Shown in pieces: positions 1 to 61,034 of a stretch of DNA of 61,034 bases (position 1 is its first letter; each line of letters opens with the position of its first letter). The notes under the pieces are model-generated. The model did not search any database. It was not told the origin of the DNA and saw only the letters and a list, made by a program, of their open reading frames with translations. Origin of the DNA: an uncultured Ignavibacteria bacterium (GTDB lineage: Bacteria > Bacteroidota > Ignavibacteria > Ch128b). The position numbers and the translations under genes were made by a program. The stretch is from NCBI GenBank assembly GCA_937944105.1, contig CALDZP010000036.1, forward strand, positions 1-61,034. Reading direction: 5' to 3'.

Positions 1-765
1 TTTCCTATTACACTTTCCAAACCTTTTATTTCAAGAGATGATACACCACTCTACATTATTGAAAATCCTGTTCGTAAGGATAAAGTATTTGGTATCCCCT
101 TTACTTCAGCAATGGCTTGGAAAGGCAATTTAAGATGGACAATGATGAAGAAGTATTTAGAGTTAAGGACAGACAATCCAGAAGAATTTGCCGAGATACG
201 CTTTCAACATACTTTATTGTTTGGGGCAGAAAAAGGAATGGAAGAGATTGCAAAGGGATGGACTGATTATTTAGATACTCTCTATCCAGACGCAAAAGAA
301 ATTTACAGGCAGAAATTAAAGGAGAAATTTAAGAGTGATGAAGCCCCTTCATTAACAGGTATGCTTCATTTCTATCCTACATTCTGGGACAGAATTGATA
401 TGGAAGTTATAAATCCACATGATAGAAAGACTAAAACAGGTAAAAATCCAATATACTATGAAGTTGTTCCAGCAGATGCAAAGGGAATTTTCAGGCTCCT
501 TTATGTTCCTTTCTATTATTTAGACTACTCTAAAACAGATCTTATACATATTGTTTTACAAGACTTAGAGAGTATCGCAGGAGGTTTGAAAGAAATGATG
601 CTTACTTATGGATTTTCAGCAAAAAAGTCATCTGGATATGGAGTGATTCAAAATAGCTGGGATAGAAAATCAAGCAGATTGATTATCAACGGCATATCAA
701 AGGCTCTTCATTTTGGCAATTTTGAAGAATTAAATGAAGAAATTAAAAAATTAAAAATGGGCTAA
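1..765 (+). CDS. Type III CRISPR RAMP subunit (Cas7 group, Cmr6/Cmr1-like), 5' end missing
   Basis: The reading frame is open from the first base of the window, so the true start lies upstream; 254 residues are visible. Near the start the frame reads GIPFTSAMAWKGNLRW, the RAMP-family motif in which a small-residue turn is followed by KG and a helix ending in R. Near the C-terminus GFSAKKSSGYGVI looks like the glycine-rich RAMP loop. Together these make it a Cas7-type backbone or capping subunit of a type III complex. Two bases separate its stop from the start of cas10, so the two are surely cotranscribed. In subtype III-C the corresponding genes are the Cmr1-like and Cmr6-like group 7 RAMPs; I cannot tell which this is. 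An internal ATG at 112 exists, but the upstream residues fit the family, so it is not the start. Confidence 0.8.
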   Translation, partial: FPITLSKPFISRDDTPLYIIENPVRKDKVFGIPFTSAMAWKGNLRWTMMKKYLELRTDNPEEFAEIRFQHTLLFGAEKGMEEIAKGWTDYLDTLYPDAKEIYRQKLKEKFKSDEAPSLTGMLHFYPTFWDRIDMEVINPHDRKTKTGKNPIYYEVVPADAKGIFRLLYVPFYYLDYSKTDLIHIVLQDLESIAGGLKEMMLTYGFSAKKSSGYGVIQNSWDRKSSRLIINGISKALHFGNFEELNEEIKKLKMG

Positions 766-767
766 TA

Positions 768-3536
768 ATGAGCTCAATTCTTGAAAAATTAGAACATAAT
801 AGAACACCCATTCTATTAGCCGAAATCGGAGCATATCTGCATGATTTGGGGAAAGCAAGACGTCAATTTATGGAGCATTATGCACTTGATGGTGGGTCTG
901 GCTGGGATGGACATAATTATCCATCTATTTTTAGTAATAGCTTAGCAAGTCTATTAAATCAAATTGCTGTTGAAATTTGTTCCGAAAAAATTACTTTAAT
1001 GGATTTCATAGAGAAACATCATGCGGAAAAAGAAAATGGAGGTAGGCGGAAGCTTGAAGATATTCCTAAATTGATTCTCCTTCTTTATGCTCCAAATAAT
1101 GGTTATGATGGAATTGATTCAGGAGTGGATAAAGGAAGTGCATCTGCTAAACAATCAAAGAATAATATTTTTATTTCATCTGCATTTGGCTATGAACCCA
1201 GGAAAAATAAGATAGAAAGTGAAAAAGCAGACGAATTAACAGAGGATTTATATAATCATGTTCAAAACGCTTTGTCTAATTATAAAAATAATAAAGATAT
1301 TATTACTCTAAGAAAAGAAATAATAGAAGGCACTAAAGTTTATTATCTAAAATTTTTAGGTGAGACTCGCAGGTCTGCAAATGATGTAACACTTTGGGAT
1401 CATTCATATTCGGTAGCGACACTTTTAAAGTGTGCAGCGGCAAAAATAGTCTTAGACTGCCAAAATGTATCATTTGACCCTTTAAGTTTTGATTGGAAGA
1501 TTCTTTCAGTTAACTTAGATGTTTTGTCTATTCTCTCAAAAGGTATAAAAATTGGCGATATAAAAGGTTATGAAACTATTATAAACTGTGTTTTTAATAA
1601 AGTAAAATCAATTGTTGAAGAGGAGTATCCTGTGGGAAACGAAATTTACCGTGATACAAGTGGCATATATTTTTTAATCGCCAATATTAACACAGAGGAA
1701 TTAGAAAAGAAAATAAAAGAAGAAGTATATGAAAAAGTTGATGTAATTGAGCCTATGATATCAGTGAATACTTACGATCTCAGCGGTAAGAGAAGCAATT
1801 CGCTAAATACAAGTCAGCAGGATAGAAGAGAATTGGAAAACTTAAAGAAGGAAGAATTAAAAAAGATACTTCCTGATGCGAGAAAGTTCGCTTTACAAAA
1901 AATAGTTTATCCTTTCTCATCTAAAATAAATTCTATTAATAAATTTACTATTTTTAGTGAAGGCAAAGAAATATGTCCTATATGCAGGTTATGTCCAATG
2001 GAGGAAAATTCGGATGGATGTGAGTATTGTCTTAAAAGAAGAAATAAGCGAGCACATATATGGATTGAAAATCCAGATAAAACTATATGGCTGGATGAAG
2101 TATCAGATCATAATGACCGCGTTGCCCTGATTATAGGTTTATTTATTCTTGATAAATGGTTAGACGGTACCTTTATTAAAACAATGGCAATTAGGAGTAA
2201 TCCTCTTCATTCAAAACCCCCATCTCCAGCCCGTATTAGACGAGTCTGGAATACCACTCAAGAATTTATAAAAGAAACCATCCTGGAAAATATCTTAATA
2301 AATCACCTTTATGGAACTAATTCTTTATATAGAGAACTTAGAGACAAAAGAATTCAGTTTACCATCTCTCCCTCTCCTCAAGTTTTGGAAGGTTCAACAG
2401 TTGATATAGATTTAGAAGGGGTTAGATTCAGTCCAGTATGTATTGATAAAGATAATGGAATCTTTGTAACCACGACTAATTTACAAATATTATCAAATAA
2501 AGGTGATACAATAAATAAAATAATCTCTTGGATGAATGGTAGAGAGATAAAGTTAAAAAAGGAGGGAGGAACATGGGATTTTAGTTTCAAGATAATAAAT
2601 GCAACATTCGCTGAAGAAAAGTTTCAAAATTATCTACCATATATCCCTATATATGACTTTCCAGACCAATTTATGGTTCTTGTTCCTGCTTATGACGCGT
2701 TAGATATTGCAAGTAAGATTTTTGAAGAGTATGAAATACAGTTTTCAAAGGTAAGAGATAGATTACCATTTCACATTGGTATTATTGCTTTCCATAGGCG
2801 AAATCCACTTTATGTGGCGATGGATGCAGGTAAAAGATTAATAAAGGCCTTTGAGAAGAAGACAGAAACAATTCATGCAAAGGTAGATTCAATTAAAAAG
2901 TTTTCAAATGAAAGATTGGGCAATTGTGTTAAAAAACTCACCATAATACCAGAACCTTGCTATTCCTTTAATTCATTAATATGGCAAATATCCTATTCCA
3001 CAGGTGACCCAAATCAACAGGATGAATGGCATCCTTATATAAGGATCAAAAACAAAGGAGACAATGGAAGAAATTTCTTGTTTGATTATGATGGGAATGG
3101 TAATTATGTGGTTCATGTAAAAGAACTCAAGTTAAATGATTGTGTTGAAATTGAAACTTCCTACTTTAAAATTGTATTCCTTGAGAGTGCAGCTGATCGG
3201 TTTAAGATTGATGATAATCTGAGAGCTATAGATGATATTAAACGACTTAAAGATTTATGGACAGATATTGAAAATATTATAAGTTCTAAAAAAATCGGAC
3301 TATCTCAAATATATGCATTTTGGGAGGAGACCAAAAGAAGATATAAAGATTATAAGGGAGATGAAGTTTGGGAGAAATTTGTTGGCACATCCCTCACTAA
3401 TATATTAAAAATTTCTCCTGTGGAGGATAGGGAATTATTTGATAAGTTGTTCGAATCTATAAAAGATGGTTTGTTAGAACTTTGTCTTTACTGGAATCTT
3501 CAAGTTAGAAAAGTAAAATTTCAAAAAGGAGGTTAA
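768..3536 (+). CDS. cas10: Cas10 large subunit, Csx11-like (type III-C), cyclase motif lost
   Basis: This is the large subunit of the type III effector, 922 residues. The N-terminal HD nuclease part shows AYLHDLGK (His25-Asp26) and a second conserved element, TLWDHSYSVA (Asp211-His212). A first palm-like region follows (about 245-305), then a zinc knuckle with Cys403, 406, 409, 418 and 421. The second palm (about 620-700) should carry GGDD between a tyrosine and the LVP strand, but reads YDFPDQFMVLVP (629-640), so both glycines and one aspartate are gone. The HD site looks usable for DNA cleavage, while cyclic oligoadenylate synthesis looks lost. Published schemes use Cas10 with an inactivated cyclase domain (MTH326/Csx11 type) to define subtype III-C. 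The start is coupled to the stop of the upstream RAMP gene. Confidence 0.88.
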   Translation: MSSILEKLEHNRTPILLAEIGAYLHDLGKARRQFMEHYALDGGSGWDGHNYPSIFSNSLASLLNQIAVEICSEKITLMDFIEKHHAEKENGGRRKLEDIPKLILLLYAPNNGYDGIDSGVDKGSASAKQSKNNIFISSAFGYEPRKNKIESEKADELTEDLYNHVQNALSNYKNNKDIITLRKEIIEGTKVYYLKFLGETRRSANDVTLWDHSYSVATLLKCAAAKIVLDCQNVSFDPLSFDWKILSVNLDVLSILSKGIKIGDIKGYETIINCVFNKVKSIVEEEYPVGNEIYRDTSGIYFLIANINTEELEKKIKEEVYEKVDVIEPMISVNTYDLSGKRSNSLNTSQQDRRELENLKKEELKKILPDARKFALQKIVYPFSSKINSINKFTIFSEGKEICPICRLCPMEENSDGCEYCLKRRNKRAHIWIENPDKTIWLDEVSDHNDRVALIIGLFILDKWLDGTFIKTMAIRSNPLHSKPPSPARIRRVWNTTQEFIKETILENILINHLYGTNSLYRELRDKRIQFTISPSPQVLEGSTVDIDLEGVRFSPVCIDKDNGIFVTTTNLQILSNKGDTINKIISWMNGREIKLKKEGGTWDFSFKIINATFAEEKFQNYLPYIPIYDFPDQFMVLVPAYDALDIASKIFEEYEIQFSKVRDRLPFHIGIIAFHRRNPLYVAMDAGKRLIKAFEKKTETIHAKVDSIKKFSNERLGNCVKKLTIIPEPCYSFNSLIWQISYSTGDPNQQDEWHPYIRIKNKGDNGRNFLFDYDGNGNYVVHVKELKLNDCVEIETSYFKIVFLESAADRFKIDDNLRAIDDIKRLKDLWTDIENIISSKKIGLSQIYAFWEETKRRYKDYKGDEVWEKFVGTSLTNILKISPVEDRELFDKLFESIKDGLLELCLYWNLQVRKVKFQKGG

Positions 3537-3538
3537 AA

Positions 3539-4483
3539 ATGTGTGTAGATGCTTATGAAATTAAAAATTACTATGCCTTATCTCTTGACCCAATTCATAT
3601 AGGAACAGGTGGTTCAAGATTAGGAAGGGTGGATTTACCAATTATTAGAGAACCAGCAACAAATCTTCCAAAAGTACCTGCTACCAGCATAAGTGGACCA
3701 GCAAGGGCTTACACCGCATTAGCAACAAATAGATATCTCTGGAAAGAAAACAATCAGGAATTTTTTTGTGCTGGAAGAGGTGGCGAAGGTGGAGAGAGAC
3801 ATTGTGGGAAGATTAATCCAGCCTGCCCAGTGTGTATTCCTTATGGGTTTTCAAAGGGAACGAGTTTTAGTATTCAGGGACTTGCACAATTTTTTGATGC
3901 TCACATTCTTTTTTTCCCTGTATCTTCAATGATCGGGACTGTGTGGGTAACCTCACCTATGGTTTTTTCTGGATTGGGATTGCAGTCAAAATTTATAGTT
4001 CCTGATGATTGTTTTTATCCACTCGGTGAGCAATTAAAAAATAAAGATAAAATGAACTTTGGCTGGCTTATGTTGAATAAAGAAAATGGACAGGGAAATT
4101 TAGATGCCTTACAACAAGTGCCAGACATTATTAAACAACGGGCAGTACTTGTTTCAGATAAACTGTTCAGCCATATAGTAAACAGTAATCTTGAAGTAAG
4201 AACATCAGTGAGTATTGACCCACAAACAGGGGCAGCAGAGGAGGGTGCACTTTTTACCTACGAAGCAATACCAAGAGGAACAGTTTTAGAATTTGATATC
4301 ACCTACAATTCTGCAAAAATATTTAAAATTGCTGGGAAGGAAATTAAAGCAGAAAGTAATGCCGATGTTGGAACTTCATGGGTAAAGGCACAGGTAGAAA
4401 AGGGATTGAGATTATTTGAAATACTCGGGATCGGTGGTATGGGAACAAGAGGAATGGGAAGATTAAAGATTTTGAATCTATAA
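3539..4483 (+). CDS. Cas7 backbone subunit, Cmr4-like
   Basis: A 314-residue RAMP protein. Its N-terminus has the Cmr4/Csm3 pattern: a strand ending in DPIHIGTGG (about 17-25), then LPKVPATSISGPAR (about 43-56), the equivalent of the P-x-S-S-x-K-G-x-x-R element. The C-terminus has a glycine-rich loop, GIGGMGTRGMGRL (about 297-309). Cmr4-type subunits form the repeated backbone that binds the crRNA spacer and cut target RNA at 6-base steps using an aspartate in the thumb region; Asp31 in the GRVDLP segment is the obvious candidate, though this is inference. A strong ribosome binding site (AAAGGAGG) precedes the ATG, and the gene follows cas10 after two bases. The segment about 79-100 holds four cysteines (one as CAGRGGEGGERHC) and may bind metal. 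Confidence 0.85.
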   Translation: MCVDAYEIKNYYALSLDPIHIGTGGSRLGRVDLPIIREPATNLPKVPATSISGPARAYTALATNRYLWKENNQEFFCAGRGGEGGERHCGKINPACPVCIPYGFSKGTSFSIQGLAQFFDAHILFFPVSSMIGTVWVTSPMVFSGLGLQSKFIVPDDCFYPLGEQLKNKDKMNFGWLMLNKENGQGNLDALQQVPDIIKQRAVLVSDKLFSHIVNSNLEVRTSVSIDPQTGAAEEGALFTYEAIPRGTVLEFDITYNSAKIFKIAGKEIKAESNADVGTSWVKAQVEKGLRLFEILGIGGMGTRGMGRLKILNL

Positions 4484-4493
4484 AAGGAGGATT

Positions 4494-4919
4494 ATGATTA
4501 TGGAAAACCTGGATAAGCTTTGTGCAGAGTATGGTTATAAATTTGCCAAAGAAATAAGCGAAATTAGCAATTATGGTGCAAAAAAGACTGAAGTATTAAT
4601 AACAAAAGCATTAAGTGTGCTACAGGAACAAGGACTTTACGCTTTTGGATTATTTTGTGAATCGGTTGGTAGCACAGATAAAAATGCGGCAGAGAATTTA
4701 ATAAGGATAGCTAAAGAATTACTGCAGAGTAAACTTCAAATTATTGGTAACGGAGATTTATTAGAGGAAATTAGAAAAGATGATGGACTTGCTTCAAAAC
4801 TTGATGACCTTATGCTTGCAATTCAGGTACTCGAAAAATCACTCATATATGCCCGTTATCATGCAAAGGCTTTAGTTAAATTACAAGAGCATTCTCAGTC
4901 CGAAGTAAGAAACGAATGA
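4494..4919 (+). CDS. Type III small subunit, Cas11/Cmr5-like
   Basis: A 141-residue, mostly helical protein between the Cmr4-like gene and another RAMP gene, which is where cmr5/cas11 sits in type III operons. It has no signal peptide or membrane segment. The sequence is rich in Lys, Glu and Leu, with long predicted helices at about 20-45, 60-85 and 105-130, as in Cmr5 and Csm2 four- to five-helix bundles. Cas11 subunits line the inner filament and hold the target RNA-crRNA duplex. I assign it by position, size and helical character rather than by a diagnostic motif, since small subunits diverge quickly. The start is ambiguous: the GGAGG at 4486-4490 is 3 bases from the ATG at 4494 and 9 bases from the ATG at 4500, so the protein may begin MENLDK. 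Confidence 0.7.
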   Translation: MIMENLDKLCAEYGYKFAKEISEISNYGAKKTEVLITKALSVLQEQGLYAFGLFCESVGSTDKNAAENLIRIAKELLQSKLQIIGNGDLLEEIRKDDGLASKLDDLMLAIQVLEKSLIYARYHAKALVKLQEHSQSEVRNE

Positions 4920-4934
4920 TTATGGAGTTATAAG

Positions 4935-5834
4935 ATGGCCTGGAAGTGTTATCAGATAACTTTTAAGATTAATTCACCCTTACACATAGGTTATCACAAA
5001 GTAATGCATTTATATAGAACAAGGTACTATGTTTACGGGAAACTCTTATGGGGAGCAATGACTGCAAAGATAGCTCCACTTCTTGATAATGATTACCAAG
5101 CAGTAGGAGAGTTTTTAAAAGAGGCGATGAGGTTTGGATACTTTTATTTATCTGATTCTAATGAAATTTACTTACCCAGATATACAGAAGAAGGACTTAA
5201 ATTTGGAAATCTCTACCTCTATGATTTTGAGAAAAAATTTATCTCTTCAATATCTTCAACCGCCATAGAGCCACATTCCTTAACTGCTGAAGAAGGAATG
5301 TTATATGAGGTTGAATTTATTAATCCTCTTATAATTAATAACATTACGAGTGCTAAATTAATAGGTTTTATTTGGCTTCGTGAGTTTAACAAAGAAGGAA
5401 TGCAGTTAAAATCAGATTCTGACAGTTTTTTGTTTGAGTTCAATAATAAAAGTATTGGTCTAAAAAAAGTTTTAGAAAGATTACAAATCGGTGGTGAGAG
5501 GCGATGTGGTTTTGGTTTAATAGAATGTGAGGATTTTAAGGAAGTAAAGAATAATAATATGAGCTTTCCCGGTGCTTGGGAAGAGGATAAAAAAGATGAA
5601 GTAATAATTAAATTGTCAGTAGGTGATTACGTCTGGGCTCATACACTATATTCTACAAATCTTAAAATAAAGGGTGATGTTGAACCTCTCGTTGGAAGAG
5701 AATGGGATAAAGACCAAAGAGGAGCAGGAAGAAGGCTCACAGGCAGTGGGTTATATTGGTGTCCGGGGTCTAAAGTTTTGCAAGAGACAAAATTCAAAGC
5801 TGGAATGTATGGTACTTGGGAAAAATTTTGCTAG
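4935..5834 (+). CDS. Type III RAMP subunit, possibly Cas5/Cmr3-like
   Basis: A 299-residue RAMP-superfamily protein and the last gene of the CRISPR effector operon. The first strand (QITFKINSPLHIGY, about 7-20) and the following YVYGKLLWGAMTAKI (about 32-46) are the RAMP ferredoxin-fold start and the helix normally containing G-x-x-x-G. A glycine-rich loop, LQIGGERRCGFGLIECE, lies at about 184-200. About 100 further residues follow, including a conserved-looking VGREWDKDQRGAGRRLTGSG, which is unusual for a plain Cas7. By elimination it may be the Cas5/Cmr3 group subunit that caps the crRNA 5' handle, but a Cmr1-like role is also possible. It begins 15 bases after the small-subunit gene, and no further cas gene follows it. 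Confidence 0.72.
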   Translation: MAWKCYQITFKINSPLHIGYHKVMHLYRTRYYVYGKLLWGAMTAKIAPLLDNDYQAVGEFLKEAMRFGYFYLSDSNEIYLPRYTEEGLKFGNLYLYDFEKKFISSISSTAIEPHSLTAEEGMLYEVEFINPLIINNITSAKLIGFIWLREFNKEGMQLKSDSDSFLFEFNNKSIGLKKVLERLQIGGERRCGFGLIECEDFKEVKNNNMSFPGAWEEDKKDEVIIKLSVGDYVWAHTLYSTNLKIKGDVEPLVGREWDKDQRGAGRRLTGSGLYWCPGSKVLQETKFKAGMYGTWEKFC

Positions 5835-5924
5835 AAAATTAATTTTATTGAGAACTTAATTTCAATACGTTTTGAAAAGAGACTTTATAACACCAAATAA
5901 TTTCTATCAATTAGAAATTTAATT

Positions 5925-5938
5925 AATCTCGCGAGATT
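5925..5938. repeat. Perfect 14-base palindrome AATCTCGCGAGATT
   Basis: The sequence AATCTCGCGAGATT equals its own reverse complement. Its CGCG core stands out against the surrounding AT-rich DNA. It lies about 90 bases after the last CRISPR gene and 300 bases before the next start. It could be an operator or another protein binding site; nothing in the sequence identifies the protein. Confidence 0.55.
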
Positions 5939-6202
5939 TCAATTAGTGATATTTTTGCGAATTAGATGCAAAATGTTTCAATTATAATGTGATTAAGAGT
6001 TTAAAAATGATATGATTTATTAAAGGCTTACAAAATAATTCTAATATATGAAAGGACTTTTAATGTTAATTAGACATAAATGATTTAATTTTAATAAAAT
6101 CTATAAGTTTGGACAACTAAAAATTTTAAATTGACCATTATATCTAAGTAATACTTTTTAGAAATGTTAAATTGATTAACTGTTATTTTTGTTTATTTTG
6201 AA

Positions 6203-6234
6203 TTTGACTATTACTTATTGATAATATAATTTTG
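6203..6234 (+). promoter_or_regulatory. Bacteroidota-type promoter (TTTG, 20 bases, TAATTTTG)
   Basis: TTTG at 6203-6206 is followed by 20 bases and TAATTTTG at 6227-6234. This matches the -33 TTTG and -7 TAnnTTTG elements described for Bacteroides and Flavobacterium at the usual 19-21 spacing. The -7 element ends only six bases before the ATG at 6241, so the transcript may begin at or next to the start codon and be essentially leaderless. Confidence 0.5.
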
Positions 6235-6240
6235 CATTGT

Positions 6241-6636
6241 ATGAAACAAACAATCTTTATTTTATTAATTAGCGGTTTAATTACACTTTTATTTGCAAGT
6301 GCAACTCTTGAGTTTTTTAGAGGCAAAAGCGAGAATGGTAAAGTAATACTTGAATGGAAAAGTAAAGAAGAAATTGCTGTAAAGGAATTTATAATCGAAA
6401 GAAAATCCAATATTGGCGACTTCGTCCAGATTGGCTCTATCCCTCCAAAAGGTAACAATTCCTATTATTCATTTATAGATGAAACAGCTTTTAAGTCTTC
6501 AGGTTCGATCTATTATTATAGATTGAAGATCATCGATTTAAATGGTTCAATTTCATATTCAAATGAGATTACAATTTTGCATAGTGTATCAAGTGTTAAG
6601 CGAACCTGGGGAAGTATTAAAGCAATGTTTAGGTAA
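6241..6636 (+). CDS. Small secreted FN3-like protein of unknown function
   Basis: 131 residues from the ATG at 6241; a TTG nine bases upstream is in frame but is part of the promoter -7 element. The N-terminus is a signal peptide or anchor (KQTIFILLISGLITLLFASA). The rest is a single beta-sandwich domain of the type common in secreted proteins of this lineage: GKVILEWKSKEE, FIIERKS, YYYRLKIIDLNGSISYSNE. Such domains usually precede a C-terminal sorting domain, but none is present here. Instead the protein ends in a short basic tail, KRTWGSIKAMFR. It stands alone in front of maf, with its own promoter. Its function is unknown; a surface or periplasmic location is inferred. Confidence 0.65.
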   Translation: MKQTIFILLISGLITLLFASATLEFFRGKSENGKVILEWKSKEEIAVKEFIIERKSNIGDFVQIGSIPPKGNNSYYSFIDETAFKSSGSIYYYRLKIIDLNGSISYSNEITILHSVSSVKRTWGSIKAMFR

Positions 6637-6674
6637 TTTGAATCATACCACAGAATTATATCCCGTAATTTCAA

Positions 6675-7262
6675 ATGAGCCTTGAACGGTTAAGAAATTT
6701 TCAATTCATTTTAGCTTCACAATCTCCACGTAGAAAACAACTTTTAAATTTGCTTGGATTAAAATTTAAATCATTCCATCCTTTGATCGAAGAAAATCAT
6801 CGGGGTGAGAATCCAGTTAACTATGCAAAAAAACTGGCTGAAGAAAAAGCAGAAGAAGCTAATAAAAGATTTCGAAATAAAATTATTATTGCAGCTGATA
6901 CAATTGTAGTTATTGACGGAAAGATTCTTGAAAAACCAAAATCTAAACCTGATGCAAAAAGAATGTTAAGACTACTGAGTGATAGAACTCACATTGTTTA
7001 TACTGCAATCTGTATAATTAATCAGAAAAATAGAAAGAAAATAATTGATTACGAAAAAACTTTTGTGACTTTTAGAAAGCTAAGCAACATTGAAATTGAT
7101 GAATATATCTCCACTGGAAGTTGTCTTGATAAAGCTGGTGCATATGGTATTCAAGATGATCTTGGGGCTGTCTTTGTAAAAAAAATTAATGGTTGTTATT
7201 ACAATGTTGTTGGTCTTCCACTTCAGAAGTTGTACCTTTTATTAAATAAAATTACTGATTAA
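6675..7262 (+). CDS. maf: Maf family nucleotide pyrophosphatase
   Basis: Maf proteins hydrolyse non-canonical or excess nucleoside triphosphates such as dTTP/UTP or modified bases to monophosphates, which guards nucleic acids and can affect septation. All family blocks are visible in 195 residues, the usual length: LASQSPRRKQLL at 13-24 with the phosphate-binding SPRR, AADTIV at 73-78, LEKPKS at 85-90, and KAGAYGIQDD at 153-162. The last block is typical of the dTTP/UTP subgroup. A membrane-protein gene (7267) begins four bases after its stop, so the two are likely cotranscribed. Confidence 0.93.
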   Translation: MSLERLRNFQFILASQSPRRKQLLNLLGLKFKSFHPLIEENHRGENPVNYAKKLAEEKAEEANKRFRNKIIIAADTIVVIDGKILEKPKSKPDAKRMLRLLSDRTHIVYTAICIINQKNRKKIIDYEKTFVTFRKLSNIEIDEYISTGSCLDKAGAYGIQDDLGAVFVKKINGCYYNVVGLPLQKLYLLLNKITD

Positions 7263-7266
7263 AACG

Positions 7267-8232
7267 ATGAAAAATCTTCAAAAGAAAATTATTGTTGGAA
7301 TTATCTTAGCAGCTATTGTTTATTTAGGCTTCTCAATTTATGTTGATTTTGCCAAGTTGCTCGAAGCATTTTCTTTATTTGATTTTCGATATTTCCCCCT
7401 TATTCTATTCTTAAGTTTCTTTAATTATTATTTAAGATTTGAGAGATGGGATTATTATTTAAGGATTATTCAAATCAAACTTCCAAGAAAAATCTCATTT
7501 TCTATATTCCTTGGTGGATTAATCATGTCAATTACACCCGGAAAAGTTGGTGAATTATTAAAATCTTACTTAATTAAAGAATACAATAAAACCTCAATAC
7601 ATGCTTCTGCTCCTGTTATTCTCGTTGAAAGGTTAGGTGATTTTGTTTCTTTATTATTAATTGCAATGATTGGGGCTATATACTTTGATTTTGGAAGACA
7701 AATAGTCTCTATTACCCTTATAGTTTTTGGATTTTTCCTTTTTGGATTATCTTACCGACCTTTCGCTGAACCTGTTATTCGATATCTTTCTAACTTAAAA
7801 ATTTTTGGTGGAATAAGTGAAAAAATATTAGTTGCTTATGAACACTCTTATAAACTTTTAAGGCCATTGCCATTATTTTCTATGTTATTACTTGCATGTA
7901 TTGCATGGGGATTTGAAGCATTGGGTTTATATATTATTTTACAGATTTTCAACACAGAAGCATCTTTTTTTTGGTCATTGTTCGTATATTCTTTTTCAAC
8001 TATAATTGGTGGTTTATTACTTGTTCCTGGTGGAATCGGACCTACTGAAGGAAGTCTTACTTACTTGCTCGTGAGGACTAAAATACCATTAAATGTTGCA
8101 TTTGTATCAACGTTTTTAATTAGAATTGCTACATTATGGTTTGCGATTCTCATGGGAATTTTTGGATTAATGTACTTCCAGAAAAAAGTTGTTCATAAAA
8201 AAGTCTTCGAAATTGAATCTGTTGAAGATTAA
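7267..8232 (+). CDS. YbhN/MprF-type flippase-like membrane protein
   Basis: A 321-residue integral membrane protein with about eight hydrophobic segments and the UPF0104/lysylphosphatidylglycerol synthase transmembrane pattern. Hallmarks are SITPGKVGELLKSYLI (about 88-103), VERLGDFVSLLL (about 118-129) and VPGGIGPTEGSLTYLL (about 253-268). These are the conserved glycine-rich loops of the family, which includes the membrane half of MprF and stand-alone transporters thought to move lipids or polyprenyl intermediates across the inner membrane. The aminoacyl-transfer domain of MprF is absent, so this is the stand-alone type; the substrate cannot be told from sequence. It lies directly behind maf. 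Confidence 0.85.
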   Translation: MKNLQKKIIVGIILAAIVYLGFSIYVDFAKLLEAFSLFDFRYFPLILFLSFFNYYLRFERWDYYLRIIQIKLPRKISFSIFLGGLIMSITPGKVGELLKSYLIKEYNKTSIHASAPVILVERLGDFVSLLLIAMIGAIYFDFGRQIVSITLIVFGFFLFGLSYRPFAEPVIRYLSNLKIFGGISEKILVAYEHSYKLLRPLPLFSMLLLACIAWGFEALGLYIILQIFNTEASFFWSLFVYSFSTIIGGLLLVPGGIGPTEGSLTYLLVRTKIPLNVAFVSTFLIRIATLWFAILMGIFGLMYFQKKVVHKKVFEIESVED

Positions 8233-8286
8233 AAAAGATAATAATATTTTTTTTAATATTACATTCTTCAATACAATCAGCTTTTC

Positions 8287-8317
8287 TTGAAACTCATTCA
8301 GGTTATAGTTAATTTTG
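8287..8317 (+). promoter_or_regulatory. Bacteroidota-type promoter (TTG, 20 bases, TAATTTTG)
   Basis: TTG at 8287-8289, then 20 bases, then TAATTTTG at 8310-8317. Spacing and -7 sequence are the same as in the promoter at 6203-6234. It predicts a start near 8323 and a leader of about 14 bases that contains the GGAGG of the following gene. Confidence 0.55.
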
Positions 8318-8336
8318 AATAAAAATGGAGGAAACA

Positions 8337-8756
8337 ATGGCTTCTGATAAAGGTGTTGCAAAAGGATTAATAATTGGTTTTCTTGCTGGAAGTGTTGTTG
8401 GTGGATTGGTTGCTCTTCTCTTTGCTCCTAAAAGTGGAAAAGAATTAAGGCAGGATATTAAAAATAAAGCGACTGATTTTAAAGAAGATATTGATGAAAT
8501 TTATAGCCAAACAAAAGAAAAAGTTCAGGAATTGATTAACGAAGGTAAAAAAAAATCCGAGACTTTAGTTCAGGAAGCAAAAGAGAAAGCTCAGAATATT
8601 TTATCTGAAGCTGAAAAAGTTTTACAAGAGGCAAAGACAAAGGCATCTGAAAAAGTTGAGAAAATTAAATCGGATATCTCAAAGGAAGCTGGTCGTGTCA
8701 AGACCGCCATTGATGCTGGAGTTGAAGCTTACAAGCAAGAAAAAGAATCAACTTAA
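8337..8756 (+). CDS. YtxH domain protein
   Basis: 139 residues. The start is placed at the ATG at 8337 because GGAGG at 8327-8331 sits five bases before it; the ATG at 8325 overlaps this ribosome binding site. The first part is a glycine-rich membrane segment (GLIIGFLAGSVVGGLVALLFAPKSGKELR), the YtxH signature. A long charged coiled coil with heptad-like Lys/Glu repeats follows to the end. YtxH proteins are small envelope- and stress-associated proteins of unclear biochemical role. The next gene (8759) encodes a second membrane-anchored coiled-coil protein, so the two probably work together. Confidence 0.85.
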   Translation: MASDKGVAKGLIIGFLAGSVVGGLVALLFAPKSGKELRQDIKNKATDFKEDIDEIYSQTKEKVQELINEGKKKSETLVQEAKEKAQNILSEAEKVLQEAKTKASEKVEKIKSDISKEAGRVKTAIDAGVEAYKQEKEST

Positions 8757-8758
8757 TA

Positions 8759-9160
8759 TTGCAAGTGGAATTATTACTTAATATTTTTCTAGTAATTGTT
8801 TATTTATCAATTAGTGCATTTCTTGTTTATTTTATTTTCTTTTTAAAGGATTTACTTAATTCTATTAAAAATATTGATAAAAACATTTCTGAAACTATTG
8901 GCAACCTTAATCAAGTATTAGACAATTTTAATTCTACACTTACAGATGTATCCACACTTTCAAAAAATTTGAACTCTGAATTAACAAGTCTCAGCGAAAC
9001 TCTGGAGCCAATCAAGGAAACTGCCAGAGATTATAAAAGAATTAAAGACAAGGTTGTTAATACAATAGAAGAACCAATTGATGAAATACAATCGAATGCG
9101 AGAGCCATACTTAAAGGGATTAAAGTTTTTTTCCAGACTTTGTTCAGAAGATCGGTTTAA
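8759..9160 (+). CDS. DUF948-like membrane-anchored coiled-coil protein
   Basis: 133 residues from TTG 8759; GTG 8765 is an alternative. One N-terminal membrane helix (about 5-28, LLNIFLVIVYLSISAFLVYF) is followed by a long helical region with repeated asparagine/leucine heptads: IKNIDKNISETIGNL, LDNFNSTLTDVSTLSKNL, LNSELTSLSETLEPI. This layout is that of DUF948 proteins, which commonly sit next to YtxH genes, as here, with two bases between. It is probably a structural envelope protein facing the cytoplasm or periplasm through its coiled coil; no enzymatic motif is visible. Confidence 0.75.
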   Translation: MQVELLLNIFLVIVYLSISAFLVYFIFFLKDLLNSIKNIDKNISETIGNLNQVLDNFNSTLTDVSTLSKNLNSELTSLSETLEPIKETARDYKRIKDKVVNTIEEPIDEIQSNARAILKGIKVFFQTLFRRSV

Positions 9161-9219
9161 GAGTTTTCTTTTTTTTCGATCTAAATTTTTTTGGCAATTA
9201 AATAAAATTTTCATTTTAA

Positions 9220-9248
9220 TTGAATTTTCTTTCCAATACTTATTTTTG
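9220..9248 (+). promoter_or_regulatory. Possible Bacteroidota-type promoter for the EF-G paralogue
   Basis: TTG at 9220-9222, 18 bases, TATTTTTG at 9241-9248. The -7 element fits TAnnTTTG; the spacing is one base shorter than usual. It would give a leader of about 50 bases ending in GGAGGT before the TTG start at 9304. Confidence 0.35.
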
Positions 9249-9303
9249 TTAAATCTTTTGATTAAAATTAATTCAGTCCAAAATAAATCAGCGGAGGTAT
9301 CTC

Positions 9304-11391
9304 TTGAAAGAGTATAAATCAAAAAATATCAGAAATATTACCCTTGTGGGGCACGGTGGTGCAGGTAAAACTTCTTTAGTTGAGGCTATGCTTTTTACGG
9401 CTGGCGTCACTACAAGATTAGGTAAAATCGAAGAAGGAAATACAATTTCCGATTTTAAACCTGAGGAAATTGAAAGACAAATTTCAACTTCTGCCGCTTT
9501 AATGCATTGTGAATGGAATCAAAATAAAATTAATATTATTGATACGCCCGGTTATGCTGATTTTATTGGAGAAGTTTTAAGTGGATTAAGCGTTGCTGAT
9601 GCCGCTATTTTAACTCTTAAAGCCGTTGAAGGTATTGAAGTGGGAAGTGAAAAAGTATGGAAATTAATAAAAAATCATGAACTTCCTTCCATGATAGTTA
9701 TTAACAAATGTGATAATGAAAGAGCTGATTTCGATGCAGTGGTTAATTCAGTTAATCAAAAATTAACTCATGATGCGGTGATTGTACAATTTCCTGTCAA
9801 TCAGGGGTTGAATTTTAATGCTGTGGTTGATTTAGTTAAGATGAAGCAGCTCACTTATGATAAAAATGGGAATGGAAAATATCGAGTCGAGGAAATTTCT
9901 GATAATGTGAAGGCAACAGCGGAAAAGTTGCGAAATGAACTTATTGAAAAAATTGCTGAATCAGATGAAGAATTAATGAACAAATATTTTGAAAATGGTG
10001 AGTTAACTGAGGAGGAAATAGTAAATGGTCTGAGAAAAGGAATTTTAAATAGAAGTCTTGTCCCAGTAATTCCAGTTTCTGCAACATCCAATGTAAATAC
10101 GGGGGGTTTCCTTGATTTTGTTGTTTCATATTTACCATCTCCAGCGGAGCGTAATAAAATAAAATGTTATCAAAATGGTAATGAAATTGAACTCGAAATA
10201 AGAGAAGATGGCGAACCAGCATTGTTTGTTTTTAAAACCATTGCAGAATCTGCAATAGGTGAGTTATCACTTTTCAAAGTTTATAGTGGAACAATTACAC
10301 ATGGTCTGGATTTATTTAATACTTCCACAAATAAATTCGAAAGAACGAGCCAGATATATATTTTGAATGGGAAAAATCGAGTTGAAGTTGCTCATCTTTA
10401 TGCAGGTGATCTTGGTGCAGTAGTTAGATTAAAAGATACACACACGAATAATACTCTTTGCTCAAAAAACTTAAACATAAAATTCAAAGAAATTCAATTC
10501 CCCGAGCCAATAATCCATTTTGCAGTAAAATCGAAATCTCAGGGTGATGAAGATAAAATAGCAAATGGATTTCACTCACTACATCAAGAAGATCCAACAT
10601 TTGTTATGTATTTTGATCCTGAACTTTCTCAGACAGTTATAGGCGGACAGGGTGAATTACATTTAACATTAGCTGCAAAAAAATTAAAAGAAAAATTTGG
10701 TGTTGAAGTTGATCTTGTGGAACCGAGAATACCATATCGAGAAACAATTAAAGGTGTGTGCAACGATGCAGAATATAAACATAAAAAACAGACAGGCGGT
10801 CGTGGACAATATGGTCATGTTCACTTGAAGATAGAACCACTTAAAAGAGGCGAAGGTTTTCAATTCGTTGATGCAATTGTGGGCGGAGTTGTTCCAGGTA
10901 GATTTGTTCCAGCAGTAGAAAAGGGAGTTTTAGAAACGATGTCGAAGGGTGTTCTGGCTGGTTATAAAGTTGTTGATGTTAAAGTGACTTTATTCGATGG
11001 TTCACATCATTCTGTTGATTCTGATGAATTATCATTTAAGATTGCAGGTTCTCAAGCTTTCAAAAAAGGATTTCTTTCAGCAAATCCATGTTTACTTGAA
11101 CCGATCCAAGAAGTGACTATTCGTGTGCCCGAGGAGTTCATGGGTGATGTTATGGGTGATATTTCGAGTAGAAGAGGAAAAATTCTCGGAATGGATTCAG
11201 ATGGCGAATTTCAAATTATTAAAGCTTTAATTCCATTAGCGGAAATGTTCAAATATGCCACACAGTTGAGAAGTTTAACTCAAGGTAAAGGGAGTTATGA
11301 GATGAAATTGTCGCACTATGAAGAAGTTCCAAAAGAGATTGAAGCTAAAATTATCGCTGCAGCAGAAAAACAAAAAGAAGAAGAAGATTAA
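9304..11391 (+). CDS. Elongation factor G paralogue (EF-G2 type)
   Basis: A 695-residue translation GTPase with the full EF-G domain set. G1 is GHGGAGKTS (16-24), G3 is DTPG (80-83) and G4 is NKCD (134-137). In ordinary EF-G, G1 reads AHIDAGKTT and switch I contains ERGITI; here they are GHGGAGKTS and ERQISTSAA, which places it in the EF-G2/FusA2-like branch rather than the main translocase. Domain IV includes the conserved GGRGQYGHVHLKIEP segment and domain V the FMGDVMGDISSRRGKI segment. The start is TTG, supported by GGAGGT six bases upstream. Some EF-G paralogues act in ribosome recycling or have low translocation activity; the role here is not readable from sequence. Confidence 0.88.
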   Translation: MKEYKSKNIRNITLVGHGGAGKTSLVEAMLFTAGVTTRLGKIEEGNTISDFKPEEIERQISTSAALMHCEWNQNKINIIDTPGYADFIGEVLSGLSVADAAILTLKAVEGIEVGSEKVWKLIKNHELPSMIVINKCDNERADFDAVVNSVNQKLTHDAVIVQFPVNQGLNFNAVVDLVKMKQLTYDKNGNGKYRVEEISDNVKATAEKLRNELIEKIAESDEELMNKYFENGELTEEEIVNGLRKGILNRSLVPVIPVSATSNVNTGGFLDFVVSYLPSPAERNKIKCYQNGNEIELEIREDGEPALFVFKTIAESAIGELSLFKVYSGTITHGLDLFNTSTNKFERTSQIYILNGKNRVEVAHLYAGDLGAVVRLKDTHTNNTLCSKNLNIKFKEIQFPEPIIHFAVKSKSQGDEDKIANGFHSLHQEDPTFVMYFDPELSQTVIGGQGELHLTLAAKKLKEKFGVEVDLVEPRIPYRETIKGVCNDAEYKHKKQTGGRGQYGHVHLKIEPLKRGEGFQFVDAIVGGVVPGRFVPAVEKGVLETMSKGVLAGYKVVDVKVTLFDGSHHSVDSDELSFKIAGSQAFKKGFLSANPCLLEPIQEVTIRVPEEFMGDVMGDISSRRGKILGMDSDGEFQIIKALIPLAEMFKYATQLRSLTQGKGSYEMKLSHYEEVPKEIEAKIIAAAEKQKEEED

Positions 11392-11888
11392 TGCAGAGAT
11401 TATTTTCTCCATGGCGTTCTGAATATATTGAGTCGTTTCAGAGTCCTAAAGATGAAGGCTGTATTTTTTGCAATGCTAAAAATGAGAATGTTGACGATGA
11501 AAATTCGCTTGTTGTTTATAAAGGTAGAAATATTTTCATTTTAATGAATAGATATCCTTATAACAATGGTCATCTTTTAATTATTCCTTATAGACATATT
11601 GCAAAAATTTGTGAAATGAATGAAGAAGAGCGTATCGAGACTTTCTATTTAATTGAAAAATCTGTAGATGCACTCGAAAAAACTATGTCTGCTCAGGGGC
11701 ATAATATCGGTACAAATTTAGGAAGAGTTGCAGGTGCTGGAATTGAAGATCATATACATTTTCATGTTGTTCCAAGATGGAATGGTGATACTAATTTCAT
11801 GCCTGTTCTTGGAGATGTAAAATTAATTTCTGAAGATATGAAAAAAACAAAATTGAGATTGTCAAAATATTTTAAGGAGAATTTATGA
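11391..11888 (+). CDS. HIT family hydrolase/phosphorylase (Ap4A-type)
   Basis: A 165-residue histidine-triad protein. The active site reads HIHFHVV (121-127), with His121, 123 and 125 as the triad, and the zinc pair is Cys24-x2-Cys27 in GCIFC. The N-terminal LFSPWRSEYI and the NLGRVAGAGIEDH segment are characteristic of the group annotated as diadenosine tetraphosphate phosphorylase-like or AMP-forming HIT hydrolases. The likely activity is cleavage of dinucleoside polyphosphates or nucleotide-acyl bonds. The start overlaps the last base of the EF-G gene, and the stop overlaps the UDP-glucose dehydrogenase start by four bases, so the three are translationally coupled. Confidence 0.9.
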   Translation: MQRLFSPWRSEYIESFQSPKDEGCIFCNAKNENVDDENSLVVYKGRNIFILMNRYPYNNGHLLIIPYRHIAKICEMNEEERIETFYLIEKSVDALEKTMSAQGHNIGTNLGRVAGAGIEDHIHFHVVPRWNGDTNFMPVLGDVKLISEDMKKTKLRLSKYFKENL

Positions 11889-13228
11889 AAATTGCTGTAG
11901 TTGGAACTGGATATGTTGGTCTGGTAACAGGTGTATGTCTTGCTGAGACAGGTAATAAAGTTATATGTGTTGATAAAGATAAAACAAAACTGGAAAGATT
12001 CAGACAGGGTGATCCCGTTATATATGAAAAAAATCTCACTGAGCTTTTAAATCATAACCTTCAAAAAAAGAGGATTGAATTTACTGAAGATTTAAGGTAT
12101 GCTGTTGAAAATTCAGAGATAATTTTCTTTTGTCTTCCAACTCCTCAAGGCGATGATGGTGCAGCTGATTTACAGCATGTTCTTCAAGTCGCTGAACAAT
12201 GCGGAGAAATCTTATCTCGATTAGATGAAAAATCTTATAAAATTTTTGTCAATAAAAGTACAGTCCCCGTTGGTACTTCAGATTTGGTAAGAGAGAAAAT
12301 TAAATCTAAAGCTGGAGAATTTCCATTTGATGTTGTTAGTAATCCTGAATTTCTAAGGGAAGGTTTTGCTGTTGAAGATTTTATGAAGCCAGATAGAATT
12401 GTTGTTGGAACTTCATCAGACAGAGCAAGGGAACTAATGAAAATGCTTTATGAACCTTTTGTTAGAAGTGGTAATCCAATTTATTTTATGGATGAAAAAA
12501 GTGCGGAAGTTACTAAATATGCTGCCAATTGTTTTCTTGCAACTAAAATTACATTTATGAATGAGATTGCTAATTATTGTGAAAAAGTTGGTGCTAATGT
12601 AGATATGGTGAGAATTGCGATGGGAGCAGATAACAGAATTGGAAAAAGATTTTTATTTCCTGGTATAGGATTTGGTGGTAGCTGTTTTCCAAAAGATATT
12701 AAAGCCCTTCAAAGATCTTTTCAAGATGTTCAAGTAGAATCCAATATTATCAACGCTGTTATTGAAACAAATGAAAAACAAAAGCTTGTGTTAATTAATA
12801 AAATCATGAAACATTTTAATAATGATATTAGTGGAAAAACTTTTGCTTTATGGGGTCTTGCATTTAAACCAGAAACTGATGATGTAAGAGAAGCTCCAGC
12901 GTTTAAGATCATTGATAAAATTCTTGAACTTGGTGGGAAAATTGTAGCATACGATCCAGAGGCAATGGATAATACACGCAAAATTTATGGGGATAAAATT
13001 AATTATGCTCCTGATGCAATTTCTGCATGTAAAGATGTTGATGCTTTAATAATCGCAACGGAGTGGAATGAATTCCGAACCCCTGATTTTGAAGCTTTGA
13101 GAAATGCTATGAAAGAGTTTGTAATTTTTGATGGAAGAAATGTATTTGATAATGAAAAAGCTTTGAAATACAAATTTGTTTATTATTCAATAGGTAGAAA
13201 GCCAGTTTTAAAAGAAGATTTACAATAA
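11885..13228 (+). CDS. ugd: UDP-glucose 6-dehydrogenase
   Basis: Oxidises UDP-glucose to UDP-glucuronate with two NAD+ for envelope polysaccharides. 447 residues, normal length. The N-terminal Rossmann motif is GTGYVGLVTG (7-16). The catalytic cysteine is Cys267 in GFGGSCFPKD. The middle domain has the conserved SNPEFLREG (152-160) and the substrate-binding lysine in ATKITFMNEI. The C-terminal domain contains LAFKPETDDVREAP. The ATGA overlap with the HIT gene and the one-base overlap with the next oxidoreductase gene show tight coupling. The next gene is of a type often found in polysaccharide clusters, which supports a role in nucleotide-sugar supply. Confidence 0.95.
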   Translation: MKIAVVGTGYVGLVTGVCLAETGNKVICVDKDKTKLERFRQGDPVIYEKNLTELLNHNLQKKRIEFTEDLRYAVENSEIIFFCLPTPQGDDGAADLQHVLQVAEQCGEILSRLDEKSYKIFVNKSTVPVGTSDLVREKIKSKAGEFPFDVVSNPEFLREGFAVEDFMKPDRIVVGTSSDRARELMKMLYEPFVRSGNPIYFMDEKSAEVTKYAANCFLATKITFMNEIANYCEKVGANVDMVRIAMGADNRIGKRFLFPGIGFGGSCFPKDIKALQRSFQDVQVESNIINAVIETNEKQKLVLINKIMKHFNNDISGKTFALWGLAFKPETDDVREAPAFKIIDKILELGGKIVAYDPEAMDNTRKIYGDKINYAPDAISACKDVDALIIATEWNEFRTPDFEALRNAMKEFVIFDGRNVFDNEKALKYKFVYYSIGRKPVLKEDLQ

Positions 13229-15357
13229 TGAAACAACTTGTTCAGAGAATAAAAGATGGGGAGATGAAAGTAGTTGATCTCCCCATTCCGTTTTTAAAAC
13301 CCAAGGGTGTGCTTGTAAAAAATTATTATTCACTTATAAGTGCTGGAACAGAGAGAACAACTGTTGAATCGGGAAAAGAAAATTTATTAATCCGTGCATA
13401 TAAAAATCCAGAAATAGTAAAACAGGTTTATCAAATAATTAAAAGAGACGGCTTAGTTCCGACCATTGAACGAATTCTTGGTAACTTAAATGATTATAAA
13501 ACGCTTGGATACAGTTCAGCTGGTGTTGTGATAGAATCTTCAAGTGAAAAATTTAAACCTGGAGATCGAGTTGCCTGTGCTGGTGTTGGATATGCAAATC
13601 ATGCTGAGATAATTTATGTTCCAGAAAATTTATGTGTTAAGCTTCCTGAAAATGTTAGTTTTGAAGAGGGAGCTTTTACAACCATTGGTGCAATTGCTCT
13701 TCAAGGTATCAGACTTGCAAATCCAACTTTAGGTGAAACCGTTGTAGTCATTGGTTTGGGTTTACTTGGAATAATAACCGTTCAATTATTGAAAGCAAAC
13801 GGATGCAGAGTAATTGGTCTCGATATATCAGAAGATGCGCTCAATTTCGCCAGAAATTTTGGTTGTGATTTTGTATTAAAAAGTTCAAAACAGGAAAAAG
13901 ATACAATTTTTAATCTTACAAATGGTTTTGGAGCGGATAAAGTTATTATTACAGCTGCAACTGAAAGTAATGAACCAATCGAACTTGCAGGTTTAATCTC
14001 AAAAGAGAAAGGTAAAGTTGTAGTTGTAGGTGCAATAAAAATGGATATTCCTCGTGGTCCCTTTTATAATAAAGAAATTGAAGTTATTATTTCAAAATCT
14101 TATGGACCTGGCAGGTACGATCCCAGATATGAAGAATTTGGTATAGATTATCCTTTCGGTTACGTTCGTTGGACTGAAAATAGAAACATGCAAGCTGTTG
14201 TTGACCTGATGAGTCAAGGTAAACTAAATACTAAAGATTTAATTACTCATAAATTCTCAATTGATAATTTTCAAAAAGCATATGATTTGATCACTGGCAA
14301 AACAAAGGAATTTTCACGGGGAATTCTTTTTGAATATGGGGAAATATCCGTTTTTGATAAAAAAATCTTTGTAACAGATAAAAAATCGAAACCTCTGAGT
14401 GAAATCTGTATAGGTTTTATTGGTGCTGGTAGTTTTGCACAGTCTTATTTACTTCCTTATTTGAAAAAACTAAATGTTAGCCTGGTCAATGTTTGTACGA
14501 CTGATGGATTAACAGCAAGTAATGTTGCTAACAAATTTGGATTTGAAAGATTTACAACAAATCCTCAAGATATTTTAACAGATTCAAAAATAAATGTAGT
14601 TTTCATAGCCACCAGACACGATAGTCATGCTAAATATGTAATTGAATCTTTAAAAGCTGGTAAAAAAGTTTTTGTTGAAAAACCACTTGCAATTTATTAT
14701 GATGAATTAAAATCTATAATGGACCTTGAACTTGATGAAAAATTTTTAATGGTGGGATTTAATAGAAGGTTCGCATCGTCCATCAAAGATATAAAAAATT
14801 TCTTTCCTACTGGACCTTTTAATTTTTTATATCGCATTAATGCTGGTAAGGTCCCATTAGAGCATTGGACACAATTTGAAGATCAAGGTGGTCGAATAAT
14901 TGGTGAAGTGTGTCATTTTATTGATACTTTATCGTTTCTAAGTGATTCATATCCAGAAAAAGTTTTTGCTCAGTCTATCTCAGAAAAAATTGGTAATACG
15001 AAGGAAAGTGACACACTATCAATTCTGATAAAATTTGAAGATGGTTCTATTGGAACAATTGTTTATCAAGCAAATGGAGATTCATCTGTTCCAAAAGAAT
15101 ATGTTGAGGTTTCTGCTCTACAGAGAACGACTATTTTAAAAAATTTCGAAAGTGTAGATTTTTATCATGGTGGAAAGAAGAAGACAAAATATTATTCTGG
15201 TAAAGGACACAAAGAAGAAGTAGAAGAATTTATTAAAGCTATTCGGCGGGGGGATAAATCACCCATTGATTTAACGTCCATTTATTTGACCACTCAAACT
15301 ACCTTTGCAATTGTTGAGTCTTTGATGACTGGAAAACCAGTTGAGGTAAAATTGTAA
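13228..15357 (+). CDS. Two-domain oxidoreductase: zinc-type alcohol dehydrogenase fused to Gfo/Idh/MocA
   Basis: 709 residues made of two dehydrogenases. Residues 1 to about 375 are a medium-chain dehydrogenase, with an NAD(P)-binding VVIGLGLLGIITVQLL at about 172-187. Residues from about 390 are a Gfo/Idh/MocA oxidoreductase, with the Rossmann motif GFIGAGSFAQSYLLPYL and the catalytic-type EKPLAI motif. This fusion is a recognised type (bi-domain-containing oxidoreductase), common next to glycan biosynthesis genes; its reaction is not established. It probably acts on a sugar or sugar nucleotide, which fits its one-base overlap with ugd. The structural zinc cysteine cluster of classical alcohol dehydrogenases is not evident. 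Confidence 0.87.
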   Translation: MKQLVQRIKDGEMKVVDLPIPFLKPKGVLVKNYYSLISAGTERTTVESGKENLLIRAYKNPEIVKQVYQIIKRDGLVPTIERILGNLNDYKTLGYSSAGVVIESSSEKFKPGDRVACAGVGYANHAEIIYVPENLCVKLPENVSFEEGAFTTIGAIALQGIRLANPTLGETVVVIGLGLLGIITVQLLKANGCRVIGLDISEDALNFARNFGCDFVLKSSKQEKDTIFNLTNGFGADKVIITAATESNEPIELAGLISKEKGKVVVVGAIKMDIPRGPFYNKEIEVIISKSYGPGRYDPRYEEFGIDYPFGYVRWTENRNMQAVVDLMSQGKLNTKDLITHKFSIDNFQKAYDLITGKTKEFSRGILFEYGEISVFDKKIFVTDKKSKPLSEICIGFIGAGSFAQSYLLPYLKKLNVSLVNVCTTDGLTASNVANKFGFERFTTNPQDILTDSKINVVFIATRHDSHAKYVIESLKAGKKVFVEKPLAIYYDELKSIMDLELDEKFLMVGFNRRFASSIKDIKNFFPTGPFNFLYRINAGKVPLEHWTQFEDQGGRIIGEVCHFIDTLSFLSDSYPEKVFAQSISEKIGNTKESDTLSILIKFEDGSIGTIVYQANGDSSVPKEYVEVSALQRTTILKNFESVDFYHGGKKKTKYYSGKGHKEEVEEFIKAIRRGDKSPIDLTSIYLTTQTTFAIVESLMTGKPVEVKL

Positions 15358-15439
15358 AGTTTCTTCGAATATTTTTATTGTGATTAGTTTGAATTTATTT
15401 TTGTGAAAGATATATTATAGAAAGTAGACTTAAAAGGAT

Positions 15440-17278
15440 ATGCAAAAAATTAAGATATTACCTGAGAATGTTGCTTCTAAAATTGCAGCTGGAGAAGTTG
15501 TACAGCGACCAGAATCGGTCGTTAAAGAATTGCTTGAAAATTCCATTGATGCAGGTTCAACTAAAATTATTCTCATCATTAGAGATGCAGGTAAAACTTC
15601 AATTCAAGTGATTGATGATGGATATGGAATGTCTGAGGAGGATGCAAGACTGGCATTTCATCGTCATTCGACAAGTAAAATTTCTGATGTAAATGATCTT
15701 GAAAGAATTACAACTCTTGGTTTTAGAGGGGAAGCTTTATATTCTATCGCTTCTGTTTCGAGAGTGGAATTGAAAACTAAAACAGAAACGATGGAATTAG
15801 GCACTCATATAGTAATCGAAGGAGGAAAATTTATTGAACAAAAGAAAGTTAATTGTGATAAAGGTACAAATATTACAGTAAAGAATTTATTTTTTAATGT
15901 TCCTGCTCGAAGAAATTTTTTAAAGTCAAACGCCACTGAATTCAAACATATTTATGATACATTTCAAAGATTGAGTCTGAGTTATACGAATATTCATTTT
16001 ACATTTATTGATGATGATAAACTGGTAATTGACTTGCCCCCTTCTTCATTAGAAAAAAGAGTACAATATTATTTTGGAGAGTCATTTCTGGAATCATTAA
16101 TTCCAGTTCAATTTGAAAATGAGAACCTGAAAATTTGGGGATATATTGGCGCACCACATTTTGCAAAGAAAGTAAAAGGTCAGCAATTCTTATTTCTTAA
16201 TAATCGATTTGTAATTAATAAATCTATCTCTCATGCTGTTTATAGAGGTTATGAATATCTTATTGAAAAAGGTGAATATCCGTTCTATTTACTTTTTATC
16301 AGTCTCGAACCAAAACGAATTGATATTAATGTTCATCCCTCTAAGCTTGAAGTCAAGTTTGATGATGAGAATTTAATTTATTCAGCCGTTTATTCAGCTG
16401 TTAAAGACGCAATCTCATCCAAAGATTTTACTCCTCAAATTGAACTAAAAGAGCTTGATGAGTTTTCAACTCAAACAAGATTTAGAAATCCTGTTGTGGA
16501 ACCAAATAGTTTTATAGCTAAAGAAATATATGGTCAACCCAGAAAAAAATTTTCAAATTTAGATAATATTGAGTCAAAAACTTCTAAGTTAGATCAGGAT
16601 GATTTTTTACTGGATAACGATATTATTCAACAAACACAAAAAATTATTAGTACGATAGAACCTGAAAAAAGTGATGAAATCGTTGAATCAACAGTAGAAC
16701 GACAGGTATGGCAACTTCATAATAAATATATTTTAACACCGATTAAAAATGGATTGATGATAATTGATCAGCATATTGCCCACGAAAGAATTTTATACGA
16801 AAGAGCAATTCAAAGTATAGAAAATTCAATTCCATTATCTCAGCAATTATTATTTCCACAGACAATAGAACTTACCAGACCCGATTTTGATCTTCTGATG
16901 GAATTAAAAGAATATTTTGAAAAAATTGGTTTTGATTTAAAACCATTCGGAAAAACGGCAATTATAATTTACGGTATACCACAGGATGTTAAGCAAGGAA
17001 AGGAGAAAGAAGTTCTACTTGAAATTCTCGAATTGTATCGTGAATTTGCATTAACAAATATAACAGATGAAAAAGATAATCTTGCTAAATCTTTTGCATG
17101 TAAGAGTGCCATAAAGGCTGGAGATTCATTAAGTGAGAAAGAGATGCTGTCATTAATTGACAATTTGTTTGCGACCAAAGTACCTTATGTTTGTCCACAT
17201 GGTCGTCCAGTTTTTATAAAATTGACAATTGATGAACTTGATAGAAGATTTGGTCGGTCCTCTCAAAAAGAACACTAA
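15440..17278 (+). CDS. mutL: DNA mismatch repair endonuclease MutL
   Basis: 612 residues, typical of MutL. The N-terminal GHKL ATPase shows LLENSIDAG (31-39), the magnesium-binding DDGYGM and [10 protein letters not shown], plus the KSNATEFKH segment. The C-terminal domain has the metal-dependent nicking motif DQHIAHE followed by Glu (443-454; consensus DQHA-x2-E-x4-E with Ile in the fourth place), the [10 protein letters not shown] element and CPHGRP. So this MutL is the endonuclease type, as in bacteria that lack MutH. An AT-rich linker (about 330-425) joins the two halves. The gene is separated from its neighbour by 82 bases and may have its own promoter. Start ATG is preceded by AAAAGGAT. 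Confidence 0.95.
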
Positions 17279-17292
17279 AAGCGAGGGTAAAA

Positions 17293-18948
17293 ATGGAAAA
17301 GAAAAATTTTATCGAAAAAAAATTAAATTGGAAAAAGGACGCTGAATCGCAACCAACAATTCCATTAACATTTAATTCAATAAGCGGAAATAAAGTTGAA
17401 ATTTTATATACTCCTGATGATCTTGGAGATTTTGATTATGAAAGAGATCTAGGTTTTCCGGGTGAATTTCCCTTCACCCGTGGAATTCATAAAAATATGT
17501 ATCGTGGCAAATTATGGACAATGAGGCAATTTGCTGGATTTGGAACTCCGGAAGATACAAACAAAAGATTTAAGTATTTACTTGAGCATGGTCAAACTGG
17601 ACTTTCGGTTGCATTTGACCTGCCAACATTAATGGGTTGGGATGCAGATGCTCCCATGTCTGAAGGGGAAGTCGGTATTTGTGGCGTATCTGTCTCTTCA
17701 CTAATTGATATGGAAAAACTTTTTGATGGAATTCCACTTGAGGAAGTTTCTACCTCTATGACTATTAATTCTCCTGCTGCAATGATCTTTGCTTTTTATC
17801 TTGCTGTGGCTGAAAAACAAGGTGTGGATTTCAAAAAATTAAGAGGAACATTGCAAAATGATATTTTGAAAGAATATATTGCTCAAAAAGAATATATCTT
17901 TCCTCCACGACCGTCGATGAAAATAATTACCGATATGATTGAGTACTGTGTAAATGAAGTCCCTCAATGGAATCCAGTTTCAATAAGTGGGTATCATATA
18001 AGAGAAGCAGGTTCAACAGCTGCTCAAGAGCTGGCTTTTACTCTTGCTGATGGTTTTGCATACATTGAAGCTTGTATTGAAAGAGGAATGGATGTAGACT
18101 CCTTTGCTCCAAGACTTTCGTTTTTCTTTAACTCTCATTTAGATTTCTTTGAAGAAATCGCCAAGTTTAGAGCTGCTCGAAGAATTTATGCACGAAGGAT
18201 GAAAGAGGTTTATAAAGCAAAAAATCCAAGAAGCTGGTGGTTAAGATTCCATACACAAACAGCAGGATGTTCACTCACGGCACAACAACCAGAAAATAAT
18301 ATTATTAGAACTGCATTTGAAGCTCTTGCAGCTGTTCTTGGCGGAACTCAATCGTTGCATACCAATTCAATGGATGAAACTCTGGCACTTCCAAGTGAAA
18401 AAGCAGTTAAAATTGCATTAAGAACTCAACAAATTATTGCATATGAAACTGGTGTAATTAATACTATTGACCCACTTGGTGGTAGTTATTATATCGAGGC
18501 TCTTACAAATCGACTTGAAGCTGAAGCAAATGAATATTTTAGAAAGATTGATGAATTAGGTGGTGTGATTCCGGCAATTGAAATGGGATTTTTCCAGAAA
18601 GAAATTGCTGATGCTGCTTATCGTTACCAGAGAGAGATTGAAGAAAAACAAAGAATTATTGTTGGTATAAACGAGTTTATTGAAAAAGAAGAAAAGCTTG
18701 AAATCCCAATTCTTTATATTCCACCAGAGGTAGAAATTAAACAGAAAGAAGCTCTTGCTAAATTACGACAGGAGCGAAACAATGAAATGGTAAAGGAAAA
18801 ACTAAAGTCACTGCATCAGGCAGCGATTGATGAGAAAAATTTGATGCCTTATGTTTTAGATTGTGCAAGAAATTATGTAACACTTGGTGAGATGGTAGAC
18901 GAACTAAAGAAAGTTTATGGAGTTTATGAGGAAAGCATTGTATTTTGA
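17293..18948 (+). CDS. Coenzyme B12-dependent acyl-CoA mutase large subunit, isobutyryl-CoA mutase-like
   Basis: 551 residues covering the TIM-barrel catalytic half of the methylmalonyl-CoA mutase family, with no C-terminal B12-binding domain (no DxHxxG motif). It therefore needs a separate small cobalamin subunit, not found in this window. Family blocks are [14 protein letters not shown] (77-90), [10 protein letters not shown] (103-112) and [12 protein letters not shown]-type (about 225-236). Two positions decide substrate: methylmalonyl-CoA mutases have Tyr89 and Arg207, isobutyryl-CoA mutases Phe80 and Gln198. Here they are Phe80 and Gln198 (in [10 protein letters not shown]), so the carboxylate-binding arginine is missing. 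I favour interconversion of isobutyryl- and butyryl-CoA. Generic annotation would call it methylmalonyl-CoA mutase. It follows mutL by 14 bases. Confidence 0.85.
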
Positions 18949-19858
18949 ATTAAAGGCTATTCCCCATTTAATTCGTGTAAAGCAATGGATTAAAAATTTC
19001 TTTCTTTTTGCACCTCTAATCTTTTCACATCACTTATTCGATTTCAATTACTTTTTTATAACATTTAAGGCTTTTGTTTCTTTTTGTTTGATTTCGAGTG
19101 TTGTTTATATAATTAACGATATTGCTGATCTTGAGCAGGATAAAAATCATCCTGTAAAAAAATTACGACCACTACCTTCTGAGAAAATTTCAATACCAAT
19201 AGCTATCCTGGTTTCATTTGTACTATTCATTTTAATGATTGGAATATCACTTAACTTAAACTCTAAATTCAAATTAGCAATTGCTACATATTTTATCATT
19301 AATATTGTTTATAGCTTTAAGTTAAAGCAAATTGTTTTACTCGATATTTTTTTGATTGCTTTTGGTTTTATGATAAGAATAATAGCAGGAGGATGGGTAA
19401 TTAATGTGTATATTTCAAGCTGGTTAATTTTAACTACATTATTTCTTTCTCTTTTTCTTGCTCTAACAAAACGGAGAAGTGAATTAACTATTTTAGAAAA
19501 TAATTCAAATACAAGAAAAGTTTTAAGTGATTATTCGATTTCATTTGCGGATCAATTGGCAACTATTGCTGCAGCTGGTACGGTTATATCATATGCATTG
19601 TATACTGTTTCAGAAAGAACCAGAGAAATTTTCAAAACTGAAAATTTAATATTTACCACTCCATTTGTTGTTTATGGAATTTTTAGATATTTATATTTGG
19701 TTCATAAAAAAAATCTTGGAGAAAATCCAACTCAGATAATTACAACAGACGTTCCAATGATCGTAAATATTTTGCTCTGGGTTTTCTCTTCAGTTGCGAT
19801 TATTTATAAACAAAAATTAGATGCTTCTATATGGGATTTTCTGGGAAAGTTATTTTAA
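18917..19858 (+). CDS. UbiA-family prenyltransferase (decaprenyl-phosphate phosphoribosyltransferase-like)
   Basis: A 313-residue polytopic membrane protein of the UbiA superfamily. The first aspartate-rich motif is [20 protein letters not shown] (67-86), and the N-terminal [17 protein letters not shown] matches the branch that transfers phosphoribose from PRPP to polyprenyl phosphate, as in arabinogalactan precursor synthesis. A second charged loop lies at ALTKRRSEL (about 189-197). The oxidoreductase and reductase partners of that pathway are not next to it. The start overlaps the mutase gene by 32 bases; a second in-frame ATG at 18926 is possible. The product would sit in the inner membrane. 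The exact acceptor and donor are inferred from the branch only. Confidence 0.8.
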
Positions 19859-20301
19859 TAATTTTAATTTCATTGGTCTTTTCCTGTAAATCTATTTCGA
19901 CAATGGAAAAGAACCCTTTTGAATTACAAGTTAATAGTTTAGAACTCTGGTTAGATTTAATGCCGAAAATTGAGTCTTATTCTCGTTTACATTTAGAAAT
20001 TGATTTTAAACTTTTCAATCTTACAAAAGAAAAAATTGAAATTGACTCAATAAATTTTGAAGTGAATATGGACAGTAAATACATTTATAATTTTTACAGC
20101 TCAAGTAATGAATATCGAATGTTATTACCTGAGAGATTTGAGAATTATTTTATTAAATCTTCAATTCGTAATCCCTTTAGTTCAAGTATTAACAATAATC
20201 ATTCTGCAAAGATTTCTGCAAATGTGTACTTTAAAATTAAAGGAAAAAGTTTTAGTAAAAATATTTTAATTGGTCAAAAAGAAATTCAAGTGGTTTATTG
20301 A
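19831..20301 (+). CDS. Putative lipoprotein, unknown function
   Basis: 156 residues. The N-terminus is a hydrophobic signal peptide ending in a lipobox, LVFSCKS, with Cys19 as the lipidated residue ([15 protein letters not shown]). The mature part alternates short polar strands, for example HLEIDFKLFNLTKEKIEIDSI and ISANVYFKIKGKS, reminiscent of a water-stress/LEA14-type beta sandwich, but no motif is decisive. It overlaps the UbiA gene by 28 bases and ends three bases before the CorC-like gene, so it is part of the same transcript. Likely periplasmic or outer-membrane anchored. Confidence 0.6.
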   Translation: MGFSGKVILIILISLVFSCKSISTMEKNPFELQVNSLELWLDLMPKIESYSRLHLEIDFKLFNLTKEKIEIDSINFEVNMDSKYIYNFYSSSNEYRMLLPERFENYFIKSSIRNPFSSSINNNHSAKISANVYFKIKGKSFSKNILIGQKEIQVVY

Positions 20302-20304
20302 AAT

Positions 20305-22986
<2,682 letters not shown>

Positions 22987-23007
22987 TTGAGACTAAAAAT
23001 TAAATTT

Positions 23008-23036
23008 AGCCGGGAATCATTTCTCGGCTTTTTTAT
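23008..23036 (+). terminator. Rho-independent terminator after yajC
   Basis: AGCCGGGA (23008-23015) pairs with TCTCGGCT (23022-23029), eight pairs including one G-U, around a six-base loop, followed directly by a run of T. It ends the tgt-yajC transcript. Confidence 0.85.
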
Positions 23037-23099
23037 TTTAAATGAGAATTAATCTAATTATTGCTAAAGAATTAATCTTTTATAAATTATTTCATTAAT

Positions 23100-23522
23100 A
23101 TGGCTTATAAATTTTTAGAACACACTGCTGACATAGGAATTGAAGTAGAAGCTCAAAATTTAAAGGATGCTTTTATTGAAGCAATATACGGTCTTCTTGA
23201 GCTGATATTTAATAAATCCTTTAAAGAGATGGATACAAAAAAACAAAATGAAATTATTGAAATTAGTTCTTCAGACCTCCATAGTTTACTGGTTGATACA
23301 TTAAATGAGATTTTATTTCTCATAGATTCCCGTAAAATAATCCCATTGAAACCTGAAATATTTGAAATGAGTAATATTTCATTGAAATTAAGATATAAAA
23401 AATTTGAATTTGATTTTGCAAATTTTCCAATGCATATTTATGTGAAAGCAGTTACTTATCATCAACTCGAAATAGCTCAAAAAGAAAATCTGGTATTAAT
23501 TAGATTTTTTCTTGACATATGA
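23100..23522 (+). CDS. Archease, RtcB cofactor
   Basis: 140 residues. The N-terminal FLEHTADIGIEVEA (about 5-18) is the archease hallmark, with the metal-binding aspartate; the C-terminal part has VKAVTYHQLEI followed by the short LVLIRFFLDI strand ending in the conserved aspartate. Archease speeds guanylylation of the RNA ligase RtcB and allows multiple turnover. It overlaps rtcB by four bases (ATGA), which fixes the functional pairing. It has little upstream leader and starts a new transcript after the yajC terminator. Confidence 0.93.
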   Translation: MAYKFLEHTADIGIEVEAQNLKDAFIEAIYGLLELIFNKSFKEMDTKKQNEIIEISSSDLHSLLVDTLNEILFLIDSRKIIPLKPEIFEMSNISLKLRYKKFEFDFANFPMHIYVKAVTYHQLEIAQKENLVLIRFFLDI

Positions 23523-24946
23523 TAATAGAAAAAATTACTGATTATAAATATCGAATTCCAAGATCAAATTTTCCCTTCATGAGGGTAGATGGAATTATTT
23601 ACGCTGACGAAACTTTACTTGAGGCAATAAAAAATGATAAAACTATTGAGCAAATAGCAAACACTGCATCACTACCAGGTATTGTAGGTTATTCACTTGG
23701 AATGCCTGATGCACATCAAGGTTATGGATTCGCTATTGGTGGTGTTGCAGCAGTTGATTTAAAAGAAGGGGTTGTTTCTCCTGGTGGAATTGGTTATGAT
23801 ATAAATTGTGGTGTTCGTCTGCTGGCAACTGATCTTGAATATGATGATGTCAAAACAAAAATTGAAGAGCTTGTGAAACAACTATTTCATGAAATTCCAT
23901 CAGGAACTGGCAAGAGTGGTAATCTAAAATTAAGTTTTTCTGAACTTGATGAAGTGATGAAAATTGGTATCGAATGGTCAATTAAAAATAAATTTGCTCG
24001 ACCTGAAGATAGGGATTTTATTGAAGAGAATGGTAGATTACCAGATGCAAATCCTGATATGGTTTCAAACAAAGCAAAAGAGCGTGGAAGGGATCAACTT
24101 GGAACACTGGGTTCGGGTAATCATTTCGCAGAAGTACAGATTGTTCAAGAAATTTTTGATGAACAAACTGCTAAAAGTTTTGGATTATATAAAAATCAAA
24201 TTGTTGTTTTAATTCATACTGGTTCTCGTGGTCTTGGTCATCAGGTTTGTACGGATTATTTGAAGGAAATGGATAATGCAATGAAAAATTATGGAATTAA
24301 AGTCCCCGATCGAGAGCTGGCTTGTGTTCCTATTGATTCAAAAGAAGGAAAAAGATATTTACAGGCGATGGCAGCCGCTGCAAATTTTGCATTTAATAAT
24401 CGTCAACTTATTACATTTAATGTTAGAAATGTTTTCAAGAAATTATTTAAAACTGATAAGGTAAAGATTGTTTATGATGTTTGTCATAATATTGCTAAAG
24501 TTGAAGAACATATAATAAACGGTAAAAAACTTAAAGTTCTTGTACATAGAAAAGGTGCAACGAGAGCGTTTCCAAAAGGTCATAAATCTTTACCAGAAGT
24601 TTATAGACAAACAGGTCAACCAGTTATAATTCCAGGGAGTATGGGAACGTATTCGTATGTTCTGGTAGGTACTGAAAAGGCGATGGAAGAGACTTTTGGT
24701 TCAACCTGTCATGGAGCTGGTAGAACTCTTTCAAGACATAAGGCAAAGAAAATGATGTCGGCTGATGAAGCAGTCAGTAAATTACGTGAAAAAGGTGTCT
24801 TTATTCAAGCCACTACAAAATCTGGAATCACTGAGGAAATTCCCGAAGCATATAAAAATGTCTCTCAAGTAGTTGAAGTTGTTCATCAAGCAGGAATTTC
24901 AACTAAGGTTGCAAAATTAAAACCAATTGGTGTAATTAAAGGTTGA
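23519..24946 (+). CDS. rtcB: RNA-splicing ligase RtcB
   Basis: 475 residues, normal length. RtcB joins 2',3'-cyclic phosphate (or 3'-phosphate) and 5'-hydroxyl RNA ends using GTP and manganese. Blocks seen: GMPDAHQGYGFAIGG (manganese-binding aspartate and histidine), GGIGYDINCGVRLL, NHFAEVQ, HTGSRGLGHQVC, HRKGATRAFPKG, PGSMGTYSYVL and CHGAGRTLSRHKAK; the histidine of the last block is the guanylylated residue in characterised enzymes. In bacteria it acts in RNA repair, for example of tRNA or rRNA cut by nucleases. The upstream archease supports an active system. Confidence 0.96.
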   Translation: MIIEKITDYKYRIPRSNFPFMRVDGIIYADETLLEAIKNDKTIEQIANTASLPGIVGYSLGMPDAHQGYGFAIGGVAAVDLKEGVVSPGGIGYDINCGVRLLATDLEYDDVKTKIEELVKQLFHEIPSGTGKSGNLKLSFSELDEVMKIGIEWSIKNKFARPEDRDFIEENGRLPDANPDMVSNKAKERGRDQLGTLGSGNHFAEVQIVQEIFDEQTAKSFGLYKNQIVVLIHTGSRGLGHQVCTDYLKEMDNAMKNYGIKVPDRELACVPIDSKEGKRYLQAMAAAANFAFNNRQLITFNVRNVFKKLFKTDKVKIVYDVCHNIAKVEEHIINGKKLKVLVHRKGATRAFPKGHKSLPEVYRQTGQPVIIPGSMGTYSYVLVGTEKAMEETFGSTCHGAGRTLSRHKAKKMMSADEAVSKLREKGVFIQATTKSGITEEIPEAYKNVSQVVEVVHQAGISTKVAKLKPIGVIKG

Positions 24947-24949
24947 AAA

Positions 24950-26278
24950 ATGAAATTAATAAAATTTATTTTTTTGTTTATCTTCCTTCAAATAATTTTT
25001 ATTCAAGCAGAAGAGAATAAAAGAGTTTATGTTATTGATATTAGTGGTGATATTGATTTGGGTTTAGCTCCTTATGTTCAAAGAGTTTTTAAAGAAGCAG
25101 AGAATAACAATGTAAGTGCGATTATTCTTAAAGTTAATACTTTTGGTGGAAGGGTTGATGCTGCCACACAAATTCGTGATGCAATAATTAATACAAAAAT
25201 TTTGACAATAGCTTTTGTGAATAAAAGAGCTATTTCGGCAGGAGCGTTGATTACGATTTCTGCAAAAAAAATTGTGATGTCCTCTGGATCAACAATTGGT
25301 GCATCTACGGTGGTTGACCAATCTGGTACAAAAGCATCGGAAAAATACCAATCTTATATGCGTTCAGAGATGAGATCGACAGCTGAGAAAAATGGGAGGA
25401 GACCTGATATTGCAGAAGCTATGGTAGATGAAAAAATAGTCATCAAAGATTTTCCTGAATTAGATGATTCCACAAAACTTCTCACTCTTACAACTGAAGA
25501 AGCTATAAAGGTTGGTTATTGTGATTTTGTTGCAAATGATATTTCCGAAATCCTTGAACATTTTGATTTGAAAAATGCAAAACTAATTTATAGTGAAACA
25601 AACTGGGCTGAAAATCTGGTGAGATTTTTAAGTAATCCTATCATAAGCGGAATTTTAATTATGCTTGGAATTATTGGTTTGTTAACTGAAATTAAAACTC
25701 CAGGTTGGGGTGTTGCTGGAACAATTGGATTAATTTCCCTTGCATTATTTTTTGGTACTGGTTACATTCTTCAACTCGCAAATGTTTGGGAAATTTTAGT
25801 TTTCTTAATTGGACTTGGTTTACTTTTAGTTGAGATATTCCTTGTTCCAGGATTTGGGTTTGTTGGTATTCTTGGTATAATATTAATGATTGGTTCTATA
25901 TTTTTTAGTTTGATTGGAGATTTTCCTGTTGTATCAGAAAACGAAATTTCAAATGCCTTAATTCAGCTTGCAGCTTCGCTAATTGCTTCTATTGTATTTT
26001 TATTCCTTTTGTGGAAATTTTTACCCGGAATTCCTGCATGGGGAAGATTAATTCTTTCTACTTCTGAAAATCAAAGTGAAGGTTTTATATCCAATCCAGG
26101 TTTCACTGATCTGGTTGGCAAAAGAGGGAAAGCGTTATCTCAATTGAGACCTGCCGGAATTGCTTTAATTGAAAATAAGAGATATGATGTAATTACTGAA
26201 GGTGAATTTATCTCCAGGGACGATACCGTTGAAGTTATCCAGGTAATTGGTTCGAAAATAATTGTAAAGAAAGTTTGA
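24950..26278 (+). CDS. NfeD family membrane serine protease (ClpP-class)
   Basis: 442 residues. A signal peptide precedes a ClpP-like domain (about 25-215): LKVNTFGGRVDAATQIRDAI, then the catalytic-serine loop AFVNKRAISAGALITISA, and the lysine-side segment following GSTIGAS. Four to five membrane helices follow (about 228-350), then a C-terminal NfeD OB-fold (about 375-442) ending in GEFISRDDTVEVIQVIG. This is the long NfeD form, usually cotranscribed with a stomatin/SPFH protein, its substrate; no stomatin gene is present next to it here. It starts four bases after rtcB. Confidence 0.9.
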   Translation: MKLIKFIFLFIFLQIIFIQAEENKRVYVIDISGDIDLGLAPYVQRVFKEAENNNVSAIILKVNTFGGRVDAATQIRDAIINTKILTIAFVNKRAISAGALITISAKKIVMSSGSTIGASTVVDQSGTKASEKYQSYMRSEMRSTAEKNGRRPDIAEAMVDEKIVIKDFPELDDSTKLLTLTTEEAIKVGYCDFVANDISEILEHFDLKNAKLIYSETNWAENLVRFLSNPIISGILIMLGIIGLLTEIKTPGWGVAGTIGLISLALFFGTGYILQLANVWEILVFLIGLGLLLVEIFLVPGFGFVGILGIILMIGSIFFSLIGDFPVVSENEISNALIQLAASLIASIVFLFLLWKFLPGIPAWGRLILSTSENQSEGFISNPGFTDLVGKRGKALSQLRPAGIALIENKRYDVITEGEFISRDDTVEVIQVIGSKIIVKKV

Positions 26279-26329
26279 AGGAATAAGAAACAGGCTAATT
26301 TTACTTTATCTTGTTTTTATTTTTGAGAA

Positions 26330-29300
26330 ATGAAATTCAAAATTAAACCTGGGTTAAAATTTTTCGTTTGCCTGTTTCTATTTTTTATTGACCATATAAA
26401 TGGACAAAAAATTGAAAGAGTTTTACAGGATACATTTAAATTAGAAAAATTAGCCATTAATCTGGAAAATGTTTCATATCTAATTGATTCGATTCTTTCT
26501 GTTAAAAATTTATCCGAAAATGAAATAATAACCAGCTACATTTTTGACAAAGATAGCCAGTCAATCAAATTTTTAGACGATAGCTTCTTAAATAAAGATA
26601 TTGTTATTATCTATAAAACGATACCAATTCCTCGGATAACATACCAGAAAAATATTCCACAAATTAGAAAAGATACACTCACACAAAAACGGATTACTGG
26701 TATTCAAAAAGTTCAAACAAAAAATATTGCTGATGAAATATTTGGGTCAAAAATTGAAAGAAGCGGAAGTATTTCACGGGGATTTGCCGTAGGAACCAAT
26801 AAAGATTTTACACTTAATTCAGGATTACGACTTCAACTTGCAGGTAATTTAAGTGATGACATTGAAGTTGTTGCTGTTTTGTCCGATCAAAGTTCTCCAA
26901 TTCAACCTGAAGGAAATACAAGGACACTTCAGGAAATTGATAAAGTTTTTATTGATATCAAGCATCGATTTGCTCAAGCTACATTTGGAGATTTTCAATA
27001 CACATATAAATCTGGAACTTTTGGAATAATTGATAAAAAACTCCAGGGACTGAAAACAACTGCCATGTTAGATGATAAGAATTTTGCCAATATTTCTTAT
27101 GCCACTGCACGAGGAAAATTTAAAACTCAAGAATTCAATGGAATTGATGGTGTTCAGGGTCCTTATAGATTAACTGGTGAAAATAATGAAAGGGATATTA
27201 TTGTTCTTGCTGGAACTGAAAAAGTTTTTATTAATGGCGAAGAAAAAATTCGAGGAGAAAATTATGATTATACTATTGATTATTCAACTGGAGAAATTTT
27301 CTTTACACCCAAAATGGTGATAACAAATGCATCCAGAATTAAAGTGGATTTTGAATATTCTGATCGAAAATTCGAAAGAAATTTTTTCGGTTCAATTGTT
27401 AATGCCAATTTACTCTCCAATAATTTGTCTGTTGGATTTTCATATTTCCGTGAAGGGGATAATCAAAATTTGCCTCTTGATATTTCTCTTTCAGAAGATG
27501 ATATGAAAATTCTTTCACAAAGTGGAAATGATAAATTAAAAGCCTCGAAAGACGGTGTAAAGTTTGTCGGTGTAGATTCTACTGGTAAACCTTTAGGCTC
27601 ATATAAATTGCGTGATACTTTAATAAATAACCAATTATATCGATTTTATGAGTTCAGTCCTGGATCAGATTCGGCATTTTATAATGTTTCATTCTCTTTT
27701 GTTGGTGATGGGAATGGTGATTACATTAGATTGAGTCTTGGGCGATACAAATTTGTTGGTCCAAAAAATGGGAATTATTTACCTCTTATTCTTTTGCCAA
27801 TGCCTGAAATAAAACAGGTTGGAAATTTTTATTCAAGATTTTTTCTTACCAGGAATTTTTTTGTTGAAGGAGAGATATCTTTATCTTCGTTTGATAAAAA
27901 TCGATTTTCCATAATCGATGATGAAAAAAATAAAGGAAGAGCATATTCATTTAGAGCTGGAATTGATTCAACCGAATTAAACATTTCTAATTTTTTTAGT
28001 GGGCAATTTTCAATTAACTATTTTGAAAGAAGAATTGAAGATAATTATTCTCCCATCTCAAGAATTAATGAGATTGAATACGAAAGAAATTGGAATATCA
28101 TGCAACAATTTCTGGATTTAAATGAAGTATTGAGAGAGATCCAAATGTCTTTAAATGGGCAAAGGTTTAATTCTAAATTTTCATTTGGGAGTGTAAGAAA
28201 AGGATCAAAATTTAAAAGTGATCGGTTCACTTCTCAGTTGAATACTCAGATTATTAAAGACTTGAATATGAATTACGCTTTTACATCTTTGCATACAAAA
28301 TCATTTAACTTATCTTCAAATTATCAAAAGCATTTTTTTCATTTATTTTATCCTGGAAGAAACATAACTCCATTCTTAAAATTTGAATTTGAAAACAAGC
28401 AGGATAAAAATGACAATGATACATTAATTCAATCAAGTTTTAAATTTTTAGATGGATCGATTGGAGTTAATTCTGAATTTTTAAAATATTTTGATTTGAA
28501 CACTTCATTTAATTTCAGAAAGGATTTTTTCCCTTTAAACTTTACTTTGAAATATGAGTCATTCAGCTATATGTATCAGACTGGATTGAAATTAAAAAAC
28601 TTAAAGGACTTCAATTCATCATTAGATTTTTCAATTAGACGAAAGAATTATTCCCGGGAATTTAAGGAACTTGGAAAAACAAACAATCAGTCATTAGCAA
28701 TAAAATATCTCGGGAGAGGATATTTTTTTGAAAGATTTTTGCAAATGGATGTTTATTATGAAGCATTATCACAACGATCTGCAAAACTTGAACGAATATT
28801 TATTCGAGTTCCAAAAGGTACAGGTCAATATATTTACAAAGGCGACTTAAATAATAATGGAATAGCAGATGAATATGAATTCGAGCCATCTAAATTTGAA
28901 GGTGATTTTATTCTAACAACCTATCCTACTGATGAGCTTTTTCCAGTTACAGATTTAAAGGCAAGTTTGAGAATAAAACTTGATTTCAGAAACTTTAAAT
29001 TCTTTGACCTGGTAAAGAAATATTTTCAACCTTTATCCTCTGAAACATATGTACGAGTTGAAGAAAATAGTCAGGATAAAAATGAATCTAATATCTATTT
29101 GATCAAAACTAAAACTTTTCAAAATCCACTAACTACAATTCGTGGAAATAGTTTAATTCAGCAAGACCTTAATCTTTTTGACTACAACCCCGATTTCAAT
29201 ATTCTGATTCGTGTTATCGAGAGAAAAAGTTTTTCAAAATTTAGTCTGACCGATGAAAGAAGATTTAATCAAGAAAAGCTAATTCGATTACGAATTAAAC

Positions 29301-29788
29301 CTCTGAAAGAATTTGCAAATCAAAGCGAATTAAATTTTTTGAGAAATAATTTGTTTTCTTCTAATTATTCAATTAGAAATTATTTGATAAAACAGGTTAG
29401 TTTTAATTCAAAAATATTTTACTATCCTTTTAATCATGTTGAGGCTGGATTCAAGTTTGAATTTGCTAGCGCAAAGAATTTTTATCCTGAAAAGCCAACG
29501 GAATTAAACTCAAATTCCCAGGAACTATCAATAATAATTATGTATTCTCAAAAAGGAAAAATTAATTTTTCCTTGGAGCGAACTGAATTGATAATAAACC
29601 AAAATTTAAGCTATATCCCATTTGAATTAACTCGTGGTTATGTGATTGGTAAAAATTATATATGGCGTTTAAATGCTGACTATCAATTTGAAAATAATAT
29701 TCAGGCAAATTTAATTTATAATGGTCGAGTTCAGGGGAAAAACATTCCAATCCACAATGTAACTGCAGAAGTAAGAGCATTTTTCTGA
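26330..29788 (+). CDS. Large outer-membrane or surface protein of unknown function
   Basis: 1152 residues with an N-terminal signal peptide (FFVCLFLFFIDHINGQ). The N-terminal third carries ISRGFAVGTNKDFTLNSG and then a block around 260-350 with GPYRLTGENNERDI, IVLAGTEKVFINGEEKIRG and NYDYTIDYSTGEIFFTP, a pattern I recognise from large envelope proteins of Bacteroidota and Ignavibacteria but cannot tie to a function. The remainder is rich in aromatic residues and alternating hydrophobic strands such as FLKFEFENKQD and KYESFSYMYQTGLKL, as in outer-membrane beta barrels, and ends in a strand finishing with Phe-Phe, like an outer-membrane insertion signal. A barrel with a periplasmic N-terminal part is inferred. 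It may be transcribed with the Nudix gene eight bases downstream. Confidence 0.6.
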   Translation: MKFKIKPGLKFFVCLFLFFIDHINGQKIERVLQDTFKLEKLAINLENVSYLIDSILSVKNLSENEIITSYIFDKDSQSIKFLDDSFLNKDIVIIYKTIPIPRITYQKNIPQIRKDTLTQKRITGIQKVQTKNIADEIFGSKIERSGSISRGFAVGTNKDFTLNSGLRLQLAGNLSDDIEVVAVLSDQSSPIQPEGNTRTLQEIDKVFIDIKHRFAQATFGDFQYTYKSGTFGIIDKKLQGLKTTAMLDDKNFANISYATARGKFKTQEFNGIDGVQGPYRLTGENNERDIIVLAGTEKVFINGEEKIRGENYDYTIDYSTGEIFFTPKMVITNASRIKVDFEYSDRKFERNFFGSIVNANLLSNNLSVGFSYFREGDNQNLPLDISLSEDDMKILSQSGNDKLKASKDGVKFVGVDSTGKPLGSYKLRDTLINNQLYRFYEFSPGSDSAFYNVSFSFVGDGNGDYIRLSLGRYKFVGPKNGNYLPLILLPMPEIKQVGNFYSRFFLTRNFFVEGEISLSSFDKNRFSIIDDEKNKGRAYSFRAGIDSTELNISNFFSGQFSINYFERRIEDNYSPISRINEIEYERNWNIMQQFLDLNEVLREIQMSLNGQRFNSKFSFGSVRKGSKFKSDRFTSQLNTQIIKDLNMNYAFTSLHTKSFNLSSNYQKHFFHLFYPGRNITPFLKFEFENKQDKNDNDTLIQSSFKFLDGSIGVNSEFLKYFDLNTSFNFRKDFFPLNFTLKYESFSYMYQTGLKLKNLKDFNSSLDFSIRRKNYSREFKELGKTNNQSLAIKYLGRGYFFERFLQMDVYYEALSQRSAKLERIFIRVPKGTGQYIYKGDLNNNGIADEYEFEPSKFEGDFILTTYPTDELFPVTDLKASLRIKLDFRNFKFFDLVKKYFQPLSSETYVRVEENSQDKNESNIYLIKTKTFQNPLTTIRGNSLIQQDLNLFDYNPDFNILIRVIERKSFSKFSLTDERRFNQEKLIRLRIKPLKEFANQSELNFLRNNLFSSNYSIRNYLIKQVSFNSKIFYYPFNHVEAGFKFEFASAKNFYPEKPTELNSNSQELSIIIMYSQKGKINFSLERTELIINQNLSYIPFELTRGYVIGKNYIWRLNADYQFENNIQANLIYNGRVQGKNIPIHNVTAEVRAFF

Positions 29789-29796
29789 GGTAACAT

Positions 29797-30252
29797 ATGA
29801 CAAAAGTTGTTTCGAGTTATATCGAGCTTCACATCTTTAAGATAGAAGCAAATAAAATGAAATTTCTTTTGTTAAAAAGATCATCTAATGAAAAATATCC
29901 TAACATATGGCAAATGGTGACAGGTAAAATTAAAGCAAATGAAAGTGCTTTTGAAACAGCAATAAGAGAATTGAAAGAAGAAACTGGTCTTGAAGCTGAA
30001 GAAATTTTTACTGTTCCTATTGTCAACTCCGTTTACTTGATTGAAAGTGACGAGGTATGCTTAATACCGGTATTCGTTTGTAGAGTGAATTCAAAATCAG
30101 AAGTCAAAATTTCGTCTGAACATTGTGAATTTAAATGGGTAACTACTGATGAAGCAATTAAACTTTTGAACTGGGAAGGTCAGAAAAAGTCAGTTAAATT
30201 GATTAGCGACTACTGGTTTAATGAAAAAGATAAACTGATAAAAATTAAATGA
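29797..30252 (+). CDS. Nudix hydrolase
   Basis: 151 residues with a perfect Nudix box at 43-65: Gly43, Glu49, Arg57-Glu58-Leu59, Glu61-Glu62, Gly64 (G-x5-E-x7-REU-x-EE-x-GU). The length and PNIWQMVTGK lead-in resemble NudB/dATP or dihydroneopterin triphosphate pyrophosphatases, but substrate cannot be assigned. It is cytoplasmic, with no signal peptide. It lies between the large envelope protein gene and the sugar kinase gene, with 72 bases after it. Confidence 0.88.
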   Translation: MTKVVSSYIELHIFKIEANKMKFLLLKRSSNEKYPNIWQMVTGKIKANESAFETAIRELKEETGLEAEEIFTVPIVNSVYLIESDEVCLIPVFVCRVNSKSEVKISSEHCEFKWVTTDEAIKLLNWEGQKKSVKLISDYWFNEKDKLIKIK

Positions 30253-30324
30253 AAAAGAATTATTAGAATGAAAAGAATTTAGATTAAATTTGTAATTGAA
30301 TCATAATAAATTGAGAGGTTAAAG

Positions 30325-31236
30325 GTGTCAATACTTGTAATTGGTTCACTTGGACTCGATACAATTGAAACTCCATTCGCAAAGGTCGAAGAATCTCTTG
30401 GTGGTTCTGCTGTTTACATTTCTTTAGCAGCATCGTACTTTTGTCCAATTATTAATCTTGTTGGAGTAGTTGGTGAAGATTTTCCAGAAAAATATATTCA
30501 ACTTTTAAGAGAACATCACATAGATCTCGATGGTCTTCAGATCATAAAAAATGGAAAAACTTTTAGGTGGAAAGGTAAATATGATTATGATATGAATTCA
30601 AGAGAAACGATCTTTACTGAGTTAAATGTATTCAAAGATTTCAATCCAGTAATTCCTGAAAATTATCGTGATAGCAAATTTGTAGTTCTAGGCAATATCG
30701 ATCCGGAACTTCAAATGAATGTTTTAAATCAATTACACAATCCAAAATTTGTGATTTGCGATACAATGAATTACTGGATAGAAAGAAAGAATGATGCTCT
30801 AAAGGACTTGCTCAAGAAAGTTGATATGTTAATAATTAATGATTCAGAGGCTCGTTTGCTTGCCAATCATCCTAATTTAATTCAAGCTGGCAAGAAAATT
30901 TTGAAAATGGGACCTAAAAAGTTGGTAATCAAAAAAGGTGAACATGGTGCTTTATTAATGACAGATGAAATTTTATTCACGGTTCCAGCTTATCCACTTG
31001 AAAACATTAACGATCCAACCGGCGCAGGCGATACCTTTGCAGGTGGATTGGTTGGATATCTTTCAAAGGTTAATGTTATCAACAATGAAGAATTAAAACG
31101 AGCCATTATTTATGGTAGTGTTCTCGCTTCATTCTGTGTTGAAAAATTTAGTGTCGATGGACTTTTGGATTTGAACTATTTAAAAATTAAAGATAGATTT
31201 AATCAATTCTTTTCAATAACTCATTTTGAGGAATAA
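30325..31236 (+). CDS. PfkB family carbohydrate or nucleoside kinase
   Basis: 303 residues of the ribokinase fold. The N-terminal LGGSAVYISLAAS (about 25-37) is the substrate-binding glycine pair, and the C-terminal DPTGAGDTFAGG (about 232-243) is the PfkB signature 2 with the catalytic aspartate. It starts at GTG, with GAGAGG upstream. MtnA begins two bases after its stop, so the two are cotranscribed. This suggests a sugar or nucleoside substrate from the methylthioadenosine/5'-deoxynucleoside salvage route, perhaps a methylthioribose-like or ribose compound; classical MtnK is of another fold. The exact substrate is inference. Confidence 0.85.
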   Translation: MSILVIGSLGLDTIETPFAKVEESLGGSAVYISLAASYFCPIINLVGVVGEDFPEKYIQLLREHHIDLDGLQIIKNGKTFRWKGKYDYDMNSRETIFTELNVFKDFNPVIPENYRDSKFVVLGNIDPELQMNVLNQLHNPKFVICDTMNYWIERKNDALKDLLKKVDMLIINDSEARLLANHPNLIQAGKKILKMGPKKLVIKKGEHGALLMTDEILFTVPAYPLENINDPTGAGDTFAGGLVGYLSKVNVINNEELKRAIIYGSVLASFCVEKFSVDGLLDLNYLKIKDRFNQFFSITHFEE

Positions 31237-31238
31237 AT

Positions 31239-32240
31239 TTGGAATTTAGTGCCCTTAAATACGAAAATGATAAATTAGTTTTCATTGACCAGACCAAACT
31301 GCCTGATGAAGAAGTTTACATTCAGACCGATAATTACGAAAGAATAGCAGAAGCAATAGAACGACTTGAAATTAGAGGTGCTCCTTTGATTGGTATTGCT
31401 GCAATTTACGCTCTTGCTCTTGCAATAAAAAAAAATACTGATGAATTTGAAAAAGCCTTTGAAAGATTAAGAAAAACTCGTCCTACTGCTGTTAATCTTT
31501 TTAATGCATTAGATCAGGCAAAAAAGTTTTTTTATTTATCTGAGTCAAACCAGAATTTTAATGCACTTCTTGAGTTTGCCAGAGAATATCATAATTCTGA
31601 AATTGATTATTGCAATAAAATTGCAAAAAATGGATCAGAATTTATAAGTGCTAAGTCTAATAAGCCTTTGAGAATTTTAACTCATTGTAATACTGGTTCA
31701 CTAGCAACTGGTGGAATTGGTACTGCTTTTGGGGTAATTCTTGAATTGAAAAGAAAAAATTTGGTTGAAATTGTTTATGCATGTGAGACACGACCATTAT
31801 TGCAGGGGTTAAGACTGTCATCGTTTGAGTTAGCTAAGAATGAAATACCATACAAAATAATTACAGATTCATCGGCAGCTTTTTTAATGCAAAAAAAATT
31901 AATTGATTTTGTCATTGTTGGGGCAGATAGAATAGCATTAAATGGAGATACGGCAAATAAAATTGGTACTTATTCTCTCGCTGTAAATTCAAAATATCAT
32001 TCTATACAATTTTATGTAGCTGCACCTTCTACTTCTATTGATTACAACATCACTTCTGGAAATAAAATTATTATTGAAGAAAGAAGCCCAGGTGAACTAT
32101 TTCACTTTGGAAAACATAGTTTCATTACAACAAAAATTAATGCTTTGAATTTTGCTTTTGATATTACCCCAAACGAATTGATTGATGCAATAATAACAGA
32201 ACAAAAAGTTTTTCTTCCACCTTTTGATTTTTCAAAATGA
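31239..32240 (+). CDS. mtnA: S-methyl-5-thioribose-1-phosphate isomerase
   Basis: Converts 5-methylthioribose-1-phosphate to the ribulose form in methionine salvage; related enzymes also handle 5-deoxyribose-1-phosphate. 333 residues. Conserved sites: RGAPLIGIAA (46-55), catalytic Cys150 in THCNTGSLAT, ETRPLLQG, and catalytic Asp230 in VGADRIALNGD, followed by NKIGTYSLAV. Cys and Asp are both present, so the protein is an MtnA-type isomerase rather than an eIF2B relative. It starts at TTG and overlaps recO by four bases. No other methionine-salvage gene is visible nearby. Confidence 0.93.
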   Translation: MEFSALKYENDKLVFIDQTKLPDEEVYIQTDNYERIAEAIERLEIRGAPLIGIAAIYALALAIKKNTDEFEKAFERLRKTRPTAVNLFNALDQAKKFFYLSESNQNFNALLEFAREYHNSEIDYCNKIAKNGSEFISAKSNKPLRILTHCNTGSLATGGIGTAFGVILELKRKNLVEIVYACETRPLLQGLRLSSFELAKNEIPYKIITDSSAAFLMQKKLIDFVIVGADRIALNGDTANKIGTYSLAVNSKYHSIQFYVAAPSTSIDYNITSGNKIIIEERSPGELFHFGKHSFITTKINALNFAFDITPNELIDAIITEQKVFLPPFDFSK

Positions 32241-32983
32241 CCAGGATACTGAAAGATAGAGGCTTTGTATTAAAGAAAAAAAAATTTAGAGAAACAAGTA
32301 GACTAATAACCATTTTTGCTGAGAATGCTGGTAAACTAAATTTAATAGCCAAAGGAGTAAGAACACCTAAAAGCAAAACTTCAGCTGTACTTGAACCATT
32401 AAATTTTATCGAGTTTGTGTATTATGATAAACCAACCAGAGAATTACAATATATTTCATCGGCTGATTTTATTGATGATTTTTCAGTAATAAAATCGGAT
32501 CTCGAAAAAATAAGAATTGCATATTTAATAATTGAGCTGGTTAACATCTTTGCTCGTGAAGGTCAGGCGAATTTGGATCTTTTCAATATTATTCAACTAA
32601 CTCTTACAAGTCTCGATCAAAATTTAATATCAGATTATCAATTACTCATAACTTTTTTGATTAAACTTTGTGAAATTTCTGGTTACACATTATATACAGG
32701 TGAATGTCCTATCTGTCATAAATCTTTGAATCTGTTTCAGGAAGAGTATGTTTTTACAAGAAACTATGGAGTTGTATGTTCAAGTTGTGGTGGTGTTTCA
32801 AACAGTATTATAAACCTTGGAATTGAAACAAAAAAACTTCTTGCTTCTTTTTTAGAAGGAATGACCGATAAATTTTCAGAAAGTGACGAATTAAGGCTTA
32901 AACATATTTACTTACCAATATTTGATTTCTTACAACATCATGTTGATGAAATTAAAAAAATAAAATCTCTTGAACTTTTTTGA
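32237..32983 (+). CDS. recO: DNA repair protein RecO
   Basis: 248 residues. RecO works with RecR (and RecF) to load RecA on SSB-coated single-stranded DNA and anneals strands. The N-terminal OB-fold reads GFVLKKKKFRETSRLITIFAENAGKLNLIAKGVR with the family's typical pattern; the C-terminal part has a zinc finger with Cys157, Cys160, Cys181 and Cys184. It overlaps mtnA by four bases. The zinc-site spacing (C-x2-C ... C-x2-C) is complete, as in RecO of thermophiles and Deinococcus. Confidence 0.92.
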   Translation: MTRILKDRGFVLKKKKFRETSRLITIFAENAGKLNLIAKGVRTPKSKTSAVLEPLNFIEFVYYDKPTRELQYISSADFIDDFSVIKSDLEKIRIAYLIIELVNIFAREGQANLDLFNIIQLTLTSLDQNLISDYQLLITFLIKLCEISGYTLYTGECPICHKSLNLFQEEYVFTRNYGVVCSSCGGVSNSIINLGIETKKLLASFLEGMTDKFSESDELRLKHIYLPIFDFLQHHVDEIKKIKSLELF

Positions 32984-33031
32984 AACTTTGTTAAAAATAT
33001 ATAAGTAAAAACGAAAAAATTGAGGATAAAT

Positions 33032-34534
33032 ATGAAACGAACAAAATTATTAGCTTCATTATCATTGATTTTAGTGGGAGTGGTTTTTGGTGTTGTGTTG
33101 GTTACTGGTTTTAATTGGGTGAAACCAGGTTTTGGAATTTCACAAATTGGTTCTCCAAATCCATTAGTAAGTGTAAATCAAGATGCTCAAAAATTAAGTG
33201 ATGCATTTATTAAGGTAGCTGAAGCAGTTACTCCTACAGTAGTGTATATTGAAGTTAAAAGTGAAAGTGGCAGAATTGAATTTCCTGAAGATCACGATTT
33301 CCTCTTCAAAGATTTTCCATTCTTTAAAAATTTACCAAAACAACCACAGGTTGGAACTGGGTCGGGTGTAATAATTTCATCTGATGGTTACATCGTTACA
33401 AATAACCATGTTGTTAAAGATGCAAAATCTATTTCTGTCATATTAAATGATAAAAGAAAATTTTCAGCTGAACTGGTTGGAACTGATCCATTAACCGACC
33501 TGGCTGTTATAAAAATTGATGCAAATAATCTTACTCCTGCTTATCTGGGCAATTCTGATAACTTAAAAGTTGGTCAATGGGTTTTAGCTATTGGGAATCC
33601 ACTCGGTTTAACTTCTACAGTAACAGCAGGAATAATTTCTGCAATAGGTCGTGGTGGATTAAGATTAATTCAGGATAGTTACGGTATAGAAGATTTTATT
33701 CAAACTGATGCTGCTATAAATCCAGGAAATTCAGGTGGTGCCCTAGTTGATTTGAACGGTTCAGTTATTGGGATCAATACTGCAATTGCCTCTCGAACTG
33801 GTTACTATCAAGGTTATGGCTTTGCAATTCCTATTAACATTGTTAAAACAGTTGCAAAAGATTTGATTGATTATGGAAAAGTAAGACGAGGATATATTGG
33901 CGTTCAAATTAGAGAAGTTGATAATGCTACTGCTAAAGCAGTAGGACTTGAGAAGACACAGGGTGTAATTGTTGAGGGTCTTGTCGAAGGTGGTGCTGCC
34001 AAAGATGCAGGTATTGAAGAAGGTGATATCATTCTTTCAATCGATGGTAAAGAAGTCAATAAGCCAAATGATTTGCAATCCTATGTTGCAAGTAAACACG
34101 CAGGTGACAAAGTTAAATTAAAAATATACAGAAATGGAAAAACATTTGAAAAGGAAATAACTTTAAGACCTCGAAAAGAAGATGAATCTGATACTAAACC
34201 AGTTAAAAAGAAAGAAGAGAGAAAAATCGATGAATCTATAGAAAGTAAAACATATAAGGAAATCGGTTTAACAGTTAAGAATTTAAGTTCTAATGAATTG
34301 AAAAAATATAATGTAGAGAACGGAATTTTAATTACAAAGGTTGAGTCAATCAGTCCTGCTTTTGATGCAGGATTAAGAGAAGGATTAGTAATTGTTGAGG
34401 TGAATAAGAAAAAGATTGATTCAGTTAAAGAATTTGATAATGAGATATCAAAGAAAAAGGGCTCGGCAATTTTAATGCGTGTTCGCGACGCACAAGGTAA
34501 TGCTCGATTTGTTGGCTTAGAAGTCCCCAAATAA
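33032..34534 (+). CDS. Periplasmic serine endoprotease, HtrA/DegP/DegQ family
   Basis: 500 residues from the ATG at 33032, chosen because GAGG lies seven bases upstream; the in-frame TTG at 33020 overlaps that site. An N-terminal membrane helix (LLASLSLILVGVVFGVVLVTG) anchors or exports the protein. The trypsin-like domain has His126 in TNNHVV, Asp156 in LTDLAVI and Ser234 in GNSGGALV. Two PDZ domains follow, one at about 268-370 (GYIGVQIREVD) and a second at about 400-495 (IGLTVKNLSS). A charged linker separates them. It degrades or refolds misfolded envelope proteins. A strong terminator follows. Confidence 0.95.
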   Translation: MKRTKLLASLSLILVGVVFGVVLVTGFNWVKPGFGISQIGSPNPLVSVNQDAQKLSDAFIKVAEAVTPTVVYIEVKSESGRIEFPEDHDFLFKDFPFFKNLPKQPQVGTGSGVIISSDGYIVTNNHVVKDAKSISVILNDKRKFSAELVGTDPLTDLAVIKIDANNLTPAYLGNSDNLKVGQWVLAIGNPLGLTSTVTAGIISAIGRGGLRLIQDSYGIEDFIQTDAAINPGNSGGALVDLNGSVIGINTAIASRTGYYQGYGFAIPINIVKTVAKDLIDYGKVRRGYIGVQIREVDNATAKAVGLEKTQGVIVEGLVEGGAAKDAGIEEGDIILSIDGKEVNKPNDLQSYVASKHAGDKVKLKIYRNGKTFEKEITLRPRKEDESDTKPVKKKEERKIDESIESKTYKEIGLTVKNLSSNELKKYNVENGILITKVESISPAFDAGLREGLVIVEVNKKKIDSVKEFDNEISKKKGSAILMRVRDAQGNARFVGLEVPK

Positions 34535-34568
34535 AACCTCCTAATCTAAAATCATAACGCCTCCTATA

Positions 34569-34602
34569 AGGTCCGGTTGCCCCGCCGGACCTTCTTTTTT
34601 TA
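34569..34602 (+). terminator. Rho-independent terminator after htrA
   Basis: AAGGTCCGG (34569-34577) pairs perfectly with CCGGACCTT (34586-34594) around an eight-base loop, followed by CTTTTTTTATTT. A very strong terminator for the recO/htrA transcript. Confidence 0.92.
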
Positions 34603-34661
34603 TTTGAAGCTATTTCAAATTTGTTATTTTGTATTTAGTTTTTGAATAAATTGGAGATCTT

Positions 34662-35315
34662 ATGAAAGATAATTTGAAAATTGAAAAATTCATCTTTAAT
34701 GATTTTGAACAGAATACTTATTTACTTTACGATATCCATAGCCTTGAAGCGGTAATTATTGATCCAGGAAATTCAAATGATTTTGAAAACGACGAAATAG
34801 AAAGATATATTAAGGATAATAATCTGAAACTTACTAAGATAATTATTACCCATGGTCACATTGATCACATTTTTGGAATTGCCTTTCTTAAGGAAATTTT
34901 TAATCCCGATTTATATTTTCCATTTTCTGACTTACCGCTATTACAAAATGTTAGATTGCAAGCAGAAATGATAGGTGTACCAGCTCCAAAAACAATTGAA
35001 CCCGATTTTGATTTACATCAATTCAAAAAAATAAGTTTTAATGATTCTGATATTGAAATAATTGATACACCTGGGCATTCTCCTGGTGGAACAAGTCTTT
35101 TAATTAAAGACATTAAAACACTTTTTTCAGGGGATACTATTTTTTTTGAATCCATTGGAAGAACAGATTTATGGGGCGGTGATTACAATATTTTAATTAA
35201 ATCTATCAAAGAAAAAATTTTCACTCTTGATGAAGATATAAAAATTTTACCAGGTCACGGTCCAGCTACGACTGTTTTGCATGAAAAATTGCATAATCCT
35301 TTTATCAATCAGTGA
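34662..35315 (+). CDS. MBL-fold metallohydrolase (glyoxalase II-like)
   Basis: 217 residues. The metallo-beta-lactamase metal motif is [10 protein letters not shown] (His64, His66, Asp68, His69); further ligands lie in DTPGHSPGG (about 138-146) and FSGDTIF (about 155-161), with the last histidine in LPGHGPATT. The size and order match the GloB-like group that includes glyoxalase II and persulfide dioxygenase relatives. The preceding GGAGAT is a fair ribosome binding site. The stop overlaps the upstream part of the carboxylase gene region, so the two are probably coexpressed. Confidence 0.88.
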
Positions 35316-35323
35316 GGTTAAAT

Positions 35324-36865
35324 ATGAAAAATAAAATAGAAGAATTAAAATTAAGAAATAAGTTAGCTGAAGAAGGTGGCGGAAAAGAAAAAATCGAACA
35401 ACAACATAAGAAAGGAAAATTAACGGCACGTGAAAGATTAGAGATTTTACTCGATGAAAATTCATTTATCGAAATCGATAAGTTTGTAGTACATCAATGC
35501 AATGATTTTGGAATGGAAAATCAGAAAATTTATGGTGATGGGGTGGTCACTGGTTTTGGTAGGATAAATGGAAGAGATGTTGCTGTTTTTAGCCAGGACT
35601 TTACTGTTTTTGGTGGAAGTCTTTCAGAAATGCACGCAAAAAAAATCTGCAAAATAATGGATATGGCAATGAAGCTTGGAATTCCTGTCATTGGTTTAAA
35701 TGATTCTGGTGGGGCAAGAATTCAAGAAGGTGTTTCAAGTCTAGGAGGTTATGCTGAAATATTTTTAAGAAATACTCTTGCTTCAGGTTTAATACCTCAA
35801 ATATCGGCTGTTCTGGGTCCATGTGCTGGTGGTGCAGTTTACTCTCCAGCAATTACTGATTTTATATTTATTGTTCGCAAAAGCTCATACATGTTTGTAA
35901 CAGGTCCTAATGTAGTTAAAACTGTTACTCACGAGGATGTAACATTTGAAGAACTTGGCGGGGCAGATACTCATGCAACTAAATCGGGTGTCGTTCATTT
36001 TGTTTATGATAATGAATATGATTGTCTGATGAACATCAGAAAATTACTTGATTATATTCCACAAAATTGTGATGAAGAGCCTCCACAGCTTGAGTATGAT
36101 AATCCAGAAAATGATATTCAAGAACTTAATAATATTATTCCTGAAAATCCGAATCAGCCTTATGATATGAAAGAAGTAATCAAATTAGTAGTTGATTACA
36201 ATGAGTTTTTTGAAGTGCAAGAGAATTTTGCACAAAATATTATAATTGGATTTGGGAGATTTCGAGGTAAATCAGTTGGAATAGTAGCAAATCAACCAGC
36301 GGTTCTGGCAGGTGTTCTTGATATTAATTCATCTATTAAAGCAGCTCGTTTTGTTAGATTTTGTGATGCATTTAATATACCTTTGATCGTCTTTGTTGAT
36401 GTTCCTGGTTTTATGCCCGGTACTGATCAAGAATGGAATGGAATTATCAGAAATGGTTCAAAATTGCTTTATGCATTTTGTGAAGCGACCGTTCCAAAGA
36501 TTACTGTAATAACTAGAAAAGCTTATGGTGGGGCTTACGATGTTATGAATTCAAAACACATCAGAGGTGATTTTAATTTTGCCTGGCCTACTGCAGAAAT
36601 TGCTGTTATGGGTCCAAAAGGTGCTGTTGAAATTATTTTCAAAAAAGAAATTCAAGCTGCTCAAAACCCTGAAGAAGAAATGAATAAAAAATTGACACAG
36701 TATATTGAAAAATTTGCAAATCCATACGTTGCTGCTGAAAAAGGTTACATTGATGAAGTAATTTTTCCAGGTGAAACAAGAAAAAAAATAATAAAGGCAC
36801 TCGAAATTACTAAAACTAAGGTTGACAAAAATCCTCGTAAAAAACATGGAAATATACCGCTTTAG
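35324..36865 (+). CDS. Acyl-CoA carboxylase carboxyltransferase (beta) subunit
   Basis: 513 residues from the ATG at 35324, which has GAGGT nine bases upstream; an in-frame ATT/ATG-like extension to 35312 overlaps the previous gene. The crotonase-fold carboxyltransferase halves are clear: [24 protein letters not shown] and [12 protein letters not shown] (first oxyanion region), then [27 protein letters not shown] and [15 protein letters not shown] (second). This is the PccB/MmdA type, acting on propionyl- or methylmalonyl-CoA with a biotin carrier and biotin carboxylase (or a decarboxylase complex) encoded elsewhere. It would link to B12 mutase chemistry, though the mutase in this window looks isobutyryl-specific. 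Confidence 0.93.
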
Positions 36866-36917
36866 TTTATCAATTATCGAAATATCAATGAATTATAAAA
36901 TTTACTTAAATTATTTC

Positions 36918-36946
36918 TTGACATTTTAATCATAGTCAATTAAATT
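36918..36946 (+). promoter_or_regulatory. Sigma70-like promoter (TTGACA, 17 bases, TAAATT)
   Basis: TTGACA at 36918-36923, a 17-base spacer, TAAATT at 36941-36946, about 45 bases before the MltD-like gene. The -35 and -10 sequences and the spacing are the same as in the promoter before the recombinase at 60868. Confidence 0.5.
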
Positions 36947-36991
36947 CCAATTAGTTAAAACGGAAAATAAAAATTAAATATTGAGAGTTAG

Positions 36992-39355
36992 ATGAGTTCA
37001 AAATTTCTACCAATCCTTATTGCTATTGCTTTTTTTTCTTGTACTTCAACAAAACCAGTTATTCAACAGAAAGAAGTTATTGCTGATAATGTAAAAAATG
37101 ATTCAACTCAAATTAACATTATTTCATTTTTACTTGAACAGGTGAGACAATCTTATATTAAAGCTATTAAACTCGAAGAGGATAAACAAAACTTAAGTGC
37201 ATTACAAGAATATGAGAAAGCTGTAGAACTCCTTAATAAAATTGGAGATTATCCCGGAATAGAAAACTTTTCGGATTATCTTGATTTAGAAAGAAGTGTT
37301 ATAGAAGATTATCAAAGATTAATAGATAAAGTTGATGAACTTCCTGCAGATATATCACTTCCAAGTCTACAAGAATGGCTGAGCAAAAGAATTAGTAATT
37401 TTCAACATCCTAAGTTTGAAACTCCGAAAACCTTTAGTCTTGAAAATGTACCTATTGAAATTAATTCTTATGTCGAATCGTTTCTTAATTTCTTTACAGA
37501 TCGTGGAAGAGCAATAACCGAGAGGTGGTTGGCAAGGTCGGGAAGATATTTTCCTATGATGAGAAAAATATTTAAAGAAGAAGGAGTACCTGAAGAGCTT
37601 ATTTACCTTTCAGTCATTGAAAGTGGCTTAAATCCTAATGCTGTTTCATGGGCAAAAGCAGCAGGAATTTGGCAATTTATTAAAGGAACGGGTAGACTTT
37701 ATGGATTAGAAGTGAATTTCTGGATTGATGAAAGAAGAGATCCAGAAAAAGCAACTCGTGCTGCTGCCAGGCATTTGAAAGATTTGTATCAATCACTTGG
37801 TGATTGGTATCTTGCATTGGCTGCCTATAATGCTGGTGAAGGTAGAATACGAAGAGCAATGAACCGGGTTGGTTCAAATAATTATTGGGAAATAATTTAT
37901 TCACTGCCACGAGAAACAAGAAGTTACGTCCCACAATATCTCGCAGTTACAATAATATTCATGAACCCTGAAAAGTATGGCTTTACTGATATTGAATATT
38001 TTGAACCATATGATTATGAGATATTTTATGTTAGGGACCCATTTGATTTAAGTGCTATTGCCAAGGCTGCTGGTATTGACTATTCAATTTTGAAGGAGTT
38101 TAATCCTGAATTAATTCAAGATTGTGTTCCACCAAATTTTAATGGTGGTTATCCATTAAAACTTCCAAGAGGAAATTTTGTAAAGAATCTTGCCTATAAT
38201 TATGATCAGATTCCTCCATCGGCAAAAAAATCATTTGTATTTCATCGAGTTAAACGAGGAGAAAACCTTGCATCTATTGCAAAAAAATATGGGACAACTG
38301 TAGAAGCAATTGCTGATGCAAATAATATTTCAAGGAAAATTAGATTAAAAAATAATGCTCTTTTGAAAATTCCCGTTCCTTATTCTTTCAATGAATTGAC
38401 ATTTAATTACCCAGAATTTGAGGAGGATGAATTTCAAACTTCTGATGAACTGGTATCTGAAAATACATCAGAAAATACCGGAGATGAATCGGATTTGATA
38501 GATGAACAATCTAACGAACTGGCAAGTGATGAAAATAACACAGTTAATGGAAACCATTATACTTACAATGTTGAAGGTAAAAGCCCAATTAAATATATAG
38601 TAAGAAAAGGTGATTCGCTTACAAAAATTGCTGAAACATTTGAAACACGAATTACAGATATTAGAATCTGGAATGACATTCCATATGATAAAAAAATTTC
38701 AATTGGTGAGGAACTAATTATTTATGTCCCAAATGAAAAGTATAACTTTTATAAAAATATTGCTAATTATTCACCTGTAGAACAGGAAACAATTAAGCGT
38801 GTTGCAGAAGTAAATGAAAACTCATTTGAATTAAAGAAAAAACAATTAATTCATAGTGTTAAAAGAGGAGAAAGTTTGACCATCATCGCAAAAAAATATG
38901 GTGTGTCCATAAACGACTTGAAAGAATGGAATAATTTAAAAACTTTATCTGTAAAAACAGGTCAAAAATTAAAAATTTATTCAAGTTCAAGTGCTAAACA
39001 ATATGCAGCTTTGAAAAATACAAAATCACCTAATTATTATATTGTAAAAAAAGGTGAGACATTAAGCGATATTTCAAGAAAATTTAAAATATCTTTGAGC
39101 GAATTAAAAGAATTAAATAACTTAAAAGGTGATAGAGTCAATGCAGGGCAAAGGCTCTTAATTTCACATGATGCAGGGAATACCTCTAAAGGAGATAATG
39201 TATTGCGAAAGAGAGTTTATCATACTGTTAAAGATGGTGAATCATTAGTGGTTATAGCAAAAAGGTATAATATGAGTGTTGTAGAATTAAAGAGAATTAA
39301 CAATATTCGCAGTAACAGAATTAAAGCTGGTCAAAAACTTTTAGTTTATCGTTAA
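36992..39355 (+). CDS. Membrane-bound lytic murein transglycosylase with five LysM domains (MltD-like)
   Basis: 787 residues. The start carries a lipobox (AIAFFSC, Cys17), so it is a lipoprotein. A goose-type SLT domain at about 190-345 contains the catalytic glutamate (about 210) in [20 protein letters not shown] and the conserved [18 protein letters not shown] segments. Five LysM repeats follow, each starting with a Val-x-x-Gly-(Glu/Asp)-(Ser/Thr/Asn)-Leu core: near residues 413, 529, 620, 687 and 747. E. coli MltD has fewer repeats, so this is a long version. It cleaves peptidoglycan glycan strands, forming 1,6-anhydro ends, and binds the wall through LysM. Confidence 0.93.
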
Positions 39356-39377
39356 TTGAAAAGCTGACAAACTTACA

Positions 39378-39528
<151 letters not shown>

Positions 39529-39533
39529 ATAAA

Positions 39534-42035
39534 ATGAAAACCTTAAAGTTCATCGTCATAATTCTTTCCCTTCCACTCTTTCTATATTCCCAAACATTGA
39601 GTGGTTTTGTTTATGATAAAATCAACAAAAAACCTCTTCAATATGCAAATGTTTATATTCCGGAATTAAAAACTGGAACGGCTTCGAATAATTCAGGTTA
39701 TTTTTCGATTGATTTAAAAAATTTTTTATTGCCTGAAAAATTTACAATTCGAATCTCTTATGTGGGTTATCAAACTTTTTCAAAACAAATATATGCTTCA
39801 GAATATTATGAGCCATTGTTTGTTTATCTTGAGCATCAAATCATTCCGTCACAAACTATTTTAGTAACATCTTCGATTGGAAGAGAACAATTGCTTCCAA
39901 TCACTTATAGTAACATCTCGAAATTAGAGATTGAAAAAAAATATGTTCTTCAAGATTTTCCACAATTTTTATCCGAATATCCATCTGTAATTAGTTATTC
40001 TGAAAATGGAAATGGAATTGGATATAATTACATGAGCATCCGAGGATTTGATCAAAGAAGAATTTCAGTAACTATTAATGGAATTCCACAAAATGATCCT
40101 GAAGATCATAATGTATACTGGATTGATTTCCCTGATTTATTCGAAGATGTTAATAATATTCAAATTCAGCGAGGGGTTAGTAGTAATTTAATTGGAGCCC
40201 CTGCAATTGGTGGTTCAATTAACATTATTACATCTCCCTTCACGCAGAAAAAAGAAATTAAATTGAAAACAGGTTTTGGATCGTTTAATACTAAAAAGCT
40301 TTCATTATCATTTAATTCAGGTTTAATTGATAATTATGGAATGTACGCTCGAATTAGTAAAATTAATTCTTCAGGTTATAGAGAAAATTCATGGGTAGAT
40401 TTCTTTAGCTATTTTGTAAGTGTAATTAGATACGATGAAAATGCTACTAATCAATTGAACTTTTTTGGAGCTCCAATTGCCGATGGTCTGGCTTATACAG
40501 GACTTCCCAAATGGGCAATCTATGATAAGAATGAACGTAAAAAGAATTACTCATACTGGGAAGATGCAAATGGCCGATATACATATGTTGCTCCTCGTAG
40601 GAATAATGAAATTGAAAATTTCAATCAACCTCACTTAGAATTGTTAAGTGAATATCGATTCAATGAAAATTTAAAGTTTAATAGTGCACTTTTTGCATAT
40701 TGGGGTAAAGGTTTTTTTGATTATGATGGTTCGTGGGCTGATACAACATATTTCAGAATGACTTATGATAACGGATTTTCTGCTACTTCCAATCTTTCAA
40801 ATGCTCTAATCAGGGCATATGTTGATAATGCTCAATTCGGATGGATTCCAAGATTACAGATAAATACTTTTTATGGGAATTTTATTTTTGGTCTTGAATT
40901 AAGAAGACATCGTTCACTGCATTGGGGGAGTGTCTGGTATGCTCAGGGAATTCCTTCAGGTCATGATCAAACCTGGAGATATTATGAATATCGTGGTGCC
41001 AAGGATGTTTATGGCGGATTTGCATTTTATCAGAATAAATTTCTGCAAAAACTAACTTTAAATGTGGAAAGTCAATTTGTTTTAAACAAAACAAGATTAT
41101 TTGATGAAAAATTTGTCGGTACTGATTTTACAATCAAAAACTTTTTCATTAATCCAAAATTTGGCTTGATTTATGATTTAAATAACGAAATTAGTTTTTA
41201 TAGTTATATCGCCAATGTTTCAAGGGAACCAAGACTAAAGAATTATTACGATGCAGCTGAATCAAGCGGAGGAGCAGTTCCACAATTTGAAGTTGATGTA
41301 AATGGAAATTATGATTTTTCTAAACCACTTGTTAAAAATGAGAATTTGACAAACTTAGAATTAGGTTTTTCTCAACGAAGTAAATTCTATTCATATAATC
41401 TTAACTTCTTTTATATGTTCTTCAAGGATGAAATTATAAAAAGGGGAATGGTTGATAGATTTGGTCAGCCGATTACCGGAAATGCTGATAGAACAAGTCA
41501 CATGGGAATTGAATTTTCAGGAATGTTTAATCCATTAAATTATTTATTCTTCAATGTAAATTTGTCATATATGAAAAATATTGTTAATAAAGGTTTTGTT
41601 TATATGAAATATCATGATCCAGTTACTGGTGAAAAAGATAAAGTTGCCAAAATTGATTTATCTAGTTTTAAAATTCCAAACTCTCCAGATTTAATTGGTA
41701 ATATTAGAATTAGTTACGATGATGATAAACTATTTTTAAGCTTATCTGCTAATTACGTGAGTGAGCAGTTTACTGATAACTTTGATAAGAAATTGAACGA
41801 ACTTTTAATACAATATCCAAAAATGGTAAATTATTCAGACAATGTTGTTCCAGATTATTTTGTCGTGAATCTGGATTTTAGATATAAAGTAGAATTGCCC
41901 GCTTTTGGAAAATTTACATTATTTGGTCGGGTTAACAATTTACTTAATAGAATTTATGCAACTTATGGCATTGGTAATGAATTTTTCCCTGCTGCTGAAA
42001 GAAATTTCTTCGGTGGAATTGAAATTAATTTGTGA
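39534..42035 (+). CDS. TonB-dependent outer-membrane receptor, predicted thiamin transporter
   Basis: 833 residues: signal peptide (about 1-19), a carboxypeptidase-regulatory-like domain (about 22-105, GFVYDKINKKPLQYANVYIPE), a plug (about 115-230, with ISIRGFDQRR-type MSIRGFDQRRISVTINGIPQNDPE and GAPAIGGSINI), then a 22-strand type barrel ending in a terminal strand with Leu. It takes up a substrate using proton-motive force through TonB. A TPP riboswitch with its own translation switch precedes it, so thiamin or a precursor is the likely substrate; published comparative work predicted TPP-controlled receptors of this kind in Bacteroidota. AAAGGAGG lies five bases before the ATG, inside the switch. 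Confidence 0.9.
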   Translation: MKTLKFIVIILSLPLFLYSQTLSGFVYDKINKKPLQYANVYIPELKTGTASNNSGYFSIDLKNFLLPEKFTIRISYVGYQTFSKQIYASEYYEPLFVYLEHQIIPSQTILVTSSIGREQLLPITYSNISKLEIEKKYVLQDFPQFLSEYPSVISYSENGNGIGYNYMSIRGFDQRRISVTINGIPQNDPEDHNVYWIDFPDLFEDVNNIQIQRGVSSNLIGAPAIGGSINIITSPFTQKKEIKLKTGFGSFNTKKLSLSFNSGLIDNYGMYARISKINSSGYRENSWVDFFSYFVSVIRYDENATNQLNFFGAPIADGLAYTGLPKWAIYDKNERKKNYSYWEDANGRYTYVAPRRNNEIENFNQPHLELLSEYRFNENLKFNSALFAYWGKGFFDYDGSWADTTYFRMTYDNGFSATSNLSNALIRAYVDNAQFGWIPRLQINTFYGNFIFGLELRRHRSLHWGSVWYAQGIPSGHDQTWRYYEYRGAKDVYGGFAFYQNKFLQKLTLNVESQFVLNKTRLFDEKFVGTDFTIKNFFINPKFGLIYDLNNEISFYSYIANVSREPRLKNYYDAAESSGGAVPQFEVDVNGNYDFSKPLVKNENLTNLELGFSQRSKFYSYNLNFFYMFFKDEIIKRGMVDRFGQPITGNADRTSHMGIEFSGMFNPLNYLFFNVNLSYMKNIVNKGFVYMKYHDPVTGEKDKVAKIDLSSFKIPNSPDLIGNIRISYDDDKLFLSLSANYVSEQFTDNFDKKLNELLIQYPKMVNYSDNVVPDYFVVNLDFRYKVELPAFGKFTLFGRVNNLLNRIYATYGIGNEFFPAAERNFFGGIEINL

Positions 42036-42076
42036 TTATGTGAGTTAGTACTTAGATCATTTTTTATTGAAAATTG

Positions 42077-42110
42077 AATGCCCGGTAAATTTTTAAGCCG
42101 GGCATTTTAT
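42077..42110 (+). terminator. Rho-independent terminator after the TonB receptor
   Basis: AATGCCCGG (42077-42085) pairs perfectly with CCGGGCATT (42098-42106) around a 12-base loop, followed by TTTTATTT. It ends the riboswitch-controlled receptor transcript. Confidence 0.9.
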
Positions 42111-42230
42111 TTAAATTTCCTATAATGGTATAAAATCTTGGTATTGTAATATAACCAAACTTAATCTCTCCTAAAATTTCAACATCCATTAATTTTTTTT
42201 ATTTTGTATTGATAATAGAATGAAGTTACT

Positions 42231-44525
42231 ATGAAAGAAGAAGAGAAAATTTTATATGGATTTGGAGAAACAAAAAGAATTGTATCTGTTCAACAGATAT
42301 CGTCAAAAGAAATGCGAATTTATATTAGAGATGGTGAAAAAGTAAAATTCGTAGACAAACGATTCTATCCTTTCTTTTTTGCTTCTGATGATTCACTCCT
42401 ACCGTCTTTCGATGGGATTTATTGGAAAAAAAGGTTAATGGGGGATGAGTTCTATAAGTTCATTTTTGCTTTTGAAACATGGTCGGATATGAATAAAGCA
42501 ATAAGAATGATTGCAAAGAGATTGGGTAGACCAATAACTGGTAAACAAAGATTTAAAGAAATCTATGTTAATTATGAACCGATTACTCAGTTTTTAGTAC
42601 AGAGTGGTGAAACTCTTTTTAAGGGAATGAGATATGATGACCTTAATATTTTATACTTAAAAGTACTTGCCATTATCGAAAATAATACAATATTTCACTC
42701 CAGATATTTTAATCAAATTTTTGCAATAGCTCTTGCTGATAATAATGGTTGGAATAAATTAATTTATAGAAAAACAAAATCGATAACAGAGAAAGATATC
42801 TTACTAGAATTTGCTAAGATAATTCAAGAAAAAGATTCTGATTTAATTATCGGTTTTGATGTTATAAATGAGTTAGTTTATCTTAATTCAAGATTTGAAA
42901 ATTATAATCTTAATTTGCCAATTGGTCGGGATGGATCCAGTATGTTCGTTGATGTAATAAATAAGATTAGAGTTGGAGAAAGATTTGCTCCATCTATTAT
43001 GATTTCTGGAAGGCACATCGTTGATTTATTGCAAATGCTATCTCTTTCTAAAACTTTGACGCGGGAATTAGATGATTTATCTATCCAGAATGTTACGAAA
43101 TTTTTTGGGATAGAAATTCCAGAATATGAACCCATCGAGGATTCAAAAATACCATTAACTGCAGATAGAAACCCTGAGCAGTTATACAAAAAATTAAACT
43201 CAGAGATTCAAATTATCAGTGAGCTCAGTAATCAATTGCTTCCTCAATATTTTTATCAAGCTCAATTTGTACCTATGAATTTTGATCAAATAATATACAG
43301 TGGAATCTCATCGAAAATTGAACTTTTAATGGTAAGAGAATATTTGCGTAAAAGACATTCTATCCCAGTTCCTAATGAGCGAGTCTCATTAACTGGTGGA
43401 TATGCCGATGTTTTTTATCGTGGTTTGTTTGATAGAATTGTATATGCTGATGTTGAATCACTATATCCATCAATTATCATAAATGAGAAAATTTCCCCTT
43501 CTTCGGATAAGCTTCAGGTATTTTTAAAGCTCATTACAATTCTGACCAGGGAAAGACTAAAATATAAAAGAATGAGAGATCAATCGAAAAATAATACTCT
43601 AAAAAAGCATTATGATATTATTCAAAATGCTTATAAAATTTTGATTAATTCGTTTTATGGTTATTTAGGTTTTTCGGATGGCATTTTTAATGATTTCAAA
43701 AAATCTAATGAAGTAACTATTAAGGGACAGGAATTACTTAAAAAATTGATTCGAGAGTTTCAAAAAAGAGGTTGTCTTGTAATTGAAGTTGATACTGATG
43801 GTTTATATATATCACCGCAGAAAGAAATCACTGAAGATGAAGAAAAAATGTTAGTTGAAGAAGTTAATCGATCAATCCCAGCGGGAATAAATTTAATTTT
43901 TGGTGGAAGGTACAAACGAATGTTAAGTTATGAAAAGAAAAATTATGCTTTATTAACTTATGACGATAACCTGATCATTAAAGGAAGCGCATTAATCTCA
44001 AAAAGTATTGAGAATTATGCTTTAAATTTTATCAAAGAGTGTATTAGATGTATTATTACCGATAATATTAATCTTATTCCTAATTTGTATATCAAATTAA
44101 GATCTGATCTACAAAATCTTAGGATCAATATTATGGATTTAGCTAAAACAGAAATATTAAGAGACTCATATCAACAATATGACGAAGCAGTAAAAAGCGG
44201 TCGTAGGCAAAGAAGTGCTGCATATGAGCTTGCATATAAATATTTCGGTGATAAGTTTTATCCAGGGATGAAAATTGTGTATTATATTACAGGTAATGAT
44301 CCTAATGCTAAAGTATTTGAAAATTGTGAATTGGTTGAATTTTTTAATCCCAATATTCCAAATGTTAATATACCGTATTATTTAAGAAGATTGGATGAAT
44401 ATATTTCAAGATTTGAAGTCTTCTTTACAAAAGAAGATTTTAATGCATTGTTTCCAAAAGAAAATGGATTTATTTTTGATACTAAACCAAAAGTCATAAA
44501 CTCAGTTATAAAAGATCAAAATTGA
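42231..44525 (+). CDS. Family B DNA polymerase with degenerate exonuclease domain
   Basis: 764 residues. Polymerase motifs are intact: motif A DVESLYPSI (407-415), motif B KILINSFYGYLG (469-480) and motif C EVDTDG (519-524). The N-terminal half should carry a DEDDy exonuclease. From the wider bacterial family I expect a DIET-like Exo I after GMRFDDL, an N-x-x-x-F-D Exo II and a Y-x-x-x-D Exo III. Here the first reads KVLA (144-147), the second GFDVINELVYL (208-218), and the third region LSKTLTREL (272-280). None is intact, so it likely lacks proofreading. The family is widespread in bacteria of this clade, and the role is probably damage tolerance or repair. It overlaps the MFS gene by four bases. 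Confidence 0.9.
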   Translation: MKEEEKILYGFGETKRIVSVQQISSKEMRIYIRDGEKVKFVDKRFYPFFFASDDSLLPSFDGIYWKKRLMGDEFYKFIFAFETWSDMNKAIRMIAKRLGRPITGKQRFKEIYVNYEPITQFLVQSGETLFKGMRYDDLNILYLKVLAIIENNTIFHSRYFNQIFAIALADNNGWNKLIYRKTKSITEKDILLEFAKIIQEKDSDLIIGFDVINELVYLNSRFENYNLNLPIGRDGSSMFVDVINKIRVGERFAPSIMISGRHIVDLLQMLSLSKTLTRELDDLSIQNVTKFFGIEIPEYEPIEDSKIPLTADRNPEQLYKKLNSEIQIISELSNQLLPQYFYQAQFVPMNFDQIIYSGISSKIELLMVREYLRKRHSIPVPNERVSLTGGYADVFYRGLFDRIVYADVESLYPSIIINEKISPSSDKLQVFLKLITILTRERLKYKRMRDQSKNNTLKKHYDIIQNAYKILINSFYGYLGFSDGIFNDFKKSNEVTIKGQELLKKLIREFQKRGCLVIEVDTDGLYISPQKEITEDEEKMLVEEVNRSIPAGINLIFGGRYKRMLSYEKKNYALLTYDDNLIIKGSALISKSIENYALNFIKECIRCIITDNINLIPNLYIKLRSDLQNLRINIMDLAKTEILRDSYQQYDEAVKSGRRQRSAAYELAYKYFGDKFYPGMKIVYYITGNDPNAKVFENCELVEFFNPNIPNVNIPYYLRRLDEYISRFEVFFTKEDFNALFPKENGFIFDTKPKVINSVIKDQN

Positions 44526-45727
44526 AAAAGTTTTCAGGAAATATAGCTTTAATTTTTATTGTTGTCCTAATTGATTTAATTGGTTTTGGAATTATAATTC
44601 CAATCCTTCCAAGGTATTCTGAAACGCATTTTGGAGCAAATGAAATTCAAATAGGATTATTAATAGCATCATTTTCGTTTTTTCAATTTCTATCTTCACC
44701 AATCCTAGGGAAATTAAGTGATAGAATTGGAAGAAAACCTGTGATAACTTTTTCCCTGGTTCTTTCATCAATCAGTTATGTTATTTTTGCTTTTGCTCCA
44801 AATTATTGGATTGCTTTATTCTCGCGTTGCATAGGTGGAATAGGTGGAGGTAGTATTTCTGCAGCACAAGCATATATAGCGGATGTAACTGAAAAGTCGG
44901 AAAGAACTAAAGGGATGGGACTAATTGGCACTGCTTTTGGACTTGGATTTGTATTTGGTCCTTTTATTGGTGGTATGTTATCAACATTTGGATATATTGT
45001 TCCAAATCTTTCAGCTGCAGGCTTTTCCTTTATTGCTTTAATTCTAACAAGAATTTTTTTAACTGAGTCATTAAAAAATAAAACTCAGTTTAGTTTGAAA
45101 CTAAAAGATTTAACTTTTTCATTTGAAACAACAAGATTCAATAAAGCTTTTTCTAATGTTTATGTTGGTAAATTTTTACTAATTTTTTTCTTAATTACTT
45201 TTTCCATTGCTAATACTTATGGTGTAATTCCAATCTTTGCATATAGATATTTACACTTTACAGATAGAGAAATTGGTTATATTTACGCAGTGATTGGAAT
45301 TATCGGTGTAATTTTTCAAGGTTATTTGATTGGAATATTAACAAGACAATTTGGTGAAAAAATAATCTTATTGGCAGGTATGACATTGATGTCTGTTGGT
45401 TTATTGTTCATTCCATTGACTGTCAAGTTATATTTAATGATGTGGTTTTTTGTGATTTTGATTTCGATAGGATTAGCTTTGATAAATCCAACTATATTAA
45501 GTTTAATTTCTAAATTAACTTCGCCTTTTGAACAGGGTGAAGTACTGGGGGTAAATCAATCGATGGGCTCACTCGGTAGAGTGATTGGACCTCTCTGGGG
45601 TGGAGTTGCGTTTAATACTTTTGGTTATGGTTATCCTTTTTGGACTGCTGGTATTTTTACTTTGATTGCTTTATATGTGGGTGTTATAAATTTTGCGAAA
45701 ATGAAAAAAAATAAAATTGAAATTTGA
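44522..45727 (+). CDS. MFS transporter, TetA/multidrug type
   Basis: 401 residues with 12 hydrophobic segments. The first has IVVLIDLIGFGIIIPILPRYSE, typical of the TetA/drug:H+ antiporter branch. Motif A between helices 2 and 3 is GKLSDRIGRKPVI (about 58-70), and the motif C-like GTAFGLGFVFGPFIGG (about 138-153) marks the antiporter 12-helix group. It probably exports drugs or metabolites by proton exchange; the substrate cannot be told. TTG start overlaps the polymerase gene end. No regulator is next to it. Confidence 0.9.
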   Translation: MKKFSGNIALIFIVVLIDLIGFGIIIPILPRYSETHFGANEIQIGLLIASFSFFQFLSSPILGKLSDRIGRKPVITFSLVLSSISYVIFAFAPNYWIALFSRCIGGIGGGSISAAQAYIADVTEKSERTKGMGLIGTAFGLGFVFGPFIGGMLSTFGYIVPNLSAAGFSFIALILTRIFLTESLKNKTQFSLKLKDLTFSFETTRFNKAFSNVYVGKFLLIFFLITFSIANTYGVIPIFAYRYLHFTDREIGYIYAVIGIIGVIFQGYLIGILTRQFGEKIILLAGMTLMSVGLLFIPLTVKLYLMMWFFVILISIGLALINPTILSLISKLTSPFEQGEVLGVNQSMGSLGRVIGPLWGGVAFNTFGYGYPFWTAGIFTLIALYVGVINFAKMKKNKIEI

Positions 45728-45730
45728 GTT

Positions 45731-46732
45731 ATGAAATTCAAAATAGGAAAATTTGAATTCGAAAATCCTTTGTTACTTGCTCCAATGGAAGATGTGACTG
45801 ATGCTTCTTTCAGAATTATCTGTAAACGACTTGGAGCTGATCTTGTATTTACTGAATTTGTAAACTCGGAAGGATTGAGACGTGGATCGGATAAAACAAA
45901 ATTAAAATTAAAACTTTTTGATGAAGAACGACCTGCAGGAATTCAAATTTATGGTTCAGATATTCAAGCAATGGTAGATGCTGCTAAAATAGCCGCAGAA
46001 GAAAATCCAGATTTAATTGACATCAATGCTGGTTGCTGGGTCAGAAATGTTACAGGTCATGGCGCTGGTGCGGCTTTGCTAAAAGACCTTGTCTATCTTG
46101 AAAAATTAATTACCGATGTTGTTAAATCTGTCAATATTCCAATTTCTGTTAAAACAAGGCTTGGATGGGATGAGAAATCCATTAAAATTGTCGATGTTGC
46201 GAAAGTTTGTGAGAATAGTGGAGTTAAATTATTAACAATTCATTGCCGCACTCGTTCACAGGCTCACAAAGGACTTCCAGATTGGTCCTGGATAGAAAAA
46301 GTTAAGTCAGTTGTTAAAATTCCTGTAATTCTTAATGGTGGAGTGATGATACCGGAGGATGCTTTGAGGGCTTTTAATGAAACAGGATGTGATGGAGTGA
46401 TGATTGCCAGAGGAGCTATTCAAAATCCTTTTATCTTTAAGCAAACTAAAGAATTTTTAGCTAAAGGGACTTATTCTGAAATTTCTCTGGAAGATAGAAT
46501 CCAGACTATGTTCGAGCAATTAGAGATTGCCGTTATAATTAAGGGTGAAAGAAAAGGTGTCATTGAATTTCGTAAACATTATTCAGGTTATTTGAAGGGT
46601 TTTTATAATTCGGCAAAACTTAGAAGCGAATTGATGCAATTTTATACAATTGACGAAATAAAAAATCACATTTACCATTTTTTTGAAAATAATTTACATT
46701 ACCCAGAAATTACAACTGGAAAGATTGAATAA
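45731..46732 (+). CDS. dusB: tRNA-dihydrouridine synthase B
   Basis: 333 residues with the FMN TIM barrel: LLAPMEDVTDASFR (about 15-28), TEFVNSEGLRR (41-51), catalytic Cys102 in INAGCWVRNV, VKTRLGWD (about 139-146), GCRTRSQAHKG-type HCRTRSQAHKGLPDW, and the phosphate-binding GGVMIPEDAL...GCDGVMIARGAIQNP. It reduces uridines in the tRNA D-loop. In many DusB the cysteine block reads GCPVKKV; here proline is replaced by tryptophan, but the cysteine is present. It is the third gene of a coupled run starting with the family B polymerase. Confidence 0.93.
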   Translation: MKFKIGKFEFENPLLLAPMEDVTDASFRIICKRLGADLVFTEFVNSEGLRRGSDKTKLKLKLFDEERPAGIQIYGSDIQAMVDAAKIAAEENPDLIDINAGCWVRNVTGHGAGAALLKDLVYLEKLITDVVKSVNIPISVKTRLGWDEKSIKIVDVAKVCENSGVKLLTIHCRTRSQAHKGLPDWSWIEKVKSVVKIPVILNGGVMIPEDALRAFNETGCDGVMIARGAIQNPFIFKQTKEFLAKGTYSEISLEDRIQTMFEQLEIAVIIKGERKGVIEFRKHYSGYLKGFYNSAKLRSELMQFYTIDEIKNHIYHFFENNLHYPEITTGKIE

Positions 46733-47318
46733 AATAAAACTCGCTCGTATTGTTTCAGATATTTTTATACCGATAACTTTTTCTGCTTTCATTAGTTTTT
46801 ACTTCCCGTTTCTTTTTACAAAAAATAATTCTGAATTTTTTTACAACTTTCTTTTGACTTTTCTTTCAACCGTTTTATTTCCTTTGATTTATTTCTTGTA
46901 TAAGCGAAAAAAAGGTGAAATAATAAATCGAGATGCTGTAATTAAAGAAGAAAGAAACAAGGTCTATTTATTTTCGATCGTTATATTTGCCTTTGCTTAT
47001 GTTATTTCAATTTTTATAAAATCCCCATTATTTGTTCAGATTTATCTTCTGAATTTTACTTTATCCACGTTTGGTGTTTTATTTATAAATAAACGAATTA
47101 AGATAAGCGTTCATTCAATGTCAGCTGCCGGGACATCATCAATTTTGCTTTTTGTTAATCCGCTTTTTTCAATGGTGTTATTTATTTTAACATTGTTTAT
47201 AATGTGGTCGAGGGTAACTCTTGGTGTTCATTCAGTTCGTGAAGTCATCTATGGAATGATCTATGGTTTTTGTGTAACTTTATTTACAACATTGATGGTT
47301 TTGAATTATGCAACTTAG
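46725..47318 (+). CDS. PAP2-like membrane protein with degenerate active site
   Basis: About 197 residues with five or six membrane segments. The last part reads RIKISVHSMSAAGTSSILL and SRVTLGVHSVREVIYG, which align with phosphatidic acid phosphatase motifs PSGH and SR-x5-H-x3-D. The proline-glycine before the first histidine is lost, and the final Asp is replaced by Glu, while Arg and His of the last motif remain. Activity on lipid or polyprenyl pyrophosphate is possible but uncertain. The start is not clear: TTG at 46725 overlaps the dusB stop, and the frame stays open to 46683. It overlaps the PolX-like gene by 11 bases. Confidence 0.7.
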   Translation: MNKIKLARIVSDIFIPITFSAFISFYFPFLFTKNNSEFFYNFLLTFLSTVLFPLIYFLYKRKKGEIINRDAVIKEERNKVYLFSIVIFAFAYVISIFIKSPLFVQIYLLNFTLSTFGVLFINKRIKISVHSMSAAGTSSILLFVNPLFSMVLFILTLFIMWSRVTLGVHSVREVIYGMIYGFCVTLFTTLMVLNYAT

Positions 47319-48936
47319 AGATGCACTTGAAGTACTTGAAGAGATCGCATTTTATCTTGAACTTAAAGGCGAAAATGTCTTTAAAGTTAATGCCTTTTAT
47401 AATGCTGTCAGAAATTTATCTAAACATGATATTTCACTTGAAGAAGCCTTTAGAAAAGAAATTATTCAAAACACTAAAGGTGTTGGAAAATCAATTCAAA
47501 ATGTTCTTCAAGAATTGCTCGTTGAAGGCAAATCATCTCTATTAAACGATTTAAAAAAAGAATTCCCAGAAGAAATTTACAGGCTTACACAAATTCGTGG
47601 ACTTGGAGCAAAGAAAATAAAAAAGCTTTATGAAGAATTAGGAATTTCAAACATTAATGAACTTGAACAGGCGTGTATCGAAAATAAGCTCTTAAAAATT
47701 CCTGGATTCGGCGAAAAGACTCAATCCTCAATCATAGAAAACATAAAGAAAATTAAAGATTATCAGGGTAAGCTACTTTTGCATTATGCTGATGATTTAG
47801 CGAACTCAATTTTAAGTGAAGCAAAAAAAATAGGAATAGAAAAAATTTTACCAACTGGTGAATTGAGACTTAGAACAAAAATAATCTCTTCTCTTGATTT
47901 TTTAATTTCTTATGATAAAAACATCGAAAAATTTTTGAAAAGTCAAAGTGCTAATAAAATAAAAGATGGCTTATATGAGTCTCAAACAAATGGAGTAAAG
48001 ATTAAATTTTATATAACGTCTGAAGATTTATTTAATTTTGATTTATTGAAAACCACTGGAACAACGAATTTTCTAAAAAGAATTTCCTTCTCAAACATTA
48101 AACCTCGAATCTTTAGTTCTGAATTGGAAATCTTCGAAACCTTAGGGTTGCCTTTTATTCCTCCTCAAGCGAGAGAAAACGACCAACTTGAATTGTTAGA
48201 ATATGATTTTCCAGATTTAAAAGATTTGAAAGGATTGATTCACATTCATTCGAACTACTCAGATGGTTCAAATTCAATTAAGGAAATTCTGGAATTTGCT
48301 GAAAGAAATAATTATGAATATGTTCTTCTATGTGATCATTCTAAATCGGCGTTTTATGCAAATGGTTTGGATGAAGTTAGATTGCGTGAGCAGTGGAAAG
48401 AAATTGAAAGCTTAAATTCTAATTCCAGGTATGTTAAAATTTTGAAAGGAATTGAATGTGATATATTACCCGATGGTTCACTGGATTTTGACGATAAAAT
48501 TTTATGTCAATTTGATTGTGTAATTGCTTCAGTTCATTCTAAATTTAAAATGACAAAACAAGAGATGACAAAAAGAATTACCTCTGCATTAAGGAATAAG
48601 TATGTTAAGATTCTTGGTCATCCTACAGGAAGGTTGCTACTTTCAAGAGAACCTTATCCACTGGATGTTGATGAAATAATTAATGTGGCAGCTCAAGAAG
48701 GAAAATCAATTGAGCTAAATTGTAATCCACACAGGTTAGATCTTGATTGGGAATACCATCAAAAAGCAAAGAGTCAAGGAATCAAAATTACCATTTCACC
48801 TGATGCTCATTCATTTGAAGATATGACTTATGTCAGGTATGGAATCGATATGGCTATAAAAGGCGGTCTTGAAAAATCAGATATAGTTAATTGTTTAAAT
48901 CTGAAAGAGTTTAAATCTAAATTTTGTAACAAATAA
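47308..48936 (+). CDS. PolX-like protein with inactivated polymerase site and intact PHP nuclease
   Basis: 542 residues with the PolX layout: N-terminal 8-kDa-like and helix-hairpin-helix region (QNTKGVGKSI, QIRGLGAKKI, KIPGFGEKT), nucleotidyltransferase palm (about 170-285) and PHP phosphoesterase (about 308-540). The palm should read GS-x-R-R...G-D-I-D and later carry a third aspartate, but here it is GELRLRTKIISSLDFL (184-199) and VKIKFYI (230-236): only one catalytic Asp remains. PHP ligands are all present: HIHSNYSDG (312-320), CDHS (342-345), GIECD (381-385), SVHS (409-411), GHP (437-439), NCNPH (471-475) and DAH (499-501). It is probably a nuclease, not a polymerase. Confidence 0.88.
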   Translation: MQLRDALEVLEEIAFYLELKGENVFKVNAFYNAVRNLSKHDISLEEAFRKEIIQNTKGVGKSIQNVLQELLVEGKSSLLNDLKKEFPEEIYRLTQIRGLGAKKIKKLYEELGISNINELEQACIENKLLKIPGFGEKTQSSIIENIKKIKDYQGKLLLHYADDLANSILSEAKKIGIEKILPTGELRLRTKIISSLDFLISYDKNIEKFLKSQSANKIKDGLYESQTNGVKIKFYITSEDLFNFDLLKTTGTTNFLKRISFSNIKPRIFSSELEIFETLGLPFIPPQARENDQLELLEYDFPDLKDLKGLIHIHSNYSDGSNSIKEILEFAERNNYEYVLLCDHSKSAFYANGLDEVRLREQWKEIESLNSNSRYVKILKGIECDILPDGSLDFDDKILCQFDCVIASVHSKFKMTKQEMTKRITSALRNKYVKILGHPTGRLLLSREPYPLDVDEIINVAAQEGKSIELNCNPHRLDLDWEYHQKAKSQGIKITISPDAHSFEDMTYVRYGIDMAIKGGLEKSDIVNCLNLKEFKSKFCNK

Positions 48937-48954
48937 AAATCTTGAGGTATAATT

Positions 48955-49476
48955 ATGGATTTAAAGAAATTTATAAGAGATATTCCAGATTTTCCAAAAA
49001 AGGGGATCATTTTCAAAGACATTACAACGCTTCTTAAAGATAAAATTGCTCTAAAAGAAGCACTTGAGCAACTCTTTTCAAAAGTATCAGGCTTGAATGT
49101 TGATAAAGTCGTTGCAATTGAGGCCAGAGGATTTATATTTGGTTCTTTGCTTGCAGAGAGACTAAATGCTGGTTTTGTTCCTGTAAGAAAACCTGGAAAA
49201 CTTCCAGCCGAAAAAATTTCCGAATCATACCAACTTGAATATGGCATAGATTCTCTTGAAATTCATACTGATGCAATTAAAAAAGGAGATAAAGTTCTGA
49301 TTCACGATGATTTACTTGCAACCGGTGGAACAGTTCAGGCTGTTTGCAAAATGGTTGAAAAACTTGGCGGTGAGATTATTGGAATTTTATTTTTAATTGA
49401 ACTTGATTTTCTAAAGGGCAGAGAAAAACTTAAGAATTATCCAGTTTACACAATTATTCATTATGAATCTGAGTGA
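48955..49476 (+). CDS. apt: Adenine phosphoribosyltransferase
   Basis: Makes AMP from adenine and PRPP for purine salvage. 173 residues, normal length. The N-terminal hood shows IRDIPDFPKKGIIFKDITTLL (7-27), the family fingerprint; the base-recognition loop contains EARGFIFG (56-63) and RKPGKLP (78-84), and the PRPP site is VLIHDDLLATGGT (114-126). It follows the PolX-like gene by 18 bases, with GAGGTATAATT before the ATG. It also recycles adenine that MTA/SAM salvage releases, in step with the mtnA gene upstream. Confidence 0.96.
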   Translation: MDLKKFIRDIPDFPKKGIIFKDITTLLKDKIALKEALEQLFSKVSGLNVDKVVAIEARGFIFGSLLAERLNAGFVPVRKPGKLPAEKISESYQLEYGIDSLEIHTDAIKKGDKVLIHDDLLATGGTVQAVCKMVEKLGGEIIGILFLIELDFLKGREKLKNYPVYTIIHYESE

Positions 49477-49603
49477 AGTGAATTGATAAGTTGAAAAAGA
49501 CGAAATCATTGTCATAAGAATTTGAGTTTTAGAATTTTAGTTTTCTGAGTTAAAGGATCCGTAAGAGAGTTCGTTGGTAAGTTTTAATTAAAGACTTAAA
49601 TCT

Positions 49604-49637
49604 GGAAAATTCTTAAATTATACTTTAAGAAATTTCC
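49604..49637. repeat. Inverted repeat GGAAAATTCTTAAA / TTTAAGAAATTTCC
   Basis: Fourteen-base arms (49604-49617 and 49624-49637) with one mismatch around the six-base loop TTATAC. It could be a terminator-like hairpin after apt, but no T run follows, or a binding site for the downstream ATPase operon. Confidence 0.55.
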
Positions 49638-49659
49638 GAAAAAAATTAAAATGTATTTG

Positions 49660-49680
49660 AAGAAAATTCGGAATTTTCTT
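49660..49680. repeat. Near-perfect palindrome AAGAAAATTCgGAATTTTCTT
   Basis: Ten-base arms AAGAAAATTC (49660-49669) and GAATTTTCTT (49671-49680) flank a single G. The right arm and the two bases after it repeat the GGAAWWTTCTTAA motif of the neighbouring inverted repeat. Lies 51 bases before the ATPase start. Confidence 0.55.
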
Positions 49681-49730
49681 AATGAAAGTTTTAAAATATT
49701 CCTGAATTTAATTAATTAGAAAAAATTGAT

Positions 49731-50912
49731 ATGTATATCGAGAGAAACCTTTCTGATTTTTTTAACTTGATTAAAAGTTCTTTTAATATGATAGCCATTG
49801 TAGGTCCACGACAATCAGGAAAAACAACTTTCCTCAAAAATCGACCTGAAAAAAATTTAGAATATTTATTATTTGATGATTTTGAAATTAGAGAACTATT
49901 TAACCAGAACATCAAAAAATTTGAAGCACAATATCTATCAAAAGACAAAATTTATATTTTCGATGAAGTTCAAAGTGCCGAAGAATCTGGAATAAAATTA
50001 AAGTATTTGGTCGATTCAGGATACAAATTATGGATTACTTCCTCTTCTGAATTAATACTAAGAAAAGAAATCCTTGCATTTTTGGTTGGCAGAATTTCTA
50101 TTTTAAGATTGTTTCCTTTCGATGTATTTGAGTTTTTCAGGGCTAAGGGATTAAAAGTTGATGAACAGAACATAGCAAGTAGATTAATTGATGAGCACAT
50201 TCGCTTTGGTGGTTATCCAAAAGTAGTCTTAACGGAGAATCATGAAGTGAAGAAAAACATTTTGCAGAATATTCTTGAAATAATTTTATTAAAAGATATA
50301 GCTTATAATTTTGGTATTAATGACATAAAAAATCTTGAAACTTTAGTTGAATATCTTGCACTAAATGTTGCAACCATATTAAACTTTGATTCTATTTCAA
50401 AGGAGTTAAGGATTTCTTTTCCCACGCTTAAAAAATACATAGATGCACTTGAAAAAAGTTATATTATCTTTTTAATCAGACCCTATTTTCGAAATAAAAA
50501 TAAGGAATTGATAAAGCAACCCAAAGTATTTTTTATCGATAATGGAATATTAAATCAGACCATTAAAAATTTTTCAATTACAGGATCGACATTTGAAAAT
50601 TATGTTTTTACTGAATTACTAAAATCAAACCTTACACCTAAATTCTGGCGCAACAAACAAAAAAATGAAGTTGATTTTATCATTGAAAAAAACGGTTTTT
50701 TAATTCCAATTGAGGTAAAGCTACATTTCCATAAAATTGAATCTGGATTAAAATCTTTTATAAAGGAATACAATTCTAAAGTAGCTTATGTTTGCATCTA
50801 TGAAGGAGAAGAAAAAACTCTGGATCTTAATGGATGCAAGATAAAAATTAGATTTGTAAACAACATTTTAAAAGAGTTGCAGAGTTTAGATGAAACTGGA
50901 GGTAAAAAATGA
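49731..50912 (+). CDS. DUF4143 AAA-like ATPase
   Basis: 393 residues. Walker A is GPRQSGKT (25-32) and Walker B KIYIFDEVQ (72-80), the arrangement of the AAA_14/DUF4143 family. The C-terminal DUF4143 domain ends with WRNKQKNEVDFIIEKNGFLIPIEVK, which has the E...D...E-V-K spacing of a restriction-type nuclease fold seen in this family. Such genes are common, mobile and often of unknown role, including in abortive or toxin-like contexts. The upstream spacer has unusual repeats, and the gene overlaps the next one by four bases. No antitoxin-like small partner is visible. Confidence 0.82.
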   Translation: MYIERNLSDFFNLIKSSFNMIAIVGPRQSGKTTFLKNRPEKNLEYLLFDDFEIRELFNQNIKKFEAQYLSKDKIYIFDEVQSAEESGIKLKYLVDSGYKLWITSSSELILRKEILAFLVGRISILRLFPFDVFEFFRAKGLKVDEQNIASRLIDEHIRFGGYPKVVLTENHEVKKNILQNILEIILLKDIAYNFGINDIKNLETLVEYLALNVATILNFDSISKELRISFPTLKKYIDALEKSYIIFLIRPYFRNKNKELIKQPKVFFIDNGILNQTIKNFSITGSTFENYVFTELLKSNLTPKFWRNKQKNEVDFIIEKNGFLIPIEVKLHFHKIESGLKSFIKEYNSKVAYVCIYEGEEKTLDLNGCKIKIRFVNNILKELQSLDETGGKK

Positions 50913-51901
50913 AAAAACTTATTATAATTAGTTCTTATTTAATTTTTGTATCACTTTCACAGGCTCAATTCTATAATTTTAATGAACCATTCTCACACAC
51001 ATATTCGATTGTTGCTCGTGACGAAGAGACTGGTGAATTGGGTGTGGCTGTTCAATCTCACTGGTTTTCTGTAGGTTCTATTGTCTCCTGGGCAGAAGCT
51101 GGTGTGGGAGCTATTGCTACTCAATCTTTTGTTAATGTTTCTTTTGGACCCGAAGGATTGAGGTTGTTAAAGAGTGGAAAATCTGCAAAAGAAGTTTTGG
51201 ATGAATTGATTTCAAAAGACGAAGGTCGAGATTTTCGTCAGCTTGCAATTATAGATGCAAAAGGGAATGTAGCTGCCTATACTGGTTCAAAATGTATAGA
51301 AGTTGCTGAACATAGAATTGGTAAGAATTATTCGGTTCAGGCAAATATGATGCTAAATGATAAGGTAATTCCAGCAATGTCAGAAGCATTTGAAAAAACA
51401 AAAGGACCACTTGCAGAAAGATTAGTTGCTGCATTAAAGGCAGCACAGAATGTTGGAGGAGATATTCGGGGTCAGCAGTCGGCATCCCTTCTAGTGGTTC
51501 GTGGTAAATCAACCGGTAAAATTTGGGAGGATAGGTTAATCGATCTAAGAGTAGAAGATCATCCAACACCAGTTGATGAAATTGAAAGATTGCTAAGATT
51601 ATATCGTGCATATGAGCATATGAATAATGGAGACTTGGCAATTGAAAAAGGAGATGAACAGGCTGCTTTAAGAGAATATGGCGCTGCTTGTGATATGTTT
51701 CCAGAAAATCTTGAAATGAAGTATTGGTATGCAGTCTCACTTGTAAATATTAATAAATTAGATGAAGCTTTACCTTTATTTAAGTTTGTTTTTGAGAAAG
51801 ATAAAAACTGGATTGAATTAACACGAAGAATCGTAAAAAATGAATTATTAAAAGTTGATGAAGAAAAACTTCTTAAGATTTTGTCTGTTGCAGGTAATTA
51901 A
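50909..51901 (+). CDS. Secreted DUF1028 (Ntn-hydrolase-like) protein with TPR tail
   Basis: 330 residues. A signal peptide ends near SLSQAQ (about residue 19). The DUF1028 domain (about 26-225) shows HTYSIVARDEETGELGVAVQSHWFSVGS, GVGAIATQSFVNVSFGP, and QQSASLLVV, features of this Ntn-fold family of unknown substrate. A TPR-like region (about 230-320) follows, with EKGDEQAALREYGAACDMFPENLEMKYW. The location is periplasmic or extracellular. It is the last rightward gene before the convergent block and is coupled to the DUF4143 gene. Confidence 0.85.
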   Translation: MKKLIIISSYLIFVSLSQAQFYNFNEPFSHTYSIVARDEETGELGVAVQSHWFSVGSIVSWAEAGVGAIATQSFVNVSFGPEGLRLLKSGKSAKEVLDELISKDEGRDFRQLAIIDAKGNVAAYTGSKCIEVAEHRIGKNYSVQANMMLNDKVIPAMSEAFEKTKGPLAERLVAALKAAQNVGGDIRGQQSASLLVVRGKSTGKIWEDRLIDLRVEDHPTPVDEIERLLRLYRAYEHMNNGDLAIEKGDEQAALREYGAACDMFPENLEMKYWYAVSLVNINKLDEALPLFKFVFEKDKNWIELTRRIVKNELLKVDEEKLLKILSVAGN

Positions 51902-51920
51902 ATTTTCATAAACTAATTTA

Positions 51921-51977
51921 CTGGGTGAGACTATTTTTTATAATTGCTTTAATTAAGTTTTGATAAGTCTCACCCAG
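51921..51977. repeat. Perfect 12-base inverted repeat between convergent genes
   Basis: CTGGGTGAGACT (51921-51932) and AGTCTCACCCAG (51966-51977) are exact complements around 33 AT-rich bases. It lies in the 102-base gap between converging transcripts, where a bidirectional terminator is expected, but neither arm is followed by a clear T run. The loop is long for a standard terminator. Confidence 0.6.
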
Positions 51978-52003
51978 AAAATATTTCTTGTAAAATGTGG
52001 ATT

Positions 52004-53032
52004 TTAATTTAATAATAAAACTGAATTCTTAGTTTGTATCTTTTCAATTCTTTTGTAAATCTTAGGATTCCCTTTTTGTTGCATATCAACAGTAACTTCA
52101 AATGTTACATCAGCTGATGAACTTCGTACACACTTTTTATCGATATCAAAGTAAGTCTTACTCAGTCCTGTTACTTTGGGCTTATGAAACTTGTAATTTA
52201 TGTTGTTTTCCGAATAATCTTGTTTCCCTTTTGATACAATACTTAATGAACCGACAACTTCTACAAGCCTATTTTTGCCAGATTCAAAAATCCTGGTGAC
52301 CCTGTATGTGGCTGTATTTTCAATTTCAAAAACAGATAGTTGAGTAGGATAAGTTTGTGTCCAGGTTGAATCGACATTCAACTTTTTGTCAGTTACTATC
52401 TTAAAAATTTGCTGGATCAATGGTCTTAAAAGACCCTGCGAAACATCGTTTGTAATCTGGAATCTCTCTTCAGTTGATGGCTTTCTTGGTGCATCTGCAA
52501 TTAGTTTGTCGATGATCGAATCAATTCTGTAAATGTCAAGAACCTCTCCGGTTGGTGATATTCTTGCAGAGAAATTTGATTTTGCCATTACATCAAAAGT
52601 TTTAGTCTGTAATTTTTTAAGGCTATCAGTCGGGGGATCATCAGAATTATAGCTTAAACTTTCACCAGTGGATGATTTGACATTTGCAATTACTTTCTCA
52701 CAGTAAAAGTCAATGTTTAAGTTACCATTAGATTCTTTTTCTTTTACGGTTGCATTTATGAAATATTCAACATCCTGTTCGAGATAACCAGAGATTAATG
52801 AATCAAGTTGTATAGTTTGTGTGCTTTTCTGATATGTTGTTAGTTTATATTTTAAGTTTGTGTTTTTGTTAATATCATATAGCAAAGATAAGTTTTCCTG
52901 AACCTTGATCGGTTTAAGATTAGTTGTATCAACAATACTATCGATTGTTTCAGGTTCTTTCTTTTCGGTTTCTTTTTTGCAACCAAAAGCAATTAAAGAA
53001 ACAATTATTCCATAGATGATTAATTTTTTCAT
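52004..53032 (-). CDS. Lipoprotein of the DUF6263 type
   Basis: 342 residues from the ATG at 53032, chosen because GAGAGGT lies just upstream; an in-frame start 12 bases earlier overlaps that site. The signal peptide ends in the lipobox LIAFGCKKE. The mature protein is a two-part beta-rich structure with a repeated INATVKE/EFTVDMQQ style strand pattern and the motif FDVMAKSNFSARISPTGEVLDI, which I recognise from DUF6263 family proteins. Function is unknown; it is likely periplasmic, anchored to a membrane. It is the last gene of the leftward cluster and starts just after namZ. Confidence 0.72.
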   Translation of the reverse strand: MKKLIIYGIIVSLIAFGCKKETEKKEPETIDSIVDTTNLKPIKVQENLSLLYDINKNTNLKYKLTTYQKSTQTIQLDSLISGYLEQDVEYFINATVKEKESNGNLNIDFYCEKVIANVKSSTGESLSYNSDDPPTDSLKKLQTKTFDVMAKSNFSARISPTGEVLDIYRIDSIIDKLIADAPRKPSTEERFQITNDVSQGLLRPLIQQIFKIVTDKKLNVDSTWTQTYPTQLSVFEIENTATYRVTRIFESGKNRLVEVVGSLSIVSKGKQDYSENNINYKFHKPKVTGLSKTYFDIDKKCVRSSSADVTFEVTVDMQQKGNPKIYKRIEKIQTKNSVLLLN

Positions 53033-53040
53033 GTTACCTC

Positions 53041-54279
53041 TCAATTATATAGTAAATATTTTTTTCTAATTTGTTTGAAATTTGTTAATTCGCTTTGAAA
53101 TTTATTAATTATTTCTGTGTAATCAACTGCACTATCTAACATTTTTGTTATTTCATCGTTACCAGTAAGTCGATTCATTCGAGAAACATTAATTTTAAAT
53201 TTTTCGGGATATAATTTTTTCAGCGTTGATATTAATGCTAATCCAAATTGAACTGGATACAAATTTTTAGTGTTAAGAATATGAATTTTAATTCCATTAC
53301 ATTTTTCATCTTTGAACTTTGGATTTGATGCCATTCCTTCTATGTCAGTAGGTATAAATTGAACAGATTGAAATGAAAGAGAAGAAAAGTTTAATTTATT
53401 TAGTTCGTTAATCAATTCTGCGCTATTAATAAATGGCGCACCAATTTGTAAAAAAGGTGAATCAGTTCCTCTTCCTTCTGATACATTGGTTGCTTCAATC
53501 AAGCAAGTTCCTGGATAAATGAGAGCTGTGGATAAATCAATTATGTTAGGAGATGGTTTAATCCAGTTTATTCTTGTTTCATCAAATAACATTTCTCTTT
53601 TCCAGTTATCCATTTTAATGACTTCGAGAATAGCTTTTTTACCAATTTTTGATTCGATTAAATCGTTGAAGTAAAGAGCTAATTCTCCAATGGTCATACC
53701 GTGTTGAATTGGCAATGGAGCTATACCCACGAATGACTCAAATTCTTTTTTTACAATTGGACCATCAACGATAACTCCACCAATAGGATTTGGTCTATCA
53801 CAAACGATAAATTTGATATTATTTTCTGCAGCAGCTTCAAGACAAAGATATAATGTAGAAATATAGGTATAGAATCTTGCTCCTACATCTTGAATATCAT
53901 AAACTAAAACTTCAATATTTTTTAACATCTCTGGAGTCGGTTTATTTATTCTACCATAAAGTGAATAAACCGGTATTCCTGTTTTATCATCGATTGTAGT
54001 TTCAATTTTTTCACCTGCGGGAGCAGCTCCACGAAAACCGTGCTCCGGACCAAATACAGCTACTAATGAAACGTTTTTATTTTCATAAAGAAAATCAACT
54101 AAATGTTTCCCATCACTTAAAAGACTGGTATGGTTTGCAATAACACCAATATTCTTGCCCTTAATTAAATTAAAATATTCATTGACAAGTTTTTCATTTC
54201 CCAGACGGACTTTTGTAGACGCAATTAAAAATAGTTGAAACATTAAAATGTAAATTGAAATTAAAGAAAGCTTTATCAT
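53041..54279 (-). CDS. Exo-beta-N-acetylmuramidase, NamZ/DUF1343 family
   Basis: 412 residues with a signal peptide (about 1-20). The family core is clear: VIANHTSLLSDGKHLVDFL (about 46-64), FGPEHGFRGAAPAGE (about 77-91), VYDIQDVGARFYTYISTLYL, DRPNPIGG, and EGRGTDSPFLQIGAPF. NamZ from Tannerella removes terminal MurNAc from peptidoglycan fragments, which supports this reaction, though other DUF1343 members are untested. It may be a wall-recycling enzyme together with the MltD-like transglycosylase at 36992. The ATG overlaps the Nudix gene by four bases. Confidence 0.88.
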   Translation of the reverse strand: MIKLSLISIYILMFQLFLIASTKVRLGNEKLVNEYFNLIKGKNIGVIANHTSLLSDGKHLVDFLYENKNVSLVAVFGPEHGFRGAAPAGEKIETTIDDKTGIPVYSLYGRINKPTPEMLKNIEVLVYDIQDVGARFYTYISTLYLCLEAAAENNIKFIVCDRPNPIGGVIVDGPIVKKEFESFVGIAPLPIQHGMTIGELALYFNDLIESKIGKKAILEVIKMDNWKREMLFDETRINWIKPSPNIIDLSTALIYPGTCLIEATNVSEGRGTDSPFLQIGAPFINSAELINELNKLNFSSLSFQSVQFIPTDIEGMASNPKFKDEKCNGIKIHILNTKNLYPVQFGLALISTLKKLYPEKFKINVSRMNRLTGNDEITKMLDSAVDYTEIINKFQSELTNFKQIRKKYLLYN

Positions 54280-54812
54280 TTTTTAGTTCTCCAAGACTTA
54301 TAAAGTGTCCAGGCTGCAATCGTCATTCCATCCCAAATGATGTTTTTAGAAATTAAATTGTCGATTTCATTTTCGGTCAAAAAATGAACAATGAATTCTT
54401 CAGTTTCGTCTGGAATTGAAGATTTTCTGAATAATTTATCAGTAAAGAAGACAGAACAAATTTCATCCGAGACACCATTATAAGGTGAGAAGAAACCAAT
54501 TTTGACAAGTTCATCACTGCCAAAACCAGTTTCTTCTTCAAGCTCTTTTTTCGCATTTGAAATTTCATCAAGTCCTTTTTCAATTGAACCACAGGGGAAT
54601 TCTATACTGGTCATTTTATTCAAGTATCGATATTGTTCAACAAGTATAAATTCATTGTTGAGTTCAGGAATAATCATTGTTGAACCTTCAGTGTGCACAT
54701 AATGATACTCACTTACTTTTAGTTTCCCTGAATCAAAGATATCCAGTTTATAAGTCCAAAATTTATTATCAAATAGTGTATGTGATGAAATTTTTTTCCA
54801 CCGCTTTAGCAA
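54276..54812 (-). CDS. Nudix hydrolase, ADP-ribose pyrophosphatase type
   Basis: 178 residues. The Nudix box runs from Gly in PCGSIEKG through KKELEEETG: ELEEETGFG is the R/K-EL-x-EE-x-G core (the usual Arg of REL is Lys here). The upstream beta strand pattern (SEYHYVHTEGSTMIIPE, VEQYRY) matches ADP-ribose/nucleotide-sugar pyrophosphatases. Cytoplasmic. It overlaps namZ by four bases, so it belongs to the leftward operon, three bases after ndk. Confidence 0.87.
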   Translation of the reverse strand: MLKRWKKISSHTLFDNKFWTYKLDIFDSGKLKVSEYHYVHTEGSTMIIPELNNEFILVEQYRYLNKMTSIEFPCGSIEKGLDEISNAKKELEEETGFGSDELVKIGFFSPYNGVSDEICSVFFTDKLFRKSSIPDETEEFIVHFLTENEIDNLISKNIIWDGMTIAAWTLYKSWRTKK

Positions 54813-54815
54813 TTT

Positions 54816-55232
54816 TCATCCTAATAATTCATGTCTTGAAAAAAAGTGATTTATTTCTTTCACTGCATTTTCAGGAGAATCACTGCCATGAACAATATTT
54901 TCCTGAACACTGGTTGCGTAAAGTTTTCTTATAGTACCTTCTTCGGCTTTTGCTGGATCAGTAGCACCAATTAATTTTCTGAAATCTTCTACGGCATTTT
55001 CTTTCTCTAATACCATAGGTACGCAAAATCCAGATGTCATGTATTCAATTAAATCATTAAAAAATGGTCTTTCTTTATGAACTTCATAAAATCCTTTTGC
55101 ACTCTCTTTTGAAAGTCGAATCATTTTCATTGCAACTATTTTAAATCCAGATGATTCAATTTTTTCAATTACTTTACCAATTAAGTTTCTTTGAACACAG
55201 TCAGGTTTAAGAATAGCTAAAGTTCGTTCCAA
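54816..55232 (-). CDS. ndk: Nucleoside-diphosphate kinase
   Basis: 138 residues. Balances NTP pools by phosphohistidine transfer. [19 protein letters not shown] (2-20) is the family N-terminus, and the catalytic histidine is His115 in [12 protein letters not shown]. The ATP/Mg contacts RKLIG (85-89) and GTIRKLYA (99-106) are present. Part of the leftward operon between sucD and nudix, ten bases after sucD. Confidence 0.97.
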
Positions 55233-55242
55233 TTTTTACTCC

Positions 55243-56211
55243 TCATTTTTTTGTTTTTGATTTAGTTTTTGGTTTTACTGTTTTAATAGTCTTCTTTATT
55301 TTTTTGTTTGAAGATAATTTTTGTGATTTATTCGATTTTATCCTATCTAAAACTTTCTTCACTGTTATTCCAATTTCAGCAGGACTTTCGACAACGATAA
55401 TACCAGCTTTTCGCATTGCTTCCATTTTTTCGGCAGCAGTCCCTTTTCCACCAGAGATTATTGCACCGGCATGTCCCATTCTTCGTCCCGGTGGAGCTGT
55501 TCTACCAGCAATGAATCCAATTACTGGTTTCTTAACATATTTTTTTATGTATGCAGCAGCCTCTTCTTCAGCTGTTCCACCAATTTCACCAATCATTACT
55601 ATAGCATCAGTATTTTTATCTTCATTAAATAGCTTGATAATATCAATAAATCTTGAGCCAATGACAGGATCTCCACCAATTCCAACACAAGTTGATTGTC
55701 CAATTCCAAGATCTGTTAATTGTTTTACAGCTTCATAGGTCAATGTTCCACTTCTTGAAACAATACCAACTTTTCCTTTCTTATGAATGAAACCTGGCAT
55801 TATACCAACTTTTGCTTCACCAGGGGAAATAACGCCTGGACAATTTGGTCCAATCAATCGGACATTCATATCTTTTATTACATCATAAACTTTAACCATA
55901 TCTTTTGCAGGAATTCCTTCAGTAATACAAACAATAACTTTAATACCGGCGAATGCTGCTTCAAGTATTGCATCAGGTGCAAATTGTGGTGGAACAAATA
56001 TTACTGATGTATCTGCCTTTGTATTTTTAACTGCTTCTTCAACTGTATTAAAGATTGGTACTCCATTAAAATTTTGTCCACCTTTTCCAGGAACAACCCC
56101 TGCGACTATGTTCGTTCCATATTCAATCATTTGAGTTGTATGAAACGAACCTTCGCTTCCAGTTATTCCCTGAACAACAACACGAGATTTTTTATTTACA
56201 AGAATGCTCAT
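55243..56211 (-). CDS. sucD: Succinyl-CoA ligase alpha subunit with lysine-rich tail
   Basis: 322 residues, longer than the usual 290. The CoA domain shows [14 protein letters not shown] and the phosphohistidine is His247 in [23 protein letters not shown] (121-132) and [11 protein letters not shown] (151-161) are conserved. From about residue 293 the protein runs into [24 protein letters not shown]-like lysine-rich residues with no family counterpart. The alpha subunit carries the CoA site and the phosphohistidine; the beta subunit, sucC, is not in the window. It sits between gatA and ndk. Confidence 0.95.
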
Positions 56212-56213
56212 TT

Positions 56214-57608
56214 TTAATTCCCTAATTTATTTTTATTAAAGTTATTTTCAATAAAATAACTCATTTGTAAGAGTAAATCTTCTTTGAAAAAATTTGCCAT
56301 CAATTGCATACCAATTGGTAATTTATTTGAATCAAATCCTATAGGGATATTTATTGCTGGCAACCCAGCAAGATTTGCTGATGTAGTATATATATCACTC
56401 AAATACATTGAAAGTGGATTATCTGTTTTCTCGCCAATTTTAAATGCAGTAGTTGGTGTAGTTGGTGAAATTATAAAATCAACTTTATTGAATGCATCAA
56501 TAAAATCATTTTGGATTAATCGTCTTACTTTTTGAGCTTTTAAATAATAAGCATCATAATATCCAGCAGATAAAACAAATGTTCCAAGCATTATTCGTCT
56601 TTTAACTTCATTACCAAAATATTCATCTCTTGTTTGTGTGTATAAATCTTTTATTGATTGTGGTAATTCAATTCTACTTCCGTATTTAACCCCATCATAT
56701 CTTGATAGATTTGAAGATGCTTCAGCTGTAGTTAATAAATAATAATCTGCTATTGAATATTTGATGTGGGGGAGAGAAATTTCTAAAATCTGGAATGAAT
56801 TAGATTTTAGAAATTCAATTATTTCGAAGATTTTATTTTTTATATCAGATTGAAGTCCGTCATTGAAAAATTCAACTGGAACTCCGAATGTTATATTATC
56901 TTTTGGGAGATTTTGAATGATCGAATCATACTCTGGAACTTTTTGATTTGAGCTTGTGCTATCCTTTAGATCATAACCTGAAATTACATTTAATGTTTTG
57001 GCAAGTGAAATTGAATCACGAGCAATTAGACCAATACAATCAAAAGATGAAGCAAATGCAACGAGCCCAAATCGTGAAACTCTACCATAGGTTGGTTTCA
57101 ATCCATAAACACCACAGAATGCTGCTGGTTGACGAATAGAACCACCAGTATCCGATCCTAATGCAACATCACACATTTCTGAAGCTACAGCGACTGCAGA
57201 ACCACCACTTGAACCTCCAGGCACTCTTTTTTCATCATAAGGATTTTTCACAATTCCAAACGCTGAATTCTCGTTGGATGAACCCATTGCAAATTCATCC
57301 AGATTTGTTTTACCAATAATTATTGCATCTTCGGCAAGAAGTTTTTCAATAACTGTTGCGTTATAAAGTGAAGTAAAGTTTTCAAGTATCTTAGAGCCAC
57401 AGGTTAACTTTTTGTCTTTAATAGCAATATTATCTTTAACTGCTACAACAGTACCACAAAGCTTACCAACCGATTCACCATTATGAATTTTTTTTTCTAA
57501 TTGGTTGGCTCTTTGAATAGATTCTTCTGAGAAAACTTCAAGAAATGCATTTAGGTGCTTTTTATCTTGAATCCTTTTTAAGTAGTTCTCAACTTTCTCA
57601 ACAATCAC
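56214..57608 (-). CDS. gatA: Asp/Glu-tRNA amidotransferase subunit A
   Basis: 464 residues of the amidase signature family. Catalytic triad: Lys58 (VAVKDN), cis-serine Ser133/134 ([11 protein letters not shown]) and nucleophile Ser157 (DTGGSIRQP). Makes ammonia from glutamine for amidation of Glu-tRNA(Gln) or Asp-tRNA(Asn) in complex with GatB and GatC, which are not next to it. The final part includes [13 protein letters not shown], typical for GatA and against a plain amidase. Two bases before sucD in the leftward operon. Confidence 0.93.
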
Positions 57609-57628
57609 ATTAATTCCACAAAATTAAT

Positions 57629-57835
57629 TTATTTCTTTTCAGCTTCATCTTTTTTTGACTCAATTTTATCAGGCTCTTGTTTAATTTCTTCTTCGACATC
57701 TCTCATAGCTTTTTTAAATTCCCGAATTCCTTTCCCGAGACCTTGAGCAAGTTCAGGAATTTTTTTTGCACCAAATAAAATAAGAACAACTAATAAAATT
57801 AAAATTATTTCGCCAGTTCCGATATTTCCAAACAT
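57629..57835 (-). CDS. tatA: Twin-arginine translocase subunit TatA/TatE
   Basis: 68 residues: short membrane helix (about 8-21, [15 protein letters not shown]), hinge, then amphipathic helix with the [24 protein letters not shown] motif (about 20-43) and an acidic/basic tail. TatA forms the pore-like part of the folded-protein export system; TatC is not in the window. Gap of 12 bases from purQ. Confidence 0.95.
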
Positions 57836-57847
57836 TTTAATTCCCTT

Positions 57848-58531
57848 TCATTTGTTTAAGATTGATTCAAATATTTTTATTCCATCTGTGTTTCCAAAAA
57901 TTGGCTCGCCACACCTTTCAGGATGAGGCATTAAACCAAAAACATTTCCGTTTTTATTACAAATACCAGCAATATTATCAATTGAACCATTAGGATTTGA
58001 TTCTTGTGTAATATTACCGAATTCATCACAATATTTTAAGATAATTTGATCATTATCATACAAATCTTTCAAACCATCGTTATCAATTATATAATTACCT
58101 TCTCCATGAGCGATAGGCATTGATATGACTTCATTCATTTGATAATTATTAGTAAAAAAAGTTTTGTTATTTACAACTTTAAGATTCTGTGAATAACAAA
58201 CAAATTTCAAAGTGTTATTTTTAGTTAATGCACCAGGAAGTAATCCACTCTCACAAAGAATTTGAAATCCATTACAAATACCTATCACTAATCCACCTTT
58301 GTTTGCAAAATTAATCACTTCTTTCATAATTGGAGAAAATTTAGCAATTGCACCCGTTCTTAAATAATCACCATAAGAAAATCCACCTGGAAGAATAATC
58401 ACATCAGCACCTTGTAAGGAATTTTCTTTATGAAAAAGAAAAATAGTTTCAACACCAAGTACGAACTTTAAAAAATAGTAGGTATCGTAATCACAATTTG
58501 ATCCTGGAAAAATTACAACTCCAAATTTCAT
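57848..58531 (-). CDS. purQ: Phosphoribosylformylglycinamidine synthase, glutaminase subunit
   Basis: 227 residues, class I glutaminase: nucleophile Cys86 in GICNGFQIL, and the His-x-Glu pair in MPHPERC (about 205-211). FPGSNCDYDT (8-17) is the PurQ N-terminus. It gives ammonia to PurL for FGAR amidation in purine synthesis; works with PurS and the small PurL. Overlaps purS by four bases, a standard arrangement. Confidence 0.97.
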   Translation of the reverse strand: MKFGVVIFPGSNCDYDTYYFLKFVLGVETIFLFHKENSLQGADVIILPGGFSYGDYLRTGAIAKFSPIMKEVINFANKGGLVIGICNGFQILCESGLLPGALTKNNTLKFVCYSQNLKVVNNKTFFTNNYQMNEVISMPIAHGEGNYIIDNDGLKDLYDNDQIILKYCDEFGNITQESNPNGSIDNIAGICNKNGNVFGLMPHPERCGEPIFGNTDGIKIFESILNK

Positions 58532-58776
58532 ATTTTTTCTAATTCAAAATAATAATCTTCAAGATGAGGATTCGCCAGAAGGGAATCACAAATTTTATCA
58601 ACTTCATTTCTTACTTTTTCTTCATCAACTTCATCGATTTCAAATTCAATAAATTTATCAATTCTAACATTTTTTATGTTTTCAAAACCAAGTGATTTTA
58701 TACCTAATTCTACAGCTTTTCCTTGAGGATCTAAGATTGTTCTTCGTCTCTTGATAAAAATTTTAGCTTTAAACAT
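58528..58776 (-). CDS. purS: Phosphoribosylformylglycinamidine synthase subunit PurS
   Basis: 82 residues. Small bridging subunit of the three-part FGAM synthase: PurS dimers connect PurQ to PurL. The start FKAKIFIKRRRTILDPQGKAVE and the end NPHLEDYYFELE are the recognised family termini. It overlaps pssA by eight bases and purQ by four, and its presence shows that purL, encoded elsewhere, must be the small form. Confidence 0.95.
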   Translation of the reverse strand: MFKAKIFIKRRRTILDPQGKAVELGIKSLGFENIKNVRIDKFIEFEIDEVDEEKVRNEVDKICDSLLANPHLEDYYFELEKI

Positions 58777-59524
58777 TATTAATCTCTTCTGAACTTAATT
58801 CATCATGAAATAATTTTTGAGTAGATTTAACTATTGAACGGATTAAACCAAAAAGTATAAAAAATAGAAGAAGAAATATAATTGCCTTACCTTTTGATAA
58901 TAAAGAAACTATAACTGAAAAAATTAAAAAAACAGTCAGCAAAATATTTTTGCGAATACCTTCTCTTGTTAGTTTTGGGAAAGCTTCATATTTGACTTTG
59001 CTTACCATGAGTAATCCAAGTAAGATTGAAAGTAATACAAAATAAAATCCTGATGAACCAACAAATTGATTTATTGAATTATCATAAAAAGAGAGTATAA
59101 AAGAAGCTACAGTCATTGCCCCCAATGGACTTGGCAAACCCGTGAAATGTGATTTATCAAATCCAATCAACTGAACATTGAATCTTGCAAGTCGAAGTGC
59201 TGCCATAACTAAATAAAAGGCAGAAATTAAAATCCCAATTTCATGAAAAACATTTAACTTGATTTGATAAATTAAAAATGCTGGTGCAATTCCAAAAGAG
59301 ATTAAATCTGATAATGAGTCCAGCTCTACTCCAAATTCACTTGCTGACTTTGTGATTCTTGCTGCTAATCCATCAAGTGCATCAAAGATCCCGGCAAGGA
59401 TAATTAGAACTGATGCATAATAAAAATTACCTTCAGATGAATTAATCACTGAAAGAAATCCACAAAACATATTCATTATTGTAAAAAGATTTGGTATTAC
59501 AGATTTTGTTACTCTCAATTTCAT
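58769..59524 (-). CDS. pssA: CDP-diacylglycerol-serine O-phosphatidyltransferase
   Basis: 251 residues, several membrane helices. CDP-alcohol phosphatidyltransferase motif D-G-x2-A-R-x8-G-x3-D-x3-D is seen in FDALDGLAARITKSASEFGVELDSLSD (about 47-74). Makes phosphatidylserine from CDP-diacylglycerol and serine, which the decarboxylase next door turns into phosphatidylethanolamine. It begins one base after psd ends; the pair is a classical operon. Confidence 0.95.
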   Translation of the reverse strand: MKLRVTKSVIPNLFTIMNMFCGFLSVINSSEGNFYYASVLIILAGIFDALDGLAARITKSASEFGVELDSLSDLISFGIAPAFLIYQIKLNVFHEIGILISAFYLVMAALRLARFNVQLIGFDKSHFTGLPSPLGAMTVASFILSFYDNSINQFVGSSGFYFVLLSILLGLLMVSKVKYEAFPKLTREGIRKNILLTVFLIFSVIVSLLSKGKAIIFLLLFFILFGLIRSIVKSTQKLFHDELSSEEINNV

Positions 59525-59525
59525 T

Positions 59526-60182
59526 TTAATTTTCTATAGTTGCTAAAATAGTTTCGCCTGCGTAAACCTTTTGTCTTAAATTTACTTTAATTTTAGAATT
59601 TTTCGGTAAAAAAACATCAACACGACTTCCAAATTTAATCATTCCAAATCTTTCGCCAGCTTTAACATCTTGATCAATTTTTAGATCTGTTACAATTCTT
59701 CTCGCAATAAATCCTGCTATTTGAACGAATTTAATTTTGCCGAATTTTGAATTAACACCTATTGACATTCTTTCATTATTTACTGATGATTTCTCTTCGA
59801 AAGCAACTAAATATTTACCAGGGTAATACTTTAAATATTCTATTCTACCTGAGATGGGGATACGATTAACATGAACATTAAGTGGTGACATAAAAATAGA
59901 GATTTTGTAGCAATCGGATTTAAGATACTCATCATCGTAAGTTTCAATGATTGATATGATTTTTCCATCGGCTGGTGATAAAATTAAATTATCACCTTCT
60001 GGTGATTTTCTTTCAGGATCACGAAAAAAATTAAGGGTAAAGCCAAGGCAGAAAATTCCTAAAACAATTAAAATATATTTTAAATAAGGATTTGTAACAA
60101 AAATTCCTATAGCTATCAATAAAAATGAAAAAAGTGCAACAGCACCAAGAGTTGTATATCCGTATTTCGTTATCATAGTCAT
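59526..60182 (-). CDS. psd: Phosphatidylserine decarboxylase (proenzyme, short form)
   Basis: 218 residues, the short bacterial/archaeal type. The self-cleaving Gly-Ser is Gly185-Ser186 in IKFGSRVDVFLP, giving a pyruvoyl group. N-terminal membrane helices (about 11-50), then FFRDPER (52-58), LSPADGKI (68-75), IFMSPLNVHVNR (96-107). Makes phosphatidylethanolamine with pssA. ATG at 60182, with an alternative start at 60176. A TATATTTG (-7-like) lies one base upstream of the ATG. Confidence 0.94.
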   Translation of the reverse strand: MTMITKYGYTTLGAVALFSFLLIAIGIFVTNPYLKYILIVLGIFCLGFTLNFFRDPERKSPEGDNLILSPADGKIISIIETYDDEYLKSDCYKISIFMSPLNVHVNRIPISGRIEYLKYYPGKYLVAFEEKSSVNNERMSIGVNSKFGKIKFVQIAGFIARRIVTDLKIDQDVKAGERFGMIKFGSRVDVFLPKNSKIKVNLRQKVYAGETILATIEN

Positions 60183-60924
60183 ACAAATATATCTTTTTTT
60201 AGAAGTTTAAAAAAGATTAATTGTGAATGGATTTCTGAAATTTAAAGGCACAAAGTCAATATTGAATAAAACATTCAATTTTGTAGCTCCTTTGTTTTTT
60301 TCTTTAATCTATCAAATGCCTTCAAGTGAGTTGGATTTATTCATCCATCAATAATATTTTTTACCCATTTAAAAATTTCTTTGCTTTTGAGGATCCCAGT
60401 TTGTAATAGGTGCCCATACAGGAAAAATAATCGTATAAAGTTTGCCAGTTGATTTTGGAATTTATAAATGAGAGTGATGATTATCTGAGAAATTATTTAT
60501 TTTATCAGAGTAATTTAGATTTTTAACAACTTTTAATAGTTAATTAGATTACCTCTCTTATTGGTAATGTTACAGGTAAAAAATAAAAAGAATTGATATT
60601 AAACGTGTACAGCTGTTTATTTTTTTATGAATTAGTTTACATGAAAATTTCAAGTCTAACTGAAAAACAATTTCTTTTAAAGAATACTTTTGTTTGTCTA
60701 AACAATGCAACATATTAAATTGAAAATCTTCTATGGATTTAAGTGATAAATAAAATTAAAAAAGATTAACATGAGTTTTTTCGCTTATTTTAGATATATG
60801 TGAGTTTATTACATTTATGAATATTATTAAGAATGAACTCATTGAAAAAGAAAAGAGTTTAAAAGAGTTGACATAAAAATTAGGTTTTCATAAATTTAAT
60901 TCAGCAAAACAAAGGAAACATTTT
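60183..60924. other. Gene-poor stretch of about 740 bases between the leftward operon and the recombinase
   Basis: No frame longer than about 30 codons with a start was found on either strand. Two pieces on the minus strand look protein-like but are broken by stops: KSTGKLYTIIFPVWAPITNW and, further along, NPTHLKAFDRLKKKTKEL. They may be remnants of a lost gene. The stretch also holds the palindrome ACAGCTGT (60609-60616) and a TATATTTG next to psd (60184-60191, minus strand) that fits the -7 element of a Bacteroidota promoter without a clear -33. Confidence 0.55.
60868..60896 (+). promoter_or_regulatory. Sigma70-like promoter (TTGACA, 17 bases, TAAATT) before the recombinase
   Basis: TTGACA (60868-60873), 17 bases, TAAATT (60891-60896), about 30 bases before the recombinase start. 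Same hexamers and spacing as the promoter at 36918-36946. Confidence 0.5.
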
Positions 60925-61034
60925 TTGCAAAGAGAGAAGCAAAATATTTCAACAACCTCCGGAACTCCTCAAGCAGTTCACAAGCCTAAACTGCTTGATT
61001 TAGTAAGAACCGAACTGCGGGCTAATCATTACAG
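60925..61034 (+). CDS. Tyrosine recombinase/integrase N-terminus, cut by the window edge
   Basis: The frame is open from TTG 60925 to the right edge, about 36 residues. It ends in PKLLDLVRTELRANHYS, which matches the start of the SAM-like core-binding domain of phage/integron-type tyrosine recombinases (usual form LLDQVR-x-x-LR-x-x-HYS-x-RTE-x-x-Y). An AAAGGA lies eight bases before the TTG. There is no ATG in frame after the upstream stop at 60874. The catalytic residues lie beyond the window, so integron, phage or transposon origin cannot be told. Confidence 0.7.
   Translation, partial: MQREKQNISTTSGTPQAVHKPKLLDLVRTELRANHY

Follow-up and report, generated by a model that had tools for sequence, protein, structure and literature searches.

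The window analysed here, the whole 61,034-nucleotide stretch of DNA from an uncultured Ignavibacteria bacterium, encodes a B-family DNA polymerase that has kept its polymerase site and whose proofreading activity, judged from its sequence, is almost certainly dead. The best reading of this protein is that of an active accessory polymerase without proofreading, which would plausibly serve in lesion bypass. By descent it belongs to bacterial PolB group G3, an assignment drawn from homologue alignment and trees. The larger result lies beyond the window: both activities of G3 polymerases have been lost recurrently and in order, with the proteins selectively kept, some of them as pseudo-polymerases. 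Neither the recurrence of exonuclease loss nor the subsequent loss of the polymerase site is within view from a single sequence.

The polymerase gene is a complete reading frame with exact limits (ATG at 42231, stop at 44525). The gene and its catalytic motifs are located as follows.

42231..44525, + strand: B-family DNA polymerase, 764 amino acids, group G3 by descent, predicted exonuclease-dead
42660..42668, + strand: Exo I position, K144-V145-L146, against D-x-E in relatives (family alignment)
42858..42872, + strand: Exo II region, D210 (N in relatives) to E214 (D in relatives), one residue shorter (family alignment)
43191..43205, + strand: Exo III region, K321 (Y in relatives) to E325 (D in relatives) (family alignment)
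43449..43466, + strand: motif A, D407 to Y412, intact (alignments)
43635..43658, + strand: motif B, K469 to Y476, intact (alignments)
43785..43802, + strand: motif C, E519-V-D-T-D-G524, intact and including the glutamate known from G3 and the N-terminal half of Pol epsilon
43938..43946, + strand: KxY motif, K570 to Y572, intact (alignments)

Homologue alignments confirmed the initial annotation's reading of motifs A, B and C as intact, the kept polymerase residues being D407, Y412, K469, Y476, D521, D523 and K570; E519, the motif C glutamate that marks G3, was invariant in a 17-row alignment. Pfam searches returned DNA_pol_B at 85.9 bits and a weak match to DNA_pol_B_exo1 (30.1 bits) covering residues 185-271 only. 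The AlphaFold2 model of the window protein (mean pLDDT 87.7) contains the whole PolB fold. Its top structural matches were archaeal PolBs (Z about 28-30; KOD/9N-type about 28); E. coli Pol II reached Z 25.9 and the core of yeast Pol epsilon Z 24.9. By sequence, the nearest solved structures were archaeal PolBs of the KOD/Pab type. Named close relatives in the gene tree were Ignavibacteriales and Bacteroidota MAGs, and a genome search found the window protein to be the sole PolB in its own genome.

Relatives of the window protein usually carry LDIET, GHNxxxFDLP and YAxDD as Exo I, II and III, respectively. Alignment and structure prediction, both proposed in the initial annotation, agreed on the loss of the Exo I D-x-E beside the retained polymerase residues: K144 and L146 occupy the D and E places of LDIET, a register backed by the family alignment and by a profile alignment to Pyrococcus abyssi PolB, and K144-L146 lie within the first exonuclease strand of the model (residues 140-148). 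An alternative Exo I register, obtained with single-sequence phmmer, sets E150 and N152 opposite the archaeal D-x-E; it was rejected, the D-x-E being absent there too, so that it offers no rescue of the site. None of the four exonuclease carboxylates is identical to that of relatives, and two of the four positions are occupied by glutamate (E214 and E325). The earlier claim that all three exonuclease motifs are lost was right in its motif readings, with the one reservation that these two glutamates keep an acidic group and could leave trace exonuclease activity.

The state of the exonuclease site varies among the six genomes of the window's family (f1), all of which encode the protein as a full-length open frame with every polymerase motif intact. 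Read in the order Exo I first, Exo I second, Exo II, Exo III, the four carboxylate positions hold K, L, E, N (L003) and K, L, D, D (L004) in two further proteins of genus g1 and R, E, D, E in a protein of sister genus g3 (L005), and the site is fully intact in genus g2 (L006 and L007). The loss in all four g1 and g3 genomes, in differing ways, beside an intact g2, argues that it reflects neither chance nor sequencing error, and the different drift in each relative is as expected of an exonuclease site that has already ceased to work.

Bacterial PolB groups G1, G2 and G3 were defined, and the motif C glutamate was named for G3, by Kazlauskas et al. (2020; PMC7544198). A 2026 survey based on complete genomes (Timinskas et al., 2026; PMC12926913) describes G3 as uncharacterised, as the second largest bacterial PolB group and as present in all Chlorobi, and it credits G1 and G3 with a clamp motif and with conservation of both the exonuclease and the polymerase site. 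Chlorobi PolBs were full-length relatives of the window protein (34-36% identity) that fell inside the tree, their G3 label being taken from that survey and not from a labelled G3 reference set. The window protein shares with G3 (the EpsilonN-like clade) full-length homology, the motif C glutamate, the N-terminal, exonuclease and polymerase domains and an intact polymerase site. G3 as described in the survey has both sites conserved, whereas the exonuclease site of the window protein is lost and some relatives have lost the polymerase site as well. Since the described conserved exonuclease site is missing, with no carboxylate kept out of four, the window protein is, on present alignments, a variant inside the G3 clade and not a typical member of it. 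The literature examined, which lay outside supplementary files, preprints and most subscription journals, yielded no account of a G3 protein that lacks its exonuclease or polymerase site.

Membership in other PolB groups was rejected. The exonuclease is already known to be missing from the whole of bacterial group G2 (PolB2-like; PMC7544198; PMC12926913), and the exonuclease motifs of archaeal PolB2 and bacterial G2 (Dpo2) are lost as in the window protein. However, G2 proteins have a single aspartate in motif C, compared with the intact DTD of the window protein; a G2-like class profile, searched at E 1e-60, matched nothing in the window's genome (G000) or in the five others of f1, and no operon with an inactive RadA and an arCOG07300-like small helical protein surrounds the window gene. 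A second PolB of the G2/PolB2-like type with a single motif C aspartate (e.g., L021-L028) was found in many genomes of the class (83 of 391) and in no f1 genome out of six. E. coli Pol II (G1) is likewise a bacterial accessory PolB of the same fold, but it proofreads; the window protein scored 82.3 bits against a Pol II equivalog cut-off of 570, and its Exo II reads GFD (GHN in most relatives), as opposed to the GWN of Pol II.

Homologues were collected from 61 relatives, of which 19 gave a match, from f1 (six of six genomes), from 391 sampled genomes of the class (146 with some PolB match), from named genome records (462 relatives found, with 80 loci retained) and from viral contigs (19 loci). 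The named genomes were scanned with motif B and motif C patterns, a procedure biased towards genes with intact polymerase sites. Of 164 unique sequences, 157 were counted after incomplete ones (L110, L115, L117, L201, L217, L218 and L220) were dropped. A protein was scored as having lost its polymerase site when motifs A and C showed a replacement at one or more of their three metal-binding aspartates, and the most divergent sequences (L211-L216) were typed from a profile alignment. Both sites were intact in 114 of the 157 non-redundant homologues. The exonuclease site was lost in the other 43, of which 26 retained and 17 had also lost the polymerase site, and the converse state, an intact exonuclease beside a lost polymerase site, did not occur (0/157). 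The degree of polymerase loss varied, from a mere Asp to Glu change in motif A (L206) to much more degraded sites (L214-L216); G3 orthologues lacking both sites include L018, L019 and L206-L216.

These counts qualify the statement in the initial annotation that most bacterial family B polymerases proofread: it holds for the homologues typed here, 114 of 157 of which keep all four carboxylates, and for G1 and G3 as published, but the exonuclease-free group G2 is an exception in its entirety (PMC7544198; PMC12926913). Among the 43 rows with a lost exonuclease, 41 came from the window's class, which was also the most deeply sampled taxon, and two from Verrucomicrobiota. Both Verrucomicrobiota proteins had intact polymerase motifs; L093 keeps two of the four carboxylates and L108 none, its Exo III stretch being absent from the alignment. 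In the class sample, the 95 genomes typed comprised 53 with both sites intact, 25 with the exonuclease lost and 17 with both lost. This table includes L201, which lacks an aligned Exo I stretch, as exonuclease-lost; partial G3 matches (G100, G237, G309 and G355), a weak match (G179) and frame-split genes (G343, G358 and G382) stand outside it. Rows L109-L116 from viral contigs each had four of four carboxylates, L110 and L115 being incomplete, and L117 was without the exonuclease region. In L110 and L116 the profile match was interrupted in the polymerase domain near profile position 460 by ~24 extra residues.

INDEPENDENCE and order of the losses were read from trees made without the exonuclease-motif columns and the polymerase catalytic columns. 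A 69-row IQ-TREE phylogeny required a minimum of seven exonuclease and five polymerase changes, and a 46-row tree, in which the five longest rows were among those omitted, required at least six and four, respectively. In AU tests, a shared clade for the window's exonuclease-lost rows and the f3 (p 7e-5), f23 (p 3e-20) or f17 g53 (p 2e-6) ones was rejected. These results imply at least 6-7 independent exonuclease losses in the group, one of them in the window's own family, where g1 and g3 have lost the site and g2 has kept it. Change counts give no direction by themselves; the changes are read as losses because the reverse would require four catalytic residues to be regained together. Loss of the polymerase site was confined to lineages that had also lost the exonuclease site (f3, f17, f18 and f23). 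Among class genomes with a lost exonuclease, a G2 PolB was present in 13 of 17 with and 18 of 25 without polymerase-site loss, which does not support an association between the two (Fisher p 1.0).

Selection was estimated as dN/dS by NG86, with dS saturated in several pairs and infinite in two of 20. Intact pairs with finite dS gave values of 0.04-0.08, and exonuclease-lost pairs with usable dS gave 0.08-0.16, apart from one pair at 0.03 with saturated dS. The window protein yielded 0.127 against L003 and 0.176, with dS near saturation, against L004, and the pairs from f3 g26 that had lost the polymerase site gave 0.10-0.15. All of these genes, the last included, are under purifying selection, which establishes retention of the protein and is not proof of polymerisation. 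For the ratio of exonuclease-domain to polymerase-domain divergence, bin medians were 0.96-1.14 (256 intact pairs) and 1.48-1.97 (exonuclease-lost pairs), so that the exonuclease domain diverges ~1.7 times faster, relative to the polymerase domain, than in intact pairs. All six f1 exonuclease-lost pairs lay on the raised side, and single exonuclease-lost pairs of high identity dropped to 0.86-0.88. Where the polymerase site was also lost, the ratio was mostly about 1 or lower, as seen in the nine of 69 pairs with at least 50% polymerase identity. The ratios fit a relaxation of constraint first on the exonuclease domain and then on the polymerase domain, with the protein retained. Residue typing, selection and divergence between the domains together lend strong support to the initial annotation's view of the window protein as proofreading-dead.

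Taken as a whole, the explanation that we consider probable, with appreciable room for doubt, is that the window protein is a G3-derived accessory PolB with a competent polymerase centre and a dead exonuclease, which would perform extension without proofreading in repair or lesion bypass. Its ancestor would have been a proofreading G3 polymerase of an Ignavibacteria-type bacterium; with the polymerase centre competent and the exonuclease site dead, the exonuclease domain would now be structural only, and the enzyme would most likely extend primers, presumably at low fidelity, as a repair or lesion-bypass enzyme. In several other lineages the loss has extended to the polymerase site in full-length proteins that are still under purifying selection. 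Pol zeta and archaeal PolB2 offer an analogy, which would be one of action and not of descent, that makes the error-prone or lesion-bypass role suggested in the initial annotation plausible. Lesion bypass has been demonstrated for Dpo2 (Feng et al., 2020; PMC7390963), and the catalytic subunits of eukaryotic Pol zeta and Pol alpha also have an inactivated exonuclease domain (PMC7544198). Unlike the window protein, Pol zeta and Pol alpha are eukaryotic, have a B subunit and a metal-binding C-terminal domain, and belong to the Delta-like clade. A bacterial group with an eclipsed exonuclease domain, actinobacterial PolA2 (APEX), is described in PMC12926913, but it is an A-family polymerase, a single group and limited to one phylum. 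A second DnaE is present in f1 genomes, and in G002 a Y-family gene lies ~4 kb from it; in G000 the second DnaE is at a contig edge (C87:3-776) and there was no Y-family match, perhaps reflecting an assembly gap. Given this additional DnaE and the nearby Y-family gene in G002, lesion bypass need not fall to the window PolB.

The genes around the polymerase bear on a second explanation, in which the protein is an ordinary gap-filling accessory polymerase whose proofreading became dispensable by drift, with no part in lesion bypass. Two neighbours are of note.

44522..45727, + strand: MFS transporter gene with a 4-base overlap at the polymerase stop; conserved beside the polymerase gene in all five f1 neighbourhoods seen (g1 and g2)
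47308-48936, + strand: PolX-like gene with HHH and PHP domains, reading SSLDF where others have GDIDI, with the PHP histidine/aspartate motifs kept

The MFS gene and the polymerase are probably linked by position only. The listed neighbours of the window gene are a LysM transglycosylase, a TonB receptor, and the MFS, Dus, PAP2, PolX-like and phosphoribosyltransferase genes, the last four following MFS in g1 (PAP2-like in that listing). No SOS or repair operon was found in the f1 neighbourhoods, where the sole repair-type neighbour is the PolX-like gene, four genes downstream, and no repair partner was found in the conserved neighbourhoods of the families examined. The PolX polymerase aspartate motif is degraded also in those f1 relatives that have the region, including exonuclease-intact g2; a takeover of proofreading by PolX was not supported, as it is in the same state in g2, where it lies on another contig, and elsewhere. 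PolX proteins that have lost the polymerase residues and kept PHP are already in print (PMC12926913). Neighbours that are mostly housekeeping genes favour the drift explanation, as does the precedent of Pol I, about half of whose bacterial orthologues are without a proofreading site, in a largely phylum-specific pattern (PMC12926913). However, drift alone leaves unexplained the clustering of 41 of 43 exonuclease losses in one class, albeit the one sampled most deeply, and this explanation is regarded as possible and rather unlikely.

A further explanation, judged unlikely and weaker than the preceding one, is that the protein is an emerging or complete non-catalytic structural subunit, a scaffold on the clamp or fork like the C-terminal half of Pol epsilon, in which the lost exonuclease would mark the earliest visible stage and selection would no longer act on catalysis. 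Published accounts cover PolB2 proteins that are inactivated and the Pol epsilon half that is inactive (Rogozin et al., 2008, PMC2527604; Tahirov et al., 2009, PMC2669801; Makarova et al., 2014, PMC4104785). The latter (PMC2669801) has lost both sites and yet is kept, as are the polymerase-lost relatives of the window protein, but it is fused behind an active polymerase, whereas the bacterial proteins stand alone. In favour of this explanation are the 17 polymerase-lost homologues themselves, every one exonuclease-lost and the tested pairs under the selection noted above, as well as their surroundings and their C-terminal tails. In f3, f12, f18 and f23, polymerase-lost members included, the polymerase gene follows genes that we take, from reading their sequences by eye, to encode NfeD and stomatin/SPFH, with a presumed Maf gene on the other side in most. 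This shared upstream order marks the polymerase-lost genes as orthologues at one locus, and it is equal in lineages that have lost and kept the polymerase site. A C-terminal I-W-L end was found in 22 of 26 f3, nine of 12 f12, five of six f18 and all five f23 proteins, and in 14 of the 17 polymerase-lost proteins, preceded by an acidic linker (e.g., L010, L015, L018, L033, L051, L194, L199 and L208). From its sequence, this tail is possibly an interaction peptide, and one might guess at a candidate clamp binder. For the window's own family, though, the polymerase motifs are intact and the tail is absent in six of six members, which argues against a scaffold there.

It is very improbable that an altered site keeps the exonuclease working, with Glu substituting for Asp or a shifted acid, E150, contributing: E214 and E325 are acidic and the phmmer register places E150 opposite the first aspartate, but Exo I has lost its two carboxylates and Exo III its tyrosine, the remaining positions vary among family relatives so that nothing is conserved, and the whole domain has the accelerated divergence described above. 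Least probable of all is a decaying pseudogene, for which the fast evolution of the exonuclease domain might speak, and which was rejected on the open full-length frames in all six f1 genomes, dN/dS of 0.13-0.18 and the retention of all polymerase motifs.

With the accessory polymerase without proofreading as the preferred reading of the window protein, a broader and more tentative proposal, which we rate at clearly less than an even chance, is that G3 polymerases in this class pass repeatedly and in the same order from proofreading to proofreading-dead to catalytically dead yet selected forms, that, besides catalysis, they serve structurally at the clamp or fork, and that the window protein stands at the middle stage. 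The description of G3 as intact at both sites in the 2026 survey fails across the whole class. In its place is a natural series of orthologues, intact, exonuclease-lost and lacking both sites, many at one conserved locus, which lets the function of G3 and the path from polymerase to pseudo-polymerase be tested directly. If the repeated and ordered disarming is true, it would amount to a bacterial replay of the way in which an inactive module like the C-terminal half of Pol epsilon might originate.
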